Assembly (NCBI RefSeq): GCF_007860075.1
Contig: NZ_SJPP01000001.1
Coordinates: 1,839,980-1,903,979 of the forward strand
Source of the DNA: Symmachiella macrocystis
GTDB taxonomy: Bacteria; Planctomycetota; Planctomycetia; Planctomycetales; Planctomycetaceae
DNA length: 64,000 bases
Direction: 5' to 3'
Of the stretch, positions 1-64,000 are shown in pieces. Both the position numbers and the translations under genes were made by a program. The number at the start of each line of letters is the position of its first letter. The stretch's first letter is position 1. The notes beneath the pieces are model-generated. The model was not told the origin of the DNA. It saw nothing but the letters and a program-made list of their open reading frames with translations, and did not search any database.

Positions 1-1281
1 TGCGGCAATCGTGATTTCGAAGTTCAAACGGAACGAGCGGTTGTCCAAGTTGGCGGTTCCCACGGTGGCGAACTGGTCATCGACGAGCATCACCTTTTGA
101 TGCAAAAAACCGGGCTGGTAGCGGTAGAATTTCACGCCGGCCGGTTCGGTTTCTTCGACGAATGAAAAGCCCGACAGATACACCAACAGGTGATCCGGTT
201 TTTCCGGCAGCAGGATGCGGACGTCGACACCTCGCAGCGCCGCCAATTGCAGGGCAGCAATCACCTGCGCGTCCGGGACGAAATACGGGCTGGTGATCCA
301 CAGCCGCCGCCGCGCGGAATGGATCGCCTGCACGAAGAACAGGCTGCAGGTTTCCAATTCATCGGCCGGTCCGGATGCAATAACGATCGTGTCCTTGTCG
401 CCGTCGGCGGCCGCTTGGGGTGCCCAAACCAGCTTGGGGGCTTGGTGCGTTGCGCAATACCAATCCTCAATGAAGGACAACTGCACGCATTGAACCGCGG
501 GGCCGGTTAGTTTGACGTGCGTATCCCGCCAATGCCCGAACCGCTGGGAGCGCCCCATGTACTCATCGCCGACATTGTGTCCGCCGACATAAGCAGACTG
601 ACCATCGACGAGGACGATCTTGCGGTGGTTGCGAAAATTGAGCTGGAAACGTGTGCGCCAGCCAGTGGAGTTGCGAAAGGAACTGACCTCAGCTCCGGCG
701 TCAATTAAGGCACGCAGGTATTCCTTGGGGAGTTTGTAACAGCCGATGCCGTCGTAGAGAAAATAGACACGGACGCCGGCCTTGAGCTTACCAAGCAGAT
801 GTTTTTGCAGTTCGCGGCCGAGTTCATCGTCATGCACGATGAAGAATTGAATGAGGATATAGTCTTGAGCGGATTGAATTCCCGCGAAGATCGCCGCAAA
901 CGTGGCGGGCCCGTCGACCAGCAATTCCACGTGGTTGTGCTTCGTGAACGGGAGAGCGGCGAGTTGTTCGACCACCTTCAAGTCGTCGACCGGGTGCTCA
1001 AGCCCCGATGTGAACTCCTCGCTATATTGCGCCAATTCTTCGGTGATATGCTTGAGACGCATCTCGCCTTCGCGACGAGCACAGACGTAGCCTTCAAACT
1101 TTTTGCCACCGAACACCCAATACAACGGCACGGCGGCAAAGGGAAATAACACCAAGGGAAAAGCCCAGGCAATCGCTCCTTGCGAAGTCCTGGTGAAAAG
1201 AATCGCATGTACCGCCGAGTACACTCCCACCAATTCCACGAGAAATATGGCCAGCCCGAGAAAGCTGAACGTTAGATCCAT
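1..1281 (-). CDS. cls: cardiolipin synthase, phospholipase D family (C-terminus cut by window edge)
   Basis: Phospholipase D superfamily enzyme that joins phosphatidyl groups to make cardiolipin in the inner membrane. The reading frame is open from an ATG at 1281 to base 1, giving 427 codons without a stop, so the last few dozen residues lie outside the window. Two N-terminal hydrophobic segments (about residues 4-24 and 36-57) anchor the protein, as in bacterial Cls. Both HKD motifs are visible: HRKIVLVD with His219, Lys221 and Asp226, and HQKVMLVDD with His394, Lys396 and Asp401. The second is followed by the family signature GTANLDNRSF. Residue order, spacing and the paired membrane segments fit Cls rather than a soluble nuclease. 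No strong ribosome binding site precedes the ATG, so the exact start is the least certain part. It stands alone downstream of truB. Confidence 0.93.
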   Translation of the reverse strand, partial: MDLTFSFLGLAIFLVELVGVYSAVHAILFTRTSQGAIAWAFPLVLFPFAAVPLYWVFGGKKFEGYVCARREGEMRLKHITEELAQYSEEFTSGLEHPVDDLKVVEQLAALPFTKHNHVELLVDGPATFAAIFAGIQSAQDYILIQFFIVHDDELGRELQKHLLGKLKAGVRVYFLYDGIGCYKLPKEYLRALIDAGAEVSSFRNSTGWRTRFQLNFRNHRKIVLVDGQSAYVGGHNVGDEYMGRSQRFGHWRDTHVKLTGPAVQCVQLSFIEDWYCATHQAPKLVWAPQAAADGDKDTIVIASGPADELETCSLFFVQAIHSARRRLWITSPYFVPDAQVIAALQLAALRGVDVRILLPEKPDHLLVYLSGFSFVEETEPAGVKFYRYQPGFLHQKVMLVDDQFATVGTANLDNRSFRLNFEITIAA

Positions 1282-1399
1282 GCCGATTTGCCCCGGTCGA
1301 TTGGGAAAGAAGCTTCTCTGCCAGGATGGAGGAAATGGCGGAGAAATTCAATTTTCAATCGTGCAAAATCGTGAACTGCGGTCAAAAGAGTTGTCGCAA

Positions 1400-2287
1400 C
1401 TAGTGCAAGAAAACGTTTTTGGGGGCCAGTATCCCGTCTTCGCACGTCGCGATTGCAGCCAGACGGCCGTCGGGAGCAGTGATCGCCACTGTTGCGGCGG
1501 AATCGTCGGCCATCGGCTGAACGACCTGAATCGCGCGGCCGTGCTGGATGTTTTCCATATCAGCCTCAGACCCTGCATAGCGCGGCAAATGCGCCACTGC
1601 GGACAAAGGTGGCAACAGCGCAGCGGACAGCGACTCACGGGACAGCGCATCTAGTTCGACAGCTGCGTCGAGACGATAGTCGCCAACGCGCGTGCGTTCC
1701 AACTGGGTCATCACGGCGCCACAACCGAGTTCCTCACCCATGTCGCGGCCGATGGAACGGATATACGTTCCCGAGCCGCACTCAATCTCGACTTCCAGTT
1801 CAGGGAAGGCGTAATTGAGAATATCAATGCGATACACGTGGACTGGGCGAGCGGGGATGTCGAGGGTTTTTCCAGCGCGAGCCATTTTATAGGCGCGGCG
1901 GCCATCGATATGCACAGCTGAGAATTGCGGCGGAACCTGGTCGATTTCGCCCACATAATTCCGCAAAGCTTGGGCAACCTCTGCTGCGGTCGGCTGCTCG
2001 GAGTATTCCACCGACTCGACCTCACCGGTGATGTCGTCGGTGTTGCTGCGCAGCCCCAAGCGAAACTGCGCCCGGTATTCCTTACGGCCTTGTTGAACGT
2101 AGGAAATGAGCCGCGTCGCAGCCCCAATGCAAACGACAACCACGCCCGTTGCCAGGGGATCGAGCGTGCCTCCGTGTCCTACCTTCGCGGGACGGACGAT
2201 TCGTTGCACGACGTCGACGACACGACGGGACGTAATATCGGCCGGTTTGTTGATGTTGAGAATGCCGCGGCAGTCGGGGGAGTTCAT
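1400..2287 (-). CDS. truB: tRNA pseudouridine(55) synthase TruB
   Basis: Converts U55 in the T-loop of tRNA to pseudouridine. The frame stays open upstream into the preceding gene, but the ATG at 2287 is chosen because the family's N-terminal motif (GILNINKPADITS, residues 8-20) begins just after it and the resulting 295 residues match the usual TruB length. The catalytic aspartate is Asp43 in GHGGTLDPLATG. It starts 25 bases after the stop of the DUF1570 gene on the same strand, so the two are probably co-transcribed. In many bacteria truB lies in the nusA-infB-rbfA cluster; here it does not. Confidence 0.96.
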   Translation of the reverse strand: MNSPDCRGILNINKPADITSRRVVDVVQRIVRPAKVGHGGTLDPLATGVVVVCIGAATRLISYVQQGRKEYRAQFRLGLRSNTDDITGEVESVEYSEQPTAAEVAQALRNYVGEIDQVPPQFSAVHIDGRRAYKMARAGKTLDIPARPVHVYRIDILNYAFPELEVEIECGSGTYIRSIGRDMGEELGCGAVMTQLERTRVGDYRLDAAVELDALSRESLSAALLPPLSAVAHLPRYAGSEADMENIQHGRAIQVVQPMADDSAATVAITAPDGRLAAIATCEDGILAPKNVFLH

Positions 2288-2312
2288 GATATCAAGTCGT
2301 ACGCGGGACAGA

Positions 2313-3899
2313 TTATTTCTCGGCTCGTGCGGTGAGTTTCTCTTGTTCGGCCCGCATGTATTCGCCGTACTGTTCGTCCAACGTTTTGTAGTCCGTGCCG
2401 ATGAGTTGCGGTAGTGTGGCGGGTCGTTCCCGGACCCGGAGGTTGGTGCTATACAGCTGTGAAAGATGTTCAATCAGCGCGTCACGATACTTGCCATCCT
2501 TGTAGTGCATGAAGAAATGCGTCAACCCCGAGGCTTGGCTGTAAAGCTTGCGAATCTCGATGGAATGCTGGATTTCATTCGCTCCCTGAGACGCGAATCT
2601 TCCCAAGGGAATGTAATAGTCATCCTCAAGATAGCGATACCGAGCAGCGCGGAAGCGTTGGTACATCGGATCGCCCAACTCGTAGCGATCGCCCTTTTTG
2701 GCGAAGGACTCCATGTAACAGGCAATCCCCTCGATAATCCAAAAGTGGGCATGCTCGCCGACCATTAAAGACTTGCGGCGTGTCTTGCGGGTTTCGGCAA
2801 AGAGTTGATGCGTCGCTTCGTGAAAAATTGTACGCGTGGCGGGGCCTTCGGGATCATCATCCATTTCGGGTTGATGGTAGAAATAGGCAATGCCGGTCCC
2901 GGATAAATACAATCCGGTCGTGATGCTGATCTCCGGAACCTGGGGCCGCAGGGCCTCGACATAATCCTCTTTGTTACTGAAATAATGGATTTCAAACTGG
3001 TTTCTCGTGGAGCGCCGCCGCCCCTTGGCCAAGCTCGACCGCTGATCCTGCGTGGTGAGAAAACCGGAAAAGGTCTGGAAAAAGACGCGATAGAACTGCT
3101 CAAGCTGACGACTCAACTCAACGCCCCGCTCCAGGCTGTGGTTGGTCTTCACCAGGTAATGTTCAGACTCCACCTCCCAGGCGTTCTTGAAACTGCGGCG
3201 CAATTCCGCTTCCTGGGCGGCGCTCACCCAGCGTCCGACGCTGCCGCGCCCGGACCGGAAATACCGCTCACCGTTTTCGTAACGCTTGACGTGATCGCGA
3301 GGTAACCAACCAAATTTTTCGGTGTCGACATAATGTTTCTGCCGCATACGAGCCAAAAAAGGTGTGGTCCATTCGTCGCCGCTACGTTCATAACCCAAAA
3401 AACTGCGGACCGATTTATTATCGGGGTCCTGCCGCACCGCCTCCTGGATCAACTGATAGGCCAAACGTACTTCACCTATTTCTAGCACGCGCTGGGCGAG
3501 TAGATACAACTGGATCGCCTGCTCCTGCTGGAGATGTCGCAATTCGACGCGCCAGCGCCGTTCGGCCGGTGAGAGATTATTGGCAATGTCCGGCTGAATC
3601 TTATCCGGTAGTTCGAGTGTACGAAGATCGTCCACCGGCAGCGGAACACCCAATTCGCGGATTGCCGCTGCTTGCTTGGGAAAGCCGTTTTGGTCACATT
3701 GGGCGGCGACATCAGATAACGACTTCGCGAACTTCTCCTGCAGCGCCTCATATTTTTTCAGCTGGACTTGCCGACGACGCTCAGCCTGATCGGGCCGCTC
3801 CGCAACGGCGGTACTCTCGATGAGGACCGCTTCAACAGCGACAGCCAAAAGGCATATCATCGCTCCATGCGAGCAGCGGCGTATGGATTCGATCAGCAT
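2313..3899 (-). CDS. secreted DUF1570 protein with HExxH motif
   Basis: 528 residues starting with a signal-peptide-like stretch (hydrophobic about residues 13-28). Residues 40-170 are charged and helical, with a TPR-like stretch near 145-165. The C-terminal half resembles DUF1570, a planctomycete-rich family. It contains a zinc-metallopeptidase-like HEATH motif at His360-His364 and a downstream GIACYMESF segment whose glutamate is placed like the third ligand of a gluzincin. I infer a cell-envelope metalloprotease-like role, but the substrate is unknown and activity is not shown. The stop lies 25 bases before truB, giving a likely two-gene transcript. Confidence 0.8.
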   Translation of the reverse strand: MLIESIRRCSHGAMICLLAVAVEAVLIESTAVAERPDQAERRRQVQLKKYEALQEKFAKSLSDVAAQCDQNGFPKQAAAIRELGVPLPVDDLRTLELPDKIQPDIANNLSPAERRWRVELRHLQQEQAIQLYLLAQRVLEIGEVRLAYQLIQEAVRQDPDNKSVRSFLGYERSGDEWTTPFLARMRQKHYVDTEKFGWLPRDHVKRYENGERYFRSGRGSVGRWVSAAQEAELRRSFKNAWEVESEHYLVKTNHSLERGVELSRQLEQFYRVFFQTFSGFLTTQDQRSSLAKGRRRSTRNQFEIHYFSNKEDYVEALRPQVPEISITTGLYLSGTGIAYFYHQPEMDDDPEGPATRTIFHEATHQLFAETRKTRRKSLMVGEHAHFWIIEGIACYMESFAKKGDRYELGDPMYQRFRAARYRYLEDDYYIPLGRFASQGANEIQHSIEIRKLYSQASGLTHFFMHYKDGKYRDALIEHLSQLYSTNLRVRERPATLPQLIGTDYKTLDEQYGEYMRAEQEKLTARAEK

Positions 3900-4083
3900 A
3901 ACCAGCCTATTGAGATAGAAGCAGCACGACAGGGGGAGTCAACGACACGAATCCCTCCTATAACAGCCATTCTATGCTGATTGCGGATCCTCCGAAAGGC
4001 GATATTCACCGTTGCGGTCACCCCAATCCCCCGTCCCCCCAACCCACCCCATGTGGCGATGCTGCGAGAATATGCTGGAAAAA

Positions 4084-4791
4084 TCATGCCGAATCGTCGA
4101 TGTACAGCATCCGGCCGCAAGTTTTACAAAAGATAACCTGGTGGGTATTGAGTTGGACCAACATTTGCGCCGTGACCCCTACGAAGCAATTGCTGCAGAC
4201 CGAATCGGTAACGGCCGCCATCGCACTTGCGCCGTGAGCTTGCACCAAGCGGCGGTATTGTTCTCCCACTTTGGGGGGAATACTGGTTTCAGCAACTTTG
4301 ATGGCGGCTTGAAGTCGTTCGCTTTCCGCTTCTAAACCCGCTTTGGATTCGTTGATTTGCTGGCTGATCCGGGCGGTTTCCGCTTCGGAGTCCTTGACCG
4401 CCTGTTCGGCTTGTCCGACTTCGATTGAGGTAGAATCGACTTTTTCCAAGGCTTCGAGGATTTCGTCTTCCAACACGCTGTTGGCAACTTCATCCGCCTC
4501 GATTTGTTCCTTGATGATGTTAAATTCTTTGTTGGAAGCCGCCGCGTTGAGTTTGCCGCGCAAGCTCTCAATGCGAGCTTCATTGGTCTTCAGTTGCAAA
4601 CTGCGGGAGTCCGCGTCCATTTTCAGTTTCTGAAACTTCGCATGCACCTCCGCAGCTTCTTCTTTTTTGGTCTCAACGAACCGTTGGCGAGCCTGGATCT
4701 GTTTGGGACCCCGTTCCAACTGGCTTTGTGCGCTTTCGAACTTCAAATGCAATTGGTGTAGTTCGCTCAAACTATGGGTAGTCGCTGCCAT
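4084..4791 (-). CDS. coiled-coil protein with C4 zinc ribbon (COG1579 / zf-RING_7 type)
   Basis: 235 residues. About residues 8-165 form an almost uninterrupted heptad-rich coiled coil full of Glu, Lys, Gln and Ala. The C-terminus holds a zinc ribbon with Cys199, Cys202, Cys222 and Cys225 (CSNC and CKTC). This long helical hairpin plus C4 ribbon is the layout of the COG1579 family of putative nucleic-acid-binding proteins. Function is not established. It is transcribed away from rpoD's terminator on the same strand, so it is probably a separate unit. Confidence 0.85.
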   Translation of the reverse strand: MAATTHSLSELHQLHLKFESAQSQLERGPKQIQARQRFVETKKEEAAEVHAKFQKLKMDADSRSLQLKTNEARIESLRGKLNAAASNKEFNIIKEQIEADEVANSVLEDEILEALEKVDSTSIEVGQAEQAVKDSEAETARISQQINESKAGLEAESERLQAAIKVAETSIPPKVGEQYRRLVQAHGASAMAAVTDSVCSNCFVGVTAQMLVQLNTHQVIFCKTCGRMLYIDDSA

Positions 4792-4920
4792 CGTAATCGG
4801 TCTCCGACGTTGAACGTCGCGGCTGGGATTGAAATTTGAACCACGGGTGATGCTTGTTTGAAAAGCTAAAAATCACGGATGGCTAATGCACAACAATTTG
4901 TTGCAAAACGGGTCGATCGT

Positions 4921-4965
4921 TTTTCGCCCCGGTGGAGTTTCGCCCCACAAGAGTTTCGCCCCACA
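4921..4965. repeat. short tandem direct repeat upstream of the zinc-ribbon gene
   Basis: The 15-base unit GAGTTTCGCCCCACA occurs at 4935-4949 and 4951-4965, 16 bases apart, and a partial copy (TTTTCGCCCC) lies at 4921-4930. The repeats sit in the intergenic region between the rpoD terminator and the zinc-ribbon gene, where a promoter for the latter would be. They may be a regulator site or replication slippage. Confidence 0.5.
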
Positions 4966-5035
4966 GGAGCCGAGGGTTCTCCGGGAAACGACTTCTATTA
5001 CATAATAACGGAACTGGTCCTGTTCAGCACGTCAC

Positions 5036-5064
5036 AAAAAAAGGCCGGTCAAAAATGACCGGCC
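5036..5064 (-). terminator. intrinsic terminator of the dnaG-rpoD unit
   Basis: A perfect 9-bp stem (GGCCGGTCA at 5043-5051, TGACCGGCC at 5056-5064) with a 4-base loop is followed, read on the minus strand, by seven T residues (A run at 5036-5042). It begins 10 bases past the rpoD stop codon. Confidence 0.93.
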
Positions 5065-5073
5065 CTGAATCGT

Positions 5074-6720
<1,647 letters not shown>

Positions 6721-6739
6721 AGAGAGTCCTCCGCGATAT

Positions 6740-8629
6740 TCAAGCCAACTTGTTCTTGACTGCGCGTTTCTTGTTGTATTCAGAAAGCCGGCGTAACATC
6801 GCCGCTGTTTCATCATTTAGTCCGCCACCCGACTGTTGGACCTGCTCGCGCAATTGGCCGGACATCTCCACCGCGTCGGTCGTGTGACGCTCGCGTAGGC
6901 AGGCCAAAGTTTGTTCCAGCAGATCCGCGCCGATTCCTTTTCGGCGGGCTTCCTCATCCAATGAGACAGCGATTCCTTTCAAGGCGGAGTCCTCCAACTC
7001 AGCCATCACGCGGTGAAAGGTCAGTTCCTCTCCCGCATCCATAAGTCCATAACAACAGGCCAAAAGTTTTCGTAATTGCGGGTCCTGTAATTCCTCGCAA
7101 TCAAAGTCGTCCCGCAATCGTCCGACCACCGAGGGATGGGCCATGACGATCTGCAATAGTTCATGTTCCAAGTATACGTCACGGCGCGATAGTGATTTCC
7201 GTGGCAGTGAAACTGTATCGTGCGCTGGTCCGTCGTGCCGTATAGCGTCCGCACCGTCACGGTTTCGTTGCCGGTCAGCGGCCCGTCGGCGAATATCGCT
7301 CAGACGTTGTCTGACCGCATGTTCCTTCAGTCCCAACCGTTGGACCAGCGACCCTAAAATCAAATCCTCTCGATTCCGCCATTTTCCTGCATCAGCACCG
7401 CCGGTGTGCGGCACAGTCGCCAGGACCTCCAGCATTTCGTCTAGTACGCGATCTTTGGCGTCGATTGAGTCTACGCCATAACGAGCCACTGCTCTTCTGA
7501 ATTTATGCTGCCAAGCCTCCGGGGCTTGTTCGACGTCTTTCGTAAAAGCGGCCGCTCCATGAGTGGCCAAAAAGTCCGCCGGATCCATGCCGGCGGGCAA
7601 TGTCATGATTCTTAGATCCACCTCTTGTGCCAAAAACTTGGTCAAGGCACGTTCCGCCGCGTTTTGGCCGGCATCGTCACCGTCGTAGACCAAGACTACC
7701 TTACGGGCAAAACGCTTCAGGTTCGTCACATGTGTTTCGGTGAGGGCAGTTCCCAATGTGCCGACAACGTTCATCTGGCCGTGCTGATGTGTGGTAATGC
7801 AATCCGTGTACCCTTCCACGACAACCACCGTGTCGGTCTTGCTAATTGCGTCGCGAGCATGATCGAAACCGTAGAGCAGACGGCTTTTAGTGAAGATGAT
7901 GCTCTCTAAACTATTAAAATATTTCGGGGCATTTTCACGCGTCTCTCCCGGAAGAATACGTCCTCCAAATGCAACAGGGCGGCGTTGCATGTCGCGAATC
8001 GGAAACATCACCCGATCTACGAAATAATCATAATAACCGCGTCCCCCATCCCGCTGGGCAGCCAGTTTGGCAGCGGTCAAAACATCTAAGCCAAACTTGC
8101 CCCGTGCTCGCTGAATCAACCACTCCCAATCGTTGGGATGATAACCCAAGTGATAAGCGTCGATGACATCGGCAGTGAAACCGCGCGAATTCAAATAATC
8201 CCGCGCCTTAGCCGCCTGCGGGCTTTCCAATAGACATTCATGAAATTGCTGCTCAGCCCAAGCAACCACTTCGAACAATTGACTCTTACTGGTTCCGTCT
8301 TGATTCTGGCTGCCGCGTTGATAGGTGCGAGGCATTTCGATGTTGGCCCGGGTGGCCAACAGTTCAATCGCTTCGCGAAATTCGACCCGTTCGCTTTGCA
8401 TCACAAATTCAAAGCAATCGCCGCCCGTATTACAGGACCAACACTTAAACGATTGCCGCTCAGGATAGACGCGCAGCGAAGGATTACGATCATCATGAAA
8501 AGGACACAGCCCCACGAACTCATGTCCGCCGCGCCGCGACTCGAGCGAAACGCCTTCGCCGATCAGGCTGACGATGTCCGTTCTGGAACGGACCAGTTCT
8601 TTGAATTCTTCGGAAGACTGGCGGGGCAC
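6740..8629 (-). CDS. dnaG: DNA primase DnaG
   Basis: Makes the RNA primers for replication. The N-terminal CHC2 zinc finger has Cys42, His45, Cys63 and Cys66 (CPFHDD and CWSC). The catalytic core follows, with the Toprim motif VVVVEGYTD (Glu272) and a DGDDAG metal-binding aspartate cluster near residue 320. A variable C-terminal helicase-interacting domain ends in a Lys-rich tail. Length 629 is typical. Two adjacent start codons are possible (TTG 8632, GTG 8629); the GTG is chosen because the GGAG site then has a 6-base spacer rather than 3. rpsU, often first in this operon, is not upstream. Confidence 0.96.
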
Positions 8630-8826
8630 CAACGACTCCTGCGGTAGCGACGTATTATGCGGCTGGGACGAATGAAAACAGTGATAATTCTTCGTGTCAA
8701 ATCCAAGGATTCGACGCTGCAGATGGCCCGTCCGTGTTTTCGCCTCCGCGAAGCTGTTGAGACGTGTCTCCCGTCTGAGAGAAGTCTACCTGCTGGATGG
8801 CGATCGTCAAGAAAATCGTGACCCAG

Positions 8827-9213
8827 TTACGATGTTTGGCGGAGGCGCAACTCTTTAACTGTCAAAGCCTTGATGAAATTCTCCAAATCACAAGCCGGGC
8901 ACAACGGGATTTGTTTCACCAACCGGTGAATTCCAGTCGATCCAGCCTGTTTACCCGAACTGCCTGATCCGTTCCGAACGAGATCGGCCTCTCTATCGTT
9001 AGCTCTCTCGGGGATCACATAAATCCCCGGCAATTTCCCGGATAGGGGCCGACTCAAACGCGAATTTCGCATACGAGCCGACCTGAGAGCGCGACCGAAA
9101 TCATAAGCCACAAAAAACAGCCCGCAACCCCAATTCAGGGCACGGACCGTTGATTTTTTGCTGATCGAGACCACTCCTAAACCGACGGCTTTGCCGTCGC
9201 AGGGATGCGTCAT
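8827..9213 (-). other. doubtful 128-codon frame overlapping the M56 gene stop; possible dispersed repeat
   Basis: An open frame whose ATG overlaps the stop of the M56 peptidase gene (ATGA at 9210-9213). Its predicted product has no domain I recognise, no signal peptide and an unusual mix of short basic and glycine/serine stretches. A perfect hairpin, CGACGGC-TTT-GCCGTCG, lies at 9183-9199 in its 5' end. Outside this frame, 8630-8826 holds only the dnaG leader, with no gene seen. I suspect part of a dispersed planctomycete repeat rather than a true gene, but this cannot be shown from one window. Confidence 0.25.
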
Positions 9214-11189
9214 TTTGGCTGTTTAGTAACGCGAACCAGATGGTCGTGGTCAATATATACGACTTCGCTAGTTTTATTACGACTCATAAATCGAATCGGC
9301 CAGTCGGATTGGCGTTGCAAATCGAAGTACGCTGTGCACTTGTACCTTTGCTTGTGCATTTGAGCGTGGCCAACCAAAGGATAAAATTTCACCGGACCGA
9401 CCGAGGGGCCAGATGGTTCTATCACGACACGCAAATTTTTGACCACCGCCGACGCTGCGAACGGTGGAACATCACCCCGGTCCTTGAGTTGCTTGCTCAC
9501 CTCCGTAAGAACCTCCTCAACCGTCGGGGGATTGTTAACCGCAGTGGGAAAGAGCAACGTGGCTTCGTCGGGCAATTTGGGTTTGGGCGGTTCAAGACGC
9601 GTGATGACAAACTCGATCCGCCGCTTAGCCTTTTTGTTGTCGTCCTTGTCGTAAAAGGGAACTGAAAATGTCCTTCCGAGCTGGACCTTCTCCACAACGT
9701 TGAGTGACTTCGTATAAATGTGGGTGAATTCCCGAGTGACCACTCCGTCATCATCAGGAAAGAGCCCCTTGTTCATTTCGGGCGAGTCGTCAATGCGCGC
9801 AATGAACGCAACGAATTCGTCGTCGAGTTGACGCACCTTCACCTGCCGCAGGGCGCGGTCCTTCAAGATTTGTCGCCCCATCACGGGATCGGCGTCACGG
9901 ACAGGGACTGGCTGCTCTGCGCCAACCGTGATTGTTCCTTCTTCGTTCTCGCGAAGAACAATCTGTGGTGAAAAAACGGCGTGTTCCTTGCCGTTTTCGT
10001 CCTGTGCAAGCATGCGGCAAGCGACCTTGTAAAGGCGTTTCTCATTAATATCGTCTACTTTACCGTTTTTCGTAAGCAACTGGGTCTCGGTGTATGGCTG
10101 TGACTCACGGTCGACTACCCTCGGCTTCTGCGGGTCAGCTACTTTTTCCTCCGCCACCACCCACGGCGAGACCGCTAGCACCGTCAAACCGACGGCCGCC
10201 AACACACCGCGCATCTTCCACGACAACTGTGGGGACACTCCTTTGTCCAGAATCATTGCAAATCTCCGTTTCAGTGAACGGCCTGGCCCGAATGTAGTTG
10301 CCGACGCTGGCAACTGCGGGCGAGCGCCTGATAAAAAGTCGATCGTTTGTAATAGCGCCGCGGCATAGTCGCGGCTGTGGTTGGGGAAGCGGTCGACCAC
10401 GGCGGCGTCGCAACACTGCTCGGCCGCTTGCTCCAAGCCCCGCCGACCCGACCAGACCACCGGATGCCACCAATACAGAGCAGTCACACAGAGCACCAAC
10501 CGCCGCGTCCAATGGTCGCGACGCTGCAAGTGAGCCAGTTCGTGCGCAAAAATTCCGTCGATCTGAGTAGGCGTCAGCTGGTTTAGCAGTTCTGCCGGCA
10601 GAAGAATCACCGGGCAGCCATCAATCCGCCACAACAGCGGCGAGACCTGCGCGTGAATGACACGGACATCCGGCACCGTCGACACGCTAAACACCATTGC
10701 TAAACGCCGCACCTGTTGCTGCAGTGACGCTGGCGCGAGCGCGGTCAGGCGAGCAATCCGATGGAAACGCCAGGCCCGTATGCTCAATAACAGTAACCAC
10801 GCGCATGCCCCGGCGATCCAAAGGGCGACTATTCCTTCAGCTAGATGATCGCGCCAGCGAAAGCCCTCAGGCTGTGGAGCTACAGCAAGTCGTGGTGCCT
10901 CGCTTGTTGCGGCGATAGCCAAGGGGGCGGGCGCTACATGCTCACTGATGGTGGTTTCCATCGGCGCAGGGATTACAGCCGAAGAGGTGCTGATGACCTG
11001 GGGAGCCGGTAGGATTTCGAGGGGCACCGTCACGAGCGGCGGGGTGATCAATTTCAAAAACACCAACAACCACAGTCCATGCTCAATCGCCGGACGACGG
11101 CACAGCCGCGCAAACAGGGCGACGCCGATTGCCAGCACCGTTGCCAACACGGCGTTGGCAAGCACGATCTCGAACAAGGTTTGCAGCAT
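9210..11189 (-). CDS. M56 family (BlaR1/MecR1-like) membrane metallopeptidase
   Basis: Membrane-bound zinc peptidase of the sensor type that cleaves a BlaI-family repressor. Transmembrane segments lie near residues 5-27, 37-58, 117-138 and 327-345. The zinc motif HELAH is at 216-220, with the conserved HPVVW and EQCCD segments 25-45 residues later (Glu in AAEQCCDAAV as third ligand). The roughly 310 residues after the last membrane segment form an outward-facing domain. This shows no penicillin-binding SxxK/SxN motifs, so the signal is probably not a beta-lactam. A GGAG site lies 7 bases before the ATG. The BlaI-like repressor gene ends 38 bases upstream. Confidence 0.88.
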   Translation of the reverse strand: MLQTLFEIVLANAVLATVLAIGVALFARLCRRPAIEHGLWLLVFLKLITPPLVTVPLEILPAPQVISTSSAVIPAPMETTISEHVAPAPLAIAATSEAPRLAVAPQPEGFRWRDHLAEGIVALWIAGACAWLLLLSIRAWRFHRIARLTALAPASLQQQVRRLAMVFSVSTVPDVRVIHAQVSPLLWRIDGCPVILLPAELLNQLTPTQIDGIFAHELAHLQRRDHWTRRLVLCVTALYWWHPVVWSGRRGLEQAAEQCCDAAVVDRFPNHSRDYAAALLQTIDFLSGARPQLPASATTFGPGRSLKRRFAMILDKGVSPQLSWKMRGVLAAVGLTVLAVSPWVVAEEKVADPQKPRVVDRESQPYTETQLLTKNGKVDDINEKRLYKVACRMLAQDENGKEHAVFSPQIVLRENEEGTITVGAEQPVPVRDADPVMGRQILKDRALRQVKVRQLDDEFVAFIARIDDSPEMNKGLFPDDDGVVTREFTHIYTKSLNVVEKVQLGRTFSVPFYDKDDNKKAKRRIEFVITRLEPPKPKLPDEATLLFPTAVNNPPTVEEVLTEVSKQLKDRGDVPPFAASAVVKNLRVVIEPSGPSVGPVKFYPLVGHAQMHKQRYKCTAYFDLQRQSDWPIRFMSRNKTSEVVYIDHDHLVRVTKQPK

Positions 11190-11227
11190 GGGTTGTCTCC
11201 ATCCATCCTTGGCGTTAGCGGATCGCT

Positions 11228-11605
11228 CTATTTAGCATCGTCAATCATTTTTTTGAGTAGTTCACGTTCGCGTTTTTTCAGCCGCACGTTGTTGGTCAAG
11301 TGCAGTAGCAGCGGCGTCAATGATCCGTCGCACAGTTTTTGGGCGACCTGCTCCAGCTGTTCACCGATTAAATCGTCGCGGGCGATGCTGGGTGAGAATT
11401 GGTGGGCGGACTGGCTGCGATCGCGGCTGACGCAGCCTTTGTCCTCCAACCGCTGCAACAATTTTTGCACGGTGGCGTATTCGGACGTTGTTCCGCCGGG
11501 ATAGAGAATATCGGTCAATTGTCGAATCGTTCGCGGGCTATGGTCCCACAGGACCTCCAGCACGGCGAGTTCGGCATCGGCGACATGGCGTCGCGGGATA
11601 GGCAT
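11228..11605 (-). CDS. blaI: BlaI/MecI-family transcriptional repressor
   Basis: Small winged-helix repressor, 125 residues from the ATG at 11605. This start is preferred over an in-frame ATG at 11644 because GGAGG lies 9 bases upstream, the product then begins with the short basic stretch usual before the first helix (ADAELAVLEVLW), and the upstream ATG falls inside an operator-like palindrome. The winged helix covers roughly residues 10-75 (TSEYATVQKLLQRLEDKGCV) and the dimerisation region the remainder. The M56 peptidase directly downstream is the expected partner that inactivates it. Two inverted repeats over its own promoter suggest autoregulation. Confidence 0.92.
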   Translation of the reverse strand: MPIPRRHVADAELAVLEVLWDHSPRTIRQLTDILYPGGTTSEYATVQKLLQRLEDKGCVSRDRSQSAHQFSPSIARDDLIGEQLEQVAQKLCDGSLTPLLLHLTNNVRLKKRERELLKKMIDDAK

Positions 11606-11636
11606 CGATGGTTTCCTCCATGAGTCAGACTGCTCA

Positions 11637-11653
11637 TCAGACATCCAGTCTGA
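11637..11653. promoter_or_regulatory. BlaI-type operator, site 1
   Basis: Perfect inverted repeat TCAGAC-ATCCA-GTCTGA, covering the predicted transcription start of the blaI promoter. Its centre is 26 bases from that of site 2. Confidence 0.7.
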
Positions 11654-11658
11654 GGCGA

Positions 11659-11687
11659 AGTGTAAGACATTCCGTCTGAGGCGTCAA
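11659..11687 (-). promoter_or_regulatory. sigma-70 promoter of blaI and the M56 gene
   Basis: On the minus strand TTGACG (11682-11687) and TACACT (11659-11664) are separated by exactly 17 bases. Operator site 2 fills the spacer and site 1 covers the start point, so a bound repressor would block polymerase. Confidence 0.75.
11663..11679. promoter_or_regulatory. BlaI-type operator, site 2
   Basis: Inverted repeat TAAGAC-ATTCC-GTCTGA, matching site 1 except for one base in the left arm, with the same 5-base spacer. It lies between the -35 and -10 elements. Confidence 0.65.
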
Positions 11688-11705
11688 TCGCGGGTTTGAC
11701 GGCAT

Positions 11706-11741
11706 AAAAAAACTCGCGGCTACCTGAATGGCGACCGCGAG
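11706..11741 (-). terminator. intrinsic terminator after the zinc-ribbon gene
   Basis: Stem CTCGCGG (11713-11719) with CCGCGAG (11735-11741), 15-base loop, followed on the minus strand by seven T residues (A run 11706-11712). It lies 31 bases past the stop of the gene at 11772. Confidence 0.85.
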
Positions 11742-11771
11742 TGTTTGTTGCAGGAATCGTCTCAGTCTCGA

Positions 11772-13349
11772 TTAGGACTCAGGCTCTTCAGCTTCGAGGC
11801 CGGTCGGGTCGGCCGGTTTAATGCGGTAGACCGGTTTGTCGCCCAGTTTTTGTTCACACGCGGGACATTTGACCTTGGCAATTCCCGAACCGGTTTTGCC
11901 TCCCAGTTTCTCCATGCGACGTGCCGACTCACTGATCACGATGCCGCAGGCGACACATTCTCGACCGATCAGTTCCAATTCGAGATTGGGGTCGGTTTTA
12001 TAAAACTCGACGTGCTGTAGGATCTTCAAATCCTTGCCGTTCACAGTGCAATTTTTGTCAACGGATTGGTCTATCAACGGGATTCCGTGTGGTTCGGACG
12101 AAAGCACAACTTGGAATTTCTCGGCCAAGATCAAGACCAAGCGGCGATACTGCGAAAGTGTGGGAGTGATGTACAGCCGTTCGTCGCTACCTTCGACGCC
12201 CGGTAGGCGGATGCCGATCACGCCGTCGCCGAACAGATTCAGGTCTGCGAAAAGTGATTCCCCCAGCGGAAGTGCCGGCTGGGCGATCCAGATTTTTTCG
12301 AAGTCACTTTTTGCGATGTATTGCGAGTAGGGCGCGGGGAGTTCGCCCGGGTCGGGCCGCTTGGCACCCTCGACTAAGGTATCACGGACCTTTTCGCGGA
12401 CCGCCGGTTTCTTGCGCAAGGCGGCCTTGTTGGTCATGCCCCCTTTGCCTTTAAAGACTGTCACCAACAGCATTGCGTCGTCAGAAAACCCAATGTCGAC
12501 GAGTTCTGATTCGTCGGCCAAACTGCCCGCCTTGAGTCGCAACTTCGAAATGTTCATGCGGTGCAGACGGACGTTGGGCATCCATGTCGTGAAGCGACCG
12601 TATTTATCGCTTTCGAAAATGATCCGTTCTGCCGAATCCTCTAGGAGTTCGAAGCCGTCATCATCGTCCGTGTCGTCGAGTGCACCGGCGGGAGGGGTTC
12701 CGGGAACCAGAAACGGCGCGCGGCATTGCGGGCAACGACCGGTTCGTCCGCGAAACTTGTCGGCAACATGAATTCGGTGCCCACTGGGGCAATACACGAC
12801 AACCCCCTGCCCCGGAACCAATTCGGTCACTTTAACTACGCGGCCCATGCTGCGGCGTAAGGCCTCCAACTCTTCGACCATCGCACCATCCAGCAAAGCA
12901 TCTCCCGACGATCCCTCGGCGGGGAGTTGTTTGGCCGGTGCATCGGTACCTTCTGCTGTCTCCCCCGCATCTCCAGCAGCTTCTGCCCCAGCCTCAGCCC
13001 CTTCCTCTCCTTCTTCGGCCAACGGGTCATCGGTGAGAGAATAATCCTCGTCACCGGCGTGACTCGGGGAATCGCTGAGGAGGTCGAATGTGCTTTCGGT
13101 CGCTTGGAAGGTGGTAATACCCGGAGCGACTTCAAAGTCGTCCCCATCCTCCCCCTCATCAGCCAAATCGAAATCGGCCAAATTGACGGCCTGCTGGCCC
13201 ATTCCATCTTGGGCCAATCGCTCGGTATTCGGGTCTAAAAATGCGCCGCACTCACGGCAACGGACCGAACCTTTGCGGGACATTTCTCCGCAGTTTGGAC
13301 AAGGGACGTCAACATTGACTTCCGGGTCATCTTCGTTGGAAACACTCAT
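11772..13349 (-). CDS. uncharacterised multi-zinc-ribbon protein
   Basis: 525 residues, no signal peptide. The N-terminus has a zinc ribbon (Cys17, Cys20, Cys31, Cys34: CPNC and CREC). Residues 50-150 are very acidic and rich in Glu, Asp, Ala and Gly, so probably disordered. A second ribbon-like element near 195-225 has CPSGH and CPQC, the pattern seen in many planctomycete regulators and kinases. The central part is a globular domain I cannot name. Near the C-terminus a third pair reads CVAC and CPAC. It may be a scaffold or nucleic-acid-binding protein; no function can be assigned. It is the only gene in its transcript. Confidence 0.75.
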   Translation of the reverse strand: MSVSNEDDPEVNVDVPCPNCGEMSRKGSVRCRECGAFLDPNTERLAQDGMGQQAVNLADFDLADEGEDGDDFEVAPGITTFQATESTFDLLSDSPSHAGDEDYSLTDDPLAEEGEEGAEAGAEAAGDAGETAEGTDAPAKQLPAEGSSGDALLDGAMVEELEALRRSMGRVVKVTELVPGQGVVVYCPSGHRIHVADKFRGRTGRCPQCRAPFLVPGTPPAGALDDTDDDDGFELLEDSAERIIFESDKYGRFTTWMPNVRLHRMNISKLRLKAGSLADESELVDIGFSDDAMLLVTVFKGKGGMTNKAALRKKPAVREKVRDTLVEGAKRPDPGELPAPYSQYIAKSDFEKIWIAQPALPLGESLFADLNLFGDGVIGIRLPGVEGSDERLYITPTLSQYRRLVLILAEKFQVVLSSEPHGIPLIDQSVDKNCTVNGKDLKILQHVEFYKTDPNLELELIGRECVACGIVISESARRMEKLGGKTGSGIAKVKCPACEQKLGDKPVYRIKPADPTGLEAEEPES

Positions 13350-13422
13350 GACTACATTCTCATCTTAAGGAAAACAGACTCAGCCGCCGGCAGTGCCATC
13401 GGAATCGTTGGGCCGCTCGAAA

Positions 13423-14457
13423 TTATTTGACTTTGACAACCTCAACATCGAAGACCAACATAGCTTTGGGAGGAATCGACGGCGGAAATCCTCGCAATCC
13501 GTACGCCAATTGATAGGGAATGATCAACTTGCGCCGTCCGCCCGCCTTCATGCCGGGAATGCCCAATTGCCAACCGGGGATATAACCCGTCAATGGCAAG
13601 GCCAACGGTTGGCCGGCACCATCGTGGCTGCTGTAAAACTTTTCGCCGTTGAGCAAGCGTCCGGTGCAATGAATCGCGGGAGCATCTCCATCTCCGACCG
13701 CATCCCCTTCGCCTTCGACGATGTCGACATACGCCATTTCCACATTCGTATCGGGATCCTTGATCGAATTCGTCAAATCTTTGATGGCGATGTTGCGAAA
13801 ATCGACCCGCGAACCGTGACTTTGCAAACCGATATAACCGATCCGCGGCCGATCGCGGAGCGGCTTGTAGTCGCCCGACGCCTTGTCGTATTCGTCGATG
13901 TTCGCCTCGTTGATCGTTTTTCCGTTGAGCACAACTTTGATAAAGGGTCCTTTGCAGGTGATCTCGTAGCTGTTGAATTCACCGGGTGGTTTGAGAGCGC
14001 CCCGTTTGGCGGCAACTTCGGAGTAGATGCTGCCGCTGTACTGCGAATCTTTGAGTTCCGTGTACTCGTCGCCGTCGTCATCGAGGATTTGGATTTCCAT
14101 CCCGGCAAAGGCGGGATTTCCCTCAGCGGGAAACCGCAGGCCGACTCCGCTATTGCCGTTGGGCGGTACGCGAAACTCGAGCTTCAAGACGTAGTCGCTG
14201 TACATTTTGTCGGTGCGGAGCCAACCCCCGCCCTCGCCAACGCAACTCAGCAATTCGCCATCGGCCTTCCAAGCCTCGATGTTTCCGTCAAGCACTTCCC
14301 ACCCGGCCAGGTCTTTCCCGTTGTACAGCGGTACGAAACTTTTCTTAGGGGGTTTAGGGGAATTATCGTCCGCCTCAGCGCATCCGGTGATGAAGACGCC
14401 GCCCAAAGCAATTCCAGCTACGGCCATCAGGCCAACAACCACGCGATACGAATGCAT
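13423..14457 (-). CDS. lipoprotein fusing DUF1080 (3-keto-disaccharide hydrolase-like) to FKBP peptidyl-prolyl isomerase
   Basis: 344 residues. A lipoprotein signal ends at the lipobox ITGC (Cys26). Residues about 40-220 are a DUF1080/LamG-like beta-sandwich, recognisable from PLYNGKDLAGWE, GWLRTDKMYSDY, NSGVGLRF and GYIGLQSHG. Residues about 235-344 are an FKBP-type isomerase: a C-terminal domain with YIPGWQLGIPGMKAGGRRKL, LAYGLRGFP and an ending in VFDVEVVKVK. DUF1080 proteins bind or cleave sugars outside the cell in planctomycetes and Bacteroidetes; FKBP domains speed proline isomerisation. The pairing suggests an envelope protein that either folds its own carbohydrate domain or acts on glycan-decorated proteins. 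The FKBP part lacks some aromatic active-site residues of human FKBP12, so activity is uncertain. Confidence 0.85.
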   Translation of the reverse strand: MHSYRVVVGLMAVAGIALGGVFITGCAEADDNSPKPPKKSFVPLYNGKDLAGWEVLDGNIEAWKADGELLSCVGEGGGWLRTDKMYSDYVLKLEFRVPPNGNSGVGLRFPAEGNPAFAGMEIQILDDDGDEYTELKDSQYSGSIYSEVAAKRGALKPPGEFNSYEITCKGPFIKVVLNGKTINEANIDEYDKASGDYKPLRDRPRIGYIGLQSHGSRVDFRNIAIKDLTNSIKDPDTNVEMAYVDIVEGEGDAVGDGDAPAIHCTGRLLNGEKFYSSHDGAGQPLALPLTGYIPGWQLGIPGMKAGGRRKLIIPYQLAYGLRGFPPSIPPKAMLVFDVEVVKVK

Positions 14458-14867
14458 TCAATCGCCCTTCCAGGCAAGTTAGGAATATAGTTTTCTTGAT
14501 TGGGTCACAACAACTTCCAGGGAACATCCGAGCGGGAGAACGACACTCGTTTCGACTCATCTGCGTCCCACTGTCAGTGAACGCAGGAATGGCAAGATTC
14601 ACTGTACCAAAGCGGGCCGCTATTTTCAGCCAAAATCACCCCCAATCGATGGTCAATCGACAAAGAGGAGCCGCTGCAATCTAAGAAACAAGCACCATCG
14701 CCCGCTGTGGTTTTCCTGTCGGTTTCCTCAGGTTTTGGGTGCATTTTTCAGACAAATCCGCCAGAATCCAGCATCTTAAGAGAGTAGGGACAGACTTTCG
14801 GGCGGGTCGCCGTCAACTGTCGCTGAAATCCCCTGGCTGACGGTCCCGCATTGTAAAACGACGAATA
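14458..14867. other. 410-base divergent intergenic region
   Basis: Separates the DUF1080-FKBP gene (minus) from the pseudopilin operon (plus) and must hold both promoters. I see no gene, strong hairpin or convincing -35/-10 pair. No RNA gene recognised. Confidence 0.5.
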
Positions 14868-16064
14868 ATGCCGCAAAACCTTGAAACTCAGTTTCGCGAA
14901 CAACTTCCCCGCTGCGGCGAAGACGACCCGCAATACGTCACGGAACTCGTTGATGTGATCTTATCGGCGGCCAGCGAGGCAGGGGCGACGGATGTGCACC
15001 TACTGCCCGGCGCAGAGACAATGGAAATGCGGTGGCGTCTCGACGGTGTTTTGCAGTCGGTGGCGAGGTTTTCCGCCCGACTGGCACCGCGGATTGTCGC
15101 ACGGCTCAAAGTGCTGTCGGACCTGCTCACCTACCAAACCGATATGCCGCAAGAGGGCCGAATTCGTGATGCAGGTAACTTTGAAACCCGCGTGAGTACG
15201 TTTCCTGCGCTGTATGGTGAAAAATGCGTGGTCCGGCTCTTTGCCGGCGCGGGCCGTTATGATCGACTGGACCGACTGAACTTGCCCCAGGGCATTTTGA
15301 AGGACATCCGGCGGTTGTTGCAACAAACCACCGGGGTCTTTATGGTGACCGGACCTGCGGGCTGTGGAAAAACAACAACAAACTACGCATGTCTGCGAGA
15401 AATTGTAGACAATTCCGGCAGCGGCAAAAGTCTAGTGAGTCTGGAGGACCCCATTGAAGTCATCGTACCGGGGGTCACCCAATCGCAAGTGAATCAGGCA
15501 GCGGGATTTGATTTGACAGTGGGGCTTCGGTCGCTCATGCGGCAAGACCCGGAAGTCATTATGGTTGGAGAAATACGCGACCGCGATGTCGCAGAGACCG
15601 TATTCCAGGCCTCATTGACGGGACATCTCGTGGTGACCACTTTTCATGCGGGAAGCGCGGCCGAAGCCGTCAATCGTTTGTCCGACATGGGAATCGAACC
15701 ATTTTTGCTAAAAAGCGGGCTGCTGGGGATTGTATCGCAACGCTTGCTGCGACGATTGTGCGCATGCGCACAGCCGAGCGCCGAACGAGACGATCGCATG
15801 GGGCTTGCAGTCGAACAAGTAACCATGCCGGTCGGTTGTAGCGATTGCCAAGGAACCGGTTATCGCGGACGTTTTGTCGTTGCGGAAATGCTGACTGTCG
15901 AGGACGATGCCATCGGTGACGCGATTCGGGAACGGCGGGATGCTCGGTTACTTGAGCAAACTGCGGTTACTGCCGGCATGGTGACCAGCCTGTCACGCGC
16001 CTGCGAAGCGGTGAACCAAGGCATCACCTCCCCAGCAGAAGTGCGACGTGTGTTTGGTTTCTAA
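14868..16064 (+). CDS. GspE/PilB/PilT-superfamily secretion ATPase, short form
   Basis: Hexameric ATPase that would power pseudopilus assembly from the cytoplasm. Walker A is GPAGCGKTT (162-170), the Asp and His boxes follow, and Walker B is PEVIMVGEIRD near 223-233. The C-terminal zinc-binding element is partly kept: CAC near residue 300 and CSDCQGTGYRGR further on. At 398 residues it is about 100-170 shorter than typical GspE or PilB because the N1 domain is absent; the protein starts at the N2 domain (DVHLLPG, MRWRLDG). The zinc element argues for an assembly-type rather than a retraction-type PilT. It is the first gene of a nine- to eleven-gene operon. Confidence 0.93.
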   Translation: MPQNLETQFREQLPRCGEDDPQYVTELVDVILSAASEAGATDVHLLPGAETMEMRWRLDGVLQSVARFSARLAPRIVARLKVLSDLLTYQTDMPQEGRIRDAGNFETRVSTFPALYGEKCVVRLFAGAGRYDRLDRLNLPQGILKDIRRLLQQTTGVFMVTGPAGCGKTTTNYACLREIVDNSGSGKSLVSLEDPIEVIVPGVTQSQVNQAAGFDLTVGLRSLMRQDPEVIMVGEIRDRDVAETVFQASLTGHLVVTTFHAGSAAEAVNRLSDMGIEPFLLKSGLLGIVSQRLLRRLCACAQPSAERDDRMGLAVEQVTMPVGCSDCQGTGYRGRFVVAEMLTVEDDAIGDAIRERRDARLLEQTAVTAGMVTSLSRACEAVNQGITSPAEVRRVFGF

Positions 16065-16122
16065 GCATCTGTGATCAAAGGTCGATAACTACTTCTGGTT
16101 TGATGGATTTTATAGAAGACCA

Positions 16123-17202
16123 TTGAATACCCTATCCACAAATGATTCATCGCCACGAGCGATCAAACTCGAAGACCTCGTTGCCCTGAACGACGAGATC
16201 GCAGCGCTGGTTCGCGCTGGTGTCCCGCTGGAGTTGGGGTTGGAGCAAGTCAGCCACGACCTACGCGGCAGCTTAGGGCAACTGGCGGCTGCGCTCGGTT
16301 CACACATGAGCCAAGGTGAGTCGCTGTCGCAGGCGATGGAGTCGGAAAGCAGCCGATTACCCAATCTGTATCGATCGGTCGTCGAAGCAGGTCTGCGCGC
16401 GGGTCGATTGCCGGCTGCCTTAGAGGCGGTCACCCGCTATGCACAGTCGCTGTTGGAAGTCCACCGCCGCGTGACATTAGCGTGTATCTATCCCTTGATT
16501 GTGTTTGTGTTGGCCTATGCCATGTTCCTGGTGATGCTGGCCGAGATGATTCCGCGGTTCGGGGCATTTGCCGAGCAAGGCCAGGAGCCGCAAGGGATCT
16601 GGTTGAAGAGTTTACTCTACCTTTCCGAAACCATGTCGGTCTGGGGTCCAGTGATTCCGGTGTTGTTGATCGGAGTCATTGGCTTCTGGTTGTTTTTTCA
16701 AAAGCGAACACTGATGCGTACGGGACACTCCTTGACGTTGTTCCGTTTTATCCCTTGGGCACACGGCATTCATCGCAATCAGCAACTGGCCAACTTCAGC
16801 GACCTGCTGGGACTATTAACCGAACAAGAAGTCCCCTTACATACGGGAATTCTCTTGGCCGCCGACAGCACGGGCGACCGCAGAATGATTCAATCCTCAG
16901 AAGAAATCTCCCTGAAACTTCAATCCGGCGACTCACTCGCCGAGGCGATGGAATCCTCCAAAGCCTATCCCTCTTATTTGCGTTGGTTGATGCAGACTGG
17001 TGAACAGCAAAGGACCTTGTCGGAATCATTAACCCGCGCAGCTGGAGTCTATCGCTCACGCGCCCTGGAGCGACTGGAGACCCTTTCACTGGCTCTGCCC
17101 TTAATAGCCGTCGCCGTTATCGGTGGCGGCGCCACATTGATTTATGCGTTTGCACTGTTCGCCCCGATGATTGAAAGCCTGCGTAACCTAGCCGCTCCTT
17201 AA
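16123..17202 (+). CDS. GspF/PilC-family inner-membrane protein, copy 1 (divergent)
   Basis: Polytopic platform protein expected to bind the ATPase and coordinate pilin addition. 359 residues from a TTG at 16123; no in-frame ATG lies nearby and the first conserved stretch (LNDEIAALVRAGVPLELGL) begins about residue 21. Two T2SSF domains are visible, each a helical bundle followed by hydrophobic segments near residues 120-145, 175-195 and 325-350. It lacks the EDFD motif of copies 2 and 3, so it is the most divergent of the three. Follows the ATPase gene by 58 bases. Confidence 0.88.
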   Translation: MNTLSTNDSSPRAIKLEDLVALNDEIAALVRAGVPLELGLEQVSHDLRGSLGQLAAALGSHMSQGESLSQAMESESSRLPNLYRSVVEAGLRAGRLPAALEAVTRYAQSLLEVHRRVTLACIYPLIVFVLAYAMFLVMLAEMIPRFGAFAEQGQEPQGIWLKSLLYLSETMSVWGPVIPVLLIGVIGFWLFFQKRTLMRTGHSLTLFRFIPWAHGIHRNQQLANFSDLLGLLTEQEVPLHTGILLAADSTGDRRMIQSSEEISLKLQSGDSLAEAMESSKAYPSYLRWLMQTGEQQRTLSESLTRAAGVYRSRALERLETLSLALPLIAVAVIGGGATLIYAFALFAPMIESLRNLAAP

Positions 17203-17220
17203 TACGGTTGATAGATCCCC

Positions 17221-18429
17221 ATGCCGACGTTTCGTTACACCGCTGTAGATGCCACCGGCCATCCGGTCTCGGACACCGTGAATGCGACCGATGAATCCGT
17301 GGCGCACTACAAGCTGAGCTCGCTCGGATTCACCGATGTGATCATGAGCGCAACGGCCGACGCAGCAAAACCGCGGCAAGAAGAAGCGGCACTCGAACTT
17401 GGCGACGCCGATTTCATGGCCGTGGCGCAAAACCTGGCCGACATCTCCGCCGCCGGCAAACCACTCTCCGGCGGGCTGCGGGCCTTGTCCCAAGAAGCCC
17501 ACTCACGACGCTTGCGCAAAGGCCTCAGGCAGGTCGCCGACAGCATCGATCAAGGTGTCCCGCTGAAAGAGATTTTCTCCCAACGCATCACGGGATTTCC
17601 GCCACACCTATCGGGATTGGTCCTAGCCGGCTTACAGGCAGGCTGCTTAGACCGCGTCTTGCAACAGTCGCTGACCTACTCCATGCGGGCCAATACCTTG
17701 AGGCGGCGCGTGAAGTTCTCCTTGGCCTATCCCATCGTTTTGGTATCCATCGTCACCATACTGATGTTGTTCATCATGATGTACATCGTGCCGATGTTTT
17801 CGAAAATCTTCGAAGATTTCGACGCGGAGCTGCCGGGGATGACCTTAATGGTGGTTAACCTGTCGCGCGTCCTGTTGAAATTCGGTTTCTGGGGGCTGGT
17901 GGGCGGCACCGTCATCGCGGTCACCGCTTGGATCATGGCGCGCCTCGTGCTGGGGCGTCCGCGTCTCCGCAGGCTTGTCTGTGGTATCCCCATTTTTGGA
18001 GGCGTGTTGCGCAACTCCGCCTTAATGGAATATTGTCACTTGCTGGCCGTGTTGATTGAAAGCCGCATGGCCCTGCCCGAAGCACTGCGATATGCCGGGG
18101 GTGGGGTGCATGATGCTGACTTGGCGGACGCGTCCCTGCGACTGGCGAACGAGGTCGCCGCGGGACAACCGCTGGCCTGGACGGCAACAGCGATGACGCA
18201 ATTCCCCGCCGTATTCAGCCAATTCGTCAAATGGGGTGAACGGCATCATGCCTATCCGGAATCACTGCACGCGGCGGGGGACATCTTTGAGGGACGGGCG
18301 CGTGTTCAAGCGGCGCTGCTCAGGTGGCTCATCGAACCGTTCGTCATCATCTTCGTTGGACTGAGCGTCGGCTTCATCGTGTTAGCGATGTTCATGCCAC
18401 TGATTAAGTTATTGAACGATTTGACTTAA
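17221..18429 (+). CDS. GspF/PilC-family inner-membrane protein, copy 2 (canonical)
   Basis: 402 residues, the length and layout of a standard GspF/PilC: an N-terminal ARG-like fold (MPTFRYTAVDATGHPVSD), then two T2SSF domains with hydrophobic segments near 170-195, 220-245 and 375-398. The conserved IVPMFSKIFEDFDAELP segment after the first membrane helix is typical of the family. It starts 18 bases after copy 1. Of the three copies this is the one closest to the housekeeping form. Confidence 0.95.
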   Translation: MPTFRYTAVDATGHPVSDTVNATDESVAHYKLSSLGFTDVIMSATADAAKPRQEEAALELGDADFMAVAQNLADISAAGKPLSGGLRALSQEAHSRRLRKGLRQVADSIDQGVPLKEIFSQRITGFPPHLSGLVLAGLQAGCLDRVLQQSLTYSMRANTLRRRVKFSLAYPIVLVSIVTILMLFIMMYIVPMFSKIFEDFDAELPGMTLMVVNLSRVLLKFGFWGLVGGTVIAVTAWIMARLVLGRPRLRRLVCGIPIFGGVLRNSALMEYCHLLAVLIESRMALPEALRYAGGGVHDADLADASLRLANEVAAGQPLAWTATAMTQFPAVFSQFVKWGERHHAYPESLHAAGDIFEGRARVQAALLRWLIEPFVIIFVGLSVGFIVLAMFMPLIKLLNDLT

Positions 18430-18480
18430 CTTTTTTAAGGCGCGGGAGACATCCTGCCGTGCGACTAGGAAATCGGCCAC

Positions 18481-19560
18481 ATGCCGGAACAAGGGTCTTC
18501 AATTACGAGCATCAGTAACGGCCTGTCTTCGCGACAGTCGTCGTTGTTGTGGATGTTGGCGGTCGCAGCCGAAAAAAATATGCCGTTGGTCGACGAGATC
18601 GATGCGTTGGCCGATGACGAACGCGGCAGTCAACGCAAGCGATTGCGCGATTTGGCCGACATGCTCCGCGCCGGAATTCCCTTGCCCGAGGCGGTTGAGA
18701 ATATCCCCGGCCTGTTGCCGTTCGGGGCAACGTTCGCCGTGCGGGTTGGTTGCGAAACCAACCGTTTGGGGCCGGCCCTGCGCAGCGCTGCCAACGACCT
18801 CACCAGCGAATTCCAGGAGGAACAGGGCAGCAACATCATGTACCTGTTGTATTGCGGCATGGTGGCGTCGGTCCTGTTGTCGTTAACCGGGTTTTTGATG
18901 TATTGGATCGTCCCCAAATTTGCCATGATCTTCGAGGACTTTGACATGGAACTTCCCGAAGCGACCATCGGGATGATTGAAGCGTCCAACGTGTTCGTCA
19001 ACTATTTCTATCTCTTCATGCCCCTATTATTCGCTGCCATCCCGCTGCTGATCATCGTCACCATGTGGGGCTTGTCCGGCGGAGTTCGTTTTCTGGAAGT
19101 CCCGCAGTTCATGTTGCGTTTGTTCCCGCGGCTGGAGACACCGCAACTGTTGCGGAATTTGTCGCTGGTCATCGATTCAGGCAAACCGATGGTCGATGCG
19201 GTTTCCTTGGCCGCCTATTTTTATCCCCGCGCGATCATTCGCACAAAACTGGCACATATTGAAGTCGCCCTCCGCCATGCGGAAGATTGTTTTCAACAAC
19301 TTCGCAAACACCGACTGATCACCAAATCGGAAGAGCAACTCTTACGATCCGCTGAACATGTCGGCAACCTCAGTTGGGCTTTGCGCAATGTGGCAACAAA
19401 CCAGGAACGCCGGCAAGCCTATCGATTTCGCATGGTTACCGAGTTTTTCAAACCTTTGGCCGCATTTGGTTTCGGATTGGTGGTCGCTGCTTATGCCATC
19501 TGTTTTTTCATGCCGTTGGTCGCCTTAATGGATCAATTGTCTAAGACGTCCCCCTACTAA
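18481..19560 (+). CDS. GspF/PilC-family inner-membrane protein, copy 3
   Basis: 359 residues with two T2SSF domains and hydrophobic segments near 118-142, 175-200 and 328-350. It shares the IVPKFAMIFEDFDMELP signature with copy 2 but lacks the N-terminal ARG domain, and the helices of its second domain are less like the family. The three copies are separate genes, not fragments of one: each has its own start, full membrane set and stop. 51 bases separate it from copy 2. Confidence 0.9.
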   Translation: MPEQGSSITSISNGLSSRQSSLLWMLAVAAEKNMPLVDEIDALADDERGSQRKRLRDLADMLRAGIPLPEAVENIPGLLPFGATFAVRVGCETNRLGPALRSAANDLTSEFQEEQGSNIMYLLYCGMVASVLLSLTGFLMYWIVPKFAMIFEDFDMELPEATIGMIEASNVFVNYFYLFMPLLFAAIPLLIIVTMWGLSGGVRFLEVPQFMLRLFPRLETPQLLRNLSLVIDSGKPMVDAVSLAAYFYPRAIIRTKLAHIEVALRHAEDCFQQLRKHRLITKSEEQLLRSAEHVGNLSWALRNVATNQERRQAYRFRMVTEFFKPLAAFGFGLVVAAYAICFFMPLVALMDQLSKTSPY

Positions 19561-19575
19561 ATTCAGGCAACCTCC

Positions 19576-20019
19576 ATGTATCGCCACAAAAGACATCCTC
19601 CTCTCGACAAGCAGCGCCGCCGCCGCGGATACATGCTGGTCGAGATGATCGTCGCGGGCATCGTGCTGGCCGTGGTGATGACGGTCTATCTGCAGTTGTT
19701 GGCCGCCACATCCCGCCAACACCGTTATGCCGACCACCGGCAACTGGCGGGCGAAGAACTGGCCAATATCATGGAACGCATCACCGCGCAGCCTTATAAA
19801 ACGATCGACCAGGAGGAACTACAGTCCAAAGAATTGAGCGACTCCGCTACCTCGCACTTGCATGATGCCGAGTTGAACATCGACATCCTACCTGTCAGTG
19901 AACCGGTCGACGGCAAACAGATTTCACTTTCGCTGCGTTGGCGTGATTCCGGCGACGTCTATGTCGCGCCGACTCGTCTCACCAGCTGGGTTTATGCCCC
20001 AGCGGGAGGTACGCCATGA
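19576..20019 (+). CDS. minor pseudopilin, GspI/PilV-like
   Basis: 147 residues. A basic leader (KQRRRRG) ends in a prepilin peptidase site, then the mature N-terminus YMLVEMIVAGIVLAVV with Glu at position 5, and the usual hydrophobic helix. The remainder is a small globular domain. Its stop overlaps the next start by four bases (ATGA at 20016-20019), indicating translational coupling. Position and size fit a tip-forming minor pseudopilin. Confidence 0.88.
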   Translation: MYRHKRHPPLDKQRRRRGYMLVEMIVAGIVLAVVMTVYLQLLAATSRQHRYADHRQLAGEELANIMERITAQPYKTIDQEELQSKELSDSATSHLHDAELNIDILPVSEPVDGKQISLSLRWRDSGDVYVAPTRLTSWVYAPAGGTP

Positions 20020-20552
20020 ATCGCCGCCGTGGGATTTCTTTGATCGAAATGATCGTGGTGATCGGCGCGTCCTCGATCATATTGCTGGTCGGCGCCGGCA
20101 TGCTGCATACGTTGATGCGCAGTGAACGTGTCGCAACCGAATCGCTGGTCCACGCTACCAATCATGCCCGCTTGGCCGCGCAGTTTCGCGACGACATCCA
20201 CGCCGCAACAACCGTGTCCATTCAAGGTGAACCGGGCGCAGACGATGTCTTGCAAATCACCAACCCCAACGCTGCGGAGATATTGTATTCGCAACAAGGG
20301 CGATTGCTCGTCCGCAGGGAAACCGAAGCGACACATCCGCCACGGCACGAACAATTCCGACTGCCGGTGGATGTGCGAATCCGTTTTGCAATCAATGACA
20401 GCGGCCCACACAAGATCGCGGACTTGTCTTGGAATTTTGTCGACGACGACTCCATGACCAGCGCGGAGCGCGCAACACGCCCGCCGCTCAACCCGCTGAA
20501 AATCGAAGCGATAATTGGCAAGGACCATCGTTTTCAGGAGGCCACACCATGA
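20016..20552 (+). CDS. minor pseudopilin, GspJ/PilW-like
   Basis: 178 residues with a very short basic leader (MNRRRG), cleavage before ISLIEMIVVIG with Glu at position 5, then a hydrophobic helix and a beta-rich globular domain. Overlaps both its neighbours by four bases, so the I-, J- and K-like proteins are translated together, as expected for subunits of one tip complex. Confidence 0.88.
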   Translation: MNRRRGISLIEMIVVIGASSIILLVGAGMLHTLMRSERVATESLVHATNHARLAAQFRDDIHAATTVSIQGEPGADDVLQITNPNAAEILYSQQGRLLVRRETEATHPPRHEQFRLPVDVRIRFAINDSGPHKIADLSWNFVDDDSMTSAERATRPPLNPLKIEAIIGKDHRFQEATP

Positions 20553-21004
20553 AATCGATTGCACGCAAGTCGACGCAGGCCGCGCACCACCACCGCCGCG
20601 GCGCCGCACTGATCGTAGCGATGATCTGTGCACTGTTAGTGACCATCATGCTGGGCACGATGGTCAAGATCACCCTGACCCGCGCGCATCAAGCACGGCA
20701 TCGCGAACAGGCGTTGCAAGCCGACTGGCTGGCCGAAGCGGGATTGGAGCGCGCCCGGGCTATGCTGACAGCCCAAACCGACTACACGGGTGAGACTTGG
20801 GCCATTACAGAGGAAACCTTGGGCGGACCGTACCACGGGACGGTGACGATCACGGTTGCAGCGATTCCGGAAAACTCTCAAGTACGTGAAGTCTCTGTCC
20901 AGTCGGATTATCCCGCCGGACAAACCGAGCGCATTCGCAAATCGAAACAGATTGAAATGATTCTGACCCCCGGCCCCTCGGATGATACCCAGGACGCTGA
21001 ATAA
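20549..21004 (+). CDS. GspK/PilX-like minor pseudopilin
   Basis: 151 residues from the ATG at 20549, which overlaps the preceding stop (ATGA); an AGGAGG-like site (TTTCAGGAGGCC) lies just upstream. The N-terminus HHHRRGAALIVAMICALLV has the leader glycine and hydrophobic helix but no Glu at position 5, the feature that sets GspK and PilX apart from other pilins. The globular part is short, lacking the large alpha domain of true GspK, so it is closer to PilX. Confidence 0.82.
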   Translation: MKSIARKSTQAAHHHRRGAALIVAMICALLVTIMLGTMVKITLTRAHQARHREQALQADWLAEAGLERARAMLTAQTDYTGETWAITEETLGGPYHGTVTITVAAIPENSQVREVSVQSDYPAGQTERIRKSKQIEMILTPGPSDDTQDAE

Positions 21005-21018
21005 ACAGGAGTACACAC

Positions 21019-21948
21019 ATGAGCCAACTAGCGAGTCCCCCATTTTTGACAAACCGTGACCGGCGGCGCCGCGGCTTTACGCTGATTGAATTGTTGGTGG
21101 TGATCGCAATCATTGCCATTTTGATCGCCCTGCTGTTACCGGCGGTCCAACAGGCGCGCGAAGCGGCGCGGCGAACGACGTGCCGCAATAACCTGATGCA
21201 AATTGGACTGGCGCTCCAAAACTACGAAGGCGCCCACGAATGCCTGCCGCCGGGAACCGTGAACCCAACCGGCCCGATTCAAAATCTCAGACAGGGGTAC
21301 CATGTTGGTTGGGCACTGCTGATTTTGCCGTTCATGGAAGAGGGCAATATTTATAACCATTGGGATTTTTCGGTCAGCGTCTATGACGACAAAAATGCGG
21401 CGCCGCGGGAACAACATATTCCTTCCTACATCTGCCCCTCGACGCCGTTTCCTCAAAACGGCCCGCTGATCTCCTATGCTGGCTGTCATAACAGCAAGGC
21501 AGCGCCGATCGATGTCACCAATAACGGCGTACTGTATCTCAATAGCAGCATCCGCTATCAACAAATCACCGACGGAAGTTCGCATACGATTTTTGTGGGC
21601 GAAAAGGACAGCCTCGTCGCCTTAGGCAGCATGGGCGTTCCGGTCGATCCGGATGTTCCCACTTGCTGGGCATCGGGCACGAACGCGACCTTGCGGGCTA
21701 CGTCAGACATCAATGGTTCGCTTCGAACGGCGATGATGCAAGTCGCGCCCGGCCAACCGCAGCCTCCCCTCGATCCAGAAGACGATTCCCCACTCGAAAG
21801 CGGCTTCAGCAGCTTCCACGCCGGCGGGGCTTTCTTTCTGTTCGGCGACGGCAGCGTACAATTTTTGAGTGAGAACACAGCGCCGGCTATTTTTGCCCGT
21901 CTGGGTGATCGCTCTGACGGTGAAATGCCTGATGCAGGCCAGTATTAA
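21019..21948 (+). CDS. DUF1559 pseudopilin-like protein, copy 1
   Basis: 309 residues. Prepilin leader [18 protein letters not shown], followed by the DUF1559 signature [14 protein letters not shown] and a Cys-containing [17 protein letters not shown]. The C-terminal H-x9-DG motif is intact (His in SSFHAGG, then FGDGSVQFL). DUF1559 proteins are hugely expanded in planctomycetes and are thought to be exported pilin-like proteins; few have a proven function. Unlike most paralogues, which stand alone, this one lies in an operon with an ATPase and platform proteins. Confidence 0.93.
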
Positions 21949-21961
21949 ACGTAACGCAACG

Positions 21962-22885
21962 ATGAATATACGCATGACTCATCTACTACAGCGACTCAGA
22001 ATGCCGGCTCGCCGTGGTTTCACGGTGATCGAGCTGACCGTGGTGATTTCGATTATCGTTGCCGTGCTCGCGCTGCTGCTCCCGGCAATGCTCAAGGCTC
22101 GCGAAGCAGCACGCCGTACGCAGTGCCAGAACAACCTCAAGCAGATTATCTTGGGACTGCACAACTACGCCGAACAGCGCCACGTATTTCCACCGGGCGT
22201 CGTCGACGATCAAAGCCCGATTCTGCAAGAACCGTTGGGATACCATGCCAGTTGGACCGTGCAGCTCTTGCCGTTTTTGGATCAAACAAATCTAAGCAGT
22301 ATGTGGGACCGATCCGTGGGGGTCTACACCGAAGGCAATGCTCAACTTTTCAATAACGTCGTCCCCGTATTCGCCTGTCCCAGTAATAGTGAGCCGAACC
22401 CAATTCGTTTCGGCCACCCCCAATCGAGTTATGCCGGTTGCTATAACGACAGTGAAGCTCCCATCGACATGACCAATGTGGGCGTGCTGACATTAAATAG
22501 CAGCACGCGCTATGAAATGATTCCTGATGGTACGTCCCACACGATTTTCATTGGTGAGGTTCGCTTACCGGAACCGGACGTACACATCGCAATGGCCGAC
22601 CAGGGCCAACATGGCTTGCTGGGTTGGGCTTCGGGAACCCGAGCCACGCTGCGAAACACCTCCCGTTTCAATCAGGATCTCACGCCCGCAGACTTTGCAG
22701 AGGGAGATCTGACCGGTCCAGTCGGCGGGTTTGGCAGCTACCACGAAGGCGGTGCCTATTTCGCTTTTGGGGACGGCTCGGTACGATTTCTACATGACTC
22801 GATCGATCCGGCTTTGTTGCGGGATCTCGGTAATCCCGCAGACGGAAACCTCCCTTCAGCCGATCAGTTCTTACGAAAACCATGA
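21962..22885 (+). CDS. DUF1559 pseudopilin-like protein, copy 2
   Basis: 307 residues from the ATG at 21962; another in-frame ATG at 21974 is also possible and no clear ribosome binding site decides between them. Leader [17 protein letters not shown], signature [14 protein letters not shown], and H-x9-DG motif in [14 protein letters not shown]. It aligns with copy 1 throughout, with shared segments such as [12 protein letters not shown] against [12 protein letters not shown], so the pair arose by tandem duplication and diverged. Its stop overlaps the start of the TPP-domain gene. Confidence 0.92.
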
Positions 22886-23487
22886 CGTCGCCACCACAAA
22901 TGCCCCTCCCGGCAGCTTTGGAAGTTCTTCACAATGTACGGACGGACCAAATCGTGATCACCACGATGGGATCGGCGCGGGAATGGATGCAACTCGGCAG
23001 CGACCCGCTCGATTTTGTCTATGCCCCGTCAGCAATGGGCGAAGCTCCTGCCGTTGGATTAGGCCTCGCGCTGGCGCAGCCCGACCGGCAGGTCATCGTC
23101 TGCAATGGCGATGGCTGCATGTTGATGAACCTGGGCAGCCTGGTGACAGTCACCGCTCAAGCACCGCAGAATTATGTGCTGATCGTATTCGACAACGGCC
23201 ACTACGAAGTCACCGGCATGCAACAAACCGCCGCCAGCGCCGACGCACGACATCGCGGAGACACGATCGACTTCTGCGCAACGGCACGGGGATGCGGCTT
23301 CACGTCGGTCTACAAATTCAGCGACCTCAACACGTGGCGCGATAGCATCGCGACTGTACTGGGTGAGACTGGCCCCACATTCGTACTCCTCAAAGTCGCC
23401 CCGGTGCCTGGTGGAGCGGTGCCACGTTCCCCGGCACCGCCGGCGGAGCGTGCTGTGGCGCTGCGGGAAGCACTCACCAATTCCTAA
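22882..23487 (+). CDS. stand-alone thiamine-diphosphate-binding domain (decarboxylase beta-subunit type)
   Basis: 201 residues matching only the C-terminal pyrophosphate-binding domain of TPP enzymes. The metal/TPP motif starts at [12 protein letters not shown] and continues to [10 protein letters not shown]. The best family fit is the beta subunit of sulfopyruvate or phosphonopyruvate decarboxylase. Such a domain needs a partner carrying the pyrimidine-binding domain, and none is in this window. The start overlaps the stop of DUF1559 copy 2 (ATGA at 22882-22885) and its own stop shares bases with the next start. Coupling with a secretion operon is unexpected. A Gly/Pro/Ala-rich linker precedes the C-terminus. 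Confidence 0.82.
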
Positions 23488-23795
23488 TGTCAGATCGAAG
23501 GCTGATGACCGCAGACAATGAAGAAGTTGTTTGGATTTTTGTGGGTGGGAAAAACCCAAATCCAAGTGCGGCGTTTTCCAATCGAAAATCAGCTGAGGAT
23601 TGGATCGCCCAGACCAAGCTCTCCGGAATGCTCACAGCTTATCCATTGAATATACCGGTATACGATTGGGCGATTCGCAAGGGAATCTTTAAGCCATTAA
23701 AACCGTATCAAAGTTCGCCGAAGTTCATCGCTGGATTTTCGTCGGCAGGCCTTGAGCATTATCATTATGAAGATGGCATCAACCAAACTGATTAG
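23487..23795 (+). CDS. small conserved protein, DUF7710-like
   Basis: 102 residues, soluble, no signal. The pattern VVWIFVGG, then FSNRKSAEDWI, LSGMLTAYP, VYDWAI, KFIAGFSSA and a closing EHYHYEDG resembles a small family I know as DUF7710, of unknown function, found scattered in many bacteria. Starts at the last base of the TPP-domain stop. Base composition is slightly more AT-rich than that of its neighbours, so it may be a later arrival. Confidence 0.7.
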   Translation: MSDRRLMTADNEEVVWIFVGGKNPNPSAAFSNRKSAEDWIAQTKLSGMLTAYPLNIPVYDWAIRKGIFKPLKPYQSSPKFIAGFSSAGLEHYHYEDGINQTD

Positions 23796-23832
23796 CGTAG
23801 AGTGGTACTCAATACAGATTCTATCGCAGCCG

Positions 23833-25788
23833 CTACTCTTCACTTTCCCGCAATTTTGCCAGTACCGATAAGTCCTCCAGAGTGGTCGTGTCGCCCACCA
23901 GTTCGCGACCGGCGGCGATGTCACGAAGAAGTCGCCGCATGATTTTGCCGCTACGAGTCTTGGGAAGGGATGCTGTAAAGCGGATCGTATCCGGCGTGGC
24001 GATGGCCCCAATGGCATGCCGGACATGTTTTTTCAACTCATCCTTGAGTTCATCCGTGTCGTCTTCGTTTTTGAGTGTCACGAAGCAGCAGATGCCTTCC
24101 CCCTTCAGGTCGTGCGGAAATCCGACGACGGCGGCTTCAGCAACCTTCTCGTGCGACACGAGCGCGCTTTCGACTTCCATCGTGCTCAATCGATGACCGG
24201 AGACGTTCAGCACATCATCCACACGGCCCATGATCCAGTAGTAACCATCCTCGTCGCGCCGCGCGCCGTCTCCGGCAAAATAGCAACCGGGGATCTCGTT
24301 GAAATACGTCGCCAGAAAACGGTCGTGATCGCCGTAGAGCGTACGGAGCATCGACGGCCAGGGCTGACGCATCACCAGCAGTCCGCCCGAATTATCCGGC
24401 TGGCTGGTGCCGTCTTTACTGACAATATCGGGGACAATCCCTGGCAGCGGCTTGGTACAACTGCCCGGCGTGGTTGCGGTCACACCCGGCAACGGGCTCA
24501 TCATGATGCTACCCGTCTCGGTCTGCCACCACGTGTCGACAATCGGACAGGCCTCTTGCCCGATGACACGGTGATACCACATCCAAGCCTCAGGATTGAT
24601 CGGCTCACCGACCGTCCCCAGCAGTCGCAAGCTCGACAGGTCGTATTTGTTGGGCCAATCGTCGCCCCATTTGATGAAAGCCCGAATGGCGGTCGGCGCG
24701 GTGTAGAAGATATTCACGCGGTGCTTCTCGACCATCTCCCAAAACCGGCCTTCATCCGGCCAGTTGGGAGCCCCTTCGTACATCATCGTCGTCGCCCCGT
24801 TGGCCAACGGACCGTAAATGATGTAGCTGTGCCCCGTAACCCAACCGATATCAGCCGTGCACCAATAGGTGTCTTCGTCCTTGAGGTCGAAGACCCATTT
24901 GCTGGTCATCATTGTTCCCAGCGTATATCCCGCGGTGGTATGCAGCACTCCTTTCGGCTTCCCGGTGCTGCCCGAGGTGTACAGAATGAACAACGGGTGT
25001 TCGGAGTCGAGCGGCGTGGCCTCGCATTCGGCGGAGGCGCCTTTCATCAGGTCGTGCCACCAGTAATCGCGATCGGGGACCATTGTGACTTCAGCCCCGG
25101 TGCGCTGCACAACCACGACTTTTTCGACCGACGGCGATTTTTCCAGGCTCTCGTCGACGGCGACTTTCAGCGGAACTTGCTTACCGCGCCGCCACCCGGC
25201 ATCGGCCGTCACGACCAGTTTGGCCTGGGCGTCATTGTTGCGATCGGCGACAGCGTCGGCGCTGAACCCGCCAAAGATAATCGAATGCGTCGCTCCGATG
25301 CGGGCGCAGGCCAGCATGGCGATTGCCAATTCGGGAATCATCGGCATATATAACGTCACCCGATCCCCTTTGCCGACTCCCAACTGCTTGAGTACGTTGG
25401 CGAATTTGCAGACTTCGCGATGCAAATCCTGATAAGTCAGTACGCGAGTGTCGCCCGGCTCGCCTTCCCAGATGATTGCGGCCTTGTTCTTCCGCCAGGT
25501 CTTCAGATGGCGGTCGATGCAATTGTACGCCGCATTGATTTTTCCGCCGGTAAACCATTTGGTGTCAGGCATATCGCCATCGAGGACTTTGTCCCACTTT
25601 TCAAACCAATCCAGGTTTTCCGCCATTTCACCCCAAAAACCAGCGGGATCGTCCTTGGCACGGTCCCACATCGCCTGGTATTCGGCTTCGCTTTTAATGT
25701 GTGCTTCAGCGGAAAACGACTCTGCAGGGGGAAACTTGCGACTTTCTTGAAGGACGCTTTCGATGCTGTCGCTGGATGGGTTCGTCAT
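23833..25788 (-). CDS. acs: acetyl-CoA synthetase
   Basis: Activates acetate to acetyl-CoA through acetyl-AMP. 651 residues, standard length. The AMP-binding P-loop [12 protein letters not shown], the [14 protein letters not shown] and YEGAPNWPD segments of true Acs, and the C-terminal [11 protein letters not shown] with the acetylation-regulated lysine are all present. Of three clustered in-frame starts, the ATG at 25788 is chosen because AGAGGA lies 9 bases before it. It converges with the pseudopilin operon and stands alone; no pat/cobB regulator is nearby. Confidence 0.97.
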
Positions 25789-26077
25789 GGGTTTCATTCC
25801 TCTCACTCACTCAAAATATACGACATCCGCCACCCGGCTGGAGCTACAAACACAGCGTGGGAGACGAGACACTGGCAATGACCTGAAATTCTCAATCTGT
25901 GGGGGAACGCCGATCTTAGACCCTGAAAATTGGCGTGTCAACGAAATGCCAACGATCCTACGCGTGGATCTCACAGGTTGGAGCCAACCGCCCAAAAAGC
26001 CCACACAGCCGGATTCTTGGTGCGCCGCACGTGACGGTAAAGTTTACGTAAACCGCATACGTCCGCTTCACCGCCCC

Positions 26078-28360
26078 TCAGCTCTGGGTTTCGCCAGGGG
26101 AGACGTCCTCCATCGACTGCCCCTCAGCCAACCGCAATAATAGCGGTAACAACACCAAATTGCCGATCAACCCGCCCAGCATGGCCACGCTGACCAGCAC
26201 CCCAAAATAGATCAGCGGAATAAAGTGTGACAACGTCAGCACGCTGAAACCGAGAATCAAGGCGATATTGGCGAAGACCAAAGCTTTACCGACCCCTTGA
26301 TGCGTGGCACGCAGAGCGGCATTCACATCCAGCCCCCGGGCCTGAGCACGGCGAAAGCCGGCGATGTAATGCACGCTGGAATCCACCGTCAGCCCCATAG
26401 AAACGCTGGCGATCATGGCGGTTGCGATATTGATTGGCACGCCGACCCACCCCATCAGTCCGATGACGATGATGATCGGAAACACGTTGGGGACCAAGCA
26501 AATCAGGCCGATTTTGAGACTGCGAAAAGCAATCGTCATCATGGTCGTGATGCCGATGGCTGCCAGTACGAAACTGGTAATTTGATCGCTCAGCAGACTT
26601 TCAATCAAAAACGTCAACAGCACAAATAGTCCGGTCGTATTGGCTTCGCCGAATTCGGCGGCGGTGATTTCTGTGACTTGATCAATCGCTTGAAGTTTGG
26701 CATCGGATTGCTGGCGTTCTCTTGCGCGGAGCATGATCCGCATGCGGCCCTGCTCGGGGTTGTAGAGCGTCGTTTCGAATTCCGGTTGGAAACTTTGCAT
26801 GATTTTGCGTTTGCGCTCCAACGAAACGGAGACAAAAAACGCGCTGTCCGGCAATACATCGAATCCGTCGGGCAGCGACAGCACTTTGGTCAACATCGGC
26901 CTGGGGAGTTCGGATTCAGTTTCAGATTCACCTTGCGGCTCGTTGAGCGCGTTGAGTTGATCGGCCACATCGCGCACGCGGTCCAAGAACTCCTCATCAA
27001 GCTCCTCATCCGCAGGGGGAGCGGGGAAATTGACTTCCCAGGTTCCCGAGCCGCCCAGATTGTTTTCCACAAAGTTCAAATCGCGCACCACGACGCTGTC
27101 GTCGCGAAAGTTTTTCGAAAAATCGGTCTCGACCCGCAAACGCATAAAGCCCGCCAAGGCAAAGAGCGTCAACGCCAATGCGGCGAAGCCAAGTAGCCGC
27201 GGTCGGCGTTCAATGGCGTTGGTCACCTGCTCCAAACCGGCTCCCAGTCGTTTTTCAGCCGGTGCGTAATGCGGATCGGGGCTGAATGAGCCGATCAAAA
27301 TCCCACCCGGTAACAACGTAGCTGCCGCAACTAAAACCAGCATCGCGCCCAAGGCCATCATGATGCCGAAACTTTGCACCGGTGTAATGTGGCTGGAGAG
27401 CAAAGCCGCGAAACCGATGGCGGTCGTGGCACAGGTCCAAAAAATCGCCGGTCCCAGGTCGATCAATGTTTCCCGCAACGCCTCGACTCGAGCCACATGC
27501 TTGCGCCGCTCGCGAAAGTGGACGGTGAGGTGAATACATGTCGCGACGCCGATGATCGTAATCAGCGATGTCAGCATCGAACTGACCATGCTCAATTGCA
27601 TGCCGCTGAGAACTAAAATTGCCTTGGTCCAAATCAACGTGGCATGCACAATCAAAATCGGCAACGCGACCCAGCGTAGCGAACGAAAGAACACCAAGAT
27701 CACGCCAATCAACAGCACCGACGACCACAGGCCGAGCGTTTCGCCATCCTCCTCGACGTAACGAAACATATCGTGCACCTGCACTGGTTCGCCGACGATA
27801 TGCACGGGAAATTGGTAATCCTTGGCAACGTCGCGAATCGCGGCAATGGTTTCGGCCCGCGAACGTTGCGCTTTGTGCTCTGATTGCAGCCGTAAAATGA
27901 TCGCCGTCGTTTGTTCATCCTCACCGATGAGCAAACCACGATACAAATCTAGGATTTCGTTCTCGTCGAGCAACGGAATATTGCCGACTTTTATCGACGT
28001 AGCCAAATCCTGGATGCTGATAACGTCCTGGATTTTTTCGAGTTCCTCAACAAAAAACTCCTGACGATCCAAGCCTTGGTCGGCCAACAAATCGGGATCG
28101 GAGTAGGCGAGGACGACAAATTCATCACCGCCAAAGAGTTTCTTGCTGTGTAGATAATCCAGTAGGTGCGGGTTGTCTTTGGCGTAGAGCGACTCGATCG
28201 ATTGATCAAACGTCAGTTGAGAAGCGGGAACGATCCCACCGGCAACCGCCACACAGGCGTACAGGAACAGGGCAATACGATGGCGAATTAAAAAATCGAC
28301 AAAGCGGGACAGCCTGGGCGAATCATTCGGCTCTGGTCTCGGCGCATCCGTGGCTGCCAC
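26078..28360 (-). CDS. RND/MMPL-superfamily exporter
   Basis: 760 residues, GTG start with GGGGAG 6 bases upstream. Two repeated halves, each with one membrane helix, a large periplasmic loop (about residues 45-205 and 430-590) and a bundle of five helices (about 210-370 and 600-740). This is the SSD-containing layout of COG1033 predicted exporters, used for lipids or hopanoid-like molecules rather than multidrug efflux. The GxxxD motif in the membrane bundles (VDSSVHYIAGF) is visible. No membrane-fusion partner lies nearby. Substrate unknown. Confidence 0.88.
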   Translation of the reverse strand: MAATDAPRPEPNDSPRLSRFVDFLIRHRIALFLYACVAVAGGIVPASQLTFDQSIESLYAKDNPHLLDYLHSKKLFGGDEFVVLAYSDPDLLADQGLDRQEFFVEELEKIQDVISIQDLATSIKVGNIPLLDENEILDLYRGLLIGEDEQTTAIILRLQSEHKAQRSRAETIAAIRDVAKDYQFPVHIVGEPVQVHDMFRYVEEDGETLGLWSSVLLIGVILVFFRSLRWVALPILIVHATLIWTKAILVLSGMQLSMVSSMLTSLITIIGVATCIHLTVHFRERRKHVARVEALRETLIDLGPAIFWTCATTAIGFAALLSSHITPVQSFGIMMALGAMLVLVAAATLLPGGILIGSFSPDPHYAPAEKRLGAGLEQVTNAIERRPRLLGFAALALTLFALAGFMRLRVETDFSKNFRDDSVVVRDLNFVENNLGGSGTWEVNFPAPPADEELDEEFLDRVRDVADQLNALNEPQGESETESELPRPMLTKVLSLPDGFDVLPDSAFFVSVSLERKRKIMQSFQPEFETTLYNPEQGRMRIMLRARERQQSDAKLQAIDQVTEITAAEFGEANTTGLFVLLTFLIESLLSDQITSFVLAAIGITTMMTIAFRSLKIGLICLVPNVFPIIIVIGLMGWVGVPINIATAMIASVSMGLTVDSSVHYIAGFRRAQARGLDVNAALRATHQGVGKALVFANIALILGFSVLTLSHFIPLIYFGVLVSVAMLGGLIGNLVLLPLLLRLAEGQSMEDVSPGETQS

Positions 28361-28611
28361 AATGTTCTCCCCGCAAGATTAGACTGTCGGCTTTAGACTT
28401 TAGGGTTAGTCACTGGGGGGCGGCATCGATTGGGTAAACGATGGGCGATTCCGGGGTTGCCGGCTACTCCTACAGCCTATGGTCAAAAGCCAATGGCCTA
28501 ATTCCCATCCCGTATCGCGTTCATCCCCACCGATCCACGTATTTCCAAACCCAGCACGCGCGAGTAGTATAGCATGCGGCGGCCTTTGACTCACTCAACC
28601 TGGACGGCAAC

Positions 28612-29883
28612 GTGCAACGGATTTCCGACACAACTTGGCTGATCATAATCCTCGCCGCAGGAATCGGCTTGCGAATCGCCGTATTATGGGCGCAATTTGA
28701 CCATCTGGCCGAGGACCGTGACGCCTATCGCGCGATTGCCCAGCATGTGGCGGCAGGTGAAGGTTACCTGCATCCCCAAACACAACAACCGACCGCCTAC
28801 CGCCCACCGGCCTACACGCTGATCGTCGCAGCGATCTTAAAAACTGGGCTGAACGATGTGGGAATCGCTGCTCTGCATCTGGTCTTGGGAGCAGGAACCA
28901 TACTGCTGAGCTATGCCACGGCCCGCCGCCTCGGTTTGTCTCGATTTAGCCTAGTTGCGGCGGCAATCACCGCTGTTGATCCTTTATTACTGCAATCCAC
29001 CACGCTGGTCATGACCGAAACGCTGGCGGCATTTTTGCTGGCCTTCCTGTTTTGGACAATCGCTCCGAACCCCGATTCCACTCCGCCGACAAACGGTCGG
29101 TTGCTGAGCGTGGGATTAGTCTTCGGACTGAACGCGCTCTGCCGACCAACCATTTGGGCATTCGGAGCCCTGGCAGCTGCCTGGTGGATATTGCGGCGAG
29201 TCGGCCGACGAAATGTCGTCAATCCCCTGCCGATTTTTTTAGGGATCCTGCTCATCACCTCGCCGTGGGTAGTCAGAAACATCCTTGTTTTGGGCCGACC
29301 GATTCTGACCACGACACATGGGGGGTATACGCTACTACTGGGGAATAACCCGGTGTACTACCACGAAGTGGTCGGTGGAGATTGGAACGCCGTCTGGTCG
29401 GGTGAAAGCCTCAAGAATTGGCAAGACGGATTGGAACAGGAGATAGAAAAGCACGCCCCGCCAATCACGACGGAAATCGCGCGGGACCGCTGGATGAACG
29501 ACCGCGCGCACGACAATATTGCCGCCGAGCCAGGATTTTTCTTACGGGCTTCTTTTTTGAGATTGGCGCGGGGACTGTGGGGCGTTGTTCCCCTTCAGGA
29601 ACCAACGTCGATTTCGGGCCGCATCTTGAAATGGAGCGTCTGCGCATTTTATGTGATTGTCTTCGCCGGTATGATTGTGGGGCTCTGCTCTCTCAAAAAG
29701 AATCAATGGCCCGTTTGGATGCCCGCCGTGTTGTTGTTGGTCTCATTTACACTGGTCCACACGTGTTATTGGGCCAACATGCGGATGCGAACGCCGTTGA
29801 TGCCGGTCATTGCGCTGTTCGTAGCGCAGGGATGTTGGGCGATTTGGCACTGGCGCGGTAGGTCTCTTAAAACGAAAGTCTAG
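28612..29883 (+). CDS. GT39/ArnT-like membrane glycosyltransferase
   Basis: 423 residues from a GTG. About ten hydrophobic segments follow an N-terminal helix. The first periplasmic loop holds the DREDAY-like motif (LAEDRDAYRAI), whose acidic pair binds the lipid-phosphate sugar donor in PMT/ArnT enzymes, then AYRPPAY. The likely role is transfer of a sugar from a polyprenyl phosphate carrier to lipid, glycan or protein on the outer face of the membrane. It precedes the LptD-like gene, which has its own promoter. Confidence 0.82.
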   Translation: MQRISDTTWLIIILAAGIGLRIAVLWAQFDHLAEDRDAYRAIAQHVAAGEGYLHPQTQQPTAYRPPAYTLIVAAILKTGLNDVGIAALHLVLGAGTILLSYATARRLGLSRFSLVAAAITAVDPLLLQSTTLVMTETLAAFLLAFLFWTIAPNPDSTPPTNGRLLSVGLVFGLNALCRPTIWAFGALAAAWWILRRVGRRNVVNPLPIFLGILLITSPWVVRNILVLGRPILTTTHGGYTLLLGNNPVYYHEVVGGDWNAVWSGESLKNWQDGLEQEIEKHAPPITTEIARDRWMNDRAHDNIAAEPGFFLRASFLRLARGLWGVVPLQEPTSISGRILKWSVCAFYVIVFAGMIVGLCSLKKNQWPVWMPAVLLLVSFTLVHTCYWANMRMRTPLMPVIALFVAQGCWAIWHWRGRSLKTKV

Positions 29884-29977
29884 CAACAAATCGCTAGCCT
29901 GTTTGGCCTGGGTTAAAGCGATTTCAGCAAAGGTCTTGCGCTGGAGATTGCTAGTAAAGATGGCGTGCGAGCCGTTA

Positions 29978-30007
29978 TTGACACTTTCGCGGAACCGCTC
30001 TTATAAT
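29978..30007 (+). promoter_or_regulatory. near-consensus sigma-70 promoter for the LptD-like gene
   Basis: TTGACA (29978-29983) and TATAAT (30002-30007), both perfect consensus hexamers, with an 18-base spacer. Transcription would begin near 30014, ruling out any upstream start codon for the LptD-like gene. Confidence 0.85.
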
Positions 30008-30238
30008 CCCGCCCCATTCCCAAACGCCGTGACGGACGGCGCGCGGGCAACCGCCCGGTTCCGGGCAACAGACTCCCTTCATCCTACTCTCTCACATCCT
30101 GTATTCCTGTCTGTTTTTTTAACGGTTTGCTCGACGGCATTTTTTTGCCGACCGTGTCCGATCATGGTTTCCCCATCTCTCGGGCAAGTGCGAGCAACTC
30201 CTAATCCAGCTCACCGAGAACGACCTGAAAGCTCATTT

Positions 30239-33200
30239 GTGAGCCGACCCGGCATCAAAACCCATTCCCGACTTTGGAAGCTATGTACGGCCTTTGCCGT
30301 ATTGGCGTCGCTGGTGATTTATTTCGCACCGGCGGCGGCCGATGACACTGCGCCTGCGGAGTCCACAACTAAGTCGGATGCGATCCATATCAGTGCCGAG
30401 CATTCCCAGGACTGGCACGACGGCGATACCTTTACGTCGGTATTGCGCGGTCGCTGTCACATCACACAGGGCGGTACCGATATTGCCGCCAACGAAATGG
30501 TGCTCTGGATTACCAAGCAAGCCGATTCGGGCCGTGATCACGTGACGGCATTTTTGGACGGCGACGTCCGCGTGGAACAACCGGGACGCACGCTGACGGA
30601 GCGTTCGCTGCTGCTCGATCTAGTGACCGGCGGCGGAATGACGATCCATGTGCGACAACGGACCGAAGAAAAGCCGGCCACCGATGATGTCCTGTATCGC
30701 CGTGCTTGGCAACGTCGCACGCGGGGCACCTTGCCGCGCATTCGTCAGACACAGTTTCGTGCTCCAGGACCGGCAGACGATCCTCCCCCCGACGGCCCCA
30801 GCCTGCAACCGTTTCCCGAAACAGCAGACATCCCTCTCAATCCACCCACGAATGGCATCCGGCGATTTCAGATTTTTTCGCGCAGCCAAGTGCCGTTCAA
30901 TGCTGTGACTCAACAATCAACCGACACGGTTCCGCCTGAAACAGTGACAATCATCACTGGGGGCGTGAACGTGCAAGTCGAAGGCGTCCGCGCACCCGAT
31001 GGCACACTCGCCGGCCCGATCGACCTCTCGGCTGATCGCGTGGTGATGTGGAGACAAGGAGACGGAGCCTTCTCCGCCGTTGGTGAAGAATCCCCCGACC
31101 AGCCGCTCCGGTTTTATCTGGAAGGCAATGTGGTTGTCCGCCAAGGGGAGACTGTCATCAAATCCAAGCGGGGCTATTATGACGCACGCGCTAATCAAGC
31201 GTACATTATGGATGCCGAATTGCGGTCAAAAGTACCCAAAATCAAAAACGACGTGCGCGTCCGTGCCAGAGTGATCAGACAATTGGCCGAGCAATCCTTT
31301 CACGCACAAGGTGCTTGGATCACCACCAGTGAATTCGGCAAGCCGGGTTACCGCATCGAAGCGTCCGACATTTTTCTCGACCCGCGCCCCGCCAGTTGGT
31401 TCTTTGGTGGCGGCGAACCGGAATACAACCCGGAAACCGGTCTGATGGAACCCGAAATGCAACTGTGGGCCACGACGCTCAACAACACATTTCGTTTCGA
31501 TGACCTGCCGTTGTTCTATTGGCCCAAACTCAGTTTTCCGGCCGAAGAACCCGACATTCCATTGCGCAGGCTGACATATCAAAGCGACAACATCTTCGGG
31601 TCTCAAATTTATACAGCCTGGGACGTCTTCATGTTGGCCGGTTGGGAACAGCCGGAAAACATGCGGCTGAATCTACTGCTGAATTATTTCACCGAGCGAG
31701 GTTTCTCCATCGGAACCGATTCGGTTTACAAGGGTGAGGATCTATTCAATATCGCCGGAACCTACAGCGGGAATTCGGATAGTTTTTACATCCACGACTC
31801 CGGACACGACAATCTAGGCCGCCGTCGTCGCGATTTAGATTTGGAAACCAAAGACCGCGGGCGGCTCCGTATGCGGCATCGTCACAACTTCCCCTACGAC
31901 ATCACCTTCTGGGGCGAAATCGGCTACCTCACCGACTACAACTTCCTGGAACAGTATTTCGAGGATGAATACGACAACGGTAAAGACAACGAGACCTATG
32001 GTTATGCCAAGCAGCATTTGGACAACTGGGCCTGGTCGGTGATTGCCCGCGGACGGGTGAACGATTTTTATACGCAAACCGAATGGTTGCCGCGGGCCGA
32101 CCTCTACACGCTGTCCCAACCGCTCTTTGGCGGCGCGTTAACCTGGACGCAACATTCCTGGCTGGCCAACGCCAACCTGCGGACCGTGCAGGATCCCGGA
32201 CCGGAGATTGATCCGCTGTTTAGTCCCTTGCCCTGGGATGTGGACGTCGGCGGAAACATCGCCTCGACCAAACATGAAATCAACGCCCCCTTTAATCTGG
32301 GGCCCGCGATCATCGTCCCCTACGCCTTGGGCGAAGTGACCTATTGGGAAGAAGACGCAAACGCCGAACAGACAACACGGCTGTACGGCAGCCTTGGTGT
32401 GCGGGGGAGCTTGATGTTCTCCAAATACATGCCCGATGTGCAAAGCGACATCTTTAACCTCAATGGACTCGCTCACAAGATGTTGTTCACGGCGGACTAT
32501 TCGTATTCAGAATCGAACGTCGATTTGAACGATGTGCCGATTTACAACGAGTTCAACGACAACTCGCAAGAAGAATTCACCCGGCATATGATCACCACGA
32601 CCTACGACGGCATGTTGCCGGCGACGGTTGACCCGCGGTTTTATGCGGTACGAACGGGAGCCGGACGATCCGTGACCGCTCCCTATCACGAATTGGTCGC
32701 TGATCAACAAGTGGCGCGGCTGGCATGGCGAAACCGCTGGCAAACGAAAGTTGGCCCGCTTGATCGTCCGCGGATTAAGGACTGGATGATCTTGGATTTC
32801 GAAACATCGTACTTCCCTGATCCGAATCGCGATAACTTTGGCGAAGACTTTGGCTTGTTCGGCGCGCGGTATCAATGGAACGTCGGCGCGCGGACCAGCT
32901 TGTACGCCGGCGCCGGTTGGGACACGTTCGAAGGAGGCCAGCAATTGTGGGACGCCGGCATACTCTCTAAGCGAACCGATCGCGGCAGCTTCTTTGCCGG
33001 AATTAGCCAAATCAAAAACTCCTCGGGGCTGGACAGCCAAATCGTCACGTTACGCGTCAATTACGAAATGAGCCCCAAATGGCGATCCACGGTCGGCACG
33101 GCGTACGATATTGGAGAAAACCAGGATCGTGGGCAATCAGTCACCGTGACCCGGCAGGGCAAGGACTTTAACCTCCGTGTCGGTGCCGCCTACAACCCCA

Positions 33201-33307
33201 GTAAAAACACCAGCAGCTTCGGTATTTCCGTCGAACCGCGATTCATTAACTTGAGATCGAATACATTCAGCGGCGATTCCTTCAGCGGCAGTGGCGGTAC
33301 GCGATAA
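30239..33307 (+). CDS. lptD: LptD-like outer-membrane protein (OstA family)
   Basis: LptD inserts lipopolysaccharide into the outer membrane. The GTG at 30239 is preferred (1022 residues): it gives a compact signal peptide (RLWKLCTAFAVLASLVIYF, cut near APAAADD). An ATG at 30164 would add 25 residues. Two OstA/LptA-like beta-jellyroll stretches follow, about residues 45-150 and 230-360 (GRCHITQGGTDIAANEM, LEGNVVVRQGETVIKSKRGYY). From about 430 a long alternating aromatic region forms the barrel, ending in a beta-strand-rich tail. DDLPLFYWPKLSFPAEEP matches the LptD substrate-entry segment. The conserved inter-domain Cys pairs of E. coli LptD are missing, as in other planctomycete homologues. 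Confidence 0.83.
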   Translation: MSRPGIKTHSRLWKLCTAFAVLASLVIYFAPAAADDTAPAESTTKSDAIHISAEHSQDWHDGDTFTSVLRGRCHITQGGTDIAANEMVLWITKQADSGRDHVTAFLDGDVRVEQPGRTLTERSLLLDLVTGGGMTIHVRQRTEEKPATDDVLYRRAWQRRTRGTLPRIRQTQFRAPGPADDPPPDGPSLQPFPETADIPLNPPTNGIRRFQIFSRSQVPFNAVTQQSTDTVPPETVTIITGGVNVQVEGVRAPDGTLAGPIDLSADRVVMWRQGDGAFSAVGEESPDQPLRFYLEGNVVVRQGETVIKSKRGYYDARANQAYIMDAELRSKVPKIKNDVRVRARVIRQLAEQSFHAQGAWITTSEFGKPGYRIEASDIFLDPRPASWFFGGGEPEYNPETGLMEPEMQLWATTLNNTFRFDDLPLFYWPKLSFPAEEPDIPLRRLTYQSDNIFGSQIYTAWDVFMLAGWEQPENMRLNLLLNYFTERGFSIGTDSVYKGEDLFNIAGTYSGNSDSFYIHDSGHDNLGRRRRDLDLETKDRGRLRMRHRHNFPYDITFWGEIGYLTDYNFLEQYFEDEYDNGKDNETYGYAKQHLDNWAWSVIARGRVNDFYTQTEWLPRADLYTLSQPLFGGALTWTQHSWLANANLRTVQDPGPEIDPLFSPLPWDVDVGGNIASTKHEINAPFNLGPAIIVPYALGEVTYWEEDANAEQTTRLYGSLGVRGSLMFSKYMPDVQSDIFNLNGLAHKMLFTADYSYSESNVDLNDVPIYNEFNDNSQEEFTRHMITTTYDGMLPATVDPRFYAVRTGAGRSVTAPYHELVADQQVARLAWRNRWQTKVGPLDRPRIKDWMILDFETSYFPDPNRDNFGEDFGLFGARYQWNVGARTSLYAGAGWDTFEGGQQLWDAGILSKRTDRGSFFAGISQIKNSSGLDSQIVTLRVNYEMSPKWRSTVGTAYDIGENQDRGQSVTVTRQGKDFNLRVGAAYNPSKNTSSFGISVEPRFINLRSNTFSGDSFSGSGGTR

Positions 33308-33402
33308 TCCCGGTCGGCTGGAATGCCGTCGCTCCCCAAGTGAGTTCATTTGTGAAGCTCAAAGTCAAACCTTCGAACCGGACGCACCATCTGGAACGTA
33401 CT

Positions 33403-33828
33403 ATGCAATCGCGCGAAACTTACCATCGAACAGACGCCAGTCATTCCCTCCGTAGACAGAAACGCCCCGCCTGGCGACAGCATTTGGTGCTGACCGAACG
33501 GGGTGTTGTCGGGGGGATCCGCGGCGGCAGCGCCTTCTTTGTCCATTTCTTCGGCTGCAGCATCGTATTGGCGACAGGTTACGTCTTGGCTCTCAGCCTG
33601 ATGCAATGGGTCGCCGTGGTCCTGTCGATGACGATTGTCTTGGCGGCGGAAATGTTCAATCAAGCGCTCCGCGCCATTGTGGTCGACCCTGAAGATGGCG
33701 GAATCGCACCCCAAGCGGCTAAGGCACTGGGCATCTCAACGGCTGCGGTCATGATGACCATCCTGGGCGGCCTGATCGTCGTGGGGATGATCTTCGCACA
33801 ACGCGTCTCGCATTTCTGGGCGGAATAA
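33403..33828 (+). CDS. DgkA-like small membrane protein lacking key catalytic residues
   Basis: 141 residues with three hydrophobic segments (about 38-60, 62-82 and 103-132), the fold of the diacylglycerol/undecaprenol kinase family. The family motif ExxNxAxE reads EMFNQALR: Glu83 and Asn86 are kept but the second Glu is Arg90. The N-terminal metal-binding glutamate region reads GGIRGGSAFF with no acidic residue. It may therefore be inactive, or use other residues. Starts 95 bases after lptD, so it could be co-transcribed; an alternative start at 33340 would add 21 residues. Confidence 0.7.
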   Translation: MQSRETYHRTDASHSLRRQKRPAWRQHLVLTERGVVGGIRGGSAFFVHFFGCSIVLATGYVLALSLMQWVAVVLSMTIVLAAEMFNQALRAIVVDPEDGGIAPQAAKALGISTAAVMMTILGGLIVVGMIFAQRVSHFWAE

Positions 33829-33991
33829 CGACACGGCCGCGACATAAGTAATATTGCAGGTTTTTTAGCCACAGATTGAACACGGATCCAACACAGATTC
33901 TGGCGGATTCGAACGTAAATCGCCTGTCGACTACGCGCGGTTGACACCAGGACCACGCTTCGATCTTCTTTGCGTTTGCTATCGACATCCA

Positions 33992-34495
33992 ATGCAAACT
34001 CGCCTCTATGACTACGTTGGTCCCTCAGAAATTGGTGACGCAGCCACGTCTTCACCTTCCGGTGTATTGATTTGCAGTAAACCGGACATAGTCGAATGGT
34101 TGGCACAACATTCTGACGACACGGGAATCGATGGAACCATCGTAGGCACATTTGTAATTGACCGTAACGGATGCTTGCGTGTTGCGCCACGTCGATCCGA
34201 ACACGTTGCTTGCGCTGCGGGTGGTCCTGTCCTATCCGCTGGAGAGATGACGTTCTCAGCCGATGGAGACGTCACGGAAGTCTCGAATCAGTCGACCGGA
34301 TTTTGCCCCGAACCGGAATCTTGGCCGCACGTCGCCGCAGCGCTAGAATCTGTACCACTACCTCACCCCGGCGGTTTCACGACATCGATTGTGTTTCGTC
34401 TGTGCCCCGTCTGTCGCGAGAGAAATATAGTGAAAGACGGCTGGTTCACCTGCGATTTGTGCGGTGCCAGCCTGCCTAGACATTGGAATTTTTGA
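33992..34495 (+). CDS. hypothetical protein with C-terminal zinc ribbon
   Basis: 167 residues from the ATG at 33992 (an alternative lies at 33941). The first 110 residues have no motif I can name. The C-terminus carries CPVCRERN and CDLCG, a treble-clef or ribbon arrangement with about 15 residues between the pairs. No signal peptide, so cytoplasmic. Codon use is a little more AT-rich than that of neighbours. Not connected by spacing with either side. Confidence 0.6.
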   Translation: MQTRLYDYVGPSEIGDAATSSPSGVLICSKPDIVEWLAQHSDDTGIDGTIVGTFVIDRNGCLRVAPRRSEHVACAAGGPVLSAGEMTFSADGDVTEVSNQSTGFCPEPESWPHVAAALESVPLPHPGGFTTSIVFRLCPVCRERNIVKDGWFTCDLCGASLPRHWNF

Positions 34496-34515
34496 GTTTC
34501 GTATTGTCCACAAAC

Positions 34516-34995
34516 CTATGACTCATTGGCGTGCAATTGCTCGTGCTCTTCGTCGTCTTCCGGACGCGTGTCGCGGCCGCGGCCGGCGGTTAGTTCGATA
34601 CGGTCGACGAATTTGACATTCGCGCAATCGTCTAGCTCAGCCGTGTGACAGGCGGCGGGATCGCGAATCAGAAAACGAACCGGCCCTCCCTTCTCCACCG
34701 GCAATGGCGCGCCGGCATTTTTGTAGACAACGATCCCCTCCGCAGCGACGGCAGCCAAGGGAATGCTGGCGGCAAAGTCGTCGTGCGTGGCGTGTAGCGT
34801 GAGATAGGTCGCCGAGCCGGTTGGCTGGACGCGGTCCAAAATCGATTGCAATGTCACACCATCCCCCTGCCGCGTGGGGTGAAACCGACTCACATCAACA
34901 ACCTGCGCAGCTTCCGGAAAGGCTTCGAAATCGGCAAATGAGAACTCCAACGGTTGCGAGACTTCACCGTCGATTTTTAACAATGCACCGGACAT
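34516..34995 (-). CDS. small sulfite-oxidase-fold (molybdopterin-binding-like) protein
   Basis: 159 residues resembling the oxidoreductase molybdopterin-binding domain: DGEVSQPLEFSFADFEAF at the start, GDGVTLQSIL in the middle, and GGPVRFLIRDPAACHTAELDDC near the end. The cysteine that binds molybdenum in sulfite oxidase and YedY would fall in the segment VVDVSRFHPTRQ, which has none. The protein is also about half the usual length. It is probably a cofactor-free relative. A charged His/Glu-rich tail follows. No haem or partner subunit nearby. Confidence 0.7.
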   Translation of the reverse strand: MSGALLKIDGEVSQPLEFSFADFEAFPEAAQVVDVSRFHPTRQGDGVTLQSILDRVQPTGSATYLTLHATHDDFAASIPLAAVAAEGIVVYKNAGAPLPVEKGGPVRFLIRDPAACHTAELDDCANVKFVDRIELTAGRGRDTRPEDDEEHEQLHANES

Positions 34996-35305
34996 GACTC
35001 TTAAACCCTTCGACTCTGCTATAGCGCTGCTTGAACTAAGACTAACCGTGATCGCCTAACAACACCCCGGAAGTGACTAACAACAATTTCTCCCTCTCCC
35101 TCGGGGAGAGTGCCGGGGTGAGGGTTTCGGCACAACAAACGATTATCCATACCACCTAAGCCGTCATCCACCGTTGTGCAACGTCAGTTCACCCGGCCGG
35201 GCAAATTTAGTGCCGATCCGTTGAACCGCGTTATCGACCTGTTGCCCAACATCAAAGGTGCGTCGCGACACACCCTTCGCCCGCGGCATTTGAGGAAAGG
35301 TTCCG
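34996..35305. other. 310-base intergenic region with a palindromic repeat
   Basis: Holds the leader of the molybdopterin-fold gene and the 3' end of the ferritin-like gene. A GC-rich hairpin element is at 35091-35125. I see no gene in the rest. Confidence 0.5.
35091..35125. repeat. REP-like hairpin (CTCTCCC/GGGAGAG)
   Basis: Contains CTCTCCC (35094-35100), two bases, then GGGGAGAG (35103-35110), and a further GGGGTGAGGG. It resembles a repeat common between genes in many bacteria. Only one copy is in this window. Confidence 0.45.
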
Positions 35306-35770
35306 TTAACTGCGCTGTTCGTACTCCGTCAGATACCCCAGGAAGTCGCGGCGATGTTCTTCTTCGTCGGCCAATGAGGTGATGCACAGATCCTGTGTGA
35401 CGTAATCTTCGCCGTCGCAGAGCTGGATCAATTTGTTGTACTGCTTGATGGCGCCATCTTCAGCGGCAATTACGCCTTTGATGACCGACATCACATCGGT
35501 GTGGTCGGATGTAGGTTGCAGAGTATCCTGCGAAGCGACAAATGCTTGGCTGCCGGGTACCTCGCCACCGATCGTTTTGATTCGCCGAGCCAACACTTGT
35601 GCGTGCCCTAATTCTTCTTGCACATCGGCGGCCAACGCCTTTTTGATTTCTTCCGCTCGTACGCCGTCGAGGTTGATCGAGTTTGCGATGTAGTTCATCA
35701 CCGTCTCGATTTCCATCCAATAGGCGACTTTCAATTCTTCGATAATTTTTTTCCGTACGTCATCACTCAT
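35306..35770 (-). CDS. ferritin-like/bacterioferritin-family protein
   Basis: 154 residues from an ATG at 35770, chosen over longer in-frame options because AGAGGA lies 7 bases upstream and the product starts at the first helix. Ferritin-like di-iron four-helix pattern: Glu in MEIETVMNY, EELGHAQ, AEDGAIKQYN and ADEEEHRRDF. The EExxH and ExxxH ligands are present, so it should bind two metal ions. The length is that of bacterioferritin-like proteins, but no haem-binding Met is obvious. Transcribed away from the nickel SOD gene across a shared 414-base region. Confidence 0.88.
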   Translation of the reverse strand: MSDDVRKKIIEELKVAYWMEIETVMNYIANSINLDGVRAEEIKKALAADVQEELGHAQVLARRIKTIGGEVPGSQAFVASQDTLQPTSDHTDVMSVIKGVIAAEDGAIKQYNKLIQLCDGEDYVTQDLCITSLADEEEHRRDFLGYLTEYEQRS

Positions 35771-35824
35771 CGTGCTATCCTCTTCTGCATTGAACTTGAA
35801 TCCAGCATGCTTGTTGTGCCCTCT

Positions 35825-35852
35825 ATTGTAGAGGCCGCCGTCAGTTCGGCAA
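35825..35852 (-). promoter_or_regulatory. candidate promoter of the ferritin-like gene
   Basis: On the minus strand TTGCCG (35847-35852), 16-base spacer, TACAAT (35825-35830). The start codon is about 55 bases downstream. Confidence 0.5.
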
Positions 35853-36073
35853 CTGCGACGCCAACGTTCGCTTTGGAATGGAGAAATGTGACGGGGAATT
35901 TTGACCTCAATGCCGCCGAAAAAGGCGGCCGTCACGCCCTGGGGGGTGCAGAGCGAGGTCCCCAACATGCATGCAATGAATTCAGAATAATGGCCCAATT
36001 GATGCTGCTTTGGGCAGGCGTCACTTATCAAGAATTCATAATTTCCCGTCACATTGGTGCCTGTTTCGACCTT

Positions 36074-36103
36074 TTGACCAGAGCACTGCTGACATGGTAA
36101 TAT
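36074..36103 (+). promoter_or_regulatory. candidate promoter of sodN
   Basis: TTGACC (36074-36079), 18-base spacer, TAATAT (36098-36103), about 80 bases before the sodN ATG. With the ferritin-gene promoter it defines a divergent control region. No regulator site could be picked out by eye. Confidence 0.5.
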
Positions 36104-36184
36104 ACGCCCCCAATGTTTTTGAAAATTAGGGCGTCGATGTACCTACGGCGCTCGTCCACACTTTTAGCGAAAAGGAATGACACC

Positions 36185-36649
36185 ATGTCTCGCTACGTAA
36201 CGCTCACACTCGCTCTTGCCGCCGTCAGTTTAGTCAGTGTCCGCGATGCCGATGCGCATTGCCAAGTTCCCTGCGGTATCTACGGCGATCAGACTCGCTT
36301 TGAACAGATGCTGGAAGACTTTCGCACGATTTCGAAAGCCATGACGCAGATCAATGAACTCTCCGAAAAGAGTGACGCCCAGTCCAAAAACCAACTGGTG
36401 CGTTGGATCAACACCAAGGAAGAACACGCTTCCAAAACACAGAAGGTCATGGCTGAGTACTTTTTTGCGCAGCGGATCAAGTCCGACAACGAGAACTACG
36501 TCAAGCAACTGAAGGCCGCCCACAACATCATCGTGACTGCGATGAAATGCAAACAAACCGTCGACCCGAAAGTCGCTAAGTCGCTGGAAAAGGCGATCTA
36601 CGATTTCTATCGGGCCTATGAAGGCAAAGAGCCGGATTTTGAACACTAA
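36185..36649 (+). CDS. sodN: nickel superoxide dismutase with Sec signal peptide
   Basis: Dismutates superoxide using a nickel ion held by the first residues of the mature protein. 154 residues from ATG 36185, with AAGGA 8 bases upstream. The nickel hook HCQVPCGIYGD is intact: His25, Cys26 and Cys30 become His1, Cys2 and Cys6. The 24 residues before it have a hydrophobic core (LTLALAAVSLV) and end in DADA, a good signal peptidase I site. The following four-helix domain has the usual length of about 120 residues. In Streptomyces the hook is freed by the peptidase SodX; none is nearby. A periplasmic or paryphoplasmic location is inferred. Confidence 0.92.
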   Translation: MSRYVTLTLALAAVSLVSVRDADAHCQVPCGIYGDQTRFEQMLEDFRTISKAMTQINELSEKSDAQSKNQLVRWINTKEEHASKTQKVMAEYFFAQRIKSDNENYVKQLKAAHNIIVTAMKCKQTVDPKVAKSLEKAIYDFYRAYEGKEPDFEH

Positions 36650-36690
36650 GTCGCACGACGCCAATTTGGCAGTAGATTGACAATCAACGC

Positions 36691-36727
36691 ACACCCCGTC
36701 TGCGACTTTGAGCAGGCGGGGTGTTTC
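36691..36727 (+). terminator. intrinsic terminator after sodN
   Basis: 13-bp stem with one G-T wobble (36691-36703 with 36712-36724), 8-base loop, then a short T run. It lies 42 bases past the sodN stop. Confidence 0.75.
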
Positions 36728-36862
36728 CACTTCAAGAGCAGGGTGATTGCCCAAAGCGATTGGCCCGACCACGCGGAGAATTCATGCGGGTGCGTCCCCT
36801 CAGAGATTTTGGAAGCCGCGCAGCGCGACGCGAAAACTGCGATCCCCATCCTAGGAGTCAGA

Positions 36863-37819
36863 ATGATACTGCCCTACCAACAGAGACTGCCCCGTGTTCA
36901 AAGCTGGGTGTTGTGCGGTTTGCTTCTCGTACTGCCGCACTCCTTGTCGGCTGAGGAACTCCCGCCGTTCGACACGACCCAAGTTTGGGTCGAGATGCCG
37001 CCCAATCGCCCCGTGATCGATCGGGGACCGGCCGGCGCCTGGGATCATTATGCGGTCGACAATCCCTTCGTATTGGTCGAAGACGGAACGTATTACTGTT
37101 TCTTCGAGGCGCAGGACAAACCGTTCAACCAAGGGGGACATGAGCGGATGGGCTTGGCAACCTCTGCCGACGGGATCACTTGGAAAAAGTGGGCGCAAAA
37201 CCCAATTCTCGACATCGGTCCGCCCGGAGCGTGGGACCATGTGGTCGCCAAATTACCGACGGTCACAAAACACAAGGATCGCTATTATCTCTTTTACTCC
37301 GGCCGTGACGGAAAGACCAAACAGATTGGTATAGCGACATCAACCGACCTAAAAACATGGACGAAGCATCCCGAAAACCCCGTCTTGCAGAGCCGCCCCG
37401 GCGAATGGGATACGCTGTTGAGTACCCATCCCTCACCGATCTTTGAACGCGACGGCCACTACTACCTGTTGTTTCGCGGCATGAATCAAAAGACTCGTCA
37501 GCAAGGATTAAACGTCGCCGTCTCGACGGACATGGTGCATTGGAAACGCATACAAAATGAACCAGTGATCCCCACGATAGAGGAAACCGGTTCACTCGCG
37601 GTGGCCGATCTGGGAGGACATTACCTCGGCCTGTCCCAAGCAGCCGGCCGACCTTATTGGCAATCTAACGACCTACTGACCTGGAAGAAGTCCGGCGCTG
37701 CTGAGTTCACCGGCAAAAAAGTCGATACAGTCTCCAATCCATTCGTCAGCAATGGTAAGTGGACTATCGTCTACGAACAACAAGACCGCATCTACCGCGC
37801 GGTGCTCCAACCGCGGTAA
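36863..37819 (+). CDS. secreted GH43/GH32-like five-bladed beta-propeller protein
   Basis: 318 residues from the ATG at 36863, which has AGGAG 6 bases upstream; the frame is open earlier but overlaps the sodN terminator. Signal peptide WVLCGLLLVLPHSLSA. The rest repeats a blade-like pattern of D-G-x-Y-Y followed by S-x-D-x-x-x-W, e.g. VEDGTYYCFFEA, TSADGITWKKW, STDLKTWTKHP and STDMVHWKRIQ. This is the fold of GH43, GH32 and GH130 glycosidases or phosphorylases. An AVDNPFVLVEDG stretch may supply the catalytic-base aspartate. Substrate unknown. Confidence 0.8.
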   Translation: MILPYQQRLPRVQSWVLCGLLLVLPHSLSAEELPPFDTTQVWVEMPPNRPVIDRGPAGAWDHYAVDNPFVLVEDGTYYCFFEAQDKPFNQGGHERMGLATSADGITWKKWAQNPILDIGPPGAWDHVVAKLPTVTKHKDRYYLFYSGRDGKTKQIGIATSTDLKTWTKHPENPVLQSRPGEWDTLLSTHPSPIFERDGHYYLLFRGMNQKTRQQGLNVAVSTDMVHWKRIQNEPVIPTIEETGSLAVADLGGHYLGLSQAAGRPYWQSNDLLTWKKSGAAEFTGKKVDTVSNPFVSNGKWTIVYEQQDRIYRAVLQPR

Positions 37820-37871
37820 GGCAAACACACTGATGACCTCCCGTTGGTTTTATTTCACGGAGACCATACCG

Positions 37872-38672
37872 ATGAATGCAAAATCCACAGCCCGTATTGC
37901 CGTACGCACCTTGGTAGCAACTGCATGTCTGGTGCCGCTACTCATTAGCCCGACACGCGGCCAAGACGACATCGCCGATGTTCCCTCAGAAAAATACCAG
38001 TTGAAAGACTCTGCGCTGGAGTACCACGTGATTGGCGGCGGGGGCGAAACCTCTCCCGCGAAGGGGTATAAAGTACTCATCGTCCTGCCGGGTGGAGATG
38101 GCAGTGCTGACTTCCTGCCGTTTGTGAAAAGAATCTACCAGCACGCGTTGAGTGATGAGTATCTGGTGGTTCAGTTGGTCGCCCATCCTTGGAAGCGCAA
38201 TCAAAAAATCATTTGGCCCACCCAAAAAAACAGCGTGCCCGGCATGAAACTCTCCACCGAGGAATTTCTTGCTGCTGCCCTGGATGAGGTGGCTGAGCGG
38301 GTGAAAGTCGATAAGCGGCACGTGTATGCCTTGGGATGGTCATCGGGCGGCCCTGCCGTCTATGCCGCGGCACTGGATAAGAAAACGCCGCTCACCGGCG
38401 CTTTCGTGGCGATGAGTGTTTTCAAACCTCGATTTCTCCCCCCGCTGGATCTCGCCAAAGGCCGCGACTTTTATTTGTGGCACTCGCCCGACGATCGGGT
38501 TTGCCCCTATCGCATGGCCCGCGACGCAGAAGAACAACTCCGAGAGAATGGGGCCGACGTCAAGCTGGAGACCTACCCCGGCGGCCACGGCTGGCGGGGC
38601 AATGTGTTCGGCGCTCTGCGCGGAGGGGTGTATTGGTTGGAAGAGCAAACGCAACAGCGCCCACAGAAGTGA
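37872..38672 (+). CDS. secreted alpha/beta hydrolase (esterase-like)
   Basis: 266 residues from the ATG at 37872. Signal peptide with hydrophobic core LVATACLVPLLI, cleaved near RGQDD. Nucleophile motif GWSSGG (Ser in GxSxG), acid in HSPDDRVCP and catalytic histidine in GGHGWRG complete an esterase/feruloyl-esterase-like triad. Begins 52 bases after the propeller gene stop on the same strand, so the two probably work together on one polysaccharide, for instance by removing ester groups. Confidence 0.85.
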   Translation: MNAKSTARIAVRTLVATACLVPLLISPTRGQDDIADVPSEKYQLKDSALEYHVIGGGGETSPAKGYKVLIVLPGGDGSADFLPFVKRIYQHALSDEYLVVQLVAHPWKRNQKIIWPTQKNSVPGMKLSTEEFLAAALDEVAERVKVDKRHVYALGWSSGGPAVYAAALDKKTPLTGAFVAMSVFKPRFLPPLDLAKGRDFYLWHSPDDRVCPYRMARDAEEQLRENGADVKLETYPGGHGWRGNVFGALRGGVYWLEEQTQQRPQK

Positions 38673-38700
38673 GACCGTTTAATTTTCTCAACTCACCTTA

Positions 38701-41199
38701 TCACTCTTTAATCAACCAGATCTCGGCGACTTGCGCTCCGCGACCTGTGATACGTTGCCAGGTCAGATCAAGTACCCCATCCTGCGTTGCTTCGCGGGGA
38801 ATCACAAATTCCAGTGGGGTAACCTCCGGGAGCTTGCCGTCATCCGTCGCCGTAGCCACGGCGGCACTGTCGCTGTAACCGGCAGTGAAACGGCCTCCCT
38901 TCAACGTGTGACCGTAGGGACCGTGGATTTCATATTTGTCGTCGGCGACGAGGCGGATGGTCGCGCTGTAGCGTCCGAGATAGGTCACGCGAATGCGATA
39001 GTTGGCAGTCGGATCGAGCTTTTCGTAATGCATTGTCAAAGGGGCGGCGAACAGAGCTTCCTCGACGTCTAGCCAGGAGAGCCTGTGATGTTCGGCGTTG
39101 TACATAGCATGCGCTTCGCGGGGAGTCGTCACGCCTCCTGGATCGTCCCACAAGGATTTAGGTTTTAAAAGATGCGGCTGTTTCCACGTGCAACCCAGGT
39201 CGTCGTAGAATCCGCCCGGACCGGCATCTTCCCAATCGGTGATGCGTGCGAGACGTGCGAGGCGAACATCCCCCTGTCCCGGTTCCTCAGGCATGGTCGC
39301 TGTGAACCGGCCCGCGAGAATCGCATCGAGTTCGTCCTCGATCCACAGTTTGTCGTTGAGGGGCGTATCGAGAAAGTCCAGCACCGCCCCCCGTTCCGCG
39401 CTCATTGCCTGGTAAGTTTTGACGTCTAATTGCGCGCCGATACTGTCAAAAAGTTGTTTGCCCAGTTCGACAATCCGTGTTCTGAGCGCGTCGGTCGTCG
39501 CATCTTGGTCCGGCTCGGCCAAGACCACGCGTGCATTTTTGATCGCCTGCTCAACGCCGATCTGCGGAGCCTTTTGCAATGCGGCAAGGGCCCGCGCCTC
39601 GCTCTCGTTCGCCTTGATCAGCCGCAGTCGCGTGTATTGGTCATAGTAGGCCCGCAATAGGCACTCCTGAAAACGCCAGTTGCCCAGCAATGCGTCGTCC
39701 GCATTATCTTCCAGGGATTTCCAAAGGGCGAAGGTTTTTTCAACGCCGGCATTCTCAGCCAGCGAACCGGAAAAATTCTCTTCCAACATGAACAGACCAT
39801 CCCGCACCTGTTCGGCGATATCCCAACCGAAAAAGAAGCGGGCATACTCAAGCATAATATCATTCACGTCGCGATCCGGGTTCCAGCCCAAAGCCGTCCA
39901 GGTGAATTTGTTGATGTCATCGCCAACACCGTCGGAATAGGTCACAAAACCGTCGGCGTATTCATCAAACAGGTTGTGAATACGGGCATGCCCCTTTGGC
40001 CGGGGGGCAAATGGCTCGCGACCGAGCGTCTGTGCCAGGGCGCGGTCCCAGCCCGGCACCGGGTATTGCGCACGCAGGCAATGACCAATGTCCGCATAGC
40101 GGCGGATCGGGTAACGCGACGGCACCCGTGCGCGTTGTTCGTCAAGCAGAATCCGCGACCACGCGCCGTAGACCACCCCCGTCACCCACTCCGGTTGCTG
40201 TTGTTGTAGGTAATCGAAAAACCAATTATTCAATTCGGGTCCGAACCCTTGATTGGAAACCCACACACCAAGTCCGGGATGGATTTTGCGTGCCTGCTCG
40301 GCAAACCGACCCGTCCACTGGAACATCAAGTCGGGACGCCGGTGAGAACTCCCGCCGTCGCCGCCGGTGAGATAGATATGGTCCAAGTGCGGAATCACAC
40401 GGAGTCGCTCCAATTGCGATTCAATCGCAGCCAACTCTTCGGCTTCAGTTTTCCCCTCGCCGCCGATCGCCGACCCAAACAGCCAGAAATCGAAACCGTA
40501 ATCCTGGCAAATCCGCGACCACGCCACGGCCATCTCCGTGCCGGTCAATTTGGCATGCGGACCGTCAAGCCCCTTGAGCGAAAATGATGTCGTTTCGAAC
40601 GCATTGGCGCCAAACACCGCCAATTCTCGCATGTATTGTTCATAAGTCTCAGCCGTCCAAGCGTCATAACAATGGGCAAGGGCGCGAAATCCGATTTGGT
40701 GTCCGCGATGAGGGTAGCGCGGTGCGGTCGCGATCCGGTAGTCGGCGGGGAACTCTATGGTTGCGGGCTTTAACTTCAACTGCAACATAAACCGCCCCAC
40801 AGCAAACAGCACGCCTGGTTCGTCATACCCGGCCAGTACCACGATGGGACTCGTGCCTTGTTTGTCGACGGCAATGGCAAAACCTTCCGCCTGCTGGGGA
40901 ACTTTCATTGAGGCAACGAACTCTCGCAATTCCACGGGAGCTTTGTCGGCGCGACAAAGCAAGATGACCGGCGTCTTGCTTTTGCCAAGTGACATGCCAT
41001 GAGCCAGTTCAATTCCGGTCCGCTTGGCGACTTCTTCGGTGAGCACGCGCCGCGCCGTATTAATGACAGTGCCGTCGTCAGGCGTGACGATCTCTGCTTT
41101 CGAGAGATCAATCCAATCCGCCGCGAGCGCGTGGCCGGCAGAAATGGTGGTCAGCAGGACAACAGAAATCAACGTAAGAATAGACCGCATGCAGAACAT
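38701..41199 (-). CDS. large secreted GH20/GH67-like glycoside hydrolase
   Basis: 832 residues from the ATG at 41199, with GGAAGGGG upstream; earlier in-frame starts lack a ribosome site. Signal peptide MRSILTLISVVLLTTISAG. Residues about 30-170 resemble the zincin-like domain that precedes the barrel in GH20 and GH67 enzymes (LTEEVAKRTGIEL, YDEPGVLFAVGRFMLQL). A probable TIM barrel follows (RYPHRGHQIGF, IYLTGGDGG), then helices and a C-terminal beta-rich domain. No catalytic pair could be assigned with confidence. Convergent with the esterase gene. Confidence 0.72.
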   Translation of the reverse strand: MFCMRSILTLISVVLLTTISAGHALAADWIDLSKAEIVTPDDGTVINTARRVLTEEVAKRTGIELAHGMSLGKSKTPVILLCRADKAPVELREFVASMKVPQQAEGFAIAVDKQGTSPIVVLAGYDEPGVLFAVGRFMLQLKLKPATIEFPADYRIATAPRYPHRGHQIGFRALAHCYDAWTAETYEQYMRELAVFGANAFETTSFSLKGLDGPHAKLTGTEMAVAWSRICQDYGFDFWLFGSAIGGEGKTEAEELAAIESQLERLRVIPHLDHIYLTGGDGGSSHRRPDLMFQWTGRFAEQARKIHPGLGVWVSNQGFGPELNNWFFDYLQQQQPEWVTGVVYGAWSRILLDEQRARVPSRYPIRRYADIGHCLRAQYPVPGWDRALAQTLGREPFAPRPKGHARIHNLFDEYADGFVTYSDGVGDDINKFTWTALGWNPDRDVNDIMLEYARFFFGWDIAEQVRDGLFMLEENFSGSLAENAGVEKTFALWKSLEDNADDALLGNWRFQECLLRAYYDQYTRLRLIKANESEARALAALQKAPQIGVEQAIKNARVVLAEPDQDATTDALRTRIVELGKQLFDSIGAQLDVKTYQAMSAERGAVLDFLDTPLNDKLWIEDELDAILAGRFTATMPEEPGQGDVRLARLARITDWEDAGPGGFYDDLGCTWKQPHLLKPKSLWDDPGGVTTPREAHAMYNAEHHRLSWLDVEEALFAAPLTMHYEKLDPTANYRIRVTYLGRYSATIRLVADDKYEIHGPYGHTLKGGRFTAGYSDSAAVATATDDGKLPEVTPLEFVIPREATQDGVLDLTWQRITGRGAQVAEIWLIKE

Positions 41200-41360
41200 G
41201 ACCGCCCCTTCCGATGAAATGCGAATACAACCTATAGAAGTGAGGTTGCTCGATGGGGTGAATGGCAATGGGAGTTACGTGCCACTGCAAACTATCCCAA
41301 CCGAGGCCGTATAGCAACGGTATCGCTAGTCTTTAAGAAGGGGAGCTGGCCGGCAGGCTG

Positions 41361-42314
41361 TCAGACGCTTTTCAACATGTCGGTCAAATAATCCAACACG
41401 CCGCGGGCATCGACCTCCATCACGACGTCGATGTTTGTCTGCCATTGCTCGGTCGCGCGGCGGTCGAAGACGGTCATGCCGCGGGTCAATTCACCGCGAG
41501 TCTCGACATCGATGACCATGCGCTGCGTCTCGAAAAACCGCGGGTGCGTGATGAATGCTAGAGCGGCCAATTCGCGGAGTTGAATCCCCTCCAAGCCCAA
41601 GTGCTCATGGTGCGACCGCAGGTAGTAGGAGAGCGTTTCGTGTAAAAACGCTTGCTCCGCAGATTCCGATTCCAGGCCCAACCGGTTGAATTCCTCAAAC
41701 GTCATCACGACTTGGTTACTGACGTCCAGCGGGACGATGGTTTTGGTGGCGGGGCTGTTGAGAACGTTTCGCGCAGCGGTGGGGTCGTAGAACATGTTGA
41801 ACTCGGCAGCCGCGTTCGCGTCACCACCGACGGCCACTGATCCGCCGAGACAGACGAGGTCGCCCAACAAACTCAAAAAGTCGGGGCAACGTTCGCAGGC
41901 GACTTCGATATTGGTCAGCGGACCTAATGTCAGCAGTGTGCACTCATTGGGACTAGCCCGCACGAGATCAGTCATCAATTTGGCCGATTCATGCCGATGG
42001 TGCAGGTCGGCGACTTCAATTTGGCGGTCACCCAGGCCGGACGGGCCATGCAGTTTGGCGATTTCGCTAATCGCTTGTGACTTGTCGGCGGTCGGTTTGG
42101 CCCCGCTTTCGGCGGCGGTTCCCATACGGGGCCGCTTGTCGGGGTCGATTTGTTCCACAATGGTTTGCAGATTGCGGGTGGCAACGTCGGCCGGGACGCA
42201 ACCCGCTGTAGCGGTGAGGGCGACGACATCAAGTTCGGGGTCGCACAAAGCCGCAATGACAGCTAGGGCATCGCCAATTCCTGGGTCGACGTCTATGATC
42301 AACTTTCGAGGCAA
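41361..42314 (-). CDS. inosine-uridine-type nucleoside hydrolase
   Basis: Cleaves the N-glycosidic bond of nucleosides. 317 residues, standard length. The N-terminal calcium and ribose site reads IIDVDPGIGDALAV instead of the usual DxDPGxDD: the first Asp of the DD pair (Asp14 of the Crithidia enzyme, which contacts the ribose) is Gly, while Asp8, Asp10 and Asp15 equivalents are kept. TLGPLTNIEVA and EFNMFYDPTAA are family motifs. Activity could be altered or shifted to another substrate. Single gene. Confidence 0.86.
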   Translation of the reverse strand: MPRKLIIDVDPGIGDALAVIAALCDPELDVVALTATAGCVPADVATRNLQTIVEQIDPDKRPRMGTAAESGAKPTADKSQAISEIAKLHGPSGLGDRQIEVADLHHRHESAKLMTDLVRASPNECTLLTLGPLTNIEVACERCPDFLSLLGDLVCLGGSVAVGGDANAAAEFNMFYDPTAARNVLNSPATKTIVPLDVSNQVVMTFEEFNRLGLESESAEQAFLHETLSYYLRSHHEHLGLEGIQLRELAALAFITHPRFFETQRMVIDVETRGELTRGMTVFDRRATEQWQTNIDVVMEVDARGVLDYLTDMLKSV

Positions 42315-42570
42315 GAGTGGACTCCTGGGTTGCGCTCGCTCGTAACACTTTTTGTGGCAGAACGTTGCGCATTCTATGCCTCGCCCGGAATTTGGTCAAT
42401 TGCGAATGCGCGTACCGCGCAAAACGATATCACCGCAGCAGCAACTCGGCCTGAGTCGCGATTTTTGTTATGGTGTATTGAGGAATCAAATGCCGCCCAT
42501 CACTGGCGCAACTTCGCGCGATGGCCGATCGATTTGTTAGGGGTTTGGATTTTTCGATGAGCCATCTTCC

Positions 42571-43590
42571 ATGAGCAATTTCACCGACGCGATTTTAAAA
42601 CTCTTGCAGCGCCAAGACCTTTCGGCCCAGGAAATGCGGGACTGTGTGGGCGGCATTATGGACGGCCAATGGACGGCCGCCGAGATCGCCGCACTGCTGA
42701 CAGCCTTGCGGATGAAGGGCGAAGCTGTGGGTGAAATCGTCGGCGCGGCTCAAGCGATGCAGGAACGCGCCGTATCGGTTCCCAGCGACAAGACGGGATT
42801 GCTGGACACGTGCGGGACCGGGGGCGACAAATTACACACCTTCAATATCAGCACGGCGACGGCGATCGTCTCTGCGGCACTGGGGATCCCGGTTGCCAAG
42901 CACGGCAATCGCAGTGTGTCCAGTTCGAGCGGATCGGCGGACGTGTTAGAGGCCTTGGGCGTTAAAGTCGACGTTCCCGTGGCGACCGTCACAGAATGCC
43001 TGGATGAAATCGGCATCGGGTTTTGCTTCGCACCATTGATGCACGGAGCCATGAAACATGCCGCACCAATCCGCCGAACCTTGGGGTTTCCGACGATTTT
43101 CAATCTGCTGGGACCGCTGACCAATCCGGCCCGTGCTGAATTTCAACTGCTGGGGGCCAGTCGCAACGCGACCGCTGAGATCCTGGCGGCAGCTGTTGCC
43201 GAACTAAAGCGCTCGCGGGCCTTGGTGGTTTGTGGCAATGACGAATTGGACGAAGTCAGCCTGTGGGGCACCACCTTGGCCTGGGAAGTGCGCGGTACAG
43301 AGATTTCGCAGCATGAATGGTCAGCCGCATCGTTTGGTGTAGACGAATGTTCAGCGGCCGACCTACGTGTGGAATCGGCCGAGGAGAGTGCTCAGGTCAT
43401 TCAGGAGATTTTCTCCGCAGAACCTGGGCCGCACCGCGATGTGGTGGTTGCCAACGCCGCCGCGGCATTGTTGGCCGTCGGCAGAACCGAGGATCCCATG
43501 GAAGCCGCCACAACAGCAGCAGAGGCGATTGACTCCCGCGCTGCGGAGTTGGTTTTGGCGAAACTGGTCGCCATGACCAATGCGAATTGA
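42571..43590 (+). CDS. trpD: anthranilate phosphoribosyltransferase
   Basis: Second step of tryptophan synthesis: joins anthranilate to PRPP. 339 residues, typical. N-terminal helical domain, then the PRPP site DTCGTGGD, the NIST motif, KHGNRSVSSSSGSADVLE and the FFAPLMH-like CFAPLMHGAMKH. GFPTIFNLLGPLTNPA is also conserved. No other trp gene is adjacent, so the pathway is scattered. ATG at 42571 follows a short leader. Confidence 0.96.
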   Translation: MSNFTDAILKLLQRQDLSAQEMRDCVGGIMDGQWTAAEIAALLTALRMKGEAVGEIVGAAQAMQERAVSVPSDKTGLLDTCGTGGDKLHTFNISTATAIVSAALGIPVAKHGNRSVSSSSGSADVLEALGVKVDVPVATVTECLDEIGIGFCFAPLMHGAMKHAAPIRRTLGFPTIFNLLGPLTNPARAEFQLLGASRNATAEILAAAVAELKRSRALVVCGNDELDEVSLWGTTLAWEVRGTEISQHEWSAASFGVDECSAADLRVESAEESAQVIQEIFSAEPGPHRDVVVANAAAALLAVGRTEDPMEAATTAAEAIDSRAAELVLAKLVAMTNAN

Positions 43591-43600
43591 CGTCCAAAAG

Positions 43601-43628
43601 TTGAGTCTCGTGGCGGGAATTCTATAAT
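43601..43628 (+). promoter_or_regulatory. candidate promoter between trpD and nuoI
   Basis: TTGAGT (43601-43606), 16 bases, TATAAT (43623-43628). Its TATAATTC matches the second promoter candidate downstream. Confidence 0.35.
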
Positions 43629-43738
43629 TCCAGGTACAGAGCGAGCATCAAGCCAGGAATAGGGCGAACAGTGCCACCAGCCAAGCCGATCGGCAACGAA
43701 CACGGGTATTCCCGGAAATGAGAAGCGGCGCATGTGAC

Positions 43739-43766
43739 TTGCAGCGGGACCTTCACGTCATATAAT
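43739..43766 (+). promoter_or_regulatory. candidate promoter of nuoI
   Basis: TTGCAG (43739-43744), 16 bases, TATAAT (43761-43766), about 120 bases before the nuoI start. The rest of 43591-43890 shows no gene. Confidence 0.45.
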
Positions 43767-43890
43767 TCAAGGTGAACGACTTTTTCCTTAGTTGTGAGTC
43801 GGAAACAGCGAGACGGTTTTCAGATTTGACAGTTGGCGGCTTCCCCACGAGCCAAACTTGCGGGGAAGTGATGATAAATCGGAGTTTGTG

Positions 43891-44436
43891 ATGCGTGAAT
43901 GGTTTCGGAATATCTGGGTGGCGGTTTCAACCGTAGTCAGCGGGATGTGGGTTACGATGCGCACCATGCGTAAAACCTACGGCCGTCGAGCCTTTACGCA
44001 AGTTTACGAATACCCCGAAGTCCCGGTTCCCGTCAAAGCGCGATACCGCGGATTTCACCGCTTCGACCTGACAACCTGCATCGGCTGCGACAAATGCGCC
44101 GCTGCTTGTCCGGTGGATTGCATTTACATTGATAAAGTCAAAAGCCCCGTCGGCAAAGGTTTTCGGATCGACGGTTATACGATCGACTACACGAAATGCA
44201 TGTTTTGTGCATTGTGTGTCGAACCTTGCCCGGTCGATTGTATCTTCATGGGGTCTAACCACGACTTGAGCAGTTACGGCCGCGACGGTTGCGTTGTGGA
44301 TTATGCCAAGTTGCCATTGGAAGTGGCGTGGGGACAAACTACGCTGAATCCCACGGCCGTGGCGGAATCCAAAGTGCTCTCCGAACCGGTCTGGGTCAAA
44401 GGCGAACCGAGTCCGTTTGAACCGGCGGAATCATAG
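43891..44436 (+). CDS. nuoI: NADH-quinone oxidoreductase subunit I (two 4Fe-4S clusters)
   Basis: Carries clusters N6a and N6b in the peripheral arm of complex I. 181 residues from the ATG at 43891 with GGAG upstream. Two ferredoxin motifs are complete: [12 protein letters not shown] and [12 protein letters not shown], each followed by VDCI. The N-terminal amphipathic helix [14 protein letters not shown] is usual in NuoI. Gene order is I, DUF2203, A, C, D rather than the standard A-B-C-D...I, so the locus is rearranged. Confidence 0.95.
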
Positions 44437-44621
44437 TCATTTGCGGGATACGCGTACTAACTTTCTTTCAAAACCCACTCGACGGAATCGCGACACAAAA
44501 ATAACGATGGCTTTCAGGTTTTGAAGCTCATCTCTAAAACCGCTGCCTGTAACCAGCATGTTGGTCGTAGGACGACCCGCATGTCGGTCACAGCAGCCTA
44601 TTTCATACAATTGGCCTCACC

Positions 44622-45104
44622 ATGGATTCCACAACATTCGATGGGAAGCTCTTCACGGTGGAAGAGGCCCGCAAGACCTTGCCGTTAGTTCGCGCGATCG
44701 TCGGTGACATCGTACGCCAGGCGAAGGATGTTCGAGAGCGCCAAGAGCGTTTGAAGCGTCTGCATCATTCGCAGGTCAAACGGTCGCAAGAGAGCGACGC
44801 CGACAATCCTTATCGTGAGGAAGTCGAGCAGATCGAACAAGAACTGCGCCGCGATGAAGAAAAGTTGCAGGAGTACGTCGACGAACTGCTGGAACTCGGC
44901 GTTGAATTCAAAGATTTTGAACGCGGTCTAGTCGATTTCCCGCACGCGATGGACGGCCGGGTGGTTTACCTGTGCTGGCATCTGGGCGAAGAGGAACTCG
45001 CGTACTGGCACGAAGTGGACGCCGGATTCTCGGGGCGTCACTCACTTCTGGAAGACTCGCTGACGAGCGAGAAGCCGCTGGATACACAGGACGCGAGTGA
45101 ATGA
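44622..45104 (+). CDS. DUF2203 family protein
   Basis: 160 residues, soluble. The family pattern [18 protein letters not shown] at the start, a charged helical middle (about residues 35-95), and the closing [20 protein letters not shown] mark DUF2203, a broadly conserved family of unknown role. It lies between nuoI and nuoA but 185 and 92 bases away from them. Confidence 0.88.
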
Positions 45105-45196
45105 GGCATTCGCTCGAGTTTATCAAGCTATAAGAAATAACGATTCGGTAACGGTGCACCGACTCCCTGGATACCTAATAAGGCAATCGCAAGACA

Positions 45197-45766
45197 ATGA
45201 CGGATTTGGTCGGACACTTTTTGATGTTCACGCTGGTCGGCGTGATTTTTCTTCTAGCTCCGTTGCTCATCGGCCTTTTGGTTCGCCCCAATAAGCCGAC
45301 AGATGAAAAAATCTCCGTCTACGAGTGCGGCGAACCGACCATCGGCACCAGTTATATTCAGTTCGACCTACGATTTTACGTGGTCGCATTGCTGTTTATT
45401 ATCTTCGACGTCGAAGTCGCCTTCTTCTTTCCTTGGGCCATGATCTTCGGCGGCTCCATGCAGTTGGCCGATGCACAACTCGATCACCGCGCCGAACTGA
45501 GCGCCAAACTGCTCAACCAACCCGCAACTGCCGCGACGCACGAAATTTCGCGGCAAACCGCCATGGACATCGGCTTGCTGGGCGTTGGAGACATTCTCGT
45601 GTTCTTCTCCGTGTTGCTCGTCGGTTTTGCCTACGTCTGGAAACGGGGCGACTTGGATTGGGTCCGGGCCGTGGCACAAGAAATCCAAGAAAAGGCCAAG
45701 CAGGACGGTCCGCCGGTTCCCGCGCCACTCCCCATCGAGCAACGTGAACCCGCTCCTGTTGCGTAG
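45197..45766 (+). CDS. nuoA: NADH-quinone oxidoreductase subunit A
   Basis: Membrane subunit with three helices, near residues 8-30, 64-86 and 125-147. The conserved loop YECGEP after the first helix and DVEVAFFFPWA in the second identify NuoA. At 189 residues it is 40-70 longer than most: an insertion of about 45 residues (around 88-130) separates helices 2 and 3, and there is a Pro/Glu-rich C-terminal tail. The next gene is nuoC; nuoB is missing here. Confidence 0.93.
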   Translation: MTDLVGHFLMFTLVGVIFLLAPLLIGLLVRPNKPTDEKISVYECGEPTIGTSYIQFDLRFYVVALLFIIFDVEVAFFFPWAMIFGGSMQLADAQLDHRAELSAKLLNQPATAATHEISRQTAMDIGLLGVGDILVFFSVLLVGFAYVWKRGDLDWVRAVAQEIQEKAKQDGPPVPAPLPIEQREPAPVA

Positions 45767-45823
45767 TCCCGCGCGTCTCGTTTGTCTTTGCGAATTCCCT
45801 TCCTGATCAGGCAACCCGCCACG

Positions 45824-46351
45824 ATGAATGCCACAGAAATTCATAAGCAACTTGTTGAGAAATTCGGCGACAAAATCATCGCCGTCGACGCCGACGCTCT
45901 CGACCCCTGGATTGAAGTCGCCCCCGACGCGATTGTGGAAGTCAGCACATATTTACGAGACGCAAGCGAACTGCGATTCGACGGGCTGAACAATCTGAGT
46001 GGCGTGGACTACTTTGAACCGGACGAAAAGAAGGCAGCGAAGTTCGAACACGAGCCGCACCTAGAAGTCGTCTACCATCTATACAGTTACACGCACAAGC
46101 ATTTTTTGACGGTCAAAGTCAAACTCCCCCGTTGGCAAAACGACCAGCAAGGACAATTGCCGGAAGTGCCCTCGGTGACCGGCGTGTGGGGCATCGCCGA
46201 TTGGCACGAACGAGAAACCTACGACCTGATGGGTATCCACTTCAGTGGACACCCGAACTTGCGGCGAATTCTCTGCCCGGAAGATTGGGTCGGTCATGCG
46301 TTACGCAAAGATTACGACTTTCCGCTCGAGTACCACGGCGTTCGCAACTAA
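45824..46351 (+). CDS. nuoC: NADH-quinone oxidoreductase subunit C
   Basis: 30-kDa subunit of the peripheral arm. 175 residues from ATG 45824. Family motifs: [10 protein letters not shown] near residue 65, [10 protein letters not shown], and W-x-x-A-x-W-x-E-R-E-x-x-D-L-M-G-I, here [16 protein letters not shown], followed by [10 protein letters not shown]. It ends where the D subunit joins; the gap to nuoD is 117 bases. Confidence 0.95.
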
Positions 46352-46468
46352 TCCTCGCCAGCGGCTGGGCGGGAGCCTCGCTCTTACCAAGACCACATAC
46401 GAACTCCGTGAGCAACTGCCGGCGGCACGGTTTAAATTCAAACGACAACACAGCACCGCGAGACCGCG

Positions 46469-47707
46469 ATGAGCATTCAAGTAGAAGATCCCCGGGTCAT
46501 TGAGTTTGACGTCCGTACTGACGAGATGTTGGTCAATATGGGGCCGCAACACCCCAGTACCCACGGCGTGTTGCGATTGTTATTGCGGACCGACGGTGAA
46601 GTCGTGCACGAAGTCACGCCGCACATCGGCTACCTGCATCGCTGCGCGGAGAAAATCGGCGAGAACCTGTCTCCCCCGCAATGGATTCCCTACACCGACC
46701 GGATGGACTATCTGGCCGGCATGAATATGAACCTGGGATTTGCGCTGGCGACCGAAAAACTCATCGGCATGGAAGTTCCTGAAAAAGCGATGACCCTGCG
46801 GGTGATGATTGCTGAATTGGGGCGCATCGCCAGCCACCTGGTCGGCATGGGCGCCTACGGCTTAGACCTGGGAAGTTTCAGCCCGTTTCTTTACGCGTTC
46901 CGCGAACGCGAGATCATTCTCGATTTGTTCGAAGAAGTCTGCGGTGCGCGGCTGACCTATAGCTACATCACCGTCGGCGGCGCCACGCATGACCTGCCGG
47001 CATCGATCAACATTCCGCCCGGACTGGCTTCGTTGACCGGCCGTGATCCGCACGAACATGTCTCCTGGATGGAGGCGACCGAAATGTTCCTGGATTGGTT
47101 GGAGCCGCGGATCCTCGAGTACCACACGCTGCTGACTGAAAACTCCATCTTCATCAAACGGACCGCTTCCATCGGCGAACTGTCGCGTGAAGACGCCATC
47201 AGCTACGGCTGTACCGGTCCGGTACTGCGGGGTAGTGGTGTTGATCACGATCTGCGTCGCGACGGCGAAAGCATCTACACCCGCATGTACGAAGGTTACG
47301 AGTACGAGATCCCGGTTGCCCCCTTTGCAAAGGCGCCGCCCGAAGCGGTCCTGGGCGACAACTGGTGCCGTTTTTACGTGCGGATGATGGAAGTCGTGCA
47401 ATCGATCGGCCTGGTTCGCCAAGCAATCGCTAAATACCCCACAGCTGCCGGTGAGTACCGCGTGCCGTTTAAGTTGAACACCAAACTCCCCTCGGCCGAA
47501 TGCTACTTGGAAACCGAATGCCCCCGCGGCCAGATGGGATTTCATCTCGTCGGCGACGGCAAAGCGGCACCACTTCGCGCACGGGCCAAAAGCTCTTGCT
47601 TCTGCAATCTGTCCGTGACCGCCGACCTCTGCCGCGGCTGCCTGCTAGCCGACATCCCATCGATTGTGGGTTCGTTGGACGTCGTGATGGGTGAGATCGA
47701 CCGCTGA
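46469..47707 (+). CDS. nuoD: NADH-quinone oxidoreductase subunit D, divergent with Cys-rich tail
   Basis: 49-kDa quinone-site subunit, 412 residues. Start and core are canonical: MGPQHPSTHGVLRL, IGYLHRCAEKIGE and RIASHLVGMG. The C-terminal quarter differs from most NuoD: instead of a tail with no cysteines it has CFC and CRGC (Cys377, Cys379, Cys388 and Cys391) inside the otherwise conserved stretch ending DVVMGEIDR. The hydrogenase-type NiFe cysteines (CxxC at both ends of the large subunit) are not reproduced at the N-terminus, so this is not a hydrogenase. See findings. Confidence 0.93.
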   Translation: MSIQVEDPRVIEFDVRTDEMLVNMGPQHPSTHGVLRLLLRTDGEVVHEVTPHIGYLHRCAEKIGENLSPPQWIPYTDRMDYLAGMNMNLGFALATEKLIGMEVPEKAMTLRVMIAELGRIASHLVGMGAYGLDLGSFSPFLYAFREREIILDLFEEVCGARLTYSYITVGGATHDLPASINIPPGLASLTGRDPHEHVSWMEATEMFLDWLEPRILEYHTLLTENSIFIKRTASIGELSREDAISYGCTGPVLRGSGVDHDLRRDGESIYTRMYEGYEYEIPVAPFAKAPPEAVLGDNWCRFYVRMMEVVQSIGLVRQAIAKYPTAAGEYRVPFKLNTKLPSAECYLETECPRGQMGFHLVGDGKAAPLRARAKSSCFCNLSVTADLCRGCLLADIPSIVGSLDVVMGEIDR

Positions 47708-48086
47708 GTCGCACCTGCTGTCGCGCACTTTCTTGGCAATAATTTCTAAGTCGCAGTCAAACCCGGCAATCTGGCCAAGCTGCGCGGCAGCATTCGCCGT
47801 GTTTGACGGACTGCGCCTTGTCTAGGCTTCGAGCGGGCGCATCTATTCGCTATACTTTGCGGCGGATGTGGATTATCGATCTGCAGGCGATTCCGCCATT
47901 TTGGATAGAAGCGCGACCGCGAGAGATGTTGGGGACTGCCCTCAGTCTGATCGGTTCGTGTTGCTTGTCGCGGCGTGATTCATTAAACCACATCCACGCG
48001 GCTATTTTCCGTACATTGGTCGTTCCGCGCGGCGCGCAGTTTGATGCGCGTCGGCATCATAAAACGAAGACGAGACGGCGAAATTC
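47708..48086. other. 379-base intergenic region before the phosphorylase gene
   Basis: No gene or strong terminator seen. A weak -10-like TATACT lies near 47850. It probably contains the phosphorylase promoter. Confidence 0.45.
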
Positions 48087-50231
<2,145 letters not shown>

Positions 50232-50266
50232 CGAGCAGCGCGCTAGTCGGTAACATCGCAAACATA

Positions 50267-50294
50267 GGGCTCGCCGCTGAGTCGGCGGGCCCTT
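50267..50294 (+). terminator. hairpin after the phosphorylase gene
   Basis: 10-bp stem with one wobble pair (50267-50276 with 50283-50292), 6-base loop, followed by only two T. Probable weak terminator. A palindrome, CCGGCGCGCCGG, lies at 50300-50311. Confidence 0.6.
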
Positions 50295-50350
50295 AAAGTC
50301 CGGCGCGCCGGTTTGTGGTTGTATGCGTTCCTCCGGAGTCAAAACGACAG

Positions 50351-51193
50351 ATGAACGTCGGTTGGGTTATCGATGCAGGGCTCTTTGATCATTATCGTGA
50401 CCAATTGATTGCCGATATTCGCGCACAAGGTCACGAAGTACAGCTGATTAATGATCCAAAGGCTGGTTACAGCTGGGATGACGAAGGCTGTTCGTATCGT
50501 GAGGTCTTTCCTAAAAATGCATGCGCCGTTGTCCACGGTGACATTGAAATCGTGTCACGAATTTCACGCGAACGACGTTGGAAGCCAGGGGTGTTCGCAA
50601 ACTTCGAAAACTTTGCATGCTCCTCATACTATTGCCATTTTGGGGAACACCTCCTCAACAATGACTACATAATGCTGCCATTCGGTGAACTCCGGCGGTG
50701 CCGTGAATTCTTGTTCGACACACTGGGATGCGACGATAAGATTTTCATTCGTCCTGATTCCCCGTTAAAGCTGTTCACTGGCCAAATTGCCTCAACAAGT
50801 ACCTTCGATGCCGACTTGGAGTTGATGGGCTTTTATGATGTTCCTGCCAATGCCGTCGTTGTCGTCAGCTCGCCAAAATCAATCGTCGCTGAGTGGCGTT
50901 TCGTCATTGCAGACCAAGCCATCGTTGCGAGTTCAGAATATATTGATTCTGAAAAGTTTGCTCCCAAAGCGGCGAAAGACCCGAAAGCCTTGGAGTTAGC
51001 AGAAATCATCGCCTTATCAGCGTATCAACCAGAGCGTGTCTGGGTGGCTGATATTTGCAGAACGGACCAAGGTGCGTATCGGTTGTTGGAAATCGGCGTG
51101 TTCAATTGCGCTGACCTGTACGCATGCGACACAGCCGCTATCGTTAAAGCAGTTTCAGAGGTTGCACTCGATACTTGGCGTCAACAAGTATGA
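50351..51193 (+). CDS. ATP-grasp-like protein of unknown substrate (DUF4343-like)
   Basis: 280 residues from ATG 50351. The middle and C-terminal parts look like an ATP-grasp fold: KIFIRPDSPLKLFTGQ, VSSPKSIVAEWRFVI and a closing VADICRTDQGAYRLLEIGVFNCADLY, where the last part supplies the metal-binding Glu and Asn. The first 100 residues form a substrate domain without match. It resembles DUF4343 proteins, which are often found with peptide or amino-acid ligases. No partner is close. Base composition is clearly more AT-rich than the phosphorylase, hinting at transfer. Confidence 0.72.
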   Translation: MNVGWVIDAGLFDHYRDQLIADIRAQGHEVQLINDPKAGYSWDDEGCSYREVFPKNACAVVHGDIEIVSRISRERRWKPGVFANFENFACSSYYCHFGEHLLNNDYIMLPFGELRRCREFLFDTLGCDDKIFIRPDSPLKLFTGQIASTSTFDADLELMGFYDVPANAVVVVSSPKSIVAEWRFVIADQAIVASSEYIDSEKFAPKAAKDPKALELAEIIALSAYQPERVWVADICRTDQGAYRLLEIGVFNCADLYACDTAAIVKAVSEVALDTWRQQV

Positions 51194-51248
51194 AACCTCT
51201 GTCCAGCGAATTCTCGTGCATCGAATGGTTACCGGAACGCCGGATGGC

Positions 51249-52739
51249 TCAGTTGCGTTCCGGGCGGGGCTTACCGTTGGCGCCTGCGGCGTCTAAACCG
51301 GTTTTGATGCAGGTGCGTAGCTCGCGGAGGGTGACCGGCTGGACCAGGACCTGTTCGGTCGGCGTGATGTCGACTTCCGCTTTTTGATCGGCTTGGTTTT
51401 CCGGCAGCACGAGTACGGTGACCATCGGTGAACCGTTTCGCAACCGGGCTGCTTCTTGGAATCCCTCCAGGGCACCATTGCCGACCGACTCACCCATAAT
51501 CACCATGCAGTCGGGAGGTGCCGTCGCCAATCGATTCAACCCGCGTTGCAGGTCGTTGAGCATCAGCACGCGAAATCCATGTTTCGAGAAATAGCTCCGT
51601 AAGTCATTTTGCTGTTTCGAGCGATCCTCGATGCACATCACCGTGCGCATGTCGCTATCACGCCGTCGTTGGCGCCGCTTGGACGGCTTGGACGGCTGCG
51701 AAGGCACGTCTGGACTGCTGGTGTCTCCCAATTCGCGCTGGGCACTGCGTAGATCGCTGATTAATGACGTGGGAGTTTGGTAGCGTGACTTGGGATTGTA
51801 CTGCAACATCTTGTTGACAATATCGACAACGACGCCGGGTAACGTCGAATCGATTGCGGTGATCGGACGGACGTCGCGATAGCGGCTGACTTGAGCCCGG
51901 TCGGACCGCTCGCGCGCGCGGCCAAAAGCGGGAACTCCGGTGAGCAACTCGTAATAAATCGCGCCCAGAAAAAATAGGTCGCTGCGGGGATCGTTGGGCG
52001 GAACACCCGTCGATTTTTCTAGAGTGGCATACTCCAAGGCCCGCGCTGAACTTTCGCCCGGCTCGTGGTGCAAATGCAAATCGCCGCCGGCCAATCCGAA
52101 GTCGACTAACTTAGCAACCCCTTTGCTGCTCAGCAGGACGTTGGTCATCTTCAGATCGCGGTGCGTGAAGCCCCGGCCCAAGGCGTATTCCAAACCACTG
52201 GCCATATCCAGCGTCGAGCGCGTAGCGTCGGCTACTGAAAGTTTTTTGCGAATCCGCATCAACTCGCGCAGGTTTCCACCTTCAATGAATTCCATCGAAA
52301 AATAATGGTGGTTGCCGTTTCGCCCCACATCGTAAATCGGCACGATGTTGGGATGCTTCATCGTCTTGCCCAATTCCGCTTCGCGGTGAAATTCGGCGAC
52401 GCTCCCTGGGTCTTGTACGTATCGCTGCCTGAGCAATTTGATGCCGACCATTTCACCCGTGTCGCGGGCTTTGGCGCGAAACACGCGTGCGAAACTTCCC
52501 GCCCCATTGCGGTACATCAGCGTGTACCGCCCTTGCACGAGAAAATCGATCTCGCCCCGCAATATTTTGCCCACTTGATACGACGTCACGTGCTGTTTGC
52601 GTTCCAATAGCCGTAACAGATCCTCCGGCGTGCTGCCGTTGCCGCGCAATTGAGCCATGCAGGCCGCGAGTTCGGACTGAGTGACGAACTCCAAGCGAAC
52701 CAATTGATGGCCAAGGTTATCGACGGAGGTTAAACGCAT
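51249..52739 (-). CDS. Ser/Thr protein kinase with C-terminal degenerate receiver domain
   Basis: 496 residues, no membrane segment. The first 70 residues form a helical region common in planctomycete kinases. The Hanks kinase domain (about 72-335) has the catalytic HRDLKMTN with Asp195, Lys101, DFGLAG (213-218) and a Gly-rich loop NGAGSFARVF. After a basic linker (SKRRQRRRDS) comes a response-regulator-like domain, about 365-480, beginning VMCIEDRSKQQN. Its phosphoacceptor strand reads DCMVIMGES without the expected Asp. It may therefore be a pseudo-receiver acting as a docking module. No signal peptide or PASTA domain. Confidence 0.88.
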   Translation of the reverse strand: MRLTSVDNLGHQLVRLEFVTQSELAACMAQLRGNGSTPEDLLRLLERKQHVTSYQVGKILRGEIDFLVQGRYTLMYRNGAGSFARVFRAKARDTGEMVGIKLLRQRYVQDPGSVAEFHREAELGKTMKHPNIVPIYDVGRNGNHHYFSMEFIEGGNLRELMRIRKKLSVADATRSTLDMASGLEYALGRGFTHRDLKMTNVLLSSKGVAKLVDFGLAGGDLHLHHEPGESSARALEYATLEKSTGVPPNDPRSDLFFLGAIYYELLTGVPAFGRARERSDRAQVSRYRDVRPITAIDSTLPGVVVDIVNKMLQYNPKSRYQTPTSLISDLRSAQRELGDTSSPDVPSQPSKPSKRRQRRRDSDMRTVMCIEDRSKQQNDLRSYFSKHGFRVLMLNDLQRGLNRLATAPPDCMVIMGESVGNGALEGFQEAARLRNGSPMVTVLVLPENQADQKAEVDITPTEQVLVQPVTLRELRTCIKTGLDAAGANGKPRPERN

Positions 52740-53107
52740 GAGATTGTTACGAGTTCAGGCTGCTGTCTGTCCACGGGGGCGACGGATGAGGGCACCGCAG
52801 GGATTTCATATGAAACGTAGCGGTCTTCGGTTGCCCCTCCCACGATTCCTTAAGCTGTTCATCAATTCACGCTACGACAATTCTCCCAAAAGTAAACAGC
52901 CTGTCTCTCCTGAGTACTGTCCCCACAGTCGGATTTCGGGCTGCGTACACTTTTCCATGGTACGGGAAGAGGCAGCACGAGGCTACGAAATTCCCCTAAT
53001 TTGATGATATCATCTCCCAGACGATGTTCAAGTGTATCCTTGCGCACCGTAGGGAAAACCAGCAACGTCCGTGCCGGAATGAGTTTTTATCGCTCCACCG
53101 GCTGGTA
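52740..53107. other. 368-base intergenic region with a short palindrome
   Basis: Holds the leader of the kinase gene and the 3' end of nagA. The palindrome GATGATATCATC (53003-53014) is the only striking element. No gene seen. Confidence 0.45.
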
Positions 53108-54292
53108 TCAGCCGCCATGTCGGAATTCCCCACCAAACAATGTTGCACGGATGTCCAGGCAATTTGACTCAGGCGGAACATGGAACGTGATCAAGTCCGC
53201 TCGGGAACCGGGGAGAAGTTCGATGGTCTCCAGCCCCACCAACCGCGCGGGGACTCGTCCAGCCATGTCGATCGCCTCTTTCAGTGATACGCCGCCGAGA
53301 CGCATAGCGTTGGCAACACAGGCATCGGTACAAAGCGTGGAGCCGGCGAGCAGTTGATCCTGCCCGGCAATCACAATCCGTCCATCGGCCAAGACTTCGA
53401 CGTCGACGCCCGCATTGCGATATTCCCCCGGCGGGCATCCCGCTAATCCGGCCGCGTCGCAGGTCAGAATCGTCTGCTGCGGCGATTTCACGCGGAGAAT
53501 TGTTTTGACCACACTGGCGGGCAGGTGATGTCCGTCGCAGATGATGCTGGTGTGCAGGCGGTCTTCGGCCAGTTGTTCCCAGATGTAGTTGGGATGCCGC
53601 CGCAGCATGCCGTGGGCTCCATTGCCCAAATGCGTGCTCAGCGTGGCGCCGGCATCGGCGGCAGCGCGAATGTCCTCGGGGGTGGCTGCTGTATGCCCGA
53701 TGGAGACGGTGACACCCGACTTGACCGCACGGCGAATCAACTCAATCGCGCCGGGCACCTCCGGCGCCAAGGTTAAGAGTTTAATACGATTACCGGAGAT
53801 TTCTTGCAGGCGGGAAAACTCGTCCCAGTCGGCGTCGCGGACATACTCCAATCCATGCGCCCCGCGCGGTCCGTCTTCGCGCGAAATGTACGGTCCCTCC
53901 AAATGGCAACCGGGGGCCATTTCCGCAACCCACGCTTCTTGATCACAGGCTTGGCGAATCGCCGTGAATCCGGAAGCCAGATTCTCAAATGAGTTGGTCA
54001 CCAACGTCGGAAACATCCGCGTGACACCGTGCGCGAAATGCGGCACCAGCGTGCCGATGATATCTTCGGCGGTCAGTCCCGGTTGCGAATACCAGATGCC
54101 GCCATGGCCGTTGATCTGTAAATCAAACATCCCGGGTGCGACATACGGCCACTCTTCAATGGGGCCGGTTGGTCGCGCGGGTTCGATTGTGGCAATCCGC
54201 CCCTGGTCAATCGAAATGCGGACCGGCTCTCCGGTATCGTAACGGCGTCCCTCAATAAACATCACAGCCTCATGGTTCCCGATAGCGTTCAC
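53108..54292 (-). CDS. nagA: N-acetylglucosamine-6-phosphate deacetylase
   Basis: Removes acetyl from GlcNAc-6-phosphate. 394 residues, standard. Motifs: HLEGPYISR, SIGHTAATPEDI, STHLGNGAHGM (usual THLFNAM), IICDGHHL and LTCDAAGL with the catalytic Asp. The amidohydrolase barrel is complete. No nagB or PTS component is next to it, but a palindromic repeat separates it from a HemL-like gene on the same strand. Likely amino-sugar recycling. Confidence 0.94.
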   Translation of the reverse strand: MNAIGNHEAVMFIEGRRYDTGEPVRISIDQGRIATIEPARPTGPIEEWPYVAPGMFDLQINGHGGIWYSQPGLTAEDIIGTLVPHFAHGVTRMFPTLVTNSFENLASGFTAIRQACDQEAWVAEMAPGCHLEGPYISREDGPRGAHGLEYVRDADWDEFSRLQEISGNRIKLLTLAPEVPGAIELIRRAVKSGVTVSIGHTAATPEDIRAAADAGATLSTHLGNGAHGMLRRHPNYIWEQLAEDRLHTSIICDGHHLPASVVKTILRVKSPQQTILTCDAAGLAGCPPGEYRNAGVDVEVLADGRIVIAGQDQLLAGSTLCTDACVANAMRLGGVSLKEAIDMAGRVPARLVGLETIELLPGSRADLITFHVPPESNCLDIRATLFGGEFRHGG

Positions 54293-54415
54293 GCAAACTT
54301 TAGTATGTCCCTAATATAAACATAATACGGTCCCGCTTCACCCCAGGCAGATGCGATGTGGAAGCGATTGCGCACGAGCCTCAAGGAATGCCTTCCCAGT
54401 GAGTGAGGCGAGTAA

Positions 54416-54494
54416 GTAGGGCAGGCTCCCGCCTGCCGCCGCATTTACCAAGCCACGTCCAACGTATCATCCGGCAGGCGGGAGCCTGCCCTAC
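54416..54494. repeat. large perfect inverted repeat (BIME-like)
   Basis: Two 23-base arms (54416-54438 and 54472-54494) are exact reverse complements with 33 bases between. Each arm contains its own palindrome, GGCAGGC-TCCC-GCCTGCC. It resembles a dispersed planctomycete intergenic repeat; I cannot see other copies here. Located between the nagA start and the HemL-like stop. Confidence 0.75.
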
Positions 54495-54519
54495 GATTGG
54501 CCTTATGAGATCGTTGAAG

Positions 54520-55887
54520 CTATTCCGACAGGCCTTCGTCGCGGAGGCGGTCGATCATACGGTCGAAGGCGGCGACGGTTTGTTGGATGTCTTCCTCGGA
54601 ATGCGCCGCTGAAGTCATCGCTTTCCAGCCGAAAAAGTCGACTCCGTTGAGTAACAGCGCCATGCGAAACGCGCTGGTGAGTTTGCGATCGAAGTTGATG
54701 TCCAGCATTTCCAACTGGTTATCGTGCGGAATAAAATCGTCGCTCTCCGGGCGGGGACCAGTGTAGTTTGGCAAGATATTGACGGCCGAAAATTCGCCGT
54801 AGGCCACCCACGGCGTATTCTTACGAGCGAAGACCTCATTGATCTCTGTGCGGAGCCGTCGTGCGACCTCGCTGGCGTGCGAACAGGGTTCGCCGGTGGA
54901 AACGATTTCTAGAGCAGCAATCCCAGCGGCGGCGGAAAGTGGATTGCCGTTGAACGTGCCGGGGTGCTTCATTTTCTTGCCGTGCGGATTGTCGAATTCG
55001 AGCGCCGCCATTAAATCAGCGCGGCCGGCCAGCGCGCCACCGGGGAGTCCGCCCGCGAGGATTTTGGCCATCGTTGTCAGGTCGGGCACAAATTCGTAAT
55101 ACCCCTGAGCTCCGCCGGGATGCACGCGAAAACCGGTGATCACTTCGTCGCACACCAGAATCACGCCCTTGCGCTCCGTCAATTCGCGCAAGCCAAGGAG
55201 AAACTCGCCCCGTACGGGAACAGCCCCGAAATGCCCGCCGGTGGCTTCGACAAACACGCAAGCCGGGTCGTGTTCGTCGATGGCCTGTTCCAAGGCGGCC
55301 AAATTGTTGGGCGGCACAATCACCAGATCGCCCATCACGCTATCGGTCACGCCCGGCATCGCGTAGCTACCGGTGTCATGCGGAGCATCTGCGCCGGGGA
55401 TTAAACCGTCATGCCAACCGTGAAAATGACCGGCGAATTTGATCACCTTCGTTTTGCCGCTGACAATGCGAGAAACGCGAAGTGCCATCAACGTGGCCTC
55501 GGTGCCGCTGTTGACGAATCGCACCCGTTCGGCCGAAGGGACGAGATTGATCACCCATTCTGCCCAGCGCATTTCCGATTCGTGACAGGCACCGTAGTGC
55601 GTGCCCAGGGCGGCTTGTTTCTGGACGGCAGCGACGACGGCCGGGTGGCTATGCCCCAACAACATCGATCCGTGCCCCATCCAATAGTCGATCAATTCGC
55701 GGCCTTCGACAGTTTGCTTGCGCGATCCTGTGGCCGAGTGGACATAGACCGGAAACGGTTCTAAATACCGCGCATCATGCGTCACGCCGCTGGGAAACGT
55801 TTCCCGGCCTTGTTGAAAATGGTTTGCCGATTCCGGAAACGTATCGCGGTACTCTTGTTCCAACGCACTGCTGACGACTTGACTCAT
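54520..55887 (-). CDS. class III PLP aminotransferase, glutamate-1-semialdehyde aminomutase-like
   Basis: 455 residues. Sequence follows the HemL pattern: FVNSGTEATLMALR, GHFHGWHD, PLP partner DEVITGFR (Asp247) and the catalytic lysine Lys275 in TMAKILAGG, then GTFNGNP. It is longer than HemL (about 430) with an altered N-terminus, and no other haem gene is nearby, so a related aminomutase or aminotransferase on another substrate is at least as likely. The HemL symbol is therefore not given. Confidence 0.87.
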   Translation of the reverse strand: MSQVVSSALEQEYRDTFPESANHFQQGRETFPSGVTHDARYLEPFPVYVHSATGSRKQTVEGRELIDYWMGHGSMLLGHSHPAVVAAVQKQAALGTHYGACHESEMRWAEWVINLVPSAERVRFVNSGTEATLMALRVSRIVSGKTKVIKFAGHFHGWHDGLIPGADAPHDTGSYAMPGVTDSVMGDLVIVPPNNLAALEQAIDEHDPACVFVEATGGHFGAVPVRGEFLLGLRELTERKGVILVCDEVITGFRVHPGGAQGYYEFVPDLTTMAKILAGGLPGGALAGRADLMAALEFDNPHGKKMKHPGTFNGNPLSAAAGIAALEIVSTGEPCSHASEVARRLRTEINEVFARKNTPWVAYGEFSAVNILPNYTGPRPESDDFIPHDNQLEMLDINFDRKLTSAFRMALLLNGVDFFGWKAMTSAAHSEEDIQQTVAAFDRMIDRLRDEGLSE

Positions 55888-55947
55888 CGGTCGACCTCAA
55901 TTGTATTCACAGACGTTCCTGCAAGCGCGGCTGATGCCCGCAATCCG

Positions 55948-56970
55948 TTATTGATTGCGGGCGACATCGAAATCGCCGCTGAGGCTGCGCCAGATGGAAT
56001 GGATGTGATTGGCGGAGTTTTGGGTGTTATTGTATTCGACAATAAAGGTCGGTCCCTGCAACCGGTAGGCGTGCGGTTCGTTTCGTTCGCGACCGCCCCA
56101 CCAGGCGAGAGTAATGTCGTCTAAACCGGCCGCCTTCAATTCCGCGTGCCGCTGCTGCGAAATATCTTGCGGCATGTTCCGCAGGTATTCGCTGAGCAGT
56201 GCGGACAACAGTTTTTGTTGTTCGTCACTCATGTCGCGATAGGCTAAGCCAATCGGATCGGTGACCACCGGTTGCGATTCGCCGGCGCCGCGGATGTCTC
56301 TATCCGCCTTTTCGCTGATCCAGATTGTTTTTAGCTGTTGCGGGGTGCTGATGTTGACGATTTGCCGAGCGAAATCTTCTTCGGCCGCCAACACACGAAT
56401 TTCCCGTCCCGGTCCGGCACTGATATAGCCGGGATTGGCACCGAAGAATTCTGGTGTACTGGAGACAACTTGGCCATCTTGGACGACGAAATTCAACGAC
56501 AGGTGATGCCCTTCCAATCGCCAGCCCCATTTCCCTTGCGGGCTGGGTTTACCGAATAGGCTTAGATAATACTTGTCCGGGTCGCGGCGTTCGCGGCGTT
56601 CTTGCCGGTCGCCTTGTTCAAGCAGGTAGACCACCTCTTCGAGGCTCATCACATCCAACGCCTGCGTATAACCGGCATCGGACAGTCCTGATTGAATCAG
56701 GTTGTGGGCTGCCTTGAGTGCCTCCCCTTCCAGGTCTTTCAGCGGAAGTCCTTTTCGCTCACGGGGAATGAAATGCCAGTTCAAGCGTTCCTCGTCGTCG
56801 AATTGAAATTCCGCCTTGCTGCGTTGTTTGGCATTGAGCGAATTTTCAAATTTGGCGGCGGCGACAATCATCCGCTCTCCCGAAGGAACGTTCCCCTCGG
56901 CGCCGGCCCACAACAACGTTCCCATGGCGGCCATGACAACAAAGGCAATCAGAGGTTTGGGCGATCGCAT
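55948..56970 (-). CDS. secreted DUF3500 protein
   Basis: 340 residues from the ATG at 56970 (AAGGA 7 bases upstream). Signal peptide LIAFVVMAAMGTLLWAGA. The body matches DUF3500: WHFIPRERKGLPLKDL, MSLEEVVYLLEQ, KWGWRLEGHHLSLNFVV and HIHSIWRSLSGDFD. The family is common in planctomycetes and some Bacteroidetes, with unknown function. It lies between the aminotransferase (60 bases downstream) and a HIT hydrolase. Confidence 0.88.
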   Translation of the reverse strand: MRSPKPLIAFVVMAAMGTLLWAGAEGNVPSGERMIVAAAKFENSLNAKQRSKAEFQFDDEERLNWHFIPRERKGLPLKDLEGEALKAAHNLIQSGLSDAGYTQALDVMSLEEVVYLLEQGDRQERRERRDPDKYYLSLFGKPSPQGKWGWRLEGHHLSLNFVVQDGQVVSSTPEFFGANPGYISAGPGREIRVLAAEEDFARQIVNISTPQQLKTIWISEKADRDIRGAGESQPVVTDPIGLAYRDMSDEQQKLLSALLSEYLRNMPQDISQQRHAELKAAGLDDITLAWWGGRERNEPHAYRLQGPTFIVEYNNTQNSANHIHSIWRSLSGDFDVARNQ

Positions 56971-57090
56971 GCGGTGTTCCTTAAATTTCGTGAGCGATGT
57001 CTTTGCAAAGGCGGATATCAAAGGGGTGAGATCTAACGGTGAAACGAATTACGGTTTTATATCCTCAGCGGGCAATTTCACCGTGCGGGA

Positions 57091-57438
57091 TTATCCGGGC
57101 GGCCAAACCAAACTACGGCCTCCGAGAATATGGATGTGCAGATGGTCCACTGTTTGGCCCGCTTCGGGACCGTTGTTGACCACCAGGCGAAATCCACCAT
57201 CCAATTCTAACTGTTTTGCCACGTCGCGGGCTACCAACAGCAAGTGACCCGCCAAAGCGGCGTCGCTATCGGCTAAATCCGCGACTGAAGGAATTTCCTG
57301 CTTGGGGATCACCAGCACGTGCGTAGGTGCTTGTGGATTGGCGTCGCGAAAAGCCAAGCAGAGGTCATCTTCGAAAACGATGTCTGCTGGAATTTCTTTG
57401 TCGATGATTTTTTTGAAGATCGTTTTTTCGTCACTCAT
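57091..57438 (-). CDS. HIT-family nucleotide hydrolase, HinT type
   Basis: 115 residues. Histidine triad HLHIHILGG near 97-105 is the catalytic signature; IFKKIIDKEIPADIV and VIPKQEI are the other HinT segments. It hydrolyses adenosine phosphoramidates or related nucleotides in the cytoplasm. Single gene; the region upstream of it (57439-57917) is non-coding. Confidence 0.96.
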   Translation of the reverse strand: MSDEKTIFKKIIDKEIPADIVFEDDLCLAFRDANPQAPTHVLVIPKQEIPSVADLADSDAALAGHLLLVARDVAKQLELDGGFRLVVNNGPEAGQTVDHLHIHILGGRSLVWPPG

Positions 57439-57917
57439 CGCGAGCTTTCCTAGAGGGGCATACGGCAGCGCCCATTATGAGCCGGTTGGTTTCTCAACAA
57501 CGCCCACCCGCTCTGGAGTCGGCTTCGCGTGGTCCTGTGGCGAGCGTATCAGATCCGTTTGGCAATCTCAATTCGAGGTAGCGGCCCGATTCCGCCTCGC
57601 AAGGGACAGGGCGGTATTGCGATGAGACGCCCGCTGCATGTCAATCTAGGTAAGAGACGTCAAGTCGGGCATAACCGGCGCAATTCCTTCAAATGGACCG
57701 GGTGCACCAACCGATGTAAACCGTACCCGTGGTCCTATCGCGCAAGAATCGGTTTTGCGCAGGGGGGACCTCAACGACCAAATAACCTACCTGGATCCGA
57801 CCCAGCCTCGAAACTCTTCCCCAAATAAGCGGAAGCGGTATTCGAATTTGCGTTGTCTGAGCGCGCAGGGGATCGAGGTCTTGTTACTGAAAACGCCCCG
57901 CAGGGAGGCAGATCATC
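57439..57917. other. 479-base divergent intergenic region
   Basis: Separates HinT (minus) from the HEAT-repeat gene (plus) and must contain both promoters. I recognise no gene, tRNA or structured RNA. A GGGAGG ribosome site (about 57902-57907) sits 9-10 bases before the GTG of the next gene. Confidence 0.5.
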
Positions 57918-59396
57918 GTGTTAAAGAAATCGTGGTCGGCTAGTCGGCTTCTGTCTGTCGTGACTGCCCTCGCAGTCATTCCCATCTTCTGGCCAACGAC
58001 CGTATCGGCGGGGTGGTTCAAAGGACTATTTCACAAAGAAAATCGAACCGAATACGATCCGGTCAAGATCAGTCCACATTGCCAACAGTATTACGGTTAC
58101 TTCCCCACGTGTTGGCGGGTCTTTCCTCAAGACTTCCAAAACTGCCCGCCGGGGGGATACTGCCCCAGTTCGCCCATGATGATGCAGCCGCAATACCCGG
58201 GTGACTCCGAGATGCCGGTTGACGTCCCGGCCCCCGAACCGGCCGATGACGGTGACCTGCCGGTCGACACTGGTGACGTACCGGCTGAGGATGGACCTCC
58301 GCCCGTACCGCCGGCCCTACCTTACGAAGAACCGGCCGACGACGTCCCCACCGATATCAATCCGGTGCCGGATATTTCCGAAGATGCTCCCGCGTTGGAC
58401 TTGCCTCCGGAAGTTCCTCCCATTGAGTCGGAACCGGTCCCGGCCAACGATGAGGAAGCATCCAGCGATCTGTTTCTTCCGCCGCGTACGCGACGGCAAG
58501 TGAACACGACTGAGCCGACGACGACTGCGTCTGAACAGCGTGCGACTCAAGTGACGCGAAAACCGCGGCAAATGCAACGCCGCGAACCGTTGGTTCGATT
58601 AGAGACTATCGAAACTCCGGCTGCTTCTGACATTGCAATTGATGACCGTCGCCCGACATCCACTTTTCCGACGACGGCCCCGGCCCTGCCGATTCCCCTG
58701 GAAGCAGAAGGCGACGTTGCTGATTTGTTGCATGCACTGCGTGATCCAAGCTCACCCAATCGAGACAAACTTGTCTATCGATTGGGAATGATGAAAAAGG
58801 AAGCTGCACCCGCGGTTCCCGCATTAACGGTCTTGCTGCACGATGCCGACGCCAAGGTGCGTATGCATTCTGCGTTGGCCTTGTGGCGGATCACGCATAA
58901 AACCGAGTTTGCGGTTCCCACACTTTCCAATGGACTGAGTGACGGCACCAATTCGGTGCAGTCACTGGCAGCAGTCGCCTTGGGCGAGATTGGCCCACCG
59001 GCCGAAAAAGCAGTACCGATGCTCGTCTCTGCTTCAGAATGCGAAGTGACGCCGGGCAATTTGCAAGCGGCTGAAGCCTTGTGGAAGGTGGCCGGCAAGA
59101 ATGCGAACTCCATTGCCGTATTGACCAGCGCCTTGGACGATGCTGACGCTGACGTCCGTTGGGTCTCCGCTTATGCCTTGGCAGAAATCGCGCCCAACAG
59201 CAATGTCGTGGTCAAAGCTTTGGCAGGCCGGTTGAGCGATGAGAATGCCCGCGTACGGGAAGTTTCAGCCTTCGCTTTGGGGGCTGTCGGTTCACCGTCG
59301 AAGACTGTCGTTCCGGAATTGCTCGAAGCAATGAATGACGACAACCCGGGCGTCCGCAACGCTGCCACACGCGCCTTGCTGCTCATCGACCCGTAA
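57918..59396 (+). CDS. secreted HEAT-repeat protein with Cys-rich N-terminus
   Basis: 492 residues from a GTG. Signal peptide LLSVVTALAVIPIFWPTTVSA. The N-terminal mature part has a motif frequent in planctomycete secreted proteins, YYGYFPTCWRVFP, with Cys residues in CQQYY, TCWRVF, NCPPGGYCP. Residues 110-270 are Pro/Asp/Glu-rich and probably disordered. The C-terminal 230 residues consist of about five HEAT repeats of 35-40 residues (LVYRLGMMKKEAAPAVPAL, SALALWRITHK, AVALGEIGPPAEKAVPML, SAYALAEIAPNS, SAFALGAVGSPSKTVVPEL). Likely a protein-binding scaffold outside the cytoplasm. Confidence 0.85.
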   Translation: MLKKSWSASRLLSVVTALAVIPIFWPTTVSAGWFKGLFHKENRTEYDPVKISPHCQQYYGYFPTCWRVFPQDFQNCPPGGYCPSSPMMMQPQYPGDSEMPVDVPAPEPADDGDLPVDTGDVPAEDGPPPVPPALPYEEPADDVPTDINPVPDISEDAPALDLPPEVPPIESEPVPANDEEASSDLFLPPRTRRQVNTTEPTTTASEQRATQVTRKPRQMQRREPLVRLETIETPAASDIAIDDRRPTSTFPTTAPALPIPLEAEGDVADLLHALRDPSSPNRDKLVYRLGMMKKEAAPAVPALTVLLHDADAKVRMHSALALWRITHKTEFAVPTLSNGLSDGTNSVQSLAAVALGEIGPPAEKAVPMLVSASECEVTPGNLQAAEALWKVAGKNANSIAVLTSALDDADADVRWVSAYALAEIAPNSNVVVKALAGRLSDENARVREVSAFALGAVGSPSKTVVPELLEAMNDDNPGVRNAATRALLLIDP

Positions 59397-59437
59397 AGCA
59401 ATGGCTGGTTCGTCAGGCAACCAGTTGTATACAGAAC

Positions 59438-59482
59438 AAACGGGACGGAGGTGACGCTTGTGTCCCTTCGCCCCGTTTTTTT
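59438..59482 (+). terminator. intrinsic terminator after the HEAT-repeat gene
   Basis: Stem starting AAACGGG (59438-59444) with CCCGTTT (59472-59478), extended inwards by CG and AGG pairs with one mismatch, and followed by a 7-base T run ending at 59482. Confidence 0.8.
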
Positions 59483-59503
59483 ACGTCTAGTCGCTGTGTG
59501 TCT

Positions 59504-59947
59504 TTAGGAGCGATTCAATCGTGCGATGAGTTTGGCCAATTGCAGTAATTTGGGGAATTCGCAAGGATCAACAATACGTTCCAATTCCACGCCCACTTGC
59601 ACAAACCCGCCATCAATGGGACGACGGTATCGTACCAAGCCTTTGAGAAAGCGGAACTCCGACTGATTCAACAAAACCATCAACAGGTTTTCGGTTTCGA
59701 TGCCCGTTTGTGAAATCAATGAGACTCCGGTAGCGGACAGGTTTTTGGTGACGACGAACATCGCTTGGTCGATCGCCGGACCATTTTCGCCCCAGGGAGC
59801 GACGAGTGTGGGCAGCGTTCGACTGAGACGTTCTTCGATGCGCAGTTCGACGATATTGGCCGGCTGCGGATCCGTCGCGTCCGTTAAACGTTGCAAGTAG
59901 TTTTGAAGTTCAATTTTCTGGTCTTGTGAGTTGGCAATGACCATCAT
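59504..59947 (-). CDS. PilZ-like domain protein
   Basis: 147 residues, soluble. The RxxxR-like RLSRTL near residue 41 and NLSATGVSLIS (D/NxSxxG) near 68-80 are arranged as in c-di-GMP-binding PilZ domains; GFVQVGVELERI closes the barrel. The first Arg motif is not perfect (ERLSRTLP), so c-di-GMP binding is uncertain. Two ATG codons lie at 59947 and 59944. Located just downstream of the cadherin protein gene's end, on the same strand. Confidence 0.65.
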   Translation of the reverse strand: MMVIANSQDQKIELQNYLQRLTDATDPQPANIVELRIEERLSRTLPTLVAPWGENGPAIDQAMFVVTKNLSATGVSLISQTGIETENLLMVLLNQSEFRFLKGLVRYRRPIDGGFVQVGVELERIVDPCEFPKLLQLAKLIARLNRS

Positions 59948-60023
59948 TCCGCCCTTGCAATCAAGTGGGCAACGTCAGCTGTCGTGGAGCTTTCGTCTTG
60001 TTTCTGTTTTCGATACCAGCCGC

Positions 60024-62720
60024 TTAGGACTTACTACGGTGTTTCAACCAAGAGGACACCAGCAAAACCATCGCAACGCCGCTTGCCCCCAAGGCGCCCC
60101 AGCCCAGCGATGTTTGTGAGGCTTTGGCTCCCAATCCGCCCAGCCACAGAAGTGATGCGAAACTGACTCCGAATAGTCCCAGCGAACCCAACAGCAGTTT
60201 GCTTCTGAAAAACTTCTTACGGGAATATTTGGCAAGGGTCGTTCGCGTGGATTCATTGGCCACTGAGCGAAGTGTATTCAGTTCCGTACGGGCAGCCCAC
60301 TTTTGTTGCATTTCTTCGGTGATATGCTCATCTGGTGAATGCTCACCGGTAGGAGGCTCACTAGAATAATCCATTTCAATCGCCGTTTTCGACATCGAGG
60401 TCTCGTTCGGCAAAGCCGCTTTCGTCGCAATTCCGCTTGATGAAGGTTCGCCGGGGTCGCCGTCAAATTGTTGTTCCAGTTCGTAAATCTGTGTTTGCCG
60501 TTTGTCCCAAGCAGCCATCGCATGGGCTCCGGCAACGTCATCCTCGTCAGAAGGAGGTAAGTCATCTCCGCATCCCTGCTGCAATTCGTCGAAAGCGTCG
60601 ATCAGCGACACTTTCTGCAGAACCTCTTCCAGCCGTGTATCCATTTTAGAACAGGTATCGATCAGCTCGCGATCGCGTTGCTCCATCGTTTCCTGCAATG
60701 TCCCCAAGCGTTGGTGTTGCTCGGCGAATTCACGGCGCACCGAATCCAAACTTTCATCGGCGGCGCCCGATGCAGCTGTGGGTGCGGCGGCAGTCGCCAT
60801 TTGTTTTTGTAGTATTTCATCTCCGTGTTGCAGCACAGTGTCGGTCGAGCGGAGCTCTTCGGTTTGCCGACCCAACAGCGATTTGAGTTTTTCAAATTCT
60901 CCGGTGAGCAGCCGCCGCGTGGCCATCAATTCGTCGCGTTCGGCACGCAATTCGTTTGAAAACGCGTCCAAACTCAGCATCCGCTCATGTAGCAATTCTT
61001 CATCGTGATGGGCGGCGGCAATTGATTTTCTGAGAGTCGCCGACATTCGACGCTGATGCAACGACGTTAGCACCAACACTCCCCCCCAAACGACCGCAGC
61101 CCCTCCGATACAAAGCAGCAACCAGCTCGCTGCCGCCCGTTTGTTGGATGCAGGAACCACGTTTGTGGGTGTTGCCGTTGTCACCGCGGCCGGCGTAGTG
61201 GCTTGGGTTGCAACCTGGGGTGTAACTGGCGGAACCGGTTTTGCTTTAGGGGTCGGCTTGGGTGTGACCGCTGCTGTTTGGCTGTCCACGGGATTCGCCG
61301 TGCCGTGATCATCTTCGTCTTCTGACGACATGGCCCGAATGGCGGCGGCCAGTGATGAATCTGCCTGGGCGATTCCCAAATCAATCGTCGCGGTCGCTGT
61401 AGCCGATGCTTCCGTACGGTCGGCGATGCTGATCGACAAGGCTGCTTGACGTGCGGACCGGGCATTTAGTTTTTCTGGAGAGACGACTGTCAGTTCACCG
61501 GTTCGCGGATCAATCGCAAAGGCACCGTCATCGTTTCCGTCGGTAATCCCGAATGTCAACAGTTCCCCCTGGTCCGGGTCATTTGCCGAGATTGTTCCGA
61601 TCACCGCTCCGGATTCGATGTGGTCGGGTAACGCAAACTCTTGGTTTCCGGCAACAGGCGGTTCATTTACATCGGTGAGTTCAATTTGTACTTCGGTCGT
61701 TCCGATGTCGCCTTGGGCATCGCGAGCTTCGATGCCAATCTGTCGTTGTGGTGTCTGTTCGAAGTCCAAAGCAGCGCCTTGTGCAACGCTAATTTCGCCC
61801 GTCAGTTCGTTGATGACGAAAGCGTTGTCGTCATTTCCACGGACAATGGCATAAGTCAGTGCAGCTTCGCCATCGGGATCGACCCCGGGGATACGACCGA
61901 CAACCGTGCCGGGATTGCTGGCTTCGGGCAGCGTAAACGTTTCGGCCGCAAGATGCGGTGGTTCGTTGATGTTCGTCACTTCGATGCGCAGCGTTTCCGA
62001 GAGGGCCGCTCCGCCGGCGTCGATGACGACGACGTTCATTTCATAGTCGGTTTGTATTTCATAGTCGAGTGCCGTGGGATCAATGACTGTGATCTCACCG
62101 GTGCGGGGATCAATACGAAACGGCGACGTCGCGTTGTCGTTGTTAAAGAAAAACAAAAGCGTGTCACCAGCATCAGGATCGGAGACCAAGACGCGGCCGA
62201 CCACCACACTGGCGGCGCTATTTTCTGCGATCGACAGCGTATGTTTTTCGAGTGCGGGAAACTCATTGACGTTTTTGACTTCGATCGTCACAGAGAGCGT
62301 TTCGATCAGTTGTTTGTCGTCGTTGACGTTAATGCCCGATTTTCGCAATTCCGCAGCGAACCCGCTGTCGAAACTGTCTTCGAAATCTTCCGTCCCTTCG
62401 ACCGTGACTTGCAGCACGTATTCGGGGTTGGTTTCGTAGTCCAATCGAGTCGAATTTCGCACAGCGATCCGGCCGGTCTTGGCGTGGATCACGAACGTCT
62501 GCTGTTCGTTGCCACTCGTAATGGAATACGTCCGCAGCGATGGGTTGGTCCCTTTTTTCGAGGTGACCGTTCCCACCGTGGTTCCGACGGGACTATTCTC
62601 TGCGACGGAAAACCGGGGCCCTTGCGGTTGCACCGGTGCATCAGCGGATGGTGTCTCATCCGACATGCCCGTTTGGGCTGAAATGGCCAAGACGGTTGTG
62701 ATAAAAAGAGAAATTCGCAC
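60024..62720 (-). CDS. cadherin-repeat membrane protein with coiled coil and C-terminal helices
   Basis: 898 residues from the GTG at 62720 (GGGGGG 8 bases upstream), which gives a signal peptide VRISLFITTVLAISAQTG. Four cadherin-like repeats follow (about 25-480), with SVAENSPVGTTVG, LSIAENSAASVVVGRV and the calcium-binding LDYE, LDFE, NxNEPP motifs. A Thr/Pro-rich stretch precedes a transmembrane helix (ASWLLLCIGGAAVVWGGVLV, near 560), then a cytoplasmic coiled coil of about 200 residues and two more helices at the end (LLLGSLGLFGVSFASLLWL, GALGASGVAMVLLVSSWL). This suggests an adhesion-type outer domain linked to an inner scaffold. Function unknown. Confidence 0.82.
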   Translation of the reverse strand: MRISLFITTVLAISAQTGMSDETPSADAPVQPQGPRFSVAENSPVGTTVGTVTSKKGTNPSLRTYSITSGNEQQTFVIHAKTGRIAVRNSTRLDYETNPEYVLQVTVEGTEDFEDSFDSGFAAELRKSGINVNDDKQLIETLSVTIEVKNVNEFPALEKHTLSIAENSAASVVVGRVLVSDPDAGDTLLFFFNNDNATSPFRIDPRTGEITVIDPTALDYEIQTDYEMNVVVIDAGGAALSETLRIEVTNINEPPHLAAETFTLPEASNPGTVVGRIPGVDPDGEAALTYAIVRGNDDNAFVINELTGEISVAQGAALDFEQTPQRQIGIEARDAQGDIGTTEVQIELTDVNEPPVAGNQEFALPDHIESGAVIGTISANDPDQGELLTFGITDGNDDGAFAIDPRTGELTVVSPEKLNARSARQAALSISIADRTEASATATATIDLGIAQADSSLAAAIRAMSSEDEDDHGTANPVDSQTAAVTPKPTPKAKPVPPVTPQVATQATTPAAVTTATPTNVVPASNKRAAASWLLLCIGGAAVVWGGVLVLTSLHQRRMSATLRKSIAAAHHDEELLHERMLSLDAFSNELRAERDELMATRRLLTGEFEKLKSLLGRQTEELRSTDTVLQHGDEILQKQMATAAAPTAASGAADESLDSVRREFAEQHQRLGTLQETMEQRDRELIDTCSKMDTRLEEVLQKVSLIDAFDELQQGCGDDLPPSDEDDVAGAHAMAAWDKRQTQIYELEQQFDGDPGEPSSSGIATKAALPNETSMSKTAIEMDYSSEPPTGEHSPDEHITEEMQQKWAARTELNTLRSVANESTRTTLAKYSRKKFFRSKLLLGSLGLFGVSFASLLWLGGLGAKASQTSLGWGALGASGVAMVLLVSSWLKHRSKS

Positions 62721-62891
62721 GTCAATTGCCCCCCAACCGATGCCATTCCATCGCGAGTCGGCGACGAAAATTCGGCTATTGGAGTTAAGGATGGTAGTAG
62801 TGTCCCCAATCTGGTTTGTCATGTGCCCACTGTTGGTTACGCACAAAACCTGCTGGTTTCGTAATCACGCAACTTTGACGGTCATGACATT

Positions 62892-63083
62892 TCAGAATGG
62901 ACGTTGCAGAATGAAGTCGCTGAACCGATCCAAGTCGCTTGCACGGTCCATCAAATCGCGAAACTTCACGGATTCCGAGAAATCCGCGTCCGCATTAGAC
63001 TCTAGCACCTGCCATGCGCGATGATGCTTTTTAGCAACCTTCGACAGGGAGTTCAGAGAAGATTCGGGCGTCTCTGTCGGCAT
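62892..63083 (-). CDS. possible small protein downstream of yaaA
   Basis: A 63-codon frame starting 25 bases after the yaaA stop, with no convincing ribosome binding site. The product is charged, with no signal peptide, membrane helix or known motif. Same strand and close spacing would fit co-transcription with yaaA, but chance is also likely. Confidence 0.35.
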   Translation of the reverse strand: MPTETPESSLNSLSKVAKKHHRAWQVLESNADADFSESVKFRDLMDRASDLDRFSDFILQRPF

Positions 63084-63107
63084 TACCGGTCACTCGGGAG
63101 ATGGCAA

Positions 63108-63911
63108 TTATGCCGGCCGTTTGGCTTTGCCCGGTGGTGGCGGTTGCGGGCGGGAGAAGACGATTTCGTCCGCTGTCGATTCTGAGGCGACGTATTGATA
63201 ATCCGCCTCGGCGAACTGATTCAAGTCGGCCGGGTCGACGATGCGGTTGCGAATGATCCAAGCCGCCATCCGTCCCCGCGCCTGTTTTGCAAACGTCGCA
63301 ATTGTCCGCGACTTGCCGGTTTTGATCTCCCGAAACACCACCGCTACGGTCCGGCCTTCGACCTGCTGAGGTCGTACCGCCTTGAAGTATTCCTGCGATG
63401 CCAAATTGACTAACACGCGATGTTTTTGTTGCGCCAAATCGGCATTGATCGATTGTGAAATCCGATCACCCCAAAACTCATACAAATCCTTGCCCCGCCG
63501 AGTGGCGAGTCGCGTCCCCATCTCCAACCGGTAGGCCTGCATCAAATCGAGTGGACGCAACACGCCGTACAGACCCGACAGTATGCGCAAATGACTTTGC
63601 GCAAATTTGAGGTCAGCCGCGCGAAACGAACTCGCCTCGAGTCCTGTATAGACCTCGCCGTCAAACGTCAGCACAGCCTGTTTTGCATTTTCTGTCGTAA
63701 AAGGAAGTGACCATTCCGCATACCGATCGCGATTCAGCCGCGCTAAGTCGCTGCTGATCCCCATCAACTCTCCCAAGGCCTTCATCGACAACCCGCGCAA
63801 CTTTTTAATCAACCGCTGGGCATCGTCGGGAAATTGTGGCTCGGTAAATGTCTGTGTTTGCCGTTGCGGCGACAGATCAAGTGTTTTTGCCGGAGAGAGC
63901 AGTATCAACAT
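63108..63911 (-). CDS. yaaA: YaaA/UPF0246 family protein
   Basis: 267 residues, the family length. N-terminal MLILLSPAKTLDL and the conserved LSMKALGELMGISSDLA, AVLTFDGEVYTGLEA, LRILSGLYGVLRPLDLMQAYRLEMGT, and VNLASQEYFKAV are the family signature. In E. coli YaaA reduces free iron damage under peroxide stress and the protein binds DNA. Its C-terminal end here is Pro/Arg-rich. Confidence 0.94.
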   Translation of the reverse strand: MLILLSPAKTLDLSPQRQTQTFTEPQFPDDAQRLIKKLRGLSMKALGELMGISSDLARLNRDRYAEWSLPFTTENAKQAVLTFDGEVYTGLEASSFRAADLKFAQSHLRILSGLYGVLRPLDLMQAYRLEMGTRLATRRGKDLYEFWGDRISQSINADLAQQKHRVLVNLASQEYFKAVRPQQVEGRTVAVVFREIKTGKSRTIATFAKQARGRMAAWIIRNRIVDPADLNQFAEADYQYVASESTADEIVFSRPQPPPPGKAKRPA

Positions 63912-64000
63912 TGCGGGACGATCGTTTTACGAGAAGTAACGTTATTCCAGGAGTGCTCTTGCCGACGGGTGGGTTGGCGAAGTCTCCGACCAGGCAGGTC

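Follow-up and report, generated by a model that had tools for sequence, protein, structure and literature searches.

A NiSOD gene of Symmachiella macrocystis whose product is probably exported and freed by signal peptidase I in place of SodX

How does a nickel superoxide dismutase (NiSOD) obtain the free N-terminus of its nickel hook when no gene for a dedicated maturation protease is found next to it? SodN has been described as being processed by a cognate peptidase to yield the active enzyme (PMC3919588). The stretch of DNA analysed here, 64,000 nucleotides of the Symmachiella macrocystis genome and referred to as the window, carries a NiSOD gene whose hook lies directly behind a signal-peptide-like leader, and the initial annotation had proposed that a Sec signal peptide takes the place of SodX. 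We consider it likely, with a probability of roughly 0.8, that the gene encodes an exported NiSOD belonging to a SodX-free lineage (type II in the following) and that signal peptidase I would free the protein at His1. The features of the locus are:

36185..36649, plus strand: NiSOD precursor gene, 154 amino acids plus stop (PF09055 at 4e-34, translation)
36172..36176, plus strand: AAGGA, a probable ribosome-binding site 8 bases upstream of the ATG (from the sequence; also present in L034)
36185..36256, plus strand: signal-peptide-like leader of 24 amino acids, MSRYVTLTLALAAVSLVSVRDADA (hydrophobic peak 2.71, Ala at −1 and −3, type II pattern)
36257..36646, plus strand: mature enzyme, 130 amino acids, with a predicted four-helix NiSOD fold (AlphaFold2 pLDDT 93.2, best PDB matches NiSOD)
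36257..36283, plus strand: nickel hook HCQVPCGIY, with His1, Cys2, Cys6 and Tyr9 in mature numbering (HCxxPC conservation)
35306..35770, minus strand: divergent neighbour, a ferritin-like protein of 154 amino acids (PF00210 at 2.6e-20)

The product of the open reading frame is a member of the Sod_Ni family, residues 22-146 matching PF09055 with 118.3 bits against a cut-off of 25. It does not reach the cut-off of the NCBIfam sodN equivalog TIGR02753 (42.7 of 90 bits), which points to a divergent member of the NiSOD family. Translation places the hook at H25-C26-Q-V-P29-C30-G-I-Y33 directly after D21-A-D-A24, exactly where the initial annotation had seen it, and residues 25-33 agree with the motif H-C-x-x-P-C-G-x-Y in the form given in PMC4460010. 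A longer in-frame start at 36113 (178 amino acids) is unlikely because the related locus L034 keeps both the ATG and the AAGGAA sequence and has no further upstream ATG in frame. The gene is the only NiSOD found in its own 7.57 Mb genome, and its standing as a real variant of a known enzyme family is well supported.

As a simple measure of hydrophobicity we used the peak nine-residue Kyte-Doolittle mean. Judged in this way, the window leader shows the pattern of a Sec/signal peptidase I substrate, with an n-, h- and c-region and small residues at −1 and −3. Its peak of 2.71 is attained by 2.9% of 273 internal Met-started 24-mers drawn from 35 ORFs of the window, while 11.4% of them reach 2.1. 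At such chance rates the leader by itself would be only moderate evidence for a signal peptide, and the weight comes from the recurrence of the same layout throughout the lineage. No twin-arginine (Tat) motif was seen, RR being absent from the window leader and occurring within the first 12 residues of 3/45 type II leaders.

The initial annotation had also noted that no sodX follows the gene, and had named a sodX homologue elsewhere in the genome as the finding that would speak against its proposal. The first point was confirmed: within ~1.5 kb on each side (locus L001) the best match has 0.3 bits. In the genome as a whole no sodX above cut-off was found either, the best TIGR02754 match reaching 15.8 bits where 63.25 are required. 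This match falls inside a 678-residue frame with signal peptidase S26 matches, for which reason the weak sodX matches of the genome were discarded; three frames with S26 matches were found in this genome. With the same loose limit, matches to TIGR02754 appeared in 13 of 14 control genomes, none above cut-off, so that matches of this kind mean little. The genome is 96.6% complete, and a sodX may to that extent have been missed.

In the phylum sample of 392 genomes, PF09055 has matches at 59 places, spread over 55 of the genomes. We have called the two groups type I and type II, labels of this analysis that are assigned from the hook residues. Type I comprises 14 loci plus one fragment with the hook HCDGP or HCDIP; type II comprises 44 loci in 44 genomes, the window included, with the hook HC(E/Q)(V/I)P, and is the commoner lineage, being present in 44 of the 55 NiSOD genomes. 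The HCxxPC pattern is kept in all 58 NiSODs of the sample whose N-terminal part is in the sequence, and it was by this pattern that the sequences behind the leader counts (45 and 14) and the mature-domain comparison were picked. The 45 type II leaders consist of 42 from the phylum sample and those of L034, L035 and L036. Two loci, L093 (fused and over the length limit) and L094 (at a contig end), were assigned to type II by eye and are included in the 44 genomes and the 47 loci considered below, outside the 45 leaders. In L093 (45-1466, minus strand) the leader ends with YLFG before HCEIPCG and the NiSOD is fused to a C-terminal region of ~310 residues in which no Pfam family was found. The type I fragment, L095, lies beside a sodX-like match and was left out of the 14 type I loci; it is a second, truncated NiSOD fragment (G072:C317:1-454) followed at the contig end by this match, which has an in-frame TAG.

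Nine strong sodX genes were combined into a SodX profile, which scored at least 39.7 bits on the same strand in 13 of the 14 type I loci; nine of these 13 had supplied the profile, and L011, L013, L014 and L016 are independent. The match begins 33-207 bases downstream of the NiSOD gene, with a second piece in L016 at 356; at the fourteenth locus (L005) 56 bases are left before the contig end. Beside the type II genes no sodX was found at any of the 47 loci (L034-L036 included), the profile giving 6.7 bits at most. Downstream cover amounts to at least 500 bases in 42 and at least 1000 bases in 41 of these 47; L035, L070, L076, L093 and L094 have less than 400 bases and say little on sodX. TIGR02754 exceeds its cut-off in nine of the 392 genomes, all of which have a type I gene, and in the three genomes carrying both types (G100, G169 and G191) sodX adjoins the type I gene only.

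The leaders of the two types differ clearly in their hydrophobic peak, which ranges from −0.41 to 1.89 in type I (n=14) and from 1.16 to 3.41, with a median of 2.78, in type II (n=45; Mann-Whitney p 2.8e-8, sequences treated as independent of kinship). All 14 type I leaders, which are short and weakly hydrophobic, stay at or below 1.89 and 44/45 type II leaders reach at least 2.12. The sole type II exception is L088, for which the start rule chose too short a start and which was kept as scored. The start-codon rule can favour hydrophobic leaders, and the identical rule was applied to both types. Small residues at −1 and −3, on the other hand, occur in both (14/14 type I and 38/45 type II leaders), so the AxA motif is not diagnostic and it is the hydrophobic core that tells the types apart. 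We have accordingly rejected the argument that AxA before the His proves a signal peptide. The motif common to both types would be accounted for by the kinship of SodX with the signal peptidases, and the weak cross-matches mentioned above fit with this kinship. What stands of the initial annotation's argument from the signal peptidase site is that the site adjoins the hook; the AxA sequence, shared by the precursors of the SodX type, is uninformative by itself.

Where a type II leader abuts the hook (38 cases), position −1 is A, S or T and position −3 is A, V, S or L, while −2 and −4 vary freely. The entropy is ~1.0 bit at −1 and −3, 3.4-3.6 at −2 and −4, and 2.6 at −5, where Arg is found in 15/38. 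This pattern resembles signal peptidase I sites much as would be expected. A hydrophobic leader, the hook at the predicted cut and the absence of sodX thus co-occur across a separate lineage, which supports the proposal that a Sec signal peptide replaces SodX in maturation.

Seven of the 45 leaders (L036, L079, L082, L083, L087, L089 and L090) are exceptions, the residue next to the hook being D, F, R, W or L. Of the seven, five belong to family f34 (L079, L082, L087, L089 and L090, the His being preceded by F, R, L, W or R), where extra residues separate the hook from the hydrophobic core; a pro-region is present in L088 as well. These seven proteins and L088 would need another cut or else bind nickel differently. 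The suggestion that signal peptide cleavage alone suffices agrees with the layout of the window protein, but since seven leaders have no signal-peptidase-like site at the hook, signal peptidase is insufficient to explain the whole type II lineage; the claim for the window protein is unaffected. Within the hook itself, position 3 is E or Q and never D in 45/45 type II proteins, and Tyr9 is replaced by Phe in 6/45. At the other end of the protein, tails rich in His, with 5 or more among the last 25 residues, are present in 10/45 type II and 0/14 type I proteins, for example in L085, L074 and L031, and possibly serve in nickel capture.

The separation is also seen in the enzyme proper. In a midpoint-rooted tree of 60 mature domains, in which L016 sits on a very long branch, a single branch with support 99/97 divides type I from type II (alignments A1 and A3 are without L075, which is close to L074). 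The closest relatives of the window protein are L034, which comes from a Planctomycetales MAG and shares 75% identity over the mature part, the Rubripirellula sequence L035, and those of two genomes from the window's own family. Sequences from a Saprospiraceae member (L036, Bacteroidota) and from Ilyobacter (Fusobacteriota) group among type II.

The AlphaFold2 model of the mature protein (pLDDT 93.2, pTM 0.85) has four helices, with a poorly modelled hook (mean pLDDT 60 over residues 1-10). Foldseek against the PDB places NiSOD chains on top with probability 1.00 and 10-16% identity; the best E is 2.5e-2, and no PDB match was obtained at 0.001 or better. VIA gives a Z of 14.1 for the NiSOD structure 1q0d and 11.4 for the next family; according to the tool's own warning, values under ~13 for helical bundles may reflect only a common arrangement. 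Taken as a model, the mature protein is predicted to have the NiSOD fold. A PDB sequence search with the single window protein gave nothing at 0.001, and one with a type II profile returned NiSOD no better than at E 0.008, interspersed with Affimer chains that are unrelated.

The neighbourhood offers little guidance as to function. A ferritin-like gene, 79% identical to that of the window, adjoins the L034 NiSOD gene (L034:5659-6126, plus strand) in a relative orientation that differs from the window, and a tblastn search at 1e-4 over the NiSOD loci, whose flanks are short, found such a gene only in the window genome and in L034. We have therefore dropped the neighbourhood as a functional cue. 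Also near the NiSOD gene, at 34516-34995 on the minus strand of the window, lies a gene for a small protein with a molybdopterin-binding oxidoreductase domain (PF00174, 4e-15). As for other superoxide dismutases, the genome holds one Fe/Mn-SOD, and no CuZn-SOD was found in it. In the sample, CuZn-SOD occurs in 3/44 type II genomes against 75/348 others (Fisher p 0.025, genomes treated as independent of kinship) and in 5/14 type I genomes against 73/378 (p 0.17). The rarity in type II genomes fits an extracytoplasmic SOD role and is only suggestive; the argument is weak because two of the three type II genomes that do hold CuZn-SOD, G024 and G194, belong to the window's own family.

We have assembled these data into a model for the maturation of the window protein. 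The signal peptide of 24 residues would target the precursor to the Sec translocon, and signal peptidase I would cut after Ala24, producing the free His1 amine that the hook requires for nickel. The apo-protein is predicted to fold into a four-helix bundle, would take up nickel outside the cytoplasm and would there remove superoxide, in a cell with one Fe/Mn-SOD and no CuZn-SOD found. A single cut by the housekeeping export machinery would in this way replace a dedicated maturation protease. The model is supported by the finding that sodX presence, leader type and lineage go together in the phylum sample. It has been reported that acetylation of the N-terminus inactivates model peptides, so the free amine matters; the His1 side chain is dispensable for activity in such peptides and yet matters in the native enzyme (PMC5722923). 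The same peptides form disulfides in air (PMC5722923), and as a counterpoint to the model the hook thiols would run a risk of oxidation outside the cytoplasm. We are evenly divided on the broader proposition that type II is an exported lineage with the general signal peptidase as its only maturase, providing an extracytoplasmic SOD where CuZn-SOD is missing, with a moved cut in f34 that needs a further step.

Other explanations have to be weighed against this. The protein might be an exported metal binder that has the NiSOD fold but a main function other than superoxide dismutation, for example as a nickel or copper scavenger or chaperone. The low identity to solved NiSODs (10-16%), a hook position 3 that is never Asp, the change of Tyr9 to Phe in 6/45 and the His-rich tails of 10/45 type II as against 0/14 type I proteins would all agree with such a role, and other secreted proteins with an N-terminal His bind metals (PMC12537917). 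One of these, tested as a nickel binder, had only weak peroxidase activity (PMC12537917). The nickel-binding residues His1, Cys2 and Cys6 are, however, kept in 58/58 NiSODs of the sample with an N-terminal part, and the window protein retains Tyr9, which leads us to regard a scavenger or chaperone as unlikely. We give still less credit to the idea that the leader is exported, with signal peptidase acting at another site or leaving the leader uncut and a second protease exposing His1. It is suggested by the extra residues between core and hook in f34 (L079, L082, L087, L089, L090), L036 and L088, but the leaders of the window and of 37 other type II proteins fit signal peptidase I at −1 and −3, which are by far the most constrained of the positions −1 to −5, with −5 intermediate.

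The least probable reading, to which we attach very little weight, is that of an ordinary cytoplasmic NiSOD whose propeptide is removed by a SodX-like protease that we missed. Leaders of the SodX type do end in AxA-like sites (14/14), the completeness of the genome is 96.6%, and ten cyanobacterial strains have sodN without a detected sodX (PMC8346466). Against it, the leaders of the two types differ in hydrophobicity with L088 as the one exception, the best sodX match of the genome (15.8 bits) lies in a signal peptidase frame, and the surroundings of the 47 type II loci, which in 42 cases extend 500 bases or more downstream, showed no sodX. Export with cleavage by signal peptidase I at His1 accordingly remains the reading that we prefer.

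If most NiSODs of the phylum sample are indeed exported and matured by signal peptidase, the absence of sodX would no longer imply an inactive NiSOD. In cyanobacteria, NiSOD has been described as an enzyme of the cytoplasm that a protease of its own activates, and strains lacking sodX were suspected of having no working NiSOD (PMC8346466). NiSOD could then also serve as an extracytoplasmic defence, nickel loading would have to work outside the cytoplasm with exposed thiols, and a type II enzyme should become active in a laboratory host without a helper gene. Among the matches listed in our literature search, none dealt with an exported NiSOD lineage that lacks SodX or with the lineage split; the main early NiSOD literature lay outside this search, and priority can therefore not be claimed.

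With the Streptomyces enzyme (SodN with SodX; PDB 1q0d, 1t6u) the window protein has in common the hook HCxxPCGxY and the four-helix fold, predicted here, the superposition of the model on 1q0d giving an rmsd of 2.1 over 113 residues that are 12% identical (VIA Z as above, 14.1). It differs in its hydrophobic leader, in that no sodX was found, and in having Q instead of D at hook position 3. The SodX-linked type I NiSODs of the same phylum likewise share PF09055 and small residues before His1 with the window protein, but they lie on the other side of the tree, have a short and weakly hydrophobic leader and are followed by a sodX match 33-207 bases downstream. On a plasmid of Novosphingobium sp. 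RL4, for which the collection has no genes annotated in this stretch (L103), a NiSOD-like frame at 2611-3453 on the plus strand (HCDIPCKIYDPGPALI) is followed on the same strand, at 3450-3818, by a short frame that resembles SodX on visual inspection.

Two bacterial proteins resemble the window protein in their leader. The SOD [Ni] of Ilyobacter polytropus (WP_013389192.1) has, as in type II, a signal-like leader directly before HCEVPC, and by gene name no sodX was present among the six other genes listed within ~5 kb; it differs in that it belongs to the Fusobacteriota and is encoded on plasmid pILYOP01. The other comes from Roseiconus lacunae, which we take to be a planctomycete. The signal peptide of its SOD_Ni protein WP_230780104.1 ends at the His, like that of the window protein, and a NiSOD of this kind whose signal peptide runs right up to the hook is thus already in print (Cairo et al. 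2025, PMC12537917). Going by the printed signal peptide only, this protein is probably of type II. Cairo et al. used the signal peptide as a search bait, which returned many Ni-SODs, and the word SodX is absent from the main text of their article (PMC12537917). A parallel SodX-free route is provided by the ubiquitin-NiSOD fusions known from algae, diatoms among them (PMC4460010, PMC6332867), for which it was proposed that a housekeeping protease frees the hook of the diatom enzyme (PMC4460010). These fusions are eukaryotic and involve ubiquitin-specific proteases, and the partner of the NiSOD is ubiquitin where that of the window protein would be an export signal.
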